Of a stretch of DNA of 64,000 bases, positions 1-64,000 are shown one piece after another. The notes under the pieces were generated by a model. That model saw only the letters and a program-made list of their open reading frames with translations, searched no databases and was not told the origin of the DNA. Each line of letters starts with the position of its first letter. Position 1 is the stretch's first letter. The translations under genes were made by a program, and so were the position numbers. The DNA comes from Dinochytrium kinnereticum (taxonomy: Eukaryota; Chytridiomycota; Chytridiomycetes; Chytridiales; Chytridiaceae), in NCBI GenBank assembly GCA_027604005.1, contig JADGJT010000028.1:33657-97656 (forward strand), read 5' to 3'.

Positions 1-2157
1 CCACTGACCCTTTGTTCGGCCACGTTTCCAGTTGAATCACTCACAGCTATCCTAACTTCACTTATTCCTAGTTCAACTGACGAAGCGCCATCCCTCCCCC
101 TACTTCCAATCGACACAACAGCAGCATCACTCGCAGAAGGTTTTATGCCAGGCGCCCTCAAACTCTTCCTAAATGACGAAGGCTCCTCCTCGAGATCCGA
201 TTCCTTCACAGCTGACTTATTCATATCAGTATTGCTCATACCAAGCAACGCCTTGTCTCTTCCACCAAACGCCGCCATAGCCAGGCTGGATCTTCTATTT
301 TTTTGAGCGACCGCCGGAATCTGAGAAACCCTTTGGGCAGAGGGTCCCATTCCAAAATCTTCATCCATATCATCTGCAGAAACTTTACGAGTCTTACGGG
401 TGCTCATGGCTTGCTTGTATCGTGCCTCTGTTGCACTTCGAACGAGCTCTCTGTCTTCCGGGTAAAAGTCGAAGGCGCGTTCTAGGTCACGAATATGAAG
501 AACGTAGATATCCGTATTGCAGACGGCTCTTGCTGAGTACTCGTGACGATGACCAAGGATTATCTGAAATTCGCCTTTTGGAAGAAGCGGTTAAGTTTTC
601 CAGGCTTATATTATTTTTGGAATAAAGTATTTCTCACCGAAATGTGCGCCTTCGATAAGAGAGGCTGTGGGTTTTCTTAAATCTTCGGTAGAGTAAACGT
701 CGATCCTTCCTTGAGTGATAAAGTACATTTCCGTGCCGAGGTCACCGCGATGGGCGACGTATTCGTTCGCGGTAAAAAGATAAAGCTTCATATCGATTGC
801 AATCATGCGACGGAATCCAATAGAGCAACCACGAAAGATGGTGGCCTTTTGATAAACAAACCCAAAAAAATACAATCAGTCACGGAGAAGGTGTTTTTTT
901 TGTTTTGTTTTTTAATTATATCGTTTTAGAACAAACCTTATCAATTATTGCATTGTTCAAACTTAAAGCAACCTCACTCCGAAAGGTACTGGGCATGTCC
1001 TCAAACAAATTCTTTATGTCTATTCCCCTGTTTCGCTCCCAAACGTAATCATAGTAATCCAGCACTCGCTCCTGCATGTCGACATCCATTGCTCTATCAC
1101 TCATGTACTGTCGAACTGCGTCCATCTTCTGTTGGTATGACACTCTGCGACTATCCATGTTGGCAAGAGCAGAAGCAATTGTACCTTTTAACCGAAAATC
1201 GTTAGCTGCCTACCTACGGTGATGTTATGTTTCTCCTACCTGAAACGTATCCATAGAAGAAAATACCCGAAGTCATGGTAAAAATAGCAAACAGACGTTG
1301 ACCATCGTTTTGGGGGGTAATATCACCGTATCCACAAGTGGTCATGGTCGTTACTATTATAAGAGAATAGCCAACGTTAATACTTGGCCTTGCGCAATTG
1401 TGAGAAAAAGACAGCGCTGACCTGTCCAATAAACCGACTGCACATAAAGACTCGGTAACGTTTGATTCCTTACAACTTCAATCTCATCTCTCGACGGCAT
1501 TCGGCACATTCCAGAATCTCTCTCAGGACAAACCATCACATACCAAATGCAAGCGATTGTATGCGTGATAACAATCAATGTTGTCATGAATTTAAGCACC
1601 TGAAGCAAAAAGGTAGCGTGAAGCTTCCTCTCCTGCCTCCTAAAGAACGTCAAGATCCTAGCAACCCGAATTATCTTCGCGATTCTCAAGAAAGTAAGCA
1701 TCATCAAAGCCTCCTCTTCGCCGCGGTGAACCCAACCTAGCGCAATTATATCTAGAGGCAAGTTCGCGGTAACATCGTACTTGAACTCAACCGAGTGAAG
1801 GTAATGCATCGCCATCTCCTTTGGGAAAACCACCCAGAATCCACCCTGCAGATAGGCCACATGAAACTTGATGTATATGTCGAGAAGGAATAGGAAGTCG
1901 ATCACGTAGCTGACGAAGAAGGCGGCAGTGGAGTGGTGGTTGAAAGCCGCCATGAAGGTGAGAAGGGTACAGCTGATGACGGTAAAGAGCACCATAAGCC
2001 TGTCCCAGTTCTGCAGAAAGGGGCCCTCGGGGATCAGGTAGAACTTGGTTAGTCTCTCGAGCCATCCCTCTGCGAGTGTCGAAGGGAGTAGTGCCCCCTT
2101 GTCAACCTTGGCAGGTTTGTCCACAGCCAAATCAGTTTTGCTGGAGGACTTGTCCAT
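1..2157 (-). CDS. Cyclic-nucleotide-gated / KAT-like voltage-gated K+ channel, 3' part beyond the window
   Basis: Plasma-membrane cation channel of the six-helix CNBD superfamily (EAG/KAT/HCN/CNG). Exon 1 begins at the ATG at 2157. An in-frame GTG lies upstream after a possible splice acceptor, so an earlier exon cannot be excluded. S1 (WDRLMVLF) and S2 precede an S4 with regularly spaced basic residues (LRIAKIIRVARI) and an S5. The pore loop carries TTCGYGD (about 1330), which marks K+ selectivity, and S6 follows. The C-linker is at 940-1158 and the cyclic-nucleotide-binding beta-roll at 640-820 (YFITQGRIDVYS, GAHFGE). The frame then runs open through a Ser-rich, charged tail to base 1, so the stop codon lies outside the window. 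Related channels are known from zoosporic fungi, where cGMP signalling steers zoospores; that role here is inference. Whether it is gated by nucleotide or voltage cannot be told. Confidence 0.88.
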
Positions 2158-2418
2158 GGTTTTCGGTGTTGCGGCGTCAAGATGCAATCGCACCTGTTCC
2201 TGGTCTATACTGAAAGTGCAGATACCTCACGTAGCAACGATGAAACATCCAGAGCCAGGTCTGATGTTGCGCCTGATTGACAGAGGCCCTTTGTTGCAAA
2301 TCAGGACAATCTTAGGACGACCGGCACCTGCAAAGATTGAAAGACCTATTTTATTGGATGAATGCTCCCCTCCGTTGTTTAAGCATTTATCCTGTTGCAG
2401 CCTTTTGATTTCCATTGC

Positions 2419-3417
2419 TCAATCGTCCTCATGCTCATCATCATCATCTTCACCACTCTTTTTCTTCCACCGCCGTTCATCCTGGTTCGGATCTTGCGAT
2501 ATCACCTCTACGAAAGGAAATTAAAGATTCAGAATAACGAGAAAAGACGAGAACGCCAGTTGAGTATCTTAAAACTCACTGCTGAAAGATAGTCGCTTCT
2601 CAAATGTTGATGCCGAAAATGAATCCGTGCCTCCCAACTCATCAAACCCAACAATGCTACAAACGAATAATCCATACAATAAGATAAAGATCAAAATATG
2701 AGGCAGCGACGATTAAAACCTCGAAAAAGATGAAACATAATTGAGAAAAGAAAGATATCAAAAAACCAACCGATCCACCGCAATCCCTTTAATAAACGCA
2801 ATAACGCAGGGCAAAACCTGGACTTTCAGTCTCTCCACAAGGAAAGGGCATTTTTCCACATCAATCCTGACGAATCTGGTACGGTAATGTTTCCTAGTGA
2901 GCCCCTAAAACGAACTTCAGCAAATAGCCCCTCAAAAAAGAAGTCCTCACATCCAAATGCTTGTGAATGATCTGACACCTCCGGAACTCTTTGTGATAAA
3001 AATGCACAACAACCTTGTCGGTCGATGTTGTAATCTTCAATATTTCCCTTTCACTGTCAATGTCCTCATAGCTCCCATGGTTGCTGCTCGCCATTTCCTG
3101 AGCCTTCCGGAACCTATTCAAAAAAACCACCAAGTCCTTAGTGGTCCACCTCGTCACAAAACCAGCAAAAGCCGCAAAACAATAGCTCGTCTAGTCCCTT
3201 ACTCAAAGCGTAGCTCATCCATGCGCCTCTCACGGATGTGTGCCATCTGGTTGTCATCGTCCTTCTCCAGCTCCTTGAAGAGCTCCTCCTCATCGAGTTC
3301 AACGTCTGGCTCCGGACTGGATGAAAGGCAGAAGGTCAGCAACGGCGGACAGCACCACGGTGGGATGGGGTGGTTAAGCACTTACATAGGGATTTCAATC
3401 TCTGCTTCGTGCAGCAT
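2419..3417 (-). CDS. TXNDC9 / phosducin-like PLP1-type thioredoxin-fold protein
   Basis: Cytosolic cofactor of the CCT/TRiC chaperonin that helps tubulin and actin folding (family knowledge). The first exon is very short, starting at 3417 and ending at the donor near 3385. The next exon carries an acidic helix (ELFKELEKDDD) and HIRERRMDELR, typical of the family. The thioredoxin-like core reads VVVHFYHKEFRRC, then HKHLD joined to LTRKHYRTRFVRIDVEKCPF and VGFDELGGTDSF, each matching TXNDC9 in order. The Cys of the FRRC segment replaces a CxxC redox pair, as usual in this non-catalytic family. The last exon ends in a basic-then-acidic tail (KKKSGEDDDDEHEDD) and stops at 2419. At least four introns are inferred. 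The start is somewhat uncertain because the N-terminus is shorter than in human TXNDC9. Confidence 0.85.
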
Positions 3418-4140
3418 TATAAAATATTTTGACAATAATAAATAAATAAAGTATCAAGCATCCAGTAACAGCAAAAATGAAATCGGACTTGAAATCCAAC
3501 AACAGTCAACATCAAGACGAATCCATCGTCAAAGTAGAAGATATTATTATACACAAAAAAAACTGGTCCAAGACCTCCTTCAAAGGCATAATAAGAAAGA
3601 TGAAAAGAAGATAAGAAGATAAGAAGAAAAAGAAACCTTCAAGCCGTAAGGGAAAGAGTAGGGTAAACCAGCCTTTGAAAGAATGAAAGAAAAAGAAGGG
3701 TAAAAAAAAATAAATGCATGATTCCTCTTTTTTTGGGATTTTTTGGTTAGTAGGATAAATAAAGATGTGTCAATAAATAATAACGGTAGCCATTTCGGCA
3801 TTTCGGCATGACATGGGAGGCGCGAGCATAAAGGGTGTGCGCTTTGGAAAGTATAAAAGATAAAAATCGGATAGAGTGGAAAAGACGAAGGTTGGAGCGC
3901 GAATAGGTGGGGGATGGAAAAAAAATCATGCAATAAAGACTGGATAAGTGAAAAAACGGATATCGAAAAGATGCCCATCAAAAAAGAAAAAAAATATAAT
4001 TGTGAAAGAGATAACTAGGTCAATAGGCAACCAAATTAAAAGTCCGTGCCAAGCCAGGTGATTCACTACAACAAAAGGAATCGGGCCGAGACGAGCTTGA
4101 CGAAGGGTGAAAGATGCATTGAATAAATTATCGCAAGGAC
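3418..4140. other. Intergenic, no gene seen
   Basis: A-rich spacer between the TXNDC9-like start and the stop of the zinc-finger gene. It should hold the promoter of the former and the 3' UTR of the latter. The ORFs inside are short, low in complexity and unlike any family I recognise. Confidence 0.5.
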
Positions 4141-7061
4141 TAAAAGTCTTCATCATCTTCGTCGTCGTTGTCGTCATCATCATCCTCTCGCCGACTCTTT
4201 CTGCGAGATTTGCCCTTAAGAGCCGTTGTGCGCTTAACTTTACGGTTGCGATGATGGTGTAGGAGATGGTATCTGTGATGAAATAAAAGATGATTGATAA
4301 GCCAACATTCCAAGCAACTTAAGAGAAGAGAAACAATAGGTGGATTACTCACCGAAGACCAGCAGGACTAGCATAAACCTTGAGGCATCCTGGCTCTTCG
4401 CATTCAATTTTCTTCCTGATCCTTCCGCCGCGGACTTCACTCGAAGGGTCTACATTTTCCTTAACATCCAAACTTGGGGACTCATCCGCAACCTCATGAG
4501 CCAATTGTTCATAATGATTTTCGTCATCCACTTTTCGCTTCGTCGGGGTAACAATAGTCATTCTAAATGAGCTGGCAACATCAGGCACCCTAGGCAAAGT
4601 CGGCTCGGATTCCACCGCTGCAAAAGACTCTCCGATAAGGCGCGACTTGCGACCCCTTCGCTTCGGGTTTTCAGAATTAACAGTAACCGCGGGCTCTACC
4701 TTGGTCGGCGTCATGGGTATAACATGGCCGTTCAATGGCTCCACAGCCACAGCAGCAGCAGTGAGCTCTTCAACGTTGACTAAATTCTCTGAAAAAACAC
4801 TGAAAGCTTTCTGATGCTTGCCCAACCCTAATCCAAGAGCACTGGTATAGAGGCTGTAATCCTCAGGTTCATCCTTAGTTTCAACATAGAAGGTATCATC
4901 CGGGTCCCTGCCGTCCTGCCCGTCATAATCCACAAGGTTCAGCAGGTCCTCATCAACCGTATCCGCAGTTTCGATAGCAGTCACGGGTGACGCCGAGCCG
5001 TCAACAGGGGAAGCCACGACATCGACAACGCCACTTGTCCAAGGAGCAACATCGATCGGGTTGCAATAGTCTTGGGTTAAGTTCTCAATTCCAGGGGCGG
5101 CATCGGAAGAGTTCGACAACACAGTGACAAGTGAAACTAGGGAGAGGTTGGCTTCCTCATTATCGCCGCAGACGGTAACCGGGGATGAAAGGGTAAAATG
5201 GCCATCGTAAGAGCCAACTGCGGATGACAGCTACGTTAGCAAGGTGTCGCTCTTTCCGCAAAATCCAAAAAGCAACTTACATGGGGAGCCGTTATCATTA
5301 GTGGTGTCGGGAGTGAGCACATCCCAAAGAGCGTTAGAAGCCCTGCTTTCGTCAGCAATTCCAGTCGCAGCCCCCAAACTCCATTGATCCTCAGACATAT
5401 CCAGCGGGTTTAAAAAAAAGGGTTGAACGACGTTGGGATCCCAATCGGCCATATTGGTAGGCGAGGGGGACGGGGAGATGATATGCTCGCCAATAGTACG
5501 GGAAAAGGAAGTCTTCTTTGCTGATTCCTCTTCTTCAACAGGAAAGAGATCCGCTGAGGGAGAAAAGTTTATCTCGGAGGGAGTGGGTCCCCTTGACATT
5601 GGACCCGTCATGGGTGGAGTGAGCGGTCTTGACCCGAAATCTACATACAGGCAAAGTCAGATGAAAAAGAAAAGCAGAAAAGCATATTTCTAGAGGGGTC
5701 AACCAACCTTTGAAAGCTGAAGGGTTGGATGACAACTTGCCCAAGTTCTTAAGCTTCTCGGCGGCCAGCGCCAGCTTGAAGTGCTTGCTTGAAGCCTTGG
5801 TACCCACAGGGAGGTTGGTCTGTGACGCGGCCCTTCGTTGGTGCCTGCTAGTGACATGCTTGAACCGATGATTTACAGGAGTCAATGGTGACGAGTCATC
5901 ATCACCATCCGGAAAATAGACGGCATAAGACGACCCAGGAAGCGAACGCCGACGGTTTGTGAAGCGGACAGGGGTGACATTTGTTCGAGGACTCTGGGTG
6001 CTGGTGACAGCCCAGTGTTGCGAGCAAGGTGTGTCTTGGGAGGCGGAAGAGTTGGACCCCGGGGTGGTCACCGTGGTTTTGATAACTGAAGGCTGAGGTG
6101 GCGGTAGCTTGGACACGATTCGAGTGGGTGCGCTGCCGTGGTGGTTCGAGAACTGCGCCGCGTTTACCGCCGTTGCTGCCAAAGCCGAGAGTCCCATTGC
6201 CGCGGTGGCTGGTGCCCCAAAGTGGGCCTGCTGGTTGTGAACGGTAAACTCGGCCATTGTGAAGCTGGAGCCGCAGCATTTCACGCAATCACTGACTGGG
6301 CCTCCTGGGTTGGGAGATGCGGCCCCCTTAGAGGCAGCCGATCGACGGGCAAGGTTTCTAAAGAAGAGAGGGAGGTCAGAACTGATATCATCTGATGGGG
6401 AGGGGAGGGCTCTCGCGTATGATCCTAACAAACACCAAAACAATCTATCCCAGCCCAAGCATCCGCCATCCCCTAAACAACCAAAGCATCTGGACAGTCC
6501 AGTCAGTAGTACCCTTTATCCTCCTGCAGCCTCCGTGGCCTCAACAGGCAGAGTGCCAGAGGTGAGACGACGGCGACAGCGTCATGCTCCAGAGCGTTTG
6601 CAACGGACCACGTCATGAGGGTCGTTGTTTACGGACAGAAGAGAAAAAGGCGGGTGGACAAAACTGAGCCAACCAAGAAAGAGAGGCCCCAAAGAGAAAT
6701 TCGAAAAAATTCCAATGCAAAAGGTAAATATGATACACTCTGCACGCATCGCATCGCTGGCGACGGACGGGACTGAGGGGGGGGAGGGACAACGTGAACG
6801 ATCGCCTGGTGCTTGTGCTAACGGCGACGATAGGGTGATGTGGGGTGCAACTGGGGCAGGGTATACTCACATTGGGGTGGGGCGAAGCACTTGGGAGCAT
6901 GCAGCTTTGGGGAGATTGGTGATGTTGGAGGGACGCGGTCTTGAAGCCGACGGGCGGCTAGTCATCTCCTGCTTGGCTTGAGTCTTGACTGGTCCATCGG
7001 AATGGACAGCGAGAGCCTGCTTGGTGGTGCGGCGCGATCCTCGTTTCGGGCGGTGCACCAT
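4141..7061 (-). CDS. C2H2 zinc-finger protein with two widely separated fingers (SFP1/JAZF1-like layout)
   Basis: Probable nuclear DNA-binding regulator. Exon 1 (7061 to about 6871) starts MVHRPKRGSRRTTK, a basic stretch that could be a nuclear signal. A roughly 510-nt intron with a strong pyrimidine tract ends at 6358. Exon 2 then encodes CVKCCGSSFTMAEFTVH..H, a C-X2-C-X12-H-X4-H finger. A long Ser/Pro/Thr-rich middle with acidic patches follows across introns near 5700-5650 and 5280-5230. A second finger near 4390-4280, CEEPGCLKVYASPAGLRYH, is completed across an intron. The protein ends in a basic run (KGKSRRKSRR) and an acidic tail, stop at 4141. One finger near each end, with KVYxSPAGLRYHLLHHH, resembles the SFP1/JAZF1 class. 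Orthology to SFP1, and so a ribosome-biogenesis role, is only a suggestion. Confidence 0.75.
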
Positions 7062-10000
7062 GGTGCAGTCGCGAGATGTGGATTTGGATCCGTTGGGGGC
7101 GACTTGATGCTAATGGGTAAGACTTGAAAAGGACCGACAAGAAGAGTTTCTTCTTGTCGACTCGTTTGGGGATCTGGAGATGGTAGAAGTGGTTAGTTGA
7201 TGGGGTGTGACGCAGAAAAGCGAGGAATGCGATATCATAGGCATTTGAGATGCGTTGAGAGTATGGACGATTGCAATCACGGCACAGGAAGGATACCACG
7301 GAGAAGTGAGAAGTGTGTAGGGGTAGGGTGAGGTTGCCAGAATGCAAGTATCTGATGCCTTCATTGTCGCTGGAGTCCTCACCTGTGTTGAGCCTTGAAC
7401 GCTATCACCTCTTTCGTCCGGCTTGCTTGAAGGTAAGATGTATGTGATGATGCCCAGGGTCCAAGGACAGTTGACGCGCTCACAGGCAACGATGGGCAAC
7501 TGCTTAGGAAAGTGTGAGTGATGGTGTGGTACTGATAGCTACGAGTGTGTCGTGGAAAGGGTATATGAGCAGTGATTCACAAGGAGATGGGGCAAAGGAG
7601 ATGCTTTTGAGGCAAGCTCATGAGCATGCTGTGAGTGACGAAGGCCGTGCTTGAGACAACTTTTTTTTTTGCTGCACATTCAATGCAGCAATTTAATTGA
7701 GCCCAGCGGAGCACGAATGCCCCAGCGGAGAAAGAAAAGGCGAAAATATAGAGTGCGGAATTAGGGAGGCAAGAAGATTCCAAAGGTCTATCTTAGTCCT
7801 GTATCGCTGGAAAAGGGATTGTGGCAGCAACGCTGTCGAGATACCAACACACACGATCGGAGTTGCGTAGGGAAGCAGGGCTGGATGCTGGGAAGGCTGC
7901 CCGCCAACAAAAAGTTTTTCTAATTTTGGGCGAGCAAGAATGGCAAGGGGTGGGGTAAGGAAGGGCACACTATGGCAAAGATCAGAGATCCAATCCCTTC
8001 CCATCCTTCTCCTCGCCATCCGTCAACTTCCAATACACATCCATCATCCATCACCAAGCAGGCGTTGCCCCCTAGTCAGAGGTTGATGAGGAGGATCGAG
8101 CAAGCACCTGGATTGCCGCTGCATGGCAATCCAGAGGCGAGCATGTGTGTTGAACCAGCCGTGCTCTGCTAGATGCCAAGTTCCCTCAACACGGTACCGC
8201 AGCTCCGTTCCCTCATATCCCTTAATTGTACATTCCCACCGTAACGTTCTTCGGTGCACTCCACCAGCGCCAATGAGTCCAGGCCTTCACCAAGGATTCG
8301 GGGACCAATGTCATGAAAAAGCCGTTGGATCCCAAAGCACCATACCTCGGCTACACATCCGTCGGTGTTTGAAACCAGCCGCGAATTTGCGCGTTTGTTC
8401 CATTTTCAGAAATAGTGTCACACTTTGTGCAACCAGAACGCGTCGTCCGAGAAAGGCGAACAAAACGCGGTGACAATTCCAATTGACACGACAAAAGAAA
8501 AAGTGAAAAGGAAAACTGAAAAGCACTGCGCGCTGGTAAACAAATAAATAAAAAAAAATAGCTGAGTGGGGAGAGAGGTGAATGCGGCATCCGAGCAATA
8601 TGCTCTTCATAGATTGCATGGATTCACTCTGTACTTTTAGCGTTTTTGGCGAGTTCTACAGGGCAGGACACTACTGGCAACATTGAGACGCAAGCCTCGG
8701 ATGAAGAAACAAAGATGAGAGATGGATGCTCAATATGCCATCTTTTCGCGATATATAGCTCAACCATATCATCCATTGCTTAAGGAGTGGTAGGGAGATC
8801 CATGGTGTGAGGTGGTGAGGGAGGGATGTCAATGTGGGCAGGGTGCAAAATTGTGACGGGATGCTTTGCGCACAACTTTGAATCAAGCAGAGGGGTGATG
8901 AGGGGCAAACTACGAGGACGCCAGAGAGGTATGAAGAAGGAGAGAAGCTACTGCAATTGGACCCTGGGGGTTGGAAGTGATGGCTTCGGTTCAAGAGGAG
9001 TCATGGATGGATTCTACTGGATCATACCTAACAATCACACCAGCGTCAACGAGACGGCCACAAAAGGCGAATGGCTATATGGATGTTGACCAAATGGATG
9101 GCCAAAGGGTATGTGGAGGAAGAGGTGATGGATGATGGATGGTTGATGTGGATGTCGATGTCGAAAGAAGAGAGAGTTTTAATTAGGATGCAACCGCTAG
9201 AGAATCCACCATCCACCTATATCTCCTGTACTGGGAGGGGTTGCACCTTCTAGAAGCGCTGAGGCAGCTCTTTGACAGTAATTTTCAAAGCGCTCTGTTA
9301 AGGGACCCAAGCTGGATGCTTTGGAGACGTGAGGGCATAAAAGGCTTTCGCCAATGACAGGGAGCTTCTGGAAGCCGCAACAACAGGTGCTTGAAGGAAA
9401 GATAAAGCAAGAAGATGGTGGGCGATCGTGATTATATTTTTTATAAGAAAATAAATATTTGTTTGGGTATGGGCCTTCAATTGTCCTTTGACAATGATAA
9501 TAATGAGAGAACCTCCCTCACTCTTTCTTTTCTCCTGCTTTTCCTCGCTTTTTCTCATGTTTTCTTTTCTTTTTTTTCTATTTGCGTCTCTTTTGACAGC
9601 CATGACAATTTGAACCTTCACACTCCAACAGCTTCCCAGCCAGCAACGCCTCAAACCCATCATCCCATGATTGAAGGTGAATCAAAAACTGCAAATGTTC
9701 AAGGCGCGCAGCACATGGCGACAATGCCAACCAGTAGCTGCGTTGATGCGTGATGATGGGTTGCCCGTTTCACACTTTCTGTCTCCATCGTCCCTCACCT
9801 TGCCGCACTGCGTTTACTAGTAAACCAGCATCCGTGTCTCTTTCAGTGAGGTGAATCTGCCTGAATGATAGAATACAGACCCAGTACATTTTGCCGTCAT
9901 CTGCAGCTGCTTTATTTGTAGGCACTTGACCTGGGTGTGAGGGGGGGTGAGCAGGTCTTCGAGCCCAGACCAGCGGACATGGTGCTTGTGTAAAGAAGGT

Positions 10001-10158
10001 CTCGCCCTTCTTCTGAATTGTCACTTTGGATCGAGTGTCTGAAACGTGCCTTTCCCAGAGAAAAAAAGCGCACTTCTCAGTGGTGCCTTTTTTTTTTATA
10101 TTATTTATATTATTTTACTTGGCAAAAATATATGCCAGTTGGAGACAGGCATCTACGT
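7062..10158. other. 3.1-kb gene-poor stretch
   Basis: No ORF here shows a recognisable domain, and I found no plausible chain of spliced exons. Many short overlapping frames on both strands look random. It contains the 5' region of the zinc-finger gene and the 3' flank of the PH-domain gene. A long 5' leader or a non-coding RNA could sit here, but nothing in the sequence identifies one. Confidence 0.45.
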
Positions 10159-11983
10159 TCAGAATCCTCCAACCCCCCGCCCAATGTTATGCGAGCTCCG
10201 ACTCCTCACCATCCCAACAGGAGGTTCCATCCGGCCCACCCCCCTCACCTCCAGTCCATGCTTAGCCTCCGCAATCGATCCGCGAAGGGCATCCAGCCAC
10301 TCAACCATATCCTCTCTGTCACCAGCCCGGAGCTTCCAAACCTGCTCAGAGTCGCTCGCCATCCCCTTGACTACCAAGTCCCACATCCCATCCTCAGATA
10401 CATATGCCTCAGAGGTGGGTGTGATGGAAAGGTGTGAGGAAGGGGTGGAAGTTGGGGTTGGGGTTGGGGTGTGAAAGATGATGAGGCGTTGATCGGCCAG
10501 AACGGCGAAGCTGGCCTTCCATGTGCTTGGTGATCGAATGAGGGTGAATACTGATTTTGGGGTCGTGTGTCGGAACAGAATGCCGACTTTGGCGTTTGGG
10601 ATGGCCTTGAGTGAGGCAAGATTCAGGGCCATCGGGTCGACGGCTCGCAGAATAGATGGCGTAGAAGGCGGTAGTGCAGCAGGGTCCATTGATGGTGATA
10701 GATGAGGGTGAGACTGCGAGAACGAACGCGGCTTATTCACCAAAACGGGATGAGTGGTCTTCAAATCCGTCAGAGGAGCCCTCTCCGATTTCAGCTCGTG
10801 CCCATGAATATTGAGACTTCCACAGAAAACATCATCCACTGCTCGATACTGCTGGACGCGAGCCTCATCAACAAGAGAATGATTTCTTGGCTTTATGCCT
10901 GATGAAGGCATGAGGTTACCGTCCATTATGGGAGCTGTCGGTTCACGATAAGTCTGTGCGCGAGCCTGCTGTTGCGTGACGGAGATCAGGGCGGAGGTGG
11001 TATTCTGTTGAGTGGCAGCTAGAAGTTTCGACACGCTCTGCATACGCTGCTGGACCCGAATCTGTTGTTTGCGCTGCTGGTGCACTTGAATCAGGTGCTC
11101 AATTTGATCGCTAAGCCCATGGGTGTTCCACATCTACAATTGATAAGGAATGAACGTTGGTTAACAGTGTGTATGGAGACGGAGAGAGGATACTTCCGCG
11201 CACCTGCGGCAAAGCTTGAGGCTTTTGGACTTGAACAGTCAGATCAGCCTGCTGCCTTTCCGCCATCGCGTCAGCTGAATGAAGCGTTTCCATCATGTAG
11301 ATGATTGTCTGAGGAGAAACCTCCCTTTGCCCAAACTGATCATCCCTATGCTGATGATCAGCCATCGAAATCGACGACGACTGTGTGAGTGATGTACTCT
11401 TGGAATTGCACCAAGTAGAAGAAGATGGTGAATGTCCAGCACCTCCCGCTAAGCACCCAATGGCCTCATCCAAGCGTCTTAACAACACATCATCCGTCTT
11501 TGTCTCCATCTGCAGCATCTGGTCGAACCCATGTGAAACAGGAATACACTGCGGTAGAGCACCAATTTTCGGGCTTGACTCGGATCGCGCCGGTCTTGGG
11601 GCGTCATGTGGGGATCGATTCAATGACGGGGACGGTGTATTCGGTCTTGGGGAGGCTGCAGGAGTGCTTGGCCTCCTAAACAACTGTGGGGATAACGACT
11701 GATCATCTCCCCGCAAGTCTGATTGCGGTGATGTGGGCAAAAGGGCCTTAGTCGAAGGCAGGCCCCTCATTTCCAGCTCATACTGCTTCTCATGCAAGAT
11801 CTGATGAAGATGATCAAAGTCAAAAGCATCATCCTGCATATCAGTTAAAGCAGGCGGGACAGGCCGTCCTTCGAGTAGCCTCTTTCCTCGCACAAGAGCA
11901 GTCGTGGGTCGCTCTCGTGTTGACGCTAAACCCCTAGCATCTGAGACGATATAGGCAGTCTCCGCTGTATCGTTGGCATTCAT
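10159..11983 (-). CDS. PH-domain protein with long disordered N-terminal region
   Basis: Two exons. The first runs from the ATG at 11983 to a donor near 11206; the second starts at an acceptor near 11134 (MWNTHGLSDQ). The N-terminal two thirds is Ser/Pro/Gln-rich and probably disordered, with a Gln/Arg-rich helical stretch (HQQRKQQIRVQQRMQ) that may form a coiled coil. The C-terminal part is a pleckstrin-homology fold: TWKASFAVLADQRLIIFH gives the early strands, and WKLRAGDREDMVEWLDALRG gives the last strand plus the C-terminal helix with its conserved Trp. A Thr-Pro repeat (HTPTPTPTSTP) lies in a loop of the PH domain. It probably acts at membranes or as a scaffold. No catalytic domain is visible and I do not recognise an orthologue. 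Confidence 0.75.
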
Positions 11984-12150
11984 TTGGTTCAGGCGCGAGC
12001 TTCTGAGCTTTGTATTCTGTTTATGGAGTCATGACTTTGTGAAGCGCGTGAAGGAGACAAGTCAGAGGACAAATCAGTAAGGTTTTTTTTTGATTCTATC
12101 AGCTTAGGCATGTGCACACATCGCCTTGAGCACCCATCACGTCGTTATCT

Positions 12151-14093
12151 TCACAGTCCTCCTTTCTTATCCACCACACCAAGGGCCTGCCCCACCCTCA
12201 GCTTCTGGCCTTCCTCAAGCAGGAACTTAAAGTTCTCGGGAGCCTCAAATACCAAAACCACAGTACTTCCAAGTCTAAAGCCGCCGACTTCCTGACCCCG
12301 ATAAAGGGTTCTCCCCTTTCCTCCAAAGTGCTTTTCCGCGTAAGTGCCTAAGGGCTGCGGGTTAAGCTCCTTGGGTAAGTTTGTTTCAAGTTCCTATAAC
12401 ACGAGGTGAGGAGGGTTAATAGATACTCAATACAGACACATGACTGACATTAAGACAACTTGACAGAGATGATGAAGAAAACTTACAGGAGCCATGTCGA
12501 TGCGAATACTACCAACGTTCGTTGCGCCTACAGGAATCATGGAGAAAAATCCATAAGCCCAAGATCCCGTCAAAGTCACACGTTCGTTAAGAACAAACAG
12601 GTTTCGAATCTTGGCAACGACCATTGGGGACACAGAGAGGAGCTCGCCTAAAGCAACAAAAAGTAAGCTTCACACCTCTAACTAGCCGCACAAGATGGAA
12701 TCAGCCACACAAAAAATAAGCCTACTAACCAGCAAAGTGACGAAGCGTGTCAACATTCCAATCTGCCGGAGAATGGAATCGATGATAATCGCCCGGTGCA
12801 AGGTAAATGACGCAATAGTGGAGGGCTCTCCCTACCGAGGGGGCAGATTTGGCCGCTGGGTCGGCTTCAGGGTGAACTAGTGTTGAAGTGGAGCTAAGAG
12901 GAGATCCAAGAGGAGTTGAATGCTGGGATGCGCCGTTATCAAGCAACCTTGTCGTTCCGTCATAACGCAGCCCATCTCGTCCCAAAAGAGCGTCAAGTGA
13001 ATAAGTGATACCTTTCACCTGCTGAATATGGCGATCCTGGACCACTCCAAAATTCAACACTTTTCCATCAGCTGGACTGACCTGTTACAGATTATAATCG
13101 AGTCAGCATCAGGCAAGGACAAAAGGCTTGCTGCAAAGATTACCAATGCGGCGACAGGGTCGATCGGCCTCACGCCATCCTTCAGCCGTCTGTAGAAAAA
13201 CTCTCCAAGGTTCGGGTAGGACTTGAGGTCCTCATCCAGCATTTCGTCGAGGTTGCATCCAAATGCGTAGGAGTATGTCTTATAAAGGGGTGTTCGTAAA
13301 AAAGTGGGGACGGTAAGCCCATTAAGCCATCCCCACAGGCGAGAGGCTTCCCGGAGTGGAAGAGCCGCATACATGCGAATCTAAAATAGGCAAAGCAGTA
13401 AGTAAAAGCCCAATCAAAGGTTAATCCAACCTGTAGAGGCCCTTCGACGATCAAATCCGGATGAATGGGCGGGTTCTCCTTCTTTTCTTCATCGGCTCTC
13501 TCCTTTAACCTTCGAAGATGCAGCAATGCAATGACGGCGAGCCCAAGGGAGATAGGGATGGGCTTCCAAATAGTCTTTGTATCAAAGAGAGCCTCCCTCG
13601 CTCTCTCAAAGGAGTCTAGAAATAGGCGGAGACGGTGCGGAGAAGACACGGTTAAGCGATCACACCAAAGAAAGAGAAAGGTGCGGTGTTCAATTACGCA
13701 AGAAAGTTAGAGAGAGGAATGCCCATTCAAGAATGGATCCGACGGAAAGCCATGTATGCCATTGTTCAGCCAACCGAATCATGGACAGATTTGATGGAGG
13801 GAGAATTGTGGAATAAACCCAAGGAGAATGGGATGTGGAAGCTGACCTTTTGCCTCGTCAAAAAAGGACTTTTGCTTATGGTCCTGATGGTACTGTCTCT
13901 GTTGTCTCGGGGCTTGCGGCATGCGCCTGAGGCCGGCGGTGCATGACGCACGGGACTGGAAGGGAGGATGGGCGGCAGAGGAGGATGTGATGAGGGTCCT
14001 CTTTCCGTCAGCAGCCGCAGCCGCGCGAGGGCATTGCAGTCGCAGGTGGTAATGTCGATGAAGACATGCGCGCAGAGCAGCAGCACCGTTCAT
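12151..14093 (-). CDS. PSD1: Phosphatidylserine decarboxylase, mitochondrial type
   Basis: Converts phosphatidylserine to phosphatidylethanolamine at the inner mitochondrial membrane. Exon 1 starts at the ATG at 14093 with a basic, Ala-rich presequence ([19 protein letters not shown]). It joins in phase across an intron of about 230 nt (donor near 13847, acceptor near 13618) to [10 protein letters not shown] and a single membrane segment ([15 protein letters not shown]). The decarboxylase core includes [34 protein letters not shown] and [13 protein letters not shown]. Near the C-terminus sits FRLGST, the self-cleavage site where the Ser becomes the pyruvoyl group. The stop is at 12151. About 35 extra residues rich in Ser and Pro lie between DALLG and the HRFHSP segment. 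The start is 170 bp from a divergent gene, so the two may share a promoter. Confidence 0.93.
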
Positions 14094-14263
14094 TTTTTTT
14101 TTTTTAATTATTTTTATATGAATTTCTTGTTTTAATTAATTATTGTTATTATCGTATTTTTGCTCTTTTTCTTTAGTGCTGTGCATCGCAAGGAGACACG
14201 AGGGTGAACACATTCAAAATATTCTTTCTCTTCCATCCCAATAATCGTCGTCTCGTCTCAAGG
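14094..14263. promoter_or_regulatory. Divergent promoter between PSD1 and a small membrane-protein gene
   Basis: A 170-bp spacer, strongly AT-rich at 14090-14170, separates two head-to-head start codons. Both promoters must lie here or overlap the 5' ends. No specific factor site is assigned. Confidence 0.55.
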
Positions 14264-14957
14264 ATGCCCCTCTCAAAGACCATAGCTGCCCAGGCCACCC
14301 TTAAGAACTTCCTGATCGCCGGGGTTGCCTACCTCGTCTCCGTCTCCGTGCTCAGGAGGACTAACTGGATCCTCTTTGGCGGATCGAGGTCCGCCTTCGC
14401 CTTTAACCCCGATGTCGACCTTAACTTTGGCTACTCGGGTGAGGATGTGATCACCGCCATTGGTGCTGCGGGCCTCTCTTTCTTTGGAAGGGTGATTGCT
14501 CTCCTTGGTACCGCCGTGAACTTTGCGTGAGTTCTTTTACTGTGGCTTCTGATCCGTTATCTCTGATTGTTGATCACCGCGGCCCGTAGTGTCGATCACC
14601 TATTTACCCATACCTCCTTTGCTTTACAGCCAGATTCTCTCATTTGCCGGCGTTTCCGCAATTCTTATTAATGAGGGTGTCAAAGTTGCCGGTGATGCTG
14701 CCAAGGCCTTTACCAGCGCCAACCAGGTCCCCCTCGCCTCGGCCGCCCTTCACGTTGTTGAGACTGTGATCATCCTTTTGGCGATCAACTCCCACTCTGC
14801 TTCTCTTGCCTCCCTCGGTGGACTCATCAGCTACGTCAGGGGGTTAACCGCCGTCGCTAACTTCTTGGCCCTTCTTGTCGCACTGCCATTCCTCGTTCAG
14901 TCTTGGTCGAAGAGCATTGGCCGCGACGGCAGGCAGAAGATTGAGAAGAAGAACTAA
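14264..14957 (+). CDS. Small multi-spanning membrane protein, unknown family
   Basis: Two exons: 14264 to about 14527, and from about 14631 to the stop at 14957, joined in phase. The ATG (MPLSKTIAAQ) is chosen over an upstream GTG. The product is about 195 residues with roughly four hydrophobic segments: NFLIAGVAYLVSVSVL, AIGAAGLSFFGRVIALLG, LHVVETVIILLAI and VANFLALLVALPFLVQ. The C-terminus is basic (GRDGRQKIEKKN). Codon use is strongly C/G-ending (GCC, CTC, GTC), unlike most neighbours, which suggests high expression. I do not recognise the family and propose no function. It is divergent from PSD1 and convergent with the arrestin-like gene. Confidence 0.75.
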
Positions 14958-15215
14958 ATTATATGGTCCTTTCTTATTTTTTTGCCATTTAATGTTGGCG
15001 ATTGCTGACGTCTGTCGTCCTTGTCGTTTACTTTGTTTTTTTGGGCTCAGCTCTTTCTTACGAGCGGATTTATGAGTTATTTCTCTCTCAGCCCTCTCAA
15101 TAGAATGTCTCGTTTTTTAATTCACTCATCAGATGAATGTTGCTTTACTGAGAGTGTTAACGAACAAACAGAAACAGAAAGTGGAACGACAGAAAGTTAT
15201 AAATAAAACCTTGGA

Positions 15216-16349
15216 TTACTCCTCAAGGTCTGCTTGAATCCCCGCAGCGTTTCTGACAACCCACGCCCGCACGTCTGCGTCTGCGTCGATGAAAACGCAA
15301 GGGGCCTCCACTCTGAGATCAGGTTCTCCCTTGATTTTGATGCAGATCTCATACGCATGCCGAATTGAAAATATCTCATTATAGGTGTCCTGCAATGCAT
15401 TGATGGTCCTGTGATCTTTCTTCGATCGCCAGTGTGTTGCATCGATGGTGGCGAACACCTCCCCAATCCAAGTTGGAGGGCCTGAGGACTTGCCAGTGCC
15501 ACCTCGGGGAATGACCCTCCCCGACACATCCGGTACGGAGATCAACTCGCGAACGACTCGAGTTAGGCCCTCACCTAAGGATATGACAGCATCTTGACGG
15601 ATAGCGACAGTAACACTTGTAATATTGGTGCGAGGCGAGACGGGACGGACATGGTGGATGGTAAACTTGACAGGTTCTTTGAGTCCGAAGATTGCTTTAT
15701 CGATACCGACCCTCCATTCAACTTTTTCGTTCAATCCGGCAATCATCACACCAGTATCAGCACCTTCTCCTCTTAAAACGGTGGGCACATCGATTCTGGG
15801 GAAATCAACTGGCTCCACAACCCTCTCTGTCTTGATGGTCGACCCAAAAAGTCCAGGAGCCAGACCAACCTCAGCCTCCAGCTTGTAGTTCACTCCAATC
15901 GCATCTGAACCATTCTCAGACCACTCTGTGGAAAGCGAAGGCGGAAGAGAAGCAGTGATCTTTTCGGAAAGGGTGAATTCGAAGGGGAATGAGTGGGTGC
16001 CTGCTTTGAGGGGTACTGATCGGTCGCTCTTCTTCTTGGCATCTGCGCTTGCAGGGGCCAAAAGAATCTTTGTTTGCTCAAGAATGACTTTCTTCGCCTT
16101 CTTTGCGTTGATGAATGCGCCGTGGGGAGGTGATGCTTGTAGTTGCGGCCTCCACTCTCCATTGCCGGAGATTGAGGCAGCCAAGTCCCCCAGCAGGGTG
16201 ATCTTGATGGAAGCAATTGAGACGCTCCTTGTAGCCTCGAATCTGACAATACCGGAGACGGTGACAACGGGGGTGACGCCCAGGTAGCCATGGAACAAGC
16301 TCTTTGAGCCGTCAACGGGCTCGATCGTGAGGTCCTCCAACGTTGGCAT
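15216..16349 (-). CDS. Arrestin-fold protein (alpha-arrestin-like)
   Basis: A single exon of about 377 codons from the ATG at 16349 (MPTLEDLTIEP) to the TAA at 15216. The frame stays open upstream and offers another ATG at 16535 (MILSKESY). I prefer the downstream start because family similarity begins there. The first half looks like the arrestin N-domain (VSGIVRFEATRSVSIASIKITLLG, then PLKAGTHSFPFEFTL). The second half fits the C-domain (KTERVVEPVDFPRIDVP, GLKEPVKFTIHH, TSVTVAIRQD). Such proteins act as adaptors in endocytosis or membrane-protein turnover. I see no PPxY motif, so direct binding to a NEDD4/Rsp5-type ligase is not supported. The gene is divergent from the NLR-like gene and convergent with the gene to its left. 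Confidence 0.75.
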   Translation of the reverse strand: MPTLEDLTIEPVDGSKSLFHGYLGVTPVVTVSGIVRFEATRSVSIASIKITLLGDLAASISGNGEWRPQLQASPPHGAFINAKKAKKVILEQTKILLAPASADAKKKSDRSVPLKAGTHSFPFEFTLSEKITASLPPSLSTEWSENGSDAIGVNYKLEAEVGLAPGLFGSTIKTERVVEPVDFPRIDVPTVLRGEGADTGVMIAGLNEKVEWRVGIDKAIFGLKEPVKFTIHHVRPVSPRTNITSVTVAIRQDAVISLGEGLTRVVRELISVPDVSGRVIPRGGTGKSSGPPTWIGEVFATIDATHWRSKKDHRTINALQDTYNEIFSIRHAYEICIKIKGEPDLRVEAPCVFIDADADVRAWVVRNAAGIQADLEE

Positions 16350-16533
16350 GATCTTGTTTGTGTGTGTGACTCCAGACACTGCCCCAAAAAACAAACTGGA
16401 AAGGGGATTGTCACAGATTTTCACGGAGGTGTCGATAATGCCTGATACTGGCAGCTCCTGGCAATAACGTAACAGGAATCCACCAGCAAGCTGGAAGAAC
16501 ACGCGCCTCAAGTAGCTCTCTTTGGAAAGGATC
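16350..16533. promoter_or_regulatory. Divergent promoter / overlapping 5' region, arrestin-like and NLR-like genes
   Basis: Only 184 bp separate the preferred start codons. The upstream in-frame ATG of the arrestin-like gene (16535) and the ATG of the NLR-like gene (16534) share one CATG palindrome, so the transcripts almost certainly start within or overlap each other's 5' sequence. Confidence 0.5.
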
Positions 16534-19500
16534 ATGGGTGGGAAGGGCTCAAAGACCGCTAGGAGGGGTCGTATCAAGGTCAATCCGGAATCGCTTCAGC
16601 GGCAACCTTTAAAAGGGAGTGAAGATGGGAATCGAGATCTCGCACCAATAGATGTGGACACACGAGGCTCTGAGGCAGTCAGGCGGAAAAGCTCTCAGCA
16701 AGTCTCGAATCAGCTTTCTCGAAATAACACGCATGCATACTCCAGCTCAAAGTTTCCTGGGGGTCCTGGGGGTTCGACACGAAGCTTCTCCATGCAACGA
16801 AATTCAATAGAATATAAAGCCATCGATTCGAATTCTAAACTTTCAATGTCAGAGATGGACGAAGTGGATACGCCGCTTCGACAGTTTTTACTCAATATTG
16901 GCCTCCCAGTCGTGAGTGCTTTAATTTTACAAAGAATTACCTTGCACTCATGGCTATATGTTCTAAGAACCTTTATCACCCAGCACTATCTTAGAAGTTT
17001 CCGTCTCGAAGGATTAGAGGCAAACGCGAATGATTTGAACACTTTAGTAGAACTGGATGACTTTTCTTTAAACGCATTGCTTCTGGAAATGAACATCAAA
17101 TTAGTCCACAAAGCTGTTCTAGTCTCAAAGATTAAAGCACTGAGATCTGGTGCGGCAGCCATCTCTCCTCAATCAGGACGGCTAAGAGCAAGCGATGGTT
17201 CCCTTATGGTACTGCAACATACAGGTCCGATGGTTGCTGTTATACCTGCTCCTTTGGAATCTAAAGACATCGAAGAGATCCAGCCTCCGCGGCACGTTTC
17301 AGTTGCCTCACAACCAATTGTAAAGAGCACAACAGACTTATCCAAGCAGGTATATATAGTTAACTGAATGATCGCTAATGATTGCTTTTTTTTTTTTTCC
17401 TCAGAATTCTGACAGTCTCGCTATATTACCGGGAAAAGCATCCGACACTCATTCTTACACTCATGGTCGTCGTGGATCCGACGTGTCGCTGAAGCCAAAG
17501 GAACGTTTTTTCTCACATTCCAATCTCGGAGGTTAATGATTTTTCTGAAGTTATGCAACTGACCATTTTACAAAATAGCCTCCGACCCCGTGAGAAAGCT
17601 CTATGTTCCAAAATGGTCTTGCCGACAACAAAAAGTCGCCCATGATTTCTTTATAAGGTACCGTTGCGTAGATGGCTTGATTAAGAGAAGTTTTATAGTT
17701 ATCGGGCGGAGGCTGATCAGAGCAGCGCTGAGAAACTAGCTTTGTTGCTAGAAACCAAATCAAAGCATTGCTTTTTTGATAAGAGGTGCCTTGTGGATGG
17801 CATGGATTGGGAGCAGGGTTTCTTGAATGGCCTCGAACGATCACGATATATTATTCTCTTTTGCTCAGAGGCCGCGCTTGAAAAGGTTAAATCGGCACAT
17901 ATGGTTGAAGATAATATGCTTTTAGAGGTACTTGATTTATTTTCTATTCATGACTAATATATTTCTATTATTTTCCTTAGTGGGAGCGAGCACTTATATT
18001 GAGAGATAAAAACCAGGTTTTTGTCCAGCCTCTCCTTGTTGCAGCGTACCAAGATATTCAAGTCGGGACAAAGATATCCAAGGCTCTCTTGCCTTTCAAA
18101 GCCTTCGACTTGAGTGAATTTCCGGATGAAGTAATGTTTCACCACCTCAGCACACGAACCAGAACCATTCGAGAAATTCTCGCAGAAGTCTTTAAGATTC
18201 AAGGCATTCGTCTTCTCCCGGACGAAGTTGAAGGGTAAGAATGTACCGAGCATAAGTTTTATTGACTGAATAATTCAACAATAGCACTATCCCAAAGCTC
18301 CTGGATGGATTATCTCGGTTACAGGGTCAGGCAAAAAATCTTAACGATCCGAAAATGGAGTTAGTAGAGCTGACCTTAACAGCCCGAGAAGCGAAGCAAC
18401 TAAGAGACTGGCTTCGCCCACTCAACATGGAGGATGAGCGATCCCGTCAACGAAGACGACACGTGGCCGGAACCCGACAATGGCTTTTAAAGCAAGTACT
18501 GGATTGGGCTCTTGACCATGCCGAAGGAACAACGCGCGTCTTATGGTTGCGTGGTGCATCGGGACTAGGAAAGTCAGTGATGGCGGGATACATTGCAGAT
18601 TCCCTTCAATCCGATCATTTATTGGGAGCGGCTTTCTTTTGTAAGCACGATGATACCGAACGTAACGACCCTAAAAGAGTGGTGGAAACTCTTGCATATA
18701 GTCTCTCAAAATGGAGCCCAAAGTTTGGTAGAATGCTGCTAAAGATTCGCGAAGAAGAGCCAGAGCTCCTCCAAAGGGGCGCAGGCACTACAAGGTTCAC
18801 GAAGTTATTGCTAAATCCATTGGTAACATTGAATGAGATGGGCATGCTTAAACCTGTTGTTCTTGTTGTCGATGCGCTCGATGAGGTCGGCATTAAGGGC
18901 CAACGTAGCGACTTTTTGAAGATATTTGCTCAGGACTGCTTACGATTACCCCCATGTATCAAGCTTTTTGTTACCAGCAGGCCCGATCTAGATATTGTCG
19001 ACGCGTTTAGACAAATGAGCCCGATCAGCATTGAGCCATCTCAGGAAGATAACCTCCACGATCTAACAAAAGTAGCAGAAAAGAGACTCATCGGCGAGGT
19101 AAAGCTCCCACCGGATCACTCCAAATCAGTTGCGAAGCGTCTTGCAACAATGTCCGAAGGGGTGTTCATATGGCTTAATCTCGCGTTCTACTGCTTAAAA
19201 GAGCGGATTCCCGCCAACGCGATAGAAGATGAGCTGGTGTCTTTAGACCAGATCAATGCGATTATTGACAGACTTCCTATGGGACTCGACGAGATGTATA
19301 AGCAAACTTTGTCGTCTCTATACCTCTCGGGTCCAGGTGGGCGACCCAACACCGATGTGATGAGGATCCTTGGTGCCGTTGTATGCCTGCGAGAACCCGT
19401 CACAGAGACCGCGTTAGCCGAGCTCATTGGCATGGAAATAGCACTTTTAACATCGACGCTACGAAATTCTCAAGCCGTTTTAAATGTTTCCGTCAGAGAC

Positions 19501-22438
19501 TCGAAAGTACGGGTGATACACAAGTCTTTGAAAGACCATCTCACGAACCCAACGCGAAGCCATAGGAGGTTTCGTGTGCGAGTCACTGAGGAGCATCATC
19601 GACTGGGAGAATCTTGTATCAACATCATCCTTCGGAGTCTCCAGCGTGGCATGGCGGCTATACCCGAATCACTTAATTACGCCTGTCGATATTGGGCGGT
19701 TCATATTGCTGGGTGTCTCGGAACCGCGCCATCACTCTTACGTCTAATTGATCGTATGTGCTCGGAGAAACTTCCAGAATGGCTTGAAGCGTTAAGTTAC
19801 CTGAAGGCCTTGGATAAATTTGCCGTTTCTTCGTTAAGGTCACTGGTATCCTGGTACCCCCACAGTTCCATCGCGTCACCTGTAACACTTGCAAAACAAT
19901 CTATCAAAGAAGATGCAACAAACACAGTGTCTCCACAACCATCACCACCTCGCCTTAACGGTCCCCGTGCAACAAGAACTCTGTTAACGGACCTTTTGCG
20001 CCTGGTTCTCGAATTCCGAGCCCCTATCGTCGAGTCCCCTGAAGACGTTTACAGATCCGCTCTCCCATTTTGCCCATCACGATCCGCTCTATGTCAAGCT
20101 TACAGCCAGCGATACCAAGGGGTTCCATCTGTCTATCGAGGACGTGACGCAAGGTGGGGACCATGTTTATTCAGTTTAGGTGGACAAGGAAGGGATGACA
20201 GCGCACCTGTGCTCTGTGTGTCGATTGCGTTAGATGGGTCACGATTTCTCTCCGGATCCGCGGATGGGTCTTTAAGGCTCTGGTCGCTCGAAACGGGTGA
20301 GACTCTGAAAGTGTTTGAATGGGATGCTGGCGATTCGCCTATTCCCAAAACTCGTATCGAGGCTACGGCTATTGGTGTTGGTGAAGGCAATAGTACGCTT
20401 GGTTTTACCACTAGCGATGAAGGGAGTCTAGTACTATGGTCATTCGAGCTGGGTGCGCCACTTCGACAAATCACATTAGACGCTTCTTCCTTACCTGAAT
20501 CATCCGACGATGCATCGACTTCTACTAGGGAATCTGAGGAAGACTGGAGAGACGCGGATGATCAATCTCTACCCGTTTTGTCTGGGAGGATCTCAAAAAT
20601 GATAGGATGGGCCTGCATGACCTCTATTGTATTTTCAAAGGACTCGAGAGTTGTGGTCGTTGCGGGGGATGAGAAGATTGCATCAGTATCATTGGAGACT
20701 GGCAAGTTTTTGTGGCTTCGACGTGAGCCAAGGTGTCAGATTGTCTTAGTTCGAGCCGTTTCACATGATACAAGGCTAATTGTTGGAGCAGGAAGGTATG
20801 CGCGACCTAGTGGTTTTTCTGTAGAGTCGTTTAAATTTCTAGAAACTTACCTTCTTCCTTTTTTTTTATACCTACAGCGCGATAAGAATCTTGGCAGCAG
20901 ATTCTGGTGTACCGCTTTCATCAATGGAGATAACCAACCATTTAATCACTGCACTTGCTGCAACTACCGACGGATCCCTCATTGCTTACGGAAGCGATGA
21001 CGCTTTAATAAGGCTCATAAATTCAGAAGATGGCACAACCCTCTGTACCCTGTCAGCGCATCATGGTCCCATAACATCCCTCGACATCTCTCCAGACGGT
21101 CGCAAAATCGTTTCAGCCTCATCCGATGGAACAGTCCGAATTTGGCTCTCTATCCCAGCCCCAAAGTCATCGGAAGCCTCTCGAAATCAGCCAGCAACCC
21201 CCACAGGGACAAGTCAAGGGAGACAAATATCTATATCATGTGAGCCAACGTTTCTGAGTGACATGCTAGACCCGCCGACGAATCCGTCCAACGTAGATTC
21301 ACCGCTGACTACCGAGTTTTCTTCGAGACTTGAAGGAGCTGATAATCTTTACGGAACTTCATCACCCGGAAACCTTGGGACGCACATTACGCTTGAAGGA
21401 CACACTCAGGGGGTTACCTGTGTTTCAATTACTCCTGATGGTCATCGGGTTGTTTCGGGATCTATCGACGGAACTATCAAGATTTGGTCTCTGGATACTC
21501 TTGGAATGGCAGAACGAAGCGCTGAAAGCCATACAGACATCGTACTCAGCCTAGCTGTTTCCAAGAGCCACCTAAAACCTGAATCACCAAACTCATCTTT
21601 CGATGGTTCACTTGATCAAATTCCTTTAACTAACTTTAAGGATGGGTCTGCAACTATCTATCATAAGGGCAGTATGGAGTTTCATCGAACATCTGTAACA
21701 AGCAAGCCATCAGACCGCACATCAAATCCACATCCATCTCCTCCAGAAAGAGTATCAACCCCATCGGCCCAAGCAAAGCCGGTGGCTACGGATCCAGCCA
21801 TACAAGAGTATTCAGAGTTTCTGGCGTCTGGGTCTAGAGACAGAACAGTGAAGGTTTGGAAGATGTCCACCGGAGACCTTTTATGGACGCTCAAAGGACA
21901 CATGGCCCCCATTTACTCAGTCGCGATCCGACCTGACCGTAAAATGGTGGCCTCAGGATCTTCGGATGGTGTCATCAAGCTTTGGTCCACAGTCACTGGA
22001 AACCTCATTAGAGACTTTTATCATGGAATCGAATACGGTGGCAGAGTCAAAAATCTCGAGTTCACTTTTGACGGCACGCGTTTGCTGTCATGGGTGGAGG
22101 ACAAAGTATTGGTTTGGCACATTCCAAACGGGATCCTTGAGAACAAAATTGATGGCCACGTTCGTCTCTGCTCAGATCATCGCCACATCTACGTGCAGGA
22201 GGCTTCTGGAACAGAAAAGGTGCTGGACACCTTCACATTTATAGAGGTTCCATCACAAGAGCAGACAGCGATTAGCGTCCGCGACATAAGAATTGTTAAT
22301 GGTTGGGTGGTAGATTCGGAAGGCAAGAGGGTGATATGGTTGCCCGAGGAGTTTAGGGGGATGGCTATCAGTGATTACAGCGGGAAGCATCTTGCTCTAT
22401 TTGGATACAAAGGTCGAGAGTGTTTTCTTCATTTGTAG
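16534..22438 (+). CDS. NLR-like receptor: myristoylation site, SAM, TIR, NACHT, WD40 repeats
   Basis: Eight exons join in phase: 16534-16911, 16984-17349, 17405-17531, 17579-17657, 17699-17927, 17981-18234, 18285-20795 and 20878-22438, giving 1834 residues. The N-terminus MGGKGSK fits N-myristoylation (Gly2, Ser6, Lys7). A SAM domain lies at about residues 115-182, restored only when the 72-nt intron is removed. A TIR domain spans about 310-440 (HDFFISYR, then FFDKRCLVDG), with LLEWERAL placing Glu393 where SARM1 has its catalytic Glu. The NACHT module shows Walker A GASGLGKS (568-575), Walker B VVLVVDALDE (669-678) and TSRPD (about 708). From about residue 1115 come roughly seven WD40 blades (GSADGSLRLWS, SASSDGTVRIW, GSIDGTIKIWS, GSSDGVIKLWS). 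By family analogy the WD40 part senses a ligand, NACHT oligomerises and TIR/SAM signals, perhaps by NAD+ cleavage at a membrane. That function is inferred. Confidence 0.9.
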
Positions 22439-22696
22439 TTTTTTTGGTCGACTTTCCACATTATCTGGTGATTCATATGTCCCTGAATAAATACATCTAT
22501 TATATATTATTCATACAAAAGTAGAAAGTAACTGCATTGTCACCCTCTAAGAAAAGACAGACAAGGTATTCAGGGGGGATGATATAAACACACCTTAAAC
22601 AACACCAACAAACAAACGATATAACAACTCAACGTAGAAATAGACAGCCATAGGAAAGTAACCAATGAACAAAAAAACATAATAACACTTCATACG
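22439..22696. other. Short convergent spacer
   Basis: A 258-bp AT-rich gap between two convergent stop codons. It contains AATAAA-like signals (22485-22515) that may serve polyadenylation of the NLR-like gene. No gene is seen. Confidence 0.5.
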
Positions 22697-24199
22697 TCAT
22701 TGCGGCAACCCCAAAAGCATCCGTACTAGCGCAGGGTCTAAATCCTTCTCCCGCAAAACTTCAATGTCCGGCTCTTGCTCCTTCTTCGGAAGACTCATAC
22801 TAGGAACAGCAACACAAACGCCCCCAGCATCTGCAATGGTCCAAGGCTCATCCGCGATAGGTTTTTGCCTTGAGATCAATGAGAGGGTTGTAGCCATAGG
22901 AAGTCTAAGAACTTTGATTCCAGATCCAGCCGCCCTCGCCTCTCCACGGACCTCAGCGGCCAAGTCCCCAAAATCAGGCTCACCATCCGCCCAGGAAGCA
23001 AACCACATGCCCTCCCGCTTGATGTAAAACCAAGCCCGGACAAACGACCTCTGAGCCCACCGAAAGAATTTCTGCGAGAGAGACCTACGCGGTGGTGAAG
23101 CTGTCGAACGAGCTCCCTCAGAAGATTCTGCTCGGTCAATACTTTCGAGGGCATTGCGGAGGTTGGTCTCGTACGCTTCAATCTCGTCCCGTCCACTCGT
23201 CCCCGCCATTCCTTCGCGACCGTCCACGCTATCGTAATGGATTCGTATCAAGTGGGAGAGGAGATGATAGGATAGACCCCAAGCAACAAAAAGGATAGAA
23301 ACACCAGTTGGGTAGTTTTGGACGAAAAATGTGGTCGCGTTGGTGTTTGCGAATATGTCTTTCACTCGGGCAATGGAGTAAAGAACCAGAATGCCGAATG
23401 AGACGGCTGAAACGCCTATCATTAACCGCATAACAGCTATGGCATCGGACTCGTAATGACCTGCTACAAGTTGCATAGGCGGGGTGAGCATTATAGGGCG
23501 AATTAACAATATGTAAGCGACGGAAATAGAGAAAACGCAATTTAGCAATGGCTCACCAAAAAAGATCCTTCCAACCTGCACCTCACTCGCTCTGGTAATT
23601 ACAGCAAACTCGGGTTCAGCAGGTGCTGCAACGTTAGCTGAATGCCGAGACCCGTTCATCATGGAATTACGATACCGTCCACCCATAAAAGAAAACTGGT
23701 TCCCTCTACTCCTGGACCTCCTTGAAGCAGACCGAAATGACGAAGACGATCGTCTTCCAGGTTGCTCCTCAGCATTTGGTAGTGATGGGGATAAAGACTC
23801 AGTCCCAGAGGTGGTGCGTTCCAACGAAGAGGATGTATGGTTTCGAGATCGAAGAGTGAGGGAACGTGATGAGGAGAAGAGGGAGCGAGAGAGTGAAGAA
23901 ATGGAGTGACGGCCTTGGGTGAAAAGAGGTGCTTCTGCAGTGGTATTCACGATCGCTGTTGTGGATGCTGTGTCTTGGGCAGCTAACCTTGGTGAGTAGT
24001 TTTCATTCTACCTCAATGCATAAAGAGAAGTTTTACCTTTGCCTTTGCTCAAAGAAGGCGATAAATCAGGTTGAGTCTCGGAAGGAAGCGATGAGTTGCA
24101 TTCAACACCGACTGACTCATTCGTCTTGATGGAACTGGCATGCCGATCCGTCAAGGCCGGTGGGGAGGTAGCGTCCAACCCAAGAGGGTCTGTAGTCAT
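22697..24199 (-). CDS. Multi-spanning membrane protein, unknown family
   Basis: Two exons. Exon 1 starts at the ATG at 24199 (MTTDPLGLDATS) and ends near 24037. After a short intron, exon 2 begins at about 23982 (AAQDTASTTAIVN) and runs to the TGA at 22697, giving about 480 residues. The N-terminal third is Ser/Arg-rich and probably disordered (SSFRSASRRSRSRGN). Three or four hydrophobic helices follow: LLNCVFSISVAYILLIRPI, MRLMIGVSAVSFGILVLYSI and TGVSILFVAWGLSYHLLSHL. The C-terminal half is cytosolic-looking, with acidic and Ser-rich parts and an end at ALVRMLLGLPQ. I do not recognise the family and assign no function. Confidence 0.72.
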
Positions 24200-24893
24200 T
24201 TCTTCTCAGTTTGCCGAGTCCAGATGCCTTCACTTGTTTCAGCTCAACTGCATGCAGAGTCGTACGAAGGGCCAACAACTGGTCTTGGCCCTCCATCGTA
24301 AAATCTTGTTGAATTCTGCCTCAACCCATGTCTCACTCAACCCAAGGCAAAAAAAAAATAACACACGACTCCTCTGAGACCAAATGGGGGATGCTAACTA
24401 GCCAAGTTCTTCTGGAGATCACGTCGCTTTAGAAAGGGAAAGGAGGCCGAAACATGTTTAATAATAGATAACTATAGATAACCCTCCGCAGGCTGAGAGG
24501 ACCACACTATTAGAGCAAATAGCGGTGGAGAGTTCAAATTCGACCGAGCAGTAGGAAAATACAAAATAATGAAGAGATTGAAATACCCATATGCGGGAAA
24601 CATTGTTGCTGAGTGGAAAGCGGAAACACGGTATATGTGGATTGATGAGCGCAGACACCAAAGATAACAAAAAGAATAGTCGGCCCGCAAGAAAGCAAGA
24701 ACAAAAAGGAACATCACTGCGTTCAAAAAATAGCAAGCCAAAAAATATATAAAAAAAAGAAGAAGAAAAAATAAATGGAGAAATTAAAAGAGTGGTTCGG
24801 ATCGCAATAGATATAAAGCGCATATAAGCAGAAAAAATAACAAATTCAACCAAACAATGTTGAAGTGGGAAAAAATTGGGCAAGTCAAAGCTT
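24200..24893. other. Intergenic, no gene seen
   Basis: A 694-bp spacer holding the promoter of the membrane-protein gene and the 3' flank of the large zinc-finger gene. It is A-rich toward 24730-24850. No coding signal is convincing. Confidence 0.5.
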
Positions 24894-27800
24894 TCAACTT
24901 TTGGAATCTTCACCGAGTGACAACGGCGACGGGGGAAGCGCAAAGCCTTGTTGTCCCATGATGCCCTTCCCTGATCCCGCCAAATATCCTGTCACCAACG
25001 CTGCCTCCATCGCCGAAGCCCGGGTAGCCCTGTGGTGCATAACACGCCCCCGCAACGGCCCTTCCCTTCCGAAGCCATTAGAATCAGTCGATTGATCCAA
25101 GGTAGGAGACCCCTGCATCAACATTGTATCAAGGTCAAGCGAGGAAGGCTTATTTGACACATTCCCTTCGATGTTTTTCGCACTGGCAGAGGATTTCTTA
25201 ACTGTCGGCTTTCGAGAGGCACCATTATTCTCGTCTTTCACTCTCAGAGAAGGGCACGTCTGGAGGTGATTTGTCAATGCGGCCATTTCTTTGATAACAG
25301 ACTTGCAGGCACCACAAGTCAGGGGCAGCTTTGAACCATGGACCTAATTTCACAATAAAAATACAGTCATGCCATGTAAGAAAGACAATTGCGAGATGTA
25401 TGGCAAGATAAATATCGAGGCCAGCAAGACTTACAGTTCTAATATGCCTTAGAAGATCATGCTTCCTAGCAAAGGATACTTTACAAAAAATGCACTTATG
25501 CGGTCGTTCATCTATAAAGTTTAAAAAATTAGATCTCAAGCCTATAGAAGAGTAACAAAACCAATGTGAAAGACCATCCAATCTAAAGAAAGAACCCCAC
25601 CAGAATGAGAGACTAAATGAGTTTTCAGACTATACGGCCTCGAGAAAGTTTTCCCACACCCCGCAATATTGCAAACGTAAGTCCTTCCACTGCCTCCACC
25701 CGACTCCTCTTCCAACACCGGGGACCCAGGCGCAGAAGAAAGCGAAGGCGTAATACTCTTCAGGCCTCTTCCAAAGTCTCCACCAGTATCCATCCCAGCA
25801 GCACTATTTACGGACACCGTCGATGACCTTCGAGATATGGCCGCTATCTTCTCCGTCTCAGAAACAAGCGGGCTGGCGCGAGGATGCATTCGCTTCCTGC
25901 AAGCAGGAGGGGTGATGGGAGTTAGGGGGCTTGCCTCCATCGCAGCAACATCAAGGCTAGCTCCATAGCGCTTAGATGTATCTGAAGCAGCAGCAGTGGC
26001 GGTTGTAGCAAGAGGAGGTGGTGCGGAAAAGATACCTCCGGCCGCATAGAACGCGGGGATGGCTCGAGGGCATGCCCGAAGCTTAGAGCCTGATCGGACT
26101 GGCCCAGTAGCACGCACTTCAAAGCGCTGCTTATCCTGCGGCATCTTTGAATTCCTCTCTAGGGCATTAAAAGCAGCCACGCTATCCAATTCCTCCGCCT
26201 TAACTCCCGATCCACTGGTAGAAGCGCCACCCCGCGTTGTGGGTGAAGCATCAACCCCGGGTGATGAAACGGCTGACGTCAGAGGAGAGGGTAGGGATCC
26301 CGATACATCTCCATTTGATGCGTCAGAACCCATCGAAACACGACGCGGCATCTGCCAGCTTGCCTTCTTAGCCAATTGCAGTGTAGCGTCCACAGATGCC
26401 GGGGTTGGATATCCAGTTGAGAATCTATTTTGCTGCTGCTGACCCCCACCGCCCCACATAGGACTATGAGCGCCGGCGCCACTTGCCCAAAACGGATGTG
26501 GGAGAACGGGAGAAGGTGAGGTGACAGAGGATGCAATTACATTCTTGCGATCTTCCACAGAAGCAGTGTGATCCGAAATATGTGATGGGTCAATTGTCCC
26601 GTGCGCTCCAGGATATCTCCCCCCGAAACTCGGTGATGTTGCACCGCCATAACCAAAAGGTGGGAAAAAGGGCGATGTTGGAGATCCATCACCGCCAAAT
26701 AATGGAGAGCCCTCCCCGGAGGCTGCAGCTGCGGCTGCTGCCGCCATCCAGGCATACGCTTGCTGATGATGAAAGAAAGCCTCCTGAGGAGTCAACATGC
26801 CAGATGCTATTGAGCCAGGACCCCCAGTACCAAATGCCATAACCGCGGCAGCCGATGGATGGTAAGGATAGGCATCCATAGGCGTCTGTGGCTGCTTTCG
26901 TCTCGCATCTGAGTTTGGGGTAGGGTGCGCATCGAAAAAGTGGGGGGATGAAGGGGCAGAAAAGCCCTTTCCTGCATCAATGTGGACGACGCGGCCCGGC
27001 CTCCGCGATGGGTAAGGTGATAAGAAAGGTAAAGGTGAGACTTCCAAGTCCTTCATCTCGTCCATGTTCTCAATAGCCTCCCTATTCTCTCCCTCCTTAT
27101 CTCCCGACTCTTTATCTTTACGTTGGTCGGCTCCCTCACAAAGCCTTTTCTGATTCGTATCAGGGGCCATATCCTCAACCACATCGTTTTGTTCCTTTCC
27201 CGCCTTTACGGCAAAAGTTGGCGACGCGAGAGGTGACGGAGCGAAACTAGCATGCTGATTACTTCGTTGCCTTAACGGGGTGGGCATCTGTAATGGGCTT
27301 ATGTGCTGGGGAGGTGACCGTAACATCTGCTGTTGCGAAAAGTTGTGTAAGGAAATCTGCTTACGCGGAACGCGTTGCACGGCCTGTCGATGGGCTGAAT
27401 GAGCTGGGGGGTACATCCGACCGGCGCGAAGTGTTTGACGACCACCTCGGAAAACACCAATGGGGTCCACTCCGTTTCCAGAAAAGGCCGCGTGGTTGGC
27501 GGCGGCAATCCACATAGCGTCTTCAGGGGCGAGCGACATGGTCGCGCTAGCCATCGAATCAGCAACGCTTGCACGCGAATAATCCATGGCTTCTTCAAGA
27601 AGATTAGCGGTCGTCATACTCTGCTTTTCGGAAAGGCATGAAGACGCAGTGTCGGAGCCAAACATCAACGAGGACCCACTATTTAAGAGTTCAGGTTCCA
27701 ATTGTTGCTTCCCAAACTGATGTGGCGAAGCATCCTCCACAGCTTCTGAGCCCCAAACTGAGTTTGCATCTTGCAGCTGGGAAAGGAAGGGTGGGATCCC

Positions 27801-30174
27801 TCCTCCGGTCATTCCCTCATTAGGATCCCGCGGAAGCGAAGCTGACGGCGGCGTCAAGACGTTCTGTCCGATGGTGGTTGGAACCGAAGTATCATCTGGG
27901 CTTCCAAGCTCAGAATCGAAGTTACCAGAGGACGTTGGTACTACTGTTGTTGCGGATGTGAAAAACTCTGAGGGTCGAGAAGTCGAAAGTACATGCTGAG
28001 CCGCTTCACTATCATCCAGCGGAGCAGATTCCAACGCACCAAGTAGAGACCTTAGAGCCAGGTTCCTGCGAGCCATAAGTGCCAAATGCGCATCTTCCTG
28101 TAATGCCGACGAACTCTTTGTCCTCTGCCAGGACCCCTCAGACATCAGAAGAAGCTGATCAATAGGCCCTAGCGCAGCCGCAGCAATCTTCGCCCTCGCG
28201 ATGGCTTCATCCTCGTCGTCGTTGACATCAACAGAGCATCCGTCCGCAGTCCGCTGCCCAATCAAATCGTCTACCTGAGTATCTGCCGTCGGATAGGTAG
28301 CAGATAGGGCCACACGTCGTACAGGATCTCTGTAAGCCCGTGTTACTGGCGCGTCGTTGTCTTTTTTCCCATCTTCTAACAGTGGTGTAGGTGCGTTCTC
28401 ACCGTCCAGCGTGCTCACGCTCGCGCCAGCTTGAGGCTGGCTGCCCACGACGTTCCGCTCTTCATCGCTAGGATGTAGGTCCGCTTCCCCTCCTCTGTTC
28501 TTCCCGTCACCGACGGCTCCTGCCGATTCATCACGCCCATTATGCAACGGCAAGTGCTTCTCAGAATCAGATCCTTCATGATCATGTTGATTCGTCCCTG
28601 CATCAGAAAAGCCATTTTGAGCCTTTCCAACCCCTAGGCCCGTCGAGGCAGTTCCAGAAGCGGCATCAAGAAGAGCTTTAATCAGCGACGACGACGACGA
28701 GGAAGACGACGAAGCCTGCGCCATGCCATCCTTAGCAAGACCACAGCTTGTGCTTCCACTAGCAGCAGTGGCCGGCGTAGAGTGATTCGTTAGTGTCGGA
28801 GATGAGGCTGAGGACGCCGTGGCAGTAGAATCCTGCTGTGACTGCGATGATTCCACTGACGTGGGGGACTCTTGCCTCGGACAAGGTGATGGAGAACCAT
28901 GGAAGGCAGATGAGGAGGTATTTGAAGACCGTCTATTTCCCGCCGACGGCGGAGGCACCTGCACTGTGGATAACGGTGGGAATGCCGAGGATGGGAGATA
29001 TGGATGGTGGTGGTTATAAAAATGCTGAGATGGGGGAATAGGTGGAAAGAATGACGGCGGTCCAGCCCGGCCAAAGGCCGCCGCGACCATGTGTGAGGTG
29101 TACATCGGGGACGAGGGGGACGGAGAAAGATAGGGCGGGCCATATGGCCTCATCCATGGGTTAAAAGCCGTAAGGTGACCGTAATCCGGGTGGCCATACC
29201 CAGACCCTGCCATGGAAGGATGGAGAGCAACGTGCGGAGGAGCGTGTCCAGCTCCACCTCCACCTACCCCGTTCCCAGCATAAACTACAGCATGCGCTGC
29301 CCGCATATGGGCGGCGGCAGCGGCAGCTTGCTGAGATTGGGCTAAATGAAGCCTGGCCATGCTTGAGGTCGAGAGTGGGGATGGATGCTGCGTGCGCGAA
29401 GTAAGCCGGGATTTGGGACGAGTTGGGGACGAAGGATGAAGAGAAGATGTGGTGGAAGAAGGAGCTGACGCTGGATGTAGCGGAGGTGGGCCTGACGATG
29501 GGGGTACAGTGATAGAATCGTCACTGGGGCGGCTGGAGGTTTGTGGATTAGATGCGGTAATGGTGGTTGTTGTGGTGGATGGAGATGTGAGTGCACTTGA
29601 AGCACTCGTTGGCGGATGATTCCCCCAGGTTCGCATGCCAAGTCTCTCAAGAGCATGATTTCGCCGGCCCTGACGCAAATTCATCCTGGCCGATGGCTCG
29701 GGGGAGCCCGCATCTGCACTAGCCTGATTTCCAGCCTCCTGCATCGCGCCATCTTTGTCGTCAAAGTGAAGTTCTGAGGCCTGTCGGATGTGCTGCATTT
29801 GAGATCCGTGGGTGGAACCCTCATTGGAGATGGCTCGCGGTATCGAGTCCTCTTGCAGCCCCTGCATCATCATTGCTCCCTCACCGATTGAAAATGGATT
29901 TGTGCTGCCTTGCATGAGTTGGAGAAAGCTTGCAGCTGATGACGGCTCCACATCCTCACTCTGGATGGCATGGACAACAAAAGTCATTAGTGAGCAATCA
30001 AGGAAACAGGCCATCAAATGCAAGCGTACGCACGTCTTTCTCATCTCCAGGGTAACCCTCGCCGTCACCAAAGCCCTCCTTGTGCAGGTGCTCAGGGTCG
30101 GACGATGTGGTGGCAGCGGCGAGTGGAGAGTCAAACACCGATGCTGCAGCAGCTGCAGCAGCTGCGCAGCTCAT
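24894..30174 (-). CDS. Very long C2H2 transcription factor, CRZ1-like finger region
   Basis: Probable transcription factor of more than 1,650 residues. Exon 1 from the ATG at 30174 (MSCAAAAAAAAS) joins in phase over a 72-nt intron to a huge exon rich in Ser, Pro, Gln, His and Ala. The frame is open upstream of that ATG, through a basic KTRKR, so an earlier first exon is possible. The fingers are near the C-terminus and split by two introns. The first is CNIAGCGKTFSRPYSLKTHLVSH; then DERPHKCIFCKVSF leads to ARKHDLLRHIRTVH; a third atypical C-X2-C..H-X4-C finger follows (CGACKSVIKEMAALTNHLQTC, 25240-25310). RPYSLKTHL-DERP-FARKHDLLRH closely resembles the calcineurin-responsive CRZ1/PRZ1 class, which also has a divergent third finger. 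I cannot name a calcineurin docking motif with confidence, so regulation by calcium is inferred. The stop is at 24894. Confidence 0.8.
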
Positions 30175-31094
30175 GCTGAGGCCAACAGATGCGCCGTCGT
30201 TGCGTTTGCGTGTTTTGGATGCAGTATCCAAAGGAGAGGGGAAGCAGTGCACCTCAGGCAGCAAAATCGAAGATGAAGATTTCTCTTGGGTCCCTTTTCC
30301 CTTTTTTTTTTAAATTAATATAATAACATTTATTATTAGAAATTATTATTATTATTTTTGTTAATTGTTTTTAATACATATTAATAATAATAAAAGAATT
30401 AATTGATTTAATAATAAATAAATAAATAAATAATGCCATGACAATTATTATTTATTTAATTATCAAAATCAATCGGCATATCCGCTGCTCTACACGTCCT
30501 TGGAATGCAGGGACGCGCCCTTGAGCAGGCAGAAACGATAACTTTCCCTTCAGCACAGGCCAGAGCAGCACACCATCTAACTTGCAATGGCAAAGTCAGG
30601 AAGGGGAAGGTGAGGGGCCAGGAGGAAGTCCATCGCTTGGTGGAGTTATTTAACGCCTGCCATCTATATGATGATTATCAAGGGCATTATCGTCTGTTCC
30701 ATTCCGTAAGTAAGAAAGAGCATCTTATTACTTGCTTTGAGGGTACGACAAAAAAACATAGTTCTTTATTAAACTATCACCATTCAACAGCTTCAACACC
30801 ATAAAATCAGGCGTTTAGTGCACGTAACAACGGCTCATACAAGAGGTTCTGATACAAAAACGAACAGCATCAAGAGAAAAAAACCAGCATAACAGAATCA
30901 GCGGAATTGGATAACAAGAGGCACCCGTGTAAATTCTGGCACAGATATTAAAAAGGTTTCAGGTGGCTGCGCAAAGGCAGTTCACACCGCAAAACACATC
31001 CGAATGACGTGCCAAGAAGAAAACACAAAAAAAGGCGGGAGGAGGAGAGGGCTATAGTTAAGCGCCTCAATACTTCAACAACCCAATTGCCCCT
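30175..31094. other. AT-rich intergenic region
   Basis: No gene is seen. Positions 30301-30480 are almost pure A/T (runs of TAATAA and AATAAATAAATA), by far the most AT-rich block in the window, lying just upstream of the CRZ1-like start. The rest is the 3' flank of the lipase gene. Confidence 0.6.
30301..30480. repeat. AT-rich low-complexity block
   Basis: About 180 bp made almost wholly of A and T, with TTATTA/TAATAA-type repeats. It is probably promoter-proximal low complexity. It could act as a nucleosome-free zone or replication-associated element, but nothing specific shows this. Confidence 0.6.
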
Positions 31095-32670
31095 TTAACA
31101 GTCGGCACCACCCATGTTGCTGCCGAAGTAAGAGACGTGAGGAGCTGTACTGTACCAGGGGAAGGTCGAGTTAGCACAGTTGGTGTCCTCTCCAGCGTTC
31201 TTAGGATCAACATCATCACAGTTGTCAATCCTCCCAGTAGAATCAATCCATTGTTGAGTAAGGTGGTGTCTGAATCCCAGAGGAGTGGGAGGCAAGTGAG
31301 GGACGAGGTCATTGTAGTTAACTCCCCTCAAGACCTGAGCGAACCCAAAACCACGGACCCAGCTGTAGAAGGCCTCGTTACCGATACGAGGAGCGCCTTG
31401 ACTGTAAATGCGGACTTTGGAAGCTGGGACGATGCCACCTTGAACAAGGCCAAGGGCAGACATGGTCGCGACGGCTCCACCGAGAGAGTGTCCAACGACG
31501 GAAACTGTAGCAGATGGGTTGGCCTTAAGCAGGGCGGAGACGGCTGGGGTGACGTCGCTGGAGACAGCGTTCCAGATATTTTGGAAGCCGAAGTGAACAG
31601 AGACAGCGGATGGGGCGTTGGCAATATTAGCGTCAACGCGGATGAACCTAAATCGAGGTAAAGAATCAGTGTAAGAGATTGATGTCGCCTGAGGTATAAG
31701 AGCCGTGATAGAAAGATAGTAAAAAGAAAAGACACCCACGCAAGGTTTTGAATCCAATTCTGAATGTTGGAAGATCCACGGTAGGCCACGACGACGGTGT
31801 TCAATCTCGCGTTAAATCCGACATACCCTTGCATACCAGTAAAGCCGTCGTCAAATGTTGTAACATTAGTGGTGCCAGCTGCTTTGTTTTGGCACGTCTT
31901 GCAACCCCAGTTTTTTAAGACCTGGAGGTCACAGTAAGACGCGGCCGAAAACGCGGCGTATTGGGAGAGGACATCACCGAAAGATGACGGGCCAGAACCC
32001 TGGACAACATTCTTGTTACCACCACCTCGCCTTTCAAGGACGGGTTTGACAACGTCGGGCTGGCCACCGCCAGGACCGTTAGGGCCGAATATGTCGTTGA
32101 TGAGGGTGGGGAGCTTTGACTCGAGTTCCATGATGTCGGCGAGGTACCTGCGGATAACGGATGCATGAGGTTAAAGAACTACACGAAGCACAGCACTAGC
32201 AGAGCTAGCTGCAGCTTAAAAAAGATTCCCGTGTAAGATTCATCCCTGAAATCCAGAGACGTCGACAGAGTTTACTGCACAATCACAGCTTCCATATCAC
32301 ACTGCCAACTCAATAAACCTTAGCTTCGCGAGGATATCGGCAAGAGATGATATTTTGGGGCATATGTGCAGTGGAGGATGCAGAAAAGAGAGAAGGACCA
32401 GGGAGAGAACGAAATGAAAAAGAGGTGGGATTTCACATTCACTTACTGTGAAGCATTATCGGTTCCAGTGAAAGAGTTACCAGCTTGCTCTCTCAAGGTC
32501 TCCAAATTCTTCTTCTGAGCTTCCATGACCTTATCATAACCGCTGGGCTTCTTGTAGTTGGCCCTGAAATCCGTCGCTGGGGACGTGTTTTGGGGCATTG
32601 GGGCAGCCTGAACCATCATGCTGCCGAGGGCGAGGGATGCCGAAACGACCTGGACGAAAAAGCGAACCAT
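31095..32670 (-). CDS. Secreted class 3 (fungal-type) triacylglycerol lipase
   Basis: Extracellular lipase of the Rhizomucor/Rhizopus class. The ATG at 32670 starts a signal peptide (MVRFFVQVVSASLALGSMMV) followed by a Pro/Asn-rich propeptide. Introns lie at about 32451-32156 (unusually long for this window) and 31741-31651, both joining in phase. The core shows YAAFSAASYCD, VVVAYRGS.NIQNW (oxyanion region), the nucleophile elbow VVGHSLGGA, the acid in NYNDLVPHLPP and the His in HVSYFG, so the Ser-Asp-His triad is complete. Paired Cys residues (CDLQVLKNWGCKTCQ) suggest disulfides. The stop is at 31095. A saprotrophic or host-surface nutrient role is likely but not shown. Confidence 0.92.
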
Positions 32671-35306
32671 GTTGCGGTAGTGAGGTCAAAAAAGGTGAAT
32701 GAGGTTCTTGTGTGTCGGCGTTGATGCAGGCCGAATGGTGGGGGGATGAGGGGAGGAGTAGCAACGATGAAGGGTTGCGGAGGTCCTATAGGGTGAGGGG
32801 TGAGAGTGGTGAGATAAGACAGGGCATGCCCGAAAACCCCCTTTTATATCCCCTCGTACATAGCCAAGGCATTAATATTGGGGGCGAATCCATAACATAA
32901 ACAAACAAACGAAGAGTTAAACCCTGCCTCCCCTCCGACCACCCCCGCTCACGCGGCATCACCCGCTCCCTCGTGAAGGGGAAAAAAACGGAGGAAGAGG
33001 ATGAGGAGAATCGGAGAGAAGCGAGAGAAAGGCTGCCTGCCCGTTACTGGCATCTTCTACACTTACTTTACTAGGTATACTAGTTAAAAGTAACTTGGAG
33101 TTGATTCGCTGTCCCTAGAGAGAACCCACCCAACCACAGGGCCGTTGGAAACGCGTGGTAAGCAACGACGCGGAGCAGTTTAATCTCCGCTCTTTTCCTG
33201 CTTACAGTTAACTGATTGCTGGGTGTCAGCTCATAGCCCTCCACAACCCCAAACATTTAAACTTTTTTAATCTCCGAAAAGCACGATGAGGTGTGTCTGA
33301 CCTTCTGAACCACCGTCGACCAACCCACTTCTGGTCGCGCTTGTCCTCCAGAAATGATATTGCCTAGGTTGTCGCTTTGGCTTGGGCTGGATGGATAACT
33401 CAAAAAGGTCGTGGAAACCAAGCTCCTGCTTACCTTGCGTGATCCTGCACAAATCGAGCAGCTAGAGAGATTAACTTAAACCTGCAGTGCTCATGGAATA
33501 TGCATCAAATGCTCTGTATTGGAAAGTAGCCAACAATCTCTGGATAACATCCATCATTCGGCCTTCCTGCTTCCTCCTGCCTCTGATCCACAACGCGCCT
33601 TCCCTCACACAGAGTCCTTTCCGTGCCTCCGTTTCTGCATTGCAATGTCCGTGGAAAGAAAAGGTGTGGAGAGGGAGAGGGTCCTCGCGTGATGCCGCGG
33701 TGACGCAGACATGCACCGTCACTGCCATGCAGCCCAGGAAGAAATCGAGGCGAGCGACAAGGCACGGGTGAATATGGCGGCGTTTGAATTGACAAGATCT
33801 TTGTCAACCACATGGAAATGTTGATATTGTTGACAATTTATTGATTGTGTGGATGTTGCGCGAAAACAGGATATGGCCATCGTGCTTTATTACAAGGGAG
33901 CGATCGTCCTGGTGAAGGCAGCTTCATCGCCTCGGTATCGCGCTGTTCTCCAGCTAGTTCAGATAGGGATCATCGATGGATACCATGTTTACATTGTGAT
34001 TGTGGAGATGGAAAGGGGATGACTGGATGTGAAATTGTGGGGTCGGTTGAGTCTCGGACTTCCTTTGGATGGCAGTCGTGGATTCGTCTTTGAGCTGCCC
34101 CTTCGGGCTCTTATGACGTAACTCATGCTGGGGCGAGCGTATCCTCTATTCCATATCCACCTCATCAGAAGACCTCGAATGACAAAGTTGAGTAGATGGG
34201 TTGAGGCAATGGAATGTTTGTTAGTTTGTGGGTATCGCCAAGAGATGGGTTTGGGTTGCATGAGGGACGACGCATCGGAGTTGAATAGATACGGGGGGGT
34301 CATACGGCAGCACCCTTTTTCCATTGCCTTTTTTCCATTCCCTGCATGACCCCATTCTTTAATTCTTTCTTCCATGTCTGACGTTAAGGTGCTGACTGCA
34401 ACTTGCATGGATGCTTAGCGCCGTTTTCAGTGGAGGAGCGAGAGGGGGCTTCTTACTGGCATGCGGAGAAGAAAATGAAACCCGCATGGCAAATGCCACG
34501 AACCCGCAGACCCAAAAGTCAGCAGATGAACCCACAAACCATTTTTCTTTGGTTCCATATTTTAAAAGACCGAACGAAGGTGACAAATACTCAATTATCA
34601 CTATGGCCTGACTGGGATGGCCCCTCCCTAATGACAGGAAGTCCAGAGCCACTTCGTCCATCTGAATTGCTTCGAAAGATGAAGTTGAAGTGTATCATCA
34701 GCTCCAACCTGGGGATAAAGCGTGGCTTCTTTCTGCCACAATCAACTACAAATGTGAGAGTGGTGGAGGGTAGCCATTCATGCAAAGTGCACATCCCAGT
34801 GCCAAATGCAAGAGAATTCCATTCCCCACGCAGGCATAGATAAAGGTCTGAACTGTAGTCAGATATCGGGTTTACGTTTGTGGCCAAGGTTCAGAATATT
34901 ATTATTAATTGATCCTATGCAAAGGGGCAGAATGCCAAAAACGCAACGGTACGGGATAATGAAGAAAAGATGATGGAACTTGTGAACAAAAAGAGAAGGC
35001 TGAGTTGGATGGCACTGTTCCGGAATGAAAAGTACTCGAACAGAGGAAAAACGAAGGCACATGTTGAACCGAGATAAGCAAACGAGAAAGCCAAAAAGAA
35101 GAAAGAAGGAAAAAGAGCCAATCCGACCGGAAAGCATAGTGCTCCTGCACAAATATTCTCGTATCATTCAACCGATAACGAATAGAGGGAATTGATTTCG
35201 GGACAAAAAAAAGAATATAACAAAGCAACAGATGTAGATGAAAGTTCACTGCTAGAAAAAACAGAACAAAAAAAAAGATAGAAAAAAAACGAGGAAAGAA
35301 AAAATC
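32671..35306. other. 2.6-kb gene-poor stretch
   Basis: The region holds the lipase promoter and the 3' flank of the surface-protein gene. I checked the longer open frames (for example 33471-33813, 33989-34408 and 34359-34843) and found no recognisable domain, no consistent splicing and no bias that sets them apart from chance. I see nothing I can support as a gene. Confidence 0.45.
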
Positions 35307-36759
35307 TTATGCCCTTGAGGGTGGATGCGGCATGTTGGGATTCATACCATGCTGTTGCATACCGTTGGGGCTCATAGCCTGCTGATGCATGGCATAACCT
35401 TGTTGGTATCTGGGATCATCGGCAGCATTGAAGTAATGGTAGGCTAGAAAACCGAAAAATGGAGTTATTAAAAATCGGCAAAAGTCCCGAAGAAAATACG
35501 TCAAAAAAATGTGAAAATGATCTTACCTCCATTCTCGTCATAATATCCGGGATAAGCTGTGCCGGCATTACTATAGTAGTCCGATCCATAATTATATCCA
35601 TAACCACCTGCAGGAGAAACAGGGTTCCCGTATCCATAGCCATAACCAGGGTATCCAGCTGCAGCGTTCGGCGCAACATTGGGATCGACGGCTGCAGCTG
35701 AGTATACATCACCAACAACATTGTGGGGCTCCGGTGGCATGGGCATACCACCTCCATACTGGCCTACAGGGCCCATTGGTGAAGAACCCATTGGCGACGG
35801 ACCTGCAGGAGCCTGTACCATGGGTGATTGCTGCGGTTGATACTGCTGCTGCGGGTGCTGTGGATGATGCTGTGGTGACTGCTGTATGCTATCTTGCGGC
35901 ACGGTTGCAGATCCATACTGAGGAGAAGTAGGGGTTACAGAGGAGACAGTAGGGGAGGCCTTGACGGAAGATGGCGGAACAGCAGATGCAGAAGCGGCAT
36001 TGGAATCAAACAAAGGTTTGACTGGGGCGGCTGCTCCGCTTTGATACACTTTGTCCATATCATCGTCGCGTTTCTTGCTGGCTGAGCGGCGATAGAAAAT
36101 GAATCCAGCGACAACAAGAATGATCACGAAGATAGCACCAAGAATGCCGGCAATGGCCGCTATAGGGAAGCCAGAAGATGAGGCGTCAGAGCCGCCATTT
36201 GAGTTGCCCGCAGCTCCAGAGGTGGTGGGACCAGCGGGTCTAGTCGAAAGGGCTGATGTGGTTCTCGATGCTGTCGCCGCAGTAGTGGTGGTGGTTGAAG
36301 TGATGGACAAGGAAGCCTATTTGAATGCGGTCAGTCAAACGACAGTAACGTTAATATATGAATCAGCAACCAGAAATATCAGAATAAGAAAGGGCCCTAC
36401 CGGAACACTGATCGTGACAGGATCACTCCGAGTCGTCAAAGCACGAGGACAGGGCCTCCCCGCAGTGCATGTGTATGAGACAGAAAACTCAATTACATAA
36501 GACCCAGTAGTGGGGGCATTGGGAGGAAGGGGGTCGTTGCAAGAGACGGTATAACAAAGGTCGAGAGGGGTTCTTCTCACGTTGACCGGGCATTCACTTG
36601 GGGTCCTGAGTACACTTGGTGGGCAAAGAGCAAAGGTTCTTGACCCAGAAACAAGGGTGACGGTTCCGGTGACTGAGGTAACATCATTCTGGTTCAGAAC
36701 CCATGCTGTGAAGCCAATGGGGGAGCCCACGGTCAACTCAGGATTGTATGAAAATGATG
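35307..36759 (-). CDS. Single-pass surface protein with Cys-rich ectodomain and low-complexity cytosolic tail (5' end unresolved)
   Basis: The first firm exon starts at 36759 (SFSYNPELTVGSPIGF). It encodes a beta-rich ectodomain with several Cys residues (ALCPPSVLRTPSECPVNV, LCYTVSCNDP, YTCTAGRPCP). An in-phase intron (about 36399-36317) leads to a Ser/Thr-rich stalk, one membrane helix (IAAIAGILGAIFVIILVVAG) and a basic stop-transfer stretch (FYRRSASKKR). The tail is Gln/Pro/Gly/Tyr-rich, with repeats such as GYPGYGYGYG and SPMGSSPMG, crosses one more intron near 35525-35440, and stops at 35307. The layout, ectodomain-stalk-helix-tail, recalls fungal wall sensors of the MID2/WSC kind, without clear homology. 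A signal-peptide exon should lie upstream but I could not place it. Confidence 0.7.
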
Positions 36760-37258
36760 CTGCAAAGTATATCAGTCATGTTTAGAATGGAGAGCGGTGC
36801 ATGAAAGATGGATGGACGATAACAGATGCAGCCGAGGAAAGACGGACGAGGAAAGACAGCCCTTGGAGGCCCTCACTCACCCATTGCTGACGGTGATCAG
36901 GCAGTAACGAATAGGTCACGCACGTAATCGATGCGATGCGTATGGAATGCGACGGGGATCGCAGCGATAATGCTGCTTCTTCCAAGAGGTTGGGAGACGG
37001 GCGGTGAGACGGTGGGTTGGACCACTGGCCGTTGTCAACACTGGAGCCGTTCCTAACAAAAAAACCAAAATTTAACCTGTGTAGCCTGATAGGTTTCAAA
37101 CCTGACGGGATATTCAATATTATTAAAAACATAACACACCAGCCCCAACCAGTGACAAAAACAAAAAAAAGAAGATAGAACTGGTCCTCTAACAGCGCAC
37201 TTTCCACCCAAAACAAACGTCAATTGAAGGCCTCGAAAAAAACATGCATGCTTTTTGA

Positions 37259-40200
37259 TCAGCGCTTGCGTTTGAACCGCTCTTTCGCCCCAAGTGCCTT
37301 AGCTTCCTCCTCTGCTTCCTTGCCATTGCCTTTTGAAGATGCGGCAGCAGAAGCCTTCTCCTTCTCCACCTGCTCAAGAAGGCCGCCGAACAGAGATTTG
37401 GGCACAGCCTTCTTCTGAATTGTCTTAGGCCCTTTGCTCTTCTTCCCCTTCCCCCCTTCATCCTCGTCTTCTTCCTCCTCGTCTTCTTCCTCTTCAATAT
37501 ATTTGTCCTTGTCCATTGCATCAACGCCAGAGCTCGACCCAGCCTTAGCCTGTTCCTCGTCGTCCTCGTCATCATCGTCGTCAATCTCAATCTCGTCAGG
37601 ATTGGCGGTCTCGCCGTCCCCTCCTTCGAGCCCCGCCGAGGTAAATACAGGCTTACCAGTGAGGGCATCTTTTGCTCTCGCAGGAACAAAACCCATAACC
37701 CTAGTGGTTGGGGCCTTCTCAGTAGGTGGTTCAAGCTCTCCCATTGCCATCCTTTTCTCGGCTTCCTCCTTATCGAGCTCGGCATTAACTTGCAGGACGC
37801 GAGCTTCAAGTTCTGACATGCTGGTGGGGATACCAGTAGTGCTTAGGTCCGGTGCTTGTTGGCCATTCGAGGCCGCCGTAGCCCGTTGTGCCAGAAGCTG
37901 TGCCGATATGAAGCCCACATCAGTATTGTACTTCGCCTGGACGGATCGCTTGATACTAAAAGCGAGAACGTGAAGGAATCGTTAAAATAGGATTCAAAAC
38001 CACAGCAGAAAGAAGATAGCATACCGAAGCATCTCTTTAAATGTCTCCTCATTTCCATGCTTGACCTCAAAGTCTTGCCACCGCTTCCAGTACGTGGGAT
38101 CCATCCTGGGATCCGCAAACTGCGCACCATAACCCCAAACCGCTCTAGCCCTATCAATCTCCAGCAGCCTAGTCTCCAAATCCGCAAATCGCACACACAT
38201 ATCTCTAGCCTGGCGATCTGGCAGAACATCAATAGCCTTCTGATAAATCTCTCGGGAAGAGGTAAGTCCAAAGAAGCTGGTAGCTTTCGCAATATATAAA
38301 GAGAAGACCTCGAACCGATCCTCCTCCGCCGCAACATCAGTGGCTCGGTCGTAAATACGCATGGCACGACGAGCGAGACCGTGATCTTCTTCCAGCTTGG
38401 CATACATAAGGTACAGAACTTTGGCAAACTTCGCCGGAACCTTGTCGACGGCGTGCTCGAAAAGGTCGCGGGCGCGCTCGAGCTTGGTGCTGCCGTAGCG
38501 CTCGACAAACTTTTGAAGGTATACGTTCCAGATATCAAATGCGATAGGGTATCCGAAAAGTTCGATGCCTCGCTCATACGCCTTATAACTCTGTTTTCCG
38601 GTTTTTTAGCAGCTGCTCATCAACACTAAAGAAGAAAACAATTAAATCAAGGCCATCGATACCCACCTCCTCAAAGTACTTATTTTCCTCCAAAAACGCC
38701 GCACAGTTCAGCACAATCTGCGGCGTAGCGATCTTCAGATCCATGATTCTATTATAAACCGCCTTGGCCGTCTCGACAGTCCCAATCGATTCCTCTAAGT
38801 CCACATAAAACGACCACAGCTTCAAGCTCTTGAAAAGCCTCAACTGGGGTTTCAACCCCTCATCCTGATATCGAATCGAGTTTAATGGAGGAGCTCCCTT
38901 TGGAATGCGGGGCGGGGCCGTCGCCTTGCCCATGACCTCTAGAGCTTTCTTTGGCAAACGATGCCTGAGCTCCATCTCCGCCCATTGGCACCAAACCTCG
39001 GCCAGGTCATCTGCTTTTTGGAAGGGTACGTTAATCGCCCTCTCAAAAACGCTGCGGGCCGATTCCAGATCCCCCGACTCTTCGTAGAGCTTAGCAAATC
39101 GGACCCATAGAAGGTGGAATTTTCCAGTGGCTTTCTTGGGATGGATAGTGGCGACGGCATCTTGGTAGGTCTCGACTACCTTCTCAAGCTCCTTTCGATC
39201 TCTCCATAGCTGGGCTCTTCTCTCCCACTCTTGCACATTGTGGGGATTCTGACGGAGCACAACATCATTAACAAGGAACGGCCGGCGTTTGATAAGCTTC
39301 TCAAGTCGAGCAAGGCGCAGATCTAGGTCGAGCTCAAGATCCTCACGCTCCTCATCCGTGAGAGGTTCGTCATCGTCATCCTCATCTTCATCGACTTCCT
39401 CGCCATTCTTCTTCCTCTCCCTTTTCTCATCCTCACTTGCGAGGACCTGCATCCGAGCGGCAATAACCCCTTCCTCAAACTCAGCACAGGCATCAAAGAT
39501 AAGAGTAAAATCTCTGACTGTTTTGACCTTGACGATTGCCTCCTCATAAACGTCTCGAGCAATATCAAATTCGCCTTTGGCAATCCACCAAGTGGCCAGA
39601 GCACACCAGATCTTGCCAACCTGATCCGAGTACTTTGAAATGCCGTAGCGAAGGATCTTATCAACAGGAAGCTTCTCGACCTTCCCAACCCCAGATCCCT
39701 TTCCAGGTCCAAGAATATTATCCGGAGTAGCCTCGCCCATAGCATCAGCGTGCTCCGTCACAAGATCGCAGAGCTCAGTCCAGATTTGGTACTTGGACTT
39801 CCCCTTTCTGCTCTGAAAGGAAGGGTCTTCGAGTAGAATCGTCATAACTCTGGCGGCCTCAGCGTATCGAGGCGGGTCAACCTGATTCAGCAAGAGATCG
39901 ATGTAACTCTCAGCATCCTCAGGCTCTAGTCTCAAATATCTTCTCCAGATCCTTACGGCGGTCTCACCGCCACATCGAGAAGCAAAAGTAAGGTAGTCCG
40001 GCCAAATGAGATTATGCTGAGTGATGGGAAGAGCCTTCAAAGCTCTATCAAAGGTACGACGGCACCTTGTGATAGCATTAGGGAGTTGGTGCATCAAAAA
40101 CTTCCAGTAGATGCCCCATATCGTCGGGTATTTGTTGCAGAACACCATGGCCCTCTCAAAGCATCCATTAACCACAGACCATTCGGGATCCGACAAGGGA

Positions 40201-40735
40201 CGCAACAGAGTCATCATTCCAGTGTCCTCATCAAAAGGCGTGCCAAGAAGGACCGAAACGCGGCGTTCGAGATACATCTTCCACAACTTGTACGAACCGG
40301 GTAAGACCTGTAACGCTCTTTCGAATATCATATAAACGGCCGGGGATGTTTTGGACACTCCTGTCACCCGCTTATGCTCGAGGTATCGTAACCATGTCTT
40401 TACAAAGAAGGGTGTCCGCAGGCATTCTTCCTCGTGAACTGTGATGCAACGCGATTCCCGATTGCATTCATGGAAGACATGCACATGCATAATTAATGAT
40501 TGAAACCGATTAGCCAAAGTTTTCCATTATCCAAGCAGACGAATAGATGCTAACCAATGTCGTCCTCCTCGATAGATGCATAGTATTCATCAAACTCTGA
40601 TGATGGTGTTGATGCCGCAGGTGCTGGCGGTGGTGCAGATGCAGTAAGTTTTTCCTTTGCGTGTGGTGGAGGAGGTGGTTTGCGTGAGGGAGGAGGAGGT
40701 GGAGGCTTCTTTGACTTTGAGACCTCGGCAGGCAT
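37259..40735 (-). CDS. SYF1: Pre-mRNA-splicing factor SYF1 (XAB2)
   Basis: Core subunit of the Prp19/NineTeen complex in the spliceosome, built of HAT (half-a-TPR) repeats. Exon 1 (ATG at 40735) encodes a polyproline segment and SEFDEYYASIEEDDI. An intron of about 125 nt leads in phase to VHEEECLRTPFFVKTWLRYLEHKR, the conserved SYF1 start. HAT repeats fill the rest: IFERALQVLPGSYKLWKMYLERR, LWVRFAKLYEESGDLESAR, VWCQWAEMELRH and, after introns near 38667-38593 and 38025-37958, RYDRATD- and WKRWQDFEVKHGNEETF-type units. Near the C-terminus VGFISA, LGGLLEQ and acidic/Lys-rich runs match family tails (ERFKRKR end, TGA at 37259). The frame is also open upstream of the chosen ATG after a possible acceptor near 40779, so a further 5' exon is possible. 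Confidence 0.93.
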
Positions 40736-40947
40736 GGCTGGAGGTTTACGTAGTTTTTGCTTTGCTGGCTGCTCCTGATTTTTTTTTTTTCAATTTGGGA
40801 AAATAAGAATTTTCTTTTCCTAAAATAATAATGTGAACAGACAGATACTACTACAAGCGATAATATTATTGTGGCTATGAAAAATAAATGGCAGCAAACA
40901 GCATAATCTCAGAGGTTAGAAAGAGAAGAGTAAAAAAATATTGTTTA

Positions 40948-43895
40948 TCAGCACGATCCACTACGAGAGAAAGGTACGCTCCAGAGTTCATCCTTAACAT
41001 CTCCATTTGTCGAAGACACAAACTTTATGCTGACGCTGCTGTTTGAAAGCATGAGAACGGGATAGCAGACAAGGGGGTCATATCTCGCAACAACATCTGT
41101 GGTGAAACTGATTTGACCGTCTGCGTCCATCACCTTGAAAATCCCTATTTATGAGAGGAATGACATGACTGTTTACCGTTTGTTTTAGCTCAAACTTCTT
41201 ACCATCATCAGTTAAGCCAGCCGCGAATGGTTCGGCTTTGATAATATATATTAACATACTGAAATAAGTAAGAAAAATATCTACTAACCTGCATTGGCAA
41301 TAGACGTGTTGGAAGACCAGAGAGTCGTGTTCTGAGAATCGACGACCTCCAAATTTCCTGTAAAAACAAGTCAGCGTTAACGTGGACCAAAAACAGATGA
41401 GTGTAAACCACACGCAGAATACCTGTTCCATTTATTCGAAGGGCACATCCACCATTCGTCGTTAGCACAGGCATAGTTCCAAACACAACACCCCCAGGAG
41501 GAAGGCTGCTCTTAAAGTCCCCAGTCCTCCAAAGAACATTCTTATCAGAAACAGTCCAAACCTCAAAGAAACCCTCTTCCGTCACATGCCCAACGATTGC
41601 TTCTGGTTCGTACCCATACCGAACCGTGAGGGGCCCTGACCAAGCTTGAACATGATTATCAGATGATATAATTGCAATACTAGCATCGGGACGTAGAATC
41701 GCGACTAAGGGTTCAGGTCCGGCTATGGGCCCGGTCTTCCAAGAATCGATGTTGAGCCCGAAAGTGCTGTTTAAGCCGAGAATAAAAGTTCCATTTGACG
41801 AAGAAATGCCGCCTCCTATAGAAGAGATACCTCCAGAAGTTGTTGAAAGAGACTCAAAGTAGGTAAGGTTCGGCTGGGCGTTTGCAATCCAGACAGGACG
41901 GCCGAATTTGTTGAGCAAGGAGAGAGTTCCATCATCTTCGAGACGTAGACTTGGTCTGTTCAAAGTTATCTTTGTCGAGTTAAGATCCGGGTAAGTATTG
42001 GCTAGCGCTGCGGAGGGTAATTCGGCAGTAACGTTTCCAGTCACGGTGATATTCGTCGACCATAGCTGCTGGAAGTTAGAGTCACTCATATAAACGTTCC
42101 TATATATCATTTTGTTTGTCATTTAGGCAATAAGACGTAAGCGACTTGACCCAGCTTCAGTAACTATAGGACTTACCCATCTTTTCCCAACGTTAGCAGG
42201 CTATATTGATTTGATTAGTAAATAGAGAAATACAAAAATATGATAAACCTACCATGGTGGTTTGGGAACAAATGCCAAGGAACTCCTAAAAGGTTGAACT
42301 TGGGTAGCATTCATCGAAAGAAGACGGACGCTAATCGTACAATTATCCCAAAACACCAAAGCAAAATCCCCATTCTTAGAAACCAACCGATCACCGTAAC
42401 GCAGAGATTGACTCAGTGCCAAGCCAAAAGAGTTATTATCATACGTTTTCCCGACACACGACTGGTTGGTGACTGACCAGAGGTCTTGAATAAGGTAACG
42501 ACGTGGTCCGACAATATGGTTCCAGGCGTTCTCATTGGTTCCATTTGGCTGAACACCTGTGAATTTCCATTCGCAGGGGTTGGACTGTTGAAAATGGTTT
42601 AGAATGAATTCTCAAATGCAATGACAGCGACAAACCATTTCCGCCGTTCCCTCAGCCGATAATTCCCCGTCAAAATACCATGCATCATACAAAGGATCCG
42701 TAACAGTCTAATAACAAAAATCCTTAGTCAACTACTTTTCAAGCAATTTGTCTTATTTTGACCCGGCCATACCTCAGCGAGCTGTAAAGTAGAATTAGTA
42801 AAGGGCACTCCAATAAACACTCAAATCCTAACCTGATGTGCTATAGTGTTTACAATACTATCGGCTGCAACGTTGTCGTTAGGGCTACCACCAAAAAAGA
42901 ACCTTCGCGGTCGACAAGGCGGGCAAAAATCAGGACTTTGCACAATGATCCACGGAATAAAGTTTGGGAAAGGTGCTTGGGGGTGGCGAAAAGCGCTATG
43001 GTAGCCGCAGACACCATTGCCTAAAAAGCAATTACAAATTGCCGGAAACATGACGACATCAATCTTCAAGTAAGAAGGAAGAAAACTATGGAGGAAGGTA
43101 CTAACAAAATCCCCCGAGGGTAGAATCCGAAACATTACTGTCAGCTACAATGACAAATATGGTGTTATTAGGATCGATGGTCCAGTTTTGTCTCGTAATG
43201 GCTGTGTTGATAACCTATTTTTTATATCTGTCAATTGACGAAGCAATCAACACCTGTGAGTTACACACCTGTGGCCAGCTTTGAGGGGTCTGGCTATCAT
43301 AGCCATCCGTGAAATTCATTCCAAAAGAGCCACGGTCAATGTGTTGACCTTTAACAGGGTGGACCCTTGTGCCCGCATGAAATCCAGAAGATGAGTTATA
43401 CTCGCGCACGGTGTTCCACCATGGTGTTTGGCCAATATTATTGAGAAAGTCCTCAATGATCGGGATCCTAGAATCCGTTTCATTCCATTCTCTTCCCTTG
43501 AGAATGAAAATGTCAGACGCGAAAGTTGCCAAACAATCTCCAGTCTACAAGTACTCACATAATATATCGTATCTATGTGAACACATTAGTTTGAAACATC
43601 TAGTAACAAAGGAGGTATACTTACAAAAGTTGATGGGGCCAGTGATGATCGTCCCGTTGTGGCTTTAAACGTTAATAAATCCGATTGGGACTTTGGTGGC
43701 TTACTATGTTATCTGTGATGTGTTAGTGAACTCCCGAGACTTCAAGGAGTGCTCCCGAGGTTGGAGAAGAGTCTGTCCTTGGGGCCTCGGCCTTTTGTCA
43801 TAGAGATCCACCTGCGGTGCTCCTCGTTTCAAAACAGCTGCAGAGGCGCCAAAGAGCAAAGTCGCCAATACGACGACAGCATTGATGGATGGCAT
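40948..43895 (-). CDS. Secreted EXORDIUM/PHI-1-domain protein fused to bulb-lectin-like repeats
   Basis: A signal peptide begins at the ATG at 43895 (MPSINAVVVLATLLFGASA). Spliced exons then rebuild an EXORDIUM/PHI-1 domain: YHNGTIITGPINF, YTIYYGREWNE, TPWWNTVREY, then CNCFLGNGVCGYHSAF, FIPWIIVQSPDFCPPC, DSIVNTIAHQLAETVTDPL and YDAWYFDG. Exons of 14 nt (43559-43572), 9 nt (42773-42781) and 24 nt (about 42179-42202) are needed to keep frame and motifs. The second half holds beta-rich repeats like bulb-type (mannose-binding) lectins: LTLGKDGNVYMSDSNFQQLW, RLEDDGTLSLLNKFGRPVW and NLEVVDSQNTTLWSSN. The end is SRSGSC at 40948. Many N-X-S/T sites fit an extracellular glycoprotein. In plants EXORDIUM proteins act in the cell wall during growth; the role here is unknown. 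Confidence 0.82.
42773..42781 (-). other. 9-nt microexon in the EXORDIUM-like gene
   Basis: On the minus strand the nine bases encode Leu-Ala-Glu. They are preceded by tttacag and followed by gtatgg. Without them the highly conserved family segment (I-x-H-x-LAE-x-x-x-x-PL-x-x-AWY) would lose three residues; with them it is exact. Confidence 0.8.
43559..43572 (-). other. 14-nt microexon in the EXORDIUM-like gene
   Basis: On the minus strand, atacgatatattat lies between acceptor cacatag and donor gtgagtac. It links GPINF to GREWNE as TIYY, matching the family pattern of a Tyr-rich strand after the YHNG motif, and restores the reading frame. Confidence 0.75.
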
Positions 43896-44112
43896 ATTGC
43901 CTGGCGATGCGGGATGTTGATGAATTTAATGAAGACGATATCACCACTTCGAGGACGCCTTTCTAATTATTGTATTTTATACCCCAGGTTTGTTTTTGTT
44001 TTGGTGGCTGCCATTCAACGTAATTTTTTTAATTGAGTTTGTCACCAAACCAAAAAAAACAAACAAACCATGGACTTATATGAAAAGGTCCAATTTATTC
44101 AAAGCTTCCCTT

Positions 44113-46544
<2,432 letters not shown>

Positions 46545-46964
46545 GCCTCCTTTTTTTTGTGGGAAAAAAATGAACAACCCCGAATGCTGACGGAAGCTAG
46601 TTTGTGGAACTGACCTTTCGCATGCGACCACCTGTAGGTGCTCGCTACCATGGCAGTAAGAACAGACGCGGATGCGCCTCGTGTTGAGATTCAAAATTGA
46701 CGAGAAGATGCATCAGCCAGGTTGACTCCTTTATTGCGGTGCCCACATGGGTGGTCTATAAAATTGCAGGCAATAAGCAATTCTATGCATTAAAGAAAAT
46801 ACAATCCAGAAGCAAGATGACTGCCGACATCGGATGCTCTTTCCCTGCAATCGTGACGGGCAGCATGGGCGGATGGCTTTGGCCATCTACAGCAGTAGCT
46901 ACATTCGTCCCACCAATCGCCAATCTTTTTGGAGCCCAAGGAATTTGTGATTTCGAGGTCAACC
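46545..46964. promoter_or_regulatory. Divergent promoter between MCC beta and the RasGAP gene
   Basis: A 420-bp spacer between head-to-head start codons. It must hold both promoters. A T-tract near 46551-46559 lies just upstream of the MCC beta start. No specific site is assigned. Confidence 0.5.
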
Positions 46965-49900
46965 ATGACCTACGAGACTGTATTAAAGTACACCGAAGAA
47001 TCGGTCAAGCAATGTCGAGAGCTTGCGTCCTTTTTGAAGAAGAGGCAAGCGGCAGAGGCTGAATATGCGAGGTCGCTGCGTAAGTGTCCCAAAGTGCCGC
47101 TAATGGGATTCTGCTCCAGCCATGCAACACAATGCAATGCGCCGCTGCAAGGATGGAGTCTGGATCCAAAGCTGTGTGATGATAAAGGCTGACTTTCCGT
47201 ACAGTTAAAATTACTCAAAGGGCACCGCCAATTGCAAACCTTTCACCATCATTCTACCGAAGCCCCTCCTCTTCAACGGCAAACGTTGCCATATTGAATT
47301 CCGACAAGAGCGACAACAATGTCAGATCCCAGCTGCTGAAAACGTAAGATACTTCTGTTACTTATAATGTGTATTTGCGATCATCGGTGTACAATTAAAT
47401 ATGATAATTAGATCGTTATGGAAAAGCTACTGTGAGGTGGTAGAAGAGACCCAAAAGCTTGCCGAATCTCATGTATGATCACTTGCCAAGATTTCCCCAT
47501 ATTGATTGCTAACGTATTTGGTCGATTTAGAATGAAATGGCGCACTCATTACAACACAATGTTCTTGATCCCTTTCAAAACTATATCCGCGAAATGGAGG
47601 CCATTCGAAAAATGGTACGCGCCTCGTCGTTTTGTTTTTTTGCTCAAAGTCACTTTTTAACAATGTGACAGCAACTGGAAAAGGGACAGGAATTCATTAA
47701 GAATCTGCAAGATGCCTACGCGGGACTGAAAAAGGTTTGATCTTCCTTATACTGCTTTGACCATTTACGTTTTTCAGGTCAAAAAAGAGTACGAGAACCT
47801 TCAGTCAGTTTCAAACGAAGCCATTAGCACTCACATTAAGGCACAGCATAACCCTTCAACTCGAGATAGGGAGCTAGAAAAGGTCTTACATAAATGACCG
47901 ATTAAACTATTGCTTACTTCTTACTCTAGCTCACAAACAAAATGCAGACTGCTATCGAAAAGGCAAAAAGAGCAGAAGAAACTCTCCAGATTTGTGAGGA
48001 TATATGCAATAACGCTAAAGAGGATTATTTTGGGACTTTTCTTCCCGGCCTTTACGAAGTAAGCCATTAGGTGCCGCTTACCTTCTAAATTTGTTAAAGG
48101 ACATCAGAACAAAGGAAGAGGAGCGCTGCATTGCCGTGAAAAGGGTTTTGTTGGATTTTTTAGAGCTGGAAAAGGCACAGATGCAGGGTTGCGGCGTCAC
48201 CTTTGAAATATTATCAGAGCGGGTCTCTGACATCGATATAAGTGACGATTCTGATGATTTTGTGAACACTTACGTATGAGCTTTGGCACGTTGGATTGAA
48301 TTTTTACTCTATTTTTTCAGATTTATCACGATGACTCTGGCTCATTAGATATCCCAGCCCGAAATATCACCAATCCTATTCATAGTGGCGTAATCCAAAT
48401 GAAAAGAGGTAGGATATAGCATAATAGATAGAGAGAGATAACCGCGTTGGTTAGGCGATTTAGTTGGAACTTGGAAGGATAAATATGCTGTTTTGACTGC
48501 TGATAAACACCTTTATATATATGCTAGTAAAGAGGTAGACTTAAAAAAAATGTTGATTTATTAATTGCTCTTAGGCAAACCGACCCTCTCATTCCATACC
48601 ATTAAAAGAGGCTACAGTTTCTTCGGTGGACGACAGCTTTTTTGGAAGAACAAACTGCATCCAGGTTGTCCAATCAACGAACTCTGGGCGACAAGTATAC
48701 AATATATGTACCAATTCCGAAAGTGATCGCGATAGGTGGTTGCACCACTTACGGGACTTCTGTTATTGCTGCCCAAAATGTGCCAGTGTCTATGGCTTCT
48801 CCACCGAGACTTTAAGTAACCTCCACCTTTTGGATAGAGTGAATGGGTTCCGTCTTATACGGAGCCTGAATCTGTCAATTATGGAGGCTAAGGATTTGCC
48901 GTCATTTTCTGGAAGTCGGTCATTTAGTCCATATTGTATGATTCTCTTTGATGATGTCAAACAAGCGAAGACCACGATGAAGTTAGGAGATAACCCGTTC
49001 TGGGGAGAGTCATTTACATTCGAGTACGTTATTTATATATTCCATTCTGAAATACCTTTTAACCCGCCTAACCATTGTAACCTAAACGTTATCGTAGTGA
49101 TATCCGACCACATCATAATCGCGTATGCATCTTTTTGTTTTACCATAATCGTATTCAGAGAGATACGGATATCGGCTACGTCAGCATTCACTTAGACCAG
49201 ATCAAGTCACCAAAGAGAGTCGAAGAGTGGTTCCCTATCCGTCCAACCTCCAAGAGTTCCGAAGACATGGGATCTTGTGGATCCATTCGGATTGCATTCA
49301 CATTTCGGGTATGTTCTCCTTCTTTAACTTACCTTTTCTTGGTGATCATTTATTGTAATAAATATGCTTACTGTTCCTTGATAGGAAGAACATTTGCTAC
49401 CAACCTCTCAATACGAATCTTTCTTAACACTTGTAACCGAGCCGAAGTACTCTGCCCTGAAGCAACTTGGAAAGCTAGTGGTTTCGGATAGGGAGATCCT
49501 CGGCAAAACTGTTGTTAGAGTATTTATTGGACTGGGGCGAGAAGTTGAAGGGCTTCGAAACCTTTTAGAAGCAGATATAAATGCTACTGAGGATCCCAAC
49601 ATCATATTCCGTGGAAACAGCCTTGCGACAAAGGGTTTAGACCAGTATATGAAGCAGATAGCGATGCCTTACCTCCACGCCACGGTGGGAAACCATCTTA
49701 GAACCATCTCGTCATTATCCGAGAGTTGCGAAGTGGATCCACTGCGAGTTGAAAACCCCGAAAAAGAGCGGGCGAATATTGCTCGCCTGTCTCATTATGC
49801 TGCCGCGATTTGGAACTCAATTTTGAATAGCGCAGATCATTGTCCCAGGTTGGCTTGCATTCTATTTTACTCAATGCATTTCTGATAGCGCTAGGCAACT

Positions 49901-51929
49901 TTGTGAGATCTTTGGATTCATTCGATCTTGCATAGCGGAAAAGTGGGGTCCAGGGGGAGGAGGAGAAAATGCAAAGTATTCGGGTGTGAGCGGATTCTTA
50001 TTCCTTAGGTTCTTCTGCCCTGCTATTTTATCTGTAAGTATCAAACCGCTCAGCTTCCTTTTTACTTACATATTTTTCTAGCCGAGACTCTTCAATATAA
50101 CAAATGACTTGCCTTCCCCCGCCTCAACCAGAACGTTGACGCTCTTGGCCAAGATTATTCAAAACCTTGCGAACTTGACAGAGTTTGGGAATAAGGAGCC
50201 TTACATGGTTCAGTTTAATGCCTTTATTCAGTCACAGATGCCTGCTATGAGGCGTTTTATTGATAGGATATCGGTATGTCTCATTTTGGAATCAAACTAA
50301 TCAAGCATCCAGACCCCCGAAGCCTTTAACCAGAATCCCGCTGTTTCCGACCTGAGAATTGACCTGCGGAGAGAAACTGAGGCGCTGTATCAGCTCTTCA
50401 GTCAGTATCTTGGCGACATTATCACGTCGAGCACGGGTGGACCCGTAGATGAGCTTGTTAACACCATGAAAGAGCTACAGGTGGCTCATAGGCGGTACGA
50501 CGGAGATGAGAGACAGATATCGGAAGCAATCCGAGCATTGGGTGGCAGCGTCGCAAATTCGCCCCGACGGCCCAATCTCCCTATCATACCGTCTAAGACC
50601 GCAGTAGATACCGCTAGTGGTCCTAGCTCACCCCCATCTAGTGTTTTCGCATCCCCCATCGTATCCGCCCTTCCTCCCAAAATTGAGCTGCTACTCGAGG
50701 AATCCAATACAGCCACCCAGTCTCCTCCGCAAACTCTTAGCCCAGCCGCCTCACCTATCGCATACCGAAAGCATAGAGAGGTTTCTATTTACGGCCGCGT
50801 AACGAACAAATCAACGAGCTTTGAGAATCTCGAGCAACTCTTAAATACTATAGCGACAGGTGGTGATGCTAGTTCCGTCGCTTCGAAGCTAAGAGATGGC
50901 CACGGCTTTAAGTCAGACAGTAATCACTTAAACCCCGCATCAAGGCGGCAGCTAAGCGAAGGATCTGAGGATTACAGCGTAAGGGCAGGAAAAGGTCTAG
51001 ACAGGCCGGCCCTTCCCATCTCTGTGAAAGTGCAGGGAGGTCAGTCTAGCGTCTACCCCGATGGCTCCCCAGCCTCCGGCGCTACCTCTCCCAAGTACAC
51101 CGACGCCGGCTACGGATCCCCGAAAAGCGCTTGGTCCTCTAACGAGAGCCTTCCAGAATCTATCGATACTCCGCGAGAACGGGCCGGAATAAATCATATG
51201 CTTGGATTGGGCGGGTCACGACCAAAGCCGCCACCTCGAGCATCTTCGGCGGTATCAGATAAGGCAGTCGCCGCTCACGTTCAGGGACGACCTGATGGGA
51301 TCATTACTAGCCAGAACGGACAGGCAACCTACACGCCCTCTCAGGCGCGGGGTACTAGTCTTTTCCGGTCCATTGTATCGGCTGTCGGAGGTGGAGGGGG
51401 AGGGGTGAGTGGCAGTGGATCCAGTGGGATCACAAACCACAGCTCGCATAGTAGTGCCTGTAGCTCTCCTATTGATAGGGGAAGCCCTGCCGCAAGCGTT
51501 CATTCACTCCCATCTGACGGGTCTGGGGAGAACGACGATACAGGCGGTAGTATTCTCGACCAACCAACAACATCCCCTCAGTACGGATCTGTCGTCTCCG
51601 GGCCCTTCAACGATGATGACGCGTTTTCCGATCGGTCAAGTGTAAAATCCATCGAAAGCTATAAGAGCGGGGAGATCTCAAAGAACCCTGAGGCCGGAGG
51701 AAGGCTCCCTGCTTTTGCTAATAGGCGACAGAGCATCGCCGGTGCTACAGCCGCGAGGATCAAACATCGACTCTCTATGCTCGTTCAGGGTGCAAATAAT
51801 CCCAATGGGGTAGTCACTACGGGGGGCTCTGCTTCGCCTGGATCCCTTTCGGCTGGCTCGTCGAAATCGACTGGTGCGAGACGGCGGGCACCGTCTCCGA
51901 TGATGGAGGAGAAGGATCCTCAGATTTAG
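46965..51929 (+). CDS. F-BAR / PH / C2 / RasGAP protein
   Basis: GTPase-activating protein for Ras-type GTPases with membrane-binding modules. The ATG at 46965 (MTYETVLKYTEE) starts the F-BAR/FCH region: ESVKQCRELASFLKKRQAAEAEYARSL, then, over many short introns, SLWKSYCEVVEETQKLAESH, LEKGQEFIKNLQDAY and AKRAEETLQICEDICNNAK, a long coiled helix set (46965-48280). A PH domain follows (GVIQMKRG to DRWLHHLRDFCYC, about 48395-48760), then a C2-like fold (LNLSIMEAKDLPS, NPFWGESFTFE). RasGAP spans about 49385-50400: FRGNSLATKGLDQYM with the conserved arginine, and FLFLRFFCPAIL, the GAP signature. The tail (50480-51929) is Ser/Pro-rich. PH-C2-RasGAP recalls SYNGAP/DAB2IP; the N-terminal F-BAR is an addition. 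Probably links membrane curvature to Ras shut-off. Confidence 0.88.
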
Positions 51930-52339
51930 ATTATATTTTCTGAGTTGACAGCACATACTATTTCAAATCTTGAACTTTTAAATTCTTCGCTTTTTCTTTT
52001 CTTGTCCCATGCTTTCTCTTCAACCCTCATCTTTCGTAATCACTCGATCATTCGCGTTTTTTTTGCTCTTCTTTTTTTATCTCTCCATAAAACCTCTTTC
52101 AACCTTTCACTTTTGTTTCTCTTATAAGGAACAATTTTGGGGGAGAGTTCTTTTTTTAATGGCTTGAACCTTTCATTTTTGGCTCCTTTTGATTTCCACT
52201 CTTGTAACGTTCCTCACTCAACCTTAGATGGGCCCAAGTGCCCCAAGAGGTTTTTCTTCTGTATGTAGTAAAAAAAAATTCATTCTTGACTGACAGAAAA
52301 TACGTGTAAGGCAAGCTTCTATTTATAATCAAACAGCAT
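51930..52339. other. Convergent 3' region, no gene seen
   Basis: About 410 bp between the RasGAP stop and the proposed KAR5 stop. It is pyrimidine-rich with several T-runs on the plus strand, as expected for a 3' UTR. Confidence 0.5.
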
Positions 52340-55270
52340 CTATCCAGAATTAACTTTAAAATTTCGGAGGTCGGTGGAATCCAATTGATGGCAGAGAAGA
52401 TGGGCGAGGATAGCTGCTAATGGGATGCTTTCGTAAGTTTTTTGGTTCCTTTCTGCGGACTTCTGTAACGATTCGCAACATATACCACCCCATATACCAC
52501 CCCAAAACCGAGACCTATATTTAAGGTTTTTGTGTTTGTTAGTTATTTATTTAGCGATTAGTCTCCTGAAAGCTAGACATCATCTTACCCCATATACAGA
52601 TATTGTGATGGGGTGTGACTTCCAAAATATCCCTAATATTGGTACAGACACTAGAAAGACTTTCGGTGATTAGTTTGGGGAAAAAATAAAAAGAGCTTAC
52701 AGGAGACTTTTGACACTATATCACCGAACCTCATAATTAAAAAGTTGCCGATTATCCCAAAAACTGCGAGAGTCCATGGCAACGTACGGCTAGCGAGCCA
52801 ATTTTTCCAATCTTAGGCGAATGGTGGTCAGAATAAGTTTGAAAAGGGAATGATGTACTTTTGAAACTTTTTATAAACCGTGCAATAGGCTCGATGGCAC
52901 TGTCATAAATGCATTTTAGTCACGAAAGAAAAGAAGAAGAAAAAAAAAAAAGAAAGAAAAAAGGCACTCACAATCTCACGAGCTCCCTCCCTTCCCTAAT
53001 GGCCCCCACCAAACCTCTCACTTCTCCAGCTGCATTCCAAGCCGTCTCACTCACTGCCTCCACAGCTTTAGACACATTAACCGCAAGGCCAAGCAGCATT
53101 GCTTCGGTCACCACGATCTGAGATTCCACAGATTTGGATAAAACATTTAGGTGAGAGATAGAGGCGTAGGTTAGAGCTTGGGAATGTGCAGCGAAGGTAG
53201 CTTCCGTGTTATTCTGGGTTGTGATGGAGCAAGGGCGATAGGGGGATTAAGCCTTTTTAAAGCAAACACTCAGTCAGACCTTTAAGAGTTGAATGAATTC
53301 TGTGGTGAGGGATTTAGTGGAACCGAGAGTATGTAAGGTCGCGTCAGCCAGTGCCGTTATGGAGTTGAACGACTAAATGAGTATATGACAAAAAAAAAAA
53401 ATATGCATAGTGAAGCGTTTTTCAGAAAACTCGAATTGGGAGTAAAATAAAAAAACGAATAAATAACTTCATCAAACGAAATGGTACTCTCATACATCTC
53501 GGATATGAAATGCGCGGGCTTCAAATGATTCCAGCACTTGGGTCTTTCAACAAAAACTGTCAGCAAAAATATACATTATATGAGATCCCACCTGACTCTT
53601 ATTCATATTTTTAACAAATTGAACACTAGCAACACTCATAGCTTCCTCATTTTTCTGCAAGTTTGTAATCAAGGCCTGTTTAAAAAGAATACATAAATAA
53701 CACACACAAAAAACAAAAACAAAACACACTTGTGTTAACCAATTGCATAAAGTAATAAGAAAGCATAATAATTGAAAAGACGATTAGAAAGAGAACGTAC
53801 ATTCTCCACAGTCATCCCAACCCCCTCAATCTTTTCCCTCACCACCGCCACGAAGCCCTCAAACTCCCTACTTACCTTTTCCTGCATCCCTCCCTGCTCC
53901 TCAAGCCATCGCCTCATTATCACAATCTCACTCTTCAACACCTTTAACTCATTCTGCAATGCTCTCTGTATAATGAATCGAAATGAGCGATGAATCAAAA
54001 AAGAAAAAAGAAGAGGGCGAACCTGAACCCCAGCAGCCAACTCTGCAACACGGTGCTGAGTATCAGAAAACTCCTTCGCCCAGTTCATCCAGAGAGGTAG
54101 ATCGTTCCCGCGTCGTTGCGTGAACTCGTGCTGGGTGATGAGGGCGTGGGTTATGTTGCGGTAGAGGTGTTTAAGGGCATCTAAAGAACAATAGAGTTGA
54201 GATGCGGGAATATAACTCAAGAATAGGGTAACCTTTCTCAATATCAAACCGCACACTCGCACACATTAAGGTAACGTCACGAAAGTACCCGCTGTAAGAT
54301 GTCCAGAGCTGGCCCACGGATGAAATCGCTCTTTAACATATTTGGTTAGCAGATTGAGGATAGAGTGGTTACTATTACTCGACGCATCCGGTAACTCTCT
54401 CCTTAGACGGCGCATCACATCGTTTTGGAAGGGTTTGACCGGCGGTCATGACTTCGCAACGTGTCAACTCGATCGCGTCTAAATCCTCAGTCAGAAATCG
54501 TGGACATCAACCAGCCTCCCTTCCCCTTCTATAAAAAAAATGATTGAAATAATAAAGAAAAAGAAAGAAGGAGACGACTATAAATAAGGAACTCAAAAAC
54601 ACCAGACAGCAAACCAAACGCATTAAATCAAATGAAAAATATCTCACATCGAACTTTCTCAACTTCTCCCATCCCCCTCCCAGAACAATCCGTCTTAACC
54701 TGTTCAGCAGCCTCCCTAAAACAATCTCCTTTCCGTCCTTGACCCTGCCCGTACTCACGAAACAACGCTTAAGAAAAACAGCAGCAGTCAGCATAAAACG
54801 TCCCACTCGAAAAACATGATATATTTTCAAACCTGCTCCAGTGGCAACGAGTCTCTTTTCATTTTCAGAAAGCGACTCATCATGGGCTTCTCGCCATTCT
54901 ATTTTGCGGAGGTTCGGAGTCAGGGTCGAAAAGCAGACGGGACGAAGAGAAAGCCACAGCAAAAAAAAAGAACCTTGCAAGCTCTCCGCTGTCCCGTCCA
55001 CAATTGCGGATGTTTTCCAACTGTCGGCCTCGGATTTTTTTGTTTTTGGAATCGCAACCTGGTCTTTAGGCCCGCCATTACCCCCTTTATAAAACATCAA
55101 TGCCGCATTTAATGAAAAAAGTAAAAAGAAAACGGTAAGAAAGGAATCCGGACAATAGTAAAGGTGAACTCACACAACCGATACGAGTATCCATGGACTC
55201 CCTCCGCAAGCAAAATAGCAATGATAAATGAAACAACCAAGAAGGCAGGCTTGTTGACGATGGCAAACAT
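52340..55270 (-). CDS. KAR5: Nuclear fusion (karyogamy) protein of the KAR5/GEX1/Brambleberry family
   Basis: Membrane protein needed for nuclear-envelope fusion after gamete fusion. The ATG at 55270 opens a signal peptide (MFAIVNKPAFLVVSFIIAILL). Spliced exons give EWREAHDESLS, DCFREAAEQVKTDCS, then YAIELTRCEVMTAGQTLPKRC and GCVEAISSVGQLWTSYSGYF, followed by VTLMCASVRFDIEKDALKHLY and RNITHAL. The spaced Cys residues and W-T-S-Y-S-G-Y-F are hallmarks of the family. A long coiled-coil region follows (RALQNELKVLKSEIVIMRRW, ITNLQKNEEAMSVASVQFVK), then a helix near the C-terminus (WTLAVFGIIGNFLIM). The last exons, to the stop at 52340, rest only on splice signals and open phase and are less sure. 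At least ten introns are inferred. Its presence implies a sexual cycle, or one in recent ancestry. Confidence 0.8.
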
Positions 55271-56099
55271 AGGAGAATCTTTGAACGCCTTCGCCTTCGT
55301 CAATGCCGTATCCCCGAAAGGTGGGTAGCATTGAAGGGGATTTTTATATATACTTTGTAGTCATTGACATGATGTGACAGGAGAGCCAAAAAATAAGAAC
55401 GACACACAAACACGATTCAAGGAAAGGAATTCTTTACTGAAGCAAATAAGTAGGCAGCAAAAAACCAACCGTGATGGGGGACATAACATGAGCCTTCAAA
55501 AAATATAAAGGCCAAGCATGACTTATCTTCAAAAAAAAAGACTAAAACTCCATCCATTCTAAAGGACCACAAAAAAATAAAATAAAAAAATCAGAGGCTA
55601 CGGCAACAGCGCAGAAGGCAAAAACAAAACAAGGTAATAGACAAAAAGAAAAAAGGCCAGGGGGCCAAAAGAAAAAAGTTGGCGTACAATGACACAAATA
55701 TTACAAAGGAAAGCCGATGAAAAAGGACAAAAAAACAACAACAGCAGAGTGTGAATGAAGTGACTACAGCCAAAGCCGAATAATGAGAGGGCCGATAAAT
55801 AACGAAAGCAAAGCAAAAGGTTGCCATAGGGTCAGAAATCCCAATGCCATCAAGGACAAAACAACAAACAAGACAAAACACCTAGCCCCGTAAATAAGCG
55901 AAGGAAGGCGACGACATATCACACCCGCGAGCAGAATTCCCTTTTGTAGACAGTCCTACTCAACGAGCGGGCAGCCAATAAAAAAAAAGGGGGGGGGAAG
56001 GGAAGAAGACAAAGGTTGGATGTCTAAAAAGGTGGTTAAAAACCAACCTTTCGCGAAACCCAAATGAGGATAGAAGGAGGGGGGGATAGCTTGGACTTT
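55271..56099. other. Intergenic, no gene seen
   Basis: About 830 bp, A-rich on the plus strand (many aaaa-runs, 55480-55800). It holds the KAR5 promoter and the 3' flank of the W2 gene. Frames on the minus strand are Phe/Leu/Ser-rich because of the A-runs and are not credible. Confidence 0.5.
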
Positions 56100-58138
56100 T
56101 TACGCACAGGAGAACCGAACTCTAAGGGTCGGTGTGGTGGGGCTGGTGGGAGAGGAGATGGCTTCAACCATCTCATCTTCCTCCTCAGCAACGGAAACGT
56201 CCTCAATAACTTCATCCTCTTCCTCAGAGGCAGAAAGATCCTCCTCATCCTCCTCCTCCTCCTCCTCCCCCTCCTCTTCCTCGTCCTCCTCCTCCTCCTC
56301 ACTATCCTCCTCATCCGAATCAACCGACGCCGCCTCCAAGCTGGCAACAAGTCTCTTCACCCCCTCACGAACACAACCCTCCCCACCCCCCCCCTCCTCC
56401 CTCCACCAGGCAATAACATCCCCATCAACCACAACCCCACTTCGATAAAGCTCAAACACAACCACCGGAAAAGCCTGTCGAAGGGCAAATCCCAGTCCAC
56501 CCTTCCTCATCTCGCAACAAACCCTCTCAGTCTCCTTTAATAGTGCAACGCGCTCACAGGCAGTCGGAGCATGAAGAGACAACAACGTGAGGTGAGACTC
56601 GAGAACACCCCGGGCGGCCGAGGCAACATTGCGCGCGGCGGCAGAGTGCATAGCGTCGTCTGAGGGATGAGGGAGGGAGGGATACTTGCGGGAGGTGGAA
56701 AGGTCGGCATGGGAGAGGAGGGCGCGAATAGCAGCACGGGCACAGGTTTGGGAGTCTGCGGAGTGCTTCAAAGCAAGGTCGTCTAGGAGAACCGATAGTG
56801 AGAGTGGAGTAGAGCCATTGGCGAGGGGCTGAGCGAGAGATGCAGCCGCAACGACAACAAATTCATCTATAGAATAACAATTAAAAATCTGCGTGGTGAG
56901 GAAAACAAAAAAGAAAGAGACGTACCCGTTGGTCCGAGAGGTTTAACACCTTCACTTCCTTCTTCAGCACGATGTTCAGCGGAACGCATGAGCTCCTTGC
57001 CTTCCATCCTAGCATTCCCACCGTCACAACCAGCAGGAGCAAACTCCGTATCGTCGTCGTCATCCTCCTCCTCCTTCTCTTCCTCTTCCACATCCAAGTC
57101 CTCCAATCCCTTACCCCTCAGCTCAACCTCCTCATTGAAAGCCAACATGGCAGCGGAGACGATCCCAAACCTCTCAAACAAATACCGGTCGCCTTCCGTG
57201 ACTGAGCTAGGGTCATCCAGCTTCGCGGCAGCAGCCAGGGCGCAATCAATCTTCTCCGACAAGAAAAGGTCCTGACACCCCCGTGTGACCGACAAAGGTA
57301 CAAGGGCATCCTCGTCAAAGCCAGAATCCGAAGAAGGAGCCGGAGAGGAAAGCCCAGCAGCCGCAGACAACGCTTCCTTCGCACTAGCAAGCGCGGCCTC
57401 AAGGTCAGCCACCCGAGCCTCAAGGGTATCAATCTTCACCCTCGCCGAAGAGTGCACACGGTGCATAGCCGTCTTAACATCCCTCTCCGATGCCAGCATA
57501 GCGCGGAGAGATCTAGTTGCAGTGATGAGCTCCGCATTACGACGAAGGAGCGCCCTGTTCTGAGCAATCAAACGCTCAGCCATGTCCTTGGTGACAGGGC
57601 AAGAAATGCCATCCTGCTCCTCTTTCTCTTCTTCCGCAGAGGCGTCAAAGAGACGCCTGAGGAAGTGAGTTGCAAGAATAGCCACATGGACTACCGATGA
57701 AAGCGAGTTAACTAGCGAGAGATTGATTCGAACCGCCCGGCCTTGCCTTGTGGCGGGCCGCCGGGGAACTATACAGTTGAGAAGCATAGCAATAAACTGG
57801 TATGAGACAAGCAGAGCCTCCACGATGGTAAAAGTGCCAACAGTGATTTGGTTGGGATCGACCGAGCGAGTAACTTTGATGCCCTGCCAAGGCGTAGAGG
57901 TGGGTATGTTACGGTGGTCCTCTGAAGTCGGAGGTGGATGTAATGTGGCGGAATCATCAAGCAATTCTGCCATAGAGGTTGATATGCAATCAGGGATAAC
58001 GCCTGCACCGCAATCCTCAAGGAGAGAGGCACGGGCGTGATGAGACTGTCCCTTAGTACAGACGGTCCTGTCCAGACACTCCTTGTTCTTCAACTCTTCC
58101 ATAACGACGGTCGCCACAACGGTTGCGGTACAAGCCAT
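56100..58138 (-). CDS. Membrane coiled-coil protein with C-terminal eIF2B-epsilon-type W2 domain
   Basis: Two exons, 58138-56926 and 56866-56100, join in phase over a 59-nt intron to give 659 residues. Residues 97-124 are hydrophobic (TIVEALLVSYQFIAMLL) and 138-162 moderately so (LVNSLSSVVHVAILATHFL), suggesting membrane association. Residues 184-262 form a likely coiled coil (AERLIAQNRALLRRNAEL, RVKIDTLEARVADLEAAL), then an acidic linker. Residues 405-584 resemble a W2/eIF5C HEAT domain as at the end of eIF2B-epsilon: the C-terminal signature (VVVFELYRSGVVVDGDVIAWW then VASLEAASVDSDEED) matches LYxxxxLxEExILxW..FVxWLEEAxEESDxE. No nucleotidyltransferase or left-handed helix part of eIF2B-epsilon is present. 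The tail is Glu-rich. A further 5' exon (from 58337, MDNCPLWTFCVV) is possible. Function unknown. Confidence 0.65.
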
Positions 58139-59593
58139 GCTGGGCTTTCCGGAATCCTCTCTGTCGCCTGAGCCTAGTGCTCCCGGCCTCCTCGGACTGT
58201 GTGAAAGGCGCTTGGGTATGTGAGGTATCGGTGGCGATAGTATCGGAAGGGGCCTTGGAGATCAAGTGGTTACGACGAACGGCAACGGCAGTGGGAACGG
58301 CGACGACGCAGAAAGTCCACAGGGGGCAATTGTCCATTTGGCGATTGTGAAGGAAGCGCTACGGAGGGTTCTAGGAAGACGCTTTAAGCTTCTTCCGGTT
58401 TCCCTTTGTTGTCAACAAGATGTCAGCCCTTGGCTGATGTGATAAGAGTGCAGTCGAGTTGCGGAAAGCAGGGTCGACCAGGGTGGGAGAAAGGAACTGG
58501 CAGCAGCAGGCAGAAGTTTGGTTGCTTTGCTTGCTGAGAGTTCTCTGATAGATCTGCAGACGGAGGACAAAAAAGGGTCAGGATCCATTGAAGGGTGAAG
58601 GGTTGTTGATTCAGCAAAGACTCACCCTTTCCTCACGAAAAGGCAACAGCTATTTCAGAGTCTTGACAACGACAGTGTGCTGCACGACTGGCAGCAGGAG
58701 GTAAGCAGGGAGCAGGTTGTGTTGGTTGTGGGTGGTTGCGAGTCGAGACGCACTTGCTTTCAGGCACAGAGGGCTGGATGGATGATCGTTGAGTCAACCT
58801 TTGAAATGTTGAAGGAGGAAGAAACAAATCGGAAGAATACGACGTTGGGGGGAGAATTTCAAATTTCAATTATGAAATGGCATTCTTGCCCAATCCACCG
58901 TCCATCCGTCCACCAACTCACTTGCCATCCCTTCAGAGAGGTCCTTCCGCAAGCACCATCATCATCCTCTTGTGCGGTCTTCAACAGATTCACCTCTTTT
59001 TTCGTTTTTGTATCCTTCTTTCTTCTCTCTTGCATTCCGCCTTCACTTTGCTTGACCCACTTCCTCCATGCCTCTCACCCAGCAGAGCAGATGCAGAGCA
59101 CAGTTCAAGCACCATTGGGCCCTGCGTCCCGTCCCTCCCACCGCATCAACGCGTCGCCTCCACGCGTTCAAGCGCGTCGTCGCAGGTGAGTTTCCCTCTT
59201 TGCTGAAAATTTCATTTTCTATGAATCATTTGGCAGCAGCCAATGAGAGCGCTGCAAGCACCATCCCAGCGTTACACTCTGCAGCTGCGTTTCATGCCTT
59301 TCTTCAATCACGGCACGGCCAACGCGCTGCATCCAACAACACGCGACGCGTGCCTTCTTGCACCGTGTATTTACATTTACATGCAGCCAAAGTGTGATGA
59401 AGGGAAACTAACTGTCGTATCTCACAGGGGGGAAGGTTGAGTGAGGGGGGCATGGGATAGAGAAGCAATTGAAAGAAACCAGCCGTATGAATCAACACAG
59501 CATAGGCAGGGATTGAAAAGAAAGGAGAAGGAAAGGAAGAAGAAAGAAAAATTACAAGAGACTAAAACGAATAGAGCCAAAGGATAAATCGTC
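58139..59593. other. Intergenic, no gene seen
   Basis: About 1.45 kb. The part next to 58138 is the 5' region of the W2 gene and keeps an open frame to 58337. The rest (58350-59593) has only short frames with no recognisable domain and includes the 3' flank of the transporter gene. Confidence 0.45.
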
Positions 59594-62500
59594 CTAGAAT
59601 AGATTCTTATACCCCTTGCTATTCGTCCCAATCCTCAAATCCCACTCACTATCCGGCGCAACATTATCCGTGCTCTCCGCCACAGCCTTCCCCCTCCACC
59701 CCCCACCCCCACCCGCGATCATCATATCCGAAATCCCATCCCCCCCAAAACTCTCATTAGCATCCCCATCATCCCAAGCCCCCTTCTCCTCCGCATCATT
59801 CAACAATCGTCTCAACCCCCTCCCATGTCCCCAAACCCCCTGATCCTCCTTCCACTTGATCCATCGAACAATCATCGCAATCCCAGCCCCAAGCCCACAT
59901 CCCACCGCGCAGAGCCCACATCCAAGCGCGTACCCTCTTCCCCATGTAGCAACGCCTTCAGCCTCCTCATCGGGAGCCTGGGAGGGTGGAAAGAGAAGTG
60001 GAACGGCCACACCCCCCCCGACGCTCCCCATCGCCGTGACAAGCGCCGCAGCGGCCTCCCTCCCCGTGGCACCATGAGCTCGGTCAATGACGAGAGCAAG
60101 AAGGGAGGGCAAGGCGGAGAGAAGGCCAACGCTTGCAGGGACGAGTCCAAAAAAGTATCGAAGCGCTCCAGAGGCGACACCCCCATCACCTCCCTCGATC
60201 AAATCCGCTTGTTCCGCGACAATGTTCATCTCAGCCGGGTCCAGCGATGGCGTGGGTCCGGGTGGGTCTACCTCCGTCACGGTTCCAACCGGTTGAATCC
60301 ACATGGTGCCGTCAGACTCTGTTGCCGCAGTGATGGGGGTGGTGGATCCGCCAAAGAAAAGGGTTGAAGCCCCCACCAGAGTCTGGGTGGTCTGTCGAAC
60401 GACGACGGCGGTCGACGTCAGGTTCACCGACACCGCCGCAACCCCATTGGAGGTGACCACATGACTCGGCTTCAAAATCTGCTCAACAGCCGACTCAACC
60501 CTGTCAATGGGCACCTCCCTCCACCTCGACTCGGGTATGATCGCAATGACAGCAAACCCAACGCCAGCCATCAGAAGCGGCAGCGCAATGTGCAACCCCC
60601 TGTCCCCCGTCCTGTCCGATCGATAAGCCCACAAGATGGAACACCCCGCCGCAACCCCATAAGGCGCAACCGACAGCAAAGCCGCAGCAAGCGAATACCT
60701 CGTGGCGCCTTGACCCCTCGTGAACGTCCCCGCAGCAATCTCAGGAGCAAGTTGGGCCAGCGCGTCGGTGGAGATGGTCAGACAAAGGTACAGAGCGGCC
60801 AGGAGGTAAAACTGAATGTCACGAAAGACTTCAAGGAGCTGAGGGATGTGAAGCTTGTAGGGGGGGGGACGGGGACCACCGAGGACGTGGCTTGCCATTC
60901 GCGTGATGGTGGTTTTGGCTCGAGTCCCTGGGGTTTCGGGTTCGGCGTCGTCTTCGTCGGACACGCGGGAGGCGGCCACAAGCCTGTCTGCTGGGGAGAG
61001 GAAGTTGCAGGTTTGAGGAAAGCTTGGAAGGAAGAGCCTGTTTCGCCAATGTGAAAAGTTGAATGAGCCAGACAAAGAGCCATCGATTTAAACATAAAGA
61101 CAAAACCCTAAAGAAGACGAAAAAGGGGGTTGCTGCAAGGCACACTCAACTCAAACACAGATAAACCAAAACCAAAACCAAAAAAAAACAAACCACCAAA
61201 AACAAACAAAAAGTAGAAAAAACTCCTACCAAACAACGCCCCCCAACAAAACCGCCGGAATCCCCTCCAAAACAAACAACCACTTCCACCCAGCTGCCCC
61301 ACCCACCCCATCCAACCTCTCCAAGCTCTTTGCAAACACCGCTCCAAACGTGCTAGCGCAGGTCGCAACCCCCACCACAAAGCTTAATCGAACCGTTCGC
61401 TCATCTCGGGTGTAAAAAGAGGAGAGGTACAGGAGGATGCCGGGGACAAACCTTTTTTTTTTTTATGAGACCCCCCAACGTTTTTAATTTTGGCAAAGAT
61501 GAGGTTAAGGTCGATAAACGGGATGGAGTGGAGAGGGGTATGATAGTGTCATTAGAGTTAGTTCTGCTTCCTTGTTTCACTACTTTTTTTAAAAACAACA
61601 AACAAAAAAAAAAAAACACAACCAGCCAAAAACCTCCACAACTCCCAGATTGATTTTCTGGGTACTTTTTCTGTTCAGAATGGACAAAACAAAAAACAAC
61701 AAACCCTCTTAACGAAAGAGAAAACCCCAACCTACCCAGCCTGAGCAGCTCCAAAAAAGATCCGAACGACAAAAAGACCCTGCCAATTCTGCGCTCCAGC
61801 CATGCAGCACGCGAGGAACCCCCAGGTGCAAGTCATGCTGTGAAATCACGCAGGGAAAGAAAGAATGAATGAAAGAAAGAAAAACGGACCAAATGTGAGT
61901 TCAAATTATTTGAAAGAGAAAAAAAACGGCATAAGGAACAGAAAAAGGGAAGCATCCACAACACCAAAATCTCCTCCCCTCCTCCCCACCCCCCTTTTTT
62001 TGGACGAGCAAACATAAAACAAAAAGGTGGAAAGGGGGGTTAACTCACGCGGCTGTACTCATTGGAGGGTTTCCACAAGGAGAAATTGGAAAGGTGGACG
62101 AGGTATGGTTAGCAGAAGAAAAAAACGAAACTAAACTACCAACTCTCTCCCTCCCCTCTCCCCAAGACCATTACGAACAAAAACAAAAACAATAAACAGT
62201 ACCAACACCAAACGACGGTAAGAAACCCCGAAAACACAAAAAACTCAATTATACCAAAAATCCGGGACACCCCCTTTTTTCTCCCAACCCACAAAGGCCC
62301 CCTCTTAAAAAAAAAAACAACAAAAATAAAAAAACAACAAACCCCTGGAAAAAAAGCGAAATCTCAAAACTCACCAAGCCACCTAGCAGGCTGCAAGAAC
62401 CTCAGCAGAAGCGTCGAAGGCAACACGAACGGGAACGATCCTAAACAACAACAACAACAACAACAAAAATAAAAAATAAAAATCAGTCAACCAACACAAC

Positions 62501-63139
62501 CCCTTATTCCCCTATCCAACAACAAAAAAAAAAAGGGACCGGGAAGAAAAGAAGTAAAGAGAGAAAAAGGAATAGATAGAGAAGATAAGGAAACAAGCAA
62601 ACCCAAGGAAAATAAAGGAAACGAGCAACCGCCACCCCCCCCCTATAAAAACAACCCATTAAACATACCTATAAATATCCCCGCCAAACACAAAACAAAC
62701 TGCCACTCTACCATCCCCAAACTCTTCTCAAGGTTCACCCGCGCATAGTCAATATTGGTCCTGTTCTGCTCCACGCCCACAAACAAACACCCCCCAAAAG
62801 AAACAGAAAAAAGAAAAAGAAGGAGAAAAAAAGGAAGAAGGAAGCGGCACTCGTTAGTCAACCAAACTCAACAAGCCGAAAACGATAAACCCCCACATCA
62901 CTTAAAAAAAACAACAACAACAACGCCCCTCCACCCACCCTCAAAACAACAAACGAGCAAACAAAAAAACAAAAACAACACCCCTCCCCTCCACCCCCCT
63001 TCCCCCCCCAAAAACAAAAAAACAAAACAAAAAACAAACCCACCACCAACGCAACCACGTAGGCCATCACCAAAACCGGTATAATCCTCTGATCAAGCTT
63101 CTTCACAAGCTGCTCCTCCTGCGGATCGTATTCGACCAT
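59594..63139 (-). CDS. MFS transporter, DAL5-like anion:cation symporter family
   Basis: Plasma-membrane permease, probably for a small organic anion or vitamin-like substrate; the substrate is not readable. Exon 1 (ATG at 63139) encodes EEQLVKKLDQRIIPVLVMAY, the family start. Further exons give NRTNIDYARVNLEKSLGM, VLPSTLLLRFLQPARWL, TCTWGFLACCMAGAQNWQGL, VVRIFFGAAQAG and FVPGILLYLSSFYTRDERTVR, the last a clear DAL5-type motif. EGIPAVLLG and FLSPADRLVAASRV precede the central loop, and the second half is the large exon ending at 59594. That half carries an unusually long loop of about 110 residues between helices (from SAVEQILKPSHVV to LIEGGDGG). A cytosolic acidic C-terminus follows. At least five introns, two longer than 250 nt, are inferred from phase and motifs. 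Confidence 0.82.
62443..62468. repeat. (AAC)n microsatellite in a transporter intron
   Basis: About eight tandem aac units on the plus strand inside an intron of the transporter gene. It is part of a wider A/C-only tendency in these introns. Confidence 0.85.
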
Positions 63140-63787
63140 GCTTTCCTCTTCCTCTCTCTTTCAGATTCAAAAAAGCCACGTAGTGAAGACAGGGAGGGTG
63201 CTTTTGCTCGCTCCCTCGCGTAAAATGGGGAGGGGGAGGTGGTTGACTTTTTTTTTTCTTCCTTCTTTCTTCTTTCTTCTTCTTTCTCTTTCGTTCTCCT
63301 TTGTATGGAACGACGTGATGGAGAGTGAATGGGAGGCTGGTTTTTCTTCCCTTCTTTCCTTCGTTTTTGGAGCGAATGTGGTAAAGTTGGGGGGGGATTT
63401 ACAGAGAGAGAGACAAAGGGCGAGTCTCCCATTTTTATTGTATTTATTTATTTATTTATTTTTTGGTATTTTGCTGCTGCTGGCTGCTGTTTTTGGAGCG
63501 TGTTCAAGTTCAGCCCTCGCCTCCTCCTCCTCCTCCTCTGACCCGACCCAAACGCAACACCGTAATTCCATGAAAGATGCTGAATGAATCAAAAGGCGTG
63601 ATCATTCAACGTCCGCGCGAGAAAAAAACTGAACAAGAGGGGTCTGAACAGTCGAAAGAACCAAAAACAAAACCCAAGCACAACGGCCCTTCCTTCTCCC
63701 CCCGCTCCCCCCCCCAACAAAAAAAAGGACAAAACCAGCAACAACAGAAGGTGAATGTATTTTATCTGTGGTTCGCGACCAAGCGGT

Positions 63788-63830
63788 GTATATATATATA
63801 TATATAGATAGAGAGAGAGAGAGATAGAGA
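63788..63830. repeat. (TA)n(GA)n compound microsatellite
   Basis: About nine ta units are followed by about ten ga/gata units. Simple dinucleotide repeat, non-coding. Confidence 0.9.
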
Positions 63831-63981
63831 TGAAGAGCGATGTAAAGAGACATATGAAGAGACAAGGAATCATACCAAATCATGAAAACAACCGTATGCC
63901 ATATAAAGCATCATAGTGAATACAACAACAAGCAAACACCAAAACTCCTTCAACAATCCTTTGACCATGAAACCTCCCCGG

Positions 63982-64000
63982 CCCCCCCCCCCCCCCCCCC
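63982..64000. repeat. C homopolymer at window edge
   Basis: Nineteen consecutive C at the very end. It is most likely a contig-end or sequencing artefact, but could continue beyond the window. Confidence 0.8.

Follow-up and report, generated by a model that had tools for sequence, protein, structure and literature searches.

SARM1 is built from ARM repeats followed by two SAM domains and a C-terminal TIR domain. Its tandem SAM domains and the need for residue E642 in NAD+ hydrolysis are documented in the available portion of PMC7282519. TIR enzymes connect the immune systems of animals, plants, and bacteria, and fungal NLRs are better known for HET, a distant domain that the accessible text of PMC4986451 describes as remotely related to TIR. 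The HNWD family of Podospora (HET-E, HET-D, and HET-R) exemplifies the fungal plan of an effector followed by NACHT and WD40 repeats. TIR domains have already been published for NLRs of Chytridiomycota, as has SAM_Ste50p at fungal NLR N termini, the latter as a separate N-terminal class (PMC9815663, in the part available). Amphioxus carries TIR-NACHT, TIR-NB-ARC-WD40, and TIR-SAM combinations in separate proteins, with SAM apart from the NLR domains and with NB-ARC, rather than NACHT, in the one that has WD40, according to the portion of PMC2575513 at hand. Plant TNL receptors mount TIR on an NTPase switch and use LRR sensors, and the plant NLRs RPS5 and PML5 have an acylated N terminus with a coiled coil instead of TIR (PMC11467418, in part).

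The window, by which we mean the whole 64,000-nucleotide stretch of Dinochytrium kinnereticum DNA analyzed here, holds a predicted gene that brings such parts into one chain (Table 1). In order, the predicted protein has a myristoylation-type N terminus, a SAM-like region, a SARM1-class TIR domain, a NACHT-class NTPase, and WD40 repeats. It thus displays the fungal NLR features of an N-terminal effector (TIR_2), a NACHT-class NTPase (PF24883), and C-terminal WD40 repeats (PF00400), and its assignment as a conserved chytrid (Chytridiomycota) NLR encoded by a single predicted gene is supported by sequence comparison. We found TIR-NACHT relatives in Phlyctochytrium, Quaeritorhiza, Nowakowskiella, Entophlyctis, and Rhizophlyctis. 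Given these and the published chytrid receptors, the rarity of TIR in fungal NLRs is less pronounced than the sequence-only reading had claimed. The published receptors share phylum and plan with this gene, but the available part of PMC9815663 does not name SAM or a lipid anchor together with TIR.

Table 1. Predicted features of the gene, in window coordinates
Feature	Position	Strand	Basis
Whole gene, SAM-like/TIR/NACHT (NPHP3_N class)/WD40 protein; 1,834 aa, 8 exons	16534..22438	+	Spliced translation, GT-AG introns, orthologs P0001 and P0002
Exons 1-8	16534-16911, 16984-17349, 17405-17531, 17579-17657, 17699-17927, 17981-18234, 18285-20795, 20878-22438	+	
MGGKGSK, residues 1-7, N-myristoylation-type start (M-G-X-X-X-S)	16534..16554	+	Translation; MGGGSSK in P0001; MGCGAS in paralog
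Probable SAM-like domain, residues 112-180, split by intron 16912-16983	16867..17145	+	Ortholog conservation; SAM_1 at 19.0 bits and predicted helices in P0002
TIR domain, residues 311-470, exons 4-6	17638..18211	+	Pfam TIR_2; SARM1 profile matches; fold match of P0002 model to SARM1 TIR
Glu393, aligned with SARM1 Glu642	17925..17927	+	Profile alignment; invariant in 8/8 TIR rows
NACHT-class P-loop NTPase (Pfam NPHP3_N), residues 540-710	18469..18981	+	Pfam
Walker A, GASGLGKS	18553..18576	+	Translation
Walker B, VLVVDALDE	18859..18885	+	Translation
Region between NACHT and WD40, residues 711-1110	18982..20181	+	Pfam (0 families)
WD40 propeller region (residues 1118-1745); loops 1406-1480 and 1546-1625 are poorly conserved	20203..22168	+	PF00400, own WD model

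Like SARM1/TIR-1, the protein has a TIR of that class with the glutamate at the corresponding place, and probably a SAM-like domain on the same polypeptide. Unlike SARM1, however, the protein has at most one SAM-like domain rather than a tandem pair, and its TIR is central, with NACHT and WD40 behind it. In residues 1-538, no ARM family was found at E <= 1; the only two Pfam families there at this limit were TIR_2 and HI_0552, the latter a chance match. The effector-NACHT-WD40 plan is common to this gene and the HNWD family, from which the protein differs in having a true TIR (no HET domain occurs in residues 1-538), an additional SAM-like domain, diverged rather than near-identical WD40 repeats, and orthologs kept between genera. 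The C terminus consists of WD40 repeats, and neither LRR nor TPR was present among the best 25 of the 49 Pfam families listed, so that membership in the plant TNL receptors or in the nephrocystin-3 group was rejected.

On balance, we lean toward a conserved chytrid NLR that serves as a putative myristate-anchored, SAM-clustered TIR NADase. The resting protein would be an ADP-bound monomer held at the membrane by myristate and the basic stretch that follows. Binding of a ligand, or of a host protein that has been disturbed, to the WD40 propeller might then lead NACHT to exchange ADP for ATP and assemble a wheel. Packing of the SAM-like domains would bring the TIR domains close together, and the clustered TIRs would cleave NAD+, either generating a form of cyclic ADP-ribose as a signal or depleting NAD+, perhaps leading to the death of an infected thallus or zoospore. 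A role in defense against parasites of the chytrid is favored over one in telling strains apart. A conserved SARM1-class TIR on the NLR of an early-diverging fungus offers a direct test of NAD+-cleavage signaling by fungal NLRs, and the same gene could reveal whether an NLR SAM domain clusters TIRs as in SARM1.

The HMM search suggested by the sequence-only reading matched TIR_2 (PF13676) at 47.6-50.3 bits against a cut-off of 28, with the TIR claim upheld at the 50.3-bit value. Assignment to the SARM1 class, with a catalytic-type glutamate, is supported by profile matches, by the aligned glutamate, and by the predicted model of ortholog P0002, which matches the SARM1 TIR fold in comparison rows that cover the TIR only (residues 280-463). 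The earlier suggestion that a SARM1-like TIR is mounted on a fungal NLR core is therefore borne out. A common fold and glutamate are nonetheless not proof of the predicted activity. It is conceivable, although unlikely, that the TIR is a homotypic adaptor rather than an enzyme, leaving the signal to be carried by further TIR proteins that it recruits from within the same organism. Candidate partners exist: D. kinnereticum encodes TIR_2 at four other loci, a TIR protein that looks helical (P0024), and two related TIR stretches (37-39%) on contig C202, the only hits besides the receptor's own locus when the SAM-TIR part was searched. Against an adaptor role are the SARM1-class fold, the invariance of the glutamate in all eight rows, and the 93% identity of the TIR to that of P0001. 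The other TIR family, PF01582, had no match in the D. kinnereticum genome. PADLOC matched the domain to candidate model PDC-S66 (29.7 bits) and to weaker TIR models, and an NCBIfam retron-TIR match was at chance level (11.3 bits of 600); both are uninformative on function.

The spliced SAM domain of the sequence-only reading holds only in part. The region is kept in orthologs (48 of 74 positions in residues 108-182 are common to the window protein and each ortholog), and P0002 matches SAM_1 at 17.3-19.0 bits, under the cut-off of 23, with model positions 8-63 of 64 covered at 19.0 bits. The predicted structure of P0002 has five helices across residues 37-102, in a block of low pLDDT (48-63). 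Three different cuts of the window protein gave no SAM match in Pfam, and P0001 gave no SAM_1 match. Residues 112-180 are accordingly a probable SAM domain, not a proven one. Searches of PDB recovered four symplekin rows and one ribosomal protein row with alignment A6 (5/5 not SAM) and topoisomerase VI and symplekin with the single P0002 sequence (7/7 not SAM); when A6 was compared with SAM stretches from this genome (eight, of which six are half domains), the match probability was 0.8% (E 0.068), and none of these results favors SAM.

Perhaps chytrid TIR receptors are two-tier machines in which an exchangeable, head-to-tail polymerizing head, either SAM or PB1-like depending on the receptor and swapped in both TIR clades, precedes a TIR driven by the NACHT wheel, with a myristate membrane anchor in Chytridiaceae that might be zoospore flagellar via UNC119/PDE-delta. 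We hold this view as doubtful. If true, it would make these proteins a natural counterpart of hand-made SAM-TIR fusions. PB1-like heads are a lead only: the scores were 21.3 bits in P0022 (cut-off 23.6) and 13.5 bits in P0007, no PB1 was found in P0003 or P0004, and the P0007 head, where the model is unconfident (pLDDT 23-42), had no match in PDB.

The MGGKGSK start, present as first described, fits the M-G-X-X-X-S/T rule for N-myristoylation given in the available text of PMC11467418 (about 1% expected by composition). The start type recurs in ortholog P0001 (MGGGSSK) and in a paralog of the same genome (MGCGAS, which its public model, P0012, omits). Only one of the 54 retrieved proteins begins in this way; the chytrid TIR-NACHT models P0003, P0004, P0007, P0018, and P0020 do not, nor does the model of P0002, which begins at another site. 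The protein probably carries a clustering domain and a fatty membrane anchor ahead of its TIR receptor portion.

For the NTPase, PF24883 (NPHP3_N) scored 98-101 bits against a cut-off of 24.8 and NACHT itself (PF05729) 24.5 bits, under its cut-off of 26.7; the claimed NACHT thus survives as a NACHT-class domain, with GASGLGKS and VLVVDALDE as its Walker A and B motifs. The class name invites the idea of a conserved housekeeping zoospore STAND protein, brought by its myristate to the flagellar membrane via UNC119/PDE-delta, as nephrocystin-3 is, with NAD+ or the state of motility, not invaders, as its cue. UNC119 transports NPHP3, which is myristoylated (PMC9266639, in the part available), GMP_PDE_delta-family matches occur on contigs C85 and C315 of this NMT-bearing genome, and the TIR and NACHT of the orthologs are very similar. 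However, NPHP3_N also covers the NACHT of non-flagellate fungi (Mycena, Aspergillus, and Suillus), and its name is therefore uninformative on cilia. Furthermore, WD40 stands where NPHP3 has TPR, and the flagellar location is putative. We judge this role improbable.

The stretch between NTPase and propeller is 66-70% identical to the orthologs. PF00400 scored 153 bits in five stretches. A WD model built in this analysis found six repeats at domain E <= 1e-4 and, at a loose limit, ten segments, some scoring near or below zero. The WD40 repeats are thus as described, and from these data we infer more than the roughly seven blades first counted. A fast-diversifying self/non-self receptor like the Podospora HNWD genes would have the same overall plan of TIR-like effector, NACHT, and WD40. 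Yet mean internal WD40 identity is 0.39 over six repeats. The value is higher in Entophlyctis P0007 (0.81, four repeats) and Quaeritorhiza P0004 (0.62, 12 repeats), though only 0.42 in P0003 (12 repeats). In addition, the WD40 regions of the orthologs align blade by blade, and the SAM-TIR genome search described above yielded so few hits. Because conservation is strong and the blades have diverged, the protein may read a conserved cue rather than strain identity; the recognition between strains that had been proposed is not borne out, and an allorecognition role is very unlikely.

The spliced translation runs from the ATG at 16534, the first after an in-frame TAG (16513-16515), to the stop at 22438 without an internal stop. 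All seven introns are GT-AG and 41-82 nt long. Retention would shift the frame for six; intron 1 (72 nt, within the SAM region) could be retained without a frame shift and reads open (ORF 16516-17367). Flanking sequence is continuous in both orthologs at six of the seven junctions (after residues 126, 290, 316, 393, 477, and 1314), with additional residues directly ahead of the first one in P0001. The remaining junction, which follows residue 248, falls within a divergent linker. That two adjacent genes were fused by a wrong splice is scarcely credible, for although the model is predicted from DNA alone and the sixth junction (EVEG-TIPKLLDGLSR) is where the TIR and NACHT exons meet, both orthologs cross it (EVEGAIPKLLDGLSR; EIEGTIPKLLDGLSR) and TIR-NACHT proteins occur in other chytrids. 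The in-phase eight-exon gene of the sequence-only reading thus stands as a predicted model with exact coordinates, as do its TIR, NACHT-class NTPase, WD40 repeats, and N-terminal motif; its SAM domain falls under the cut-off. Its interpretation as one fungal gene with a SARM1-class TIR on an NLR core and a myristoylation-type start is retained, with its claim of rarity weakened and strain recognition set aside.

ARAGORN found no tRNA gene, and the nine neighboring ORFs scanned gave no sign of a defense cluster. Four of these nine had no match, PH and C2H2 matches fell just under the cut-off, and those over it were an ion channel, an arrestin, and the splicing factor Syf1.

The window gene reads as a single in-phase model, as the sequence-only reading had proposed, and its spliced frame is open throughout, encoding a stop-free product of 1,834 residues. 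Retention of any of six of the seven introns shifts the frame; intron 1, which sits within the SAM-like region, is frame-neutral if retained and reads open. We accepted the splice inside this region because the intron has GTGAGT/CAG ends and because P0002, the Phlyctochytrium bullatum ortholog, reads straight across this point. In P. planicorne, the database model of the ortholog, P0001, carries additional residues immediately before junction 1. The sequence surrounding junctions 1 and 3-7 continues in both orthologs, and the putative junction 2 is located in a divergent linker. When the window protein was used as the query in two protein searches, no D. kinnereticum record was among the matches, and this absence may be due to a different or split public model.

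Coordinates of the window gene and of other D. kinnereticum features
Feature	Location	Strand	Details
Window gene	Window, ATG 16534 to stop 22438	+	7 GT-AG introns, 41-82 nt; spliced frame
Arrestin-domain gene	Window, 15219-16349	minus	Divergent to window gene
Paralog (L029)	Piece L029 (C16:55500-65400), start at 6999 of the piece	minus	Second TIR-NACHT-WD40 gene, 1,321 aa
TIR gene (L030)	Piece L030 of contig C202, ~4700-5630 of the piece		Neighbour of L031
TIR gene (L031)	Piece L031 of contig C202, ~3700-5050 of the piece		DNVLLEWE read
TIR gene (L034)	Piece L034 of contig C111, about 2860-4880 of the piece	minus	Apparent start MADEKT

Pfam searches bear out the TIR, NACHT and WD40 domains claimed earlier, with matches to TIR_2 (50.3 bits; 47.6 bits in a longer piece), NPHP3_N, a NACHT-class family (98-101 bits), as well as WD40 (153 bits). 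Residues 711-1110 gave no Pfam family match. Counted over gap-free aligned pairs (the linkers and the final WD40 segment hold many gaps), the window protein and P0001 are identical at 157/168 positions of the TIR (residues 303-470), 160/171 of the NACHT, 48/74 of the SAM region and 212/292, 54/61 and 147/209 of the WD40 stretches, with just 13/68 for residues 13-105 and 25/92 for the SAM-TIR linker. The corresponding counts against P0002 are 148/168 (TIR), 146/171 (NACHT), 48/74 (SAM region) and 217/295, 55/61 and 150/209 (WD40). The WD40 repeats of the window protein are mutually diverged (mean internal identity 0.39 over 6), as are those of the retrieved protein P0003 (0.42 over 12) and unlike those of P0004 (0.62 over 12) and the truncated P0007 (0.81 over 4), as measured with a repeat model that was built from these three proteins and is biased toward detecting their repeats.

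The proposed SAM domain fared less clearly. SAM_1 scores 19.0 bits in P0002, with positions 8-63 of the 64-position model aligned, but this score is below the cut-off of 23, and neither the window protein (three cuts searched) nor P0001 has a Pfam match in this region. When a fragment of P0002 was modelled with AlphaFold2 (5 alignment rows), five helices, a SAM-like number, appeared at residues 37-102, with block pLDDT of only 48-63 there and 79-93 over the TIR (271-460). Three profile and sequence tests, against the PDB and SAM stretches of the organism's own genome, gave no support. Because the sub-threshold match spans the full length of the domain, helices are predicted and the region is conserved between divergent linkers, we consider it quite probable that this region is a SAM domain.

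TIR-containing NLRs of Chytridiomycota are already on record in PMC9815663, which also lists SAM_Ste50p as a new type among fungal NLR N-termini, and the find is thus less unexpected than first supposed. Other papers describe a 2014 survey with zero NLRs in chytrids and a connection of HET to TIR (PMC4986451), review HET/TIR (PMC12881547), place TIR-NACHT, TIR-NB-ARC-WD40 and TIR-SAM proteins in amphioxus (PMC2575513) and define a metazoan SARM1 TIR group (PMC7075850). PMC7159879 is irrelevant, as its SAM is radical-SAM. The motif rule behind the myristoylation-type start is taken from PMC11467418, the transport of myristoylated NPHP3 by UNC119 from PMC9266639, and the need of SARM1 for Glu642 in NAD+ hydrolysis from PMC7282519. 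We found no published report of a SAM-TIR-NACHT-WD40 protein in a search mostly outside the subscription literature. What does appear novel is that a SAM-like head is combined with a SARM1-class TIR, a pairing conserved between genera, and that an acylation-type start recurs. The most probable interpretation is that of a conserved receptor: the WD40 repeats would act as the sensor, the NACHT would assemble, the SAM-like domains would assist clustering and the TIRs would cleave NAD+ at a membrane; of this, only the anatomy, conservation and TIR class are demonstrated here. The find is real and deserves a bench test.

The myristoylation-type start (M-G-X-X-X-S), which by composition has a chance of ~1%, recurs in P0001 (MGGGSSK) and in the paralog, whose MGCGAS is both myristoylation- and palmitoylation-type. 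However, the P0002 database model begins elsewhere without it, and an M-G-X-X-X-S/T start is present in only 1 of 54 retrieved proteins, many of them partial or non-TIR. The genome encodes NMT. It also holds GMP_PDE_delta-family matches, kin of PDE6D/UNC119 (L042-L044, contigs C85 and C315), which might carry lipid-anchored proteins to the flagellum of the zoospore. No SAM was seen in the paralog, which is identical to its public model, P0012 (HDU67_002199), over two blocks of 81 and 1,213 residues. That model is fused to an upstream methyltransferase and skips MGCGAS; because the methyltransferase frame is terminated by its own stop in the genome, we think that P0012 is a fusion artefact. Upstream of the window gene, 184 bases separate its start from Met 16349 of the arrestin-domain gene, and the two may have a common promoter if that Met is the start; a further in-frame Met lies at 16535.

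Database searches found chytrid TIR-NACHT proteins in Phlyctochytrium, Quaeritorhiza, Nowakowskiella, Entophlyctis and Rhizophlyctis. A midpoint-rooted tree comparing the window protein and the paralog with 15 of the 54 retrieved proteins (17 rows) gives two clades with support of 100/100, one with the window's DNMLLEW TIR and the other with NCKKEL-type TIRs. The motif rule by which its rows were trimmed did not yield one common start, since at least P0015, P0016, P0021 and the paralog were cut at a different place, and three branches were flagged as long. Head domains vary inside each clade: the window group is SAM-like, Nowakowskiella JEL0407 P0013 has half a SAM_1 match (12.1 bits, E 0.26), Quaeritorhiza P0022 is PB1-like (21.3 bits against a cut-off of 23.6) and Entophlyctis P0007 weakly so (13.5 bits). 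Because every head call falls below cut-off, we offer head-domain swapping in both clades as a hypothesis only.

Other TIR proteins differ in layout. The related TIRs of the two neighbouring C202 genes are followed by leucine-rich stretches that look LRR-like by eye, and that of L034, whose apparent start is not myristoylation-type, by repeats that by eye look Sel1-like. P0024 (D. kinnereticum HDU67_005464; 1,000 aa) and P0025 (P. planicorne; 1,083 aa) have a long N-terminal part that looks helical by eye, a TIR (61-62 bits) and a C-terminus that looks coiled. Pfam gives no match for the helical part, which is reminiscent of ARM/HEAT repeats, and the two proteins may represent a separate SARM1-like plan in these chytrids. 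Finally, the EukProt protein P0006, a large protein with membrane-spanning-looking stretches, has a DNVLLEW-type TIR at its C-terminal end, which suggests that this subclass extends beyond fungi.
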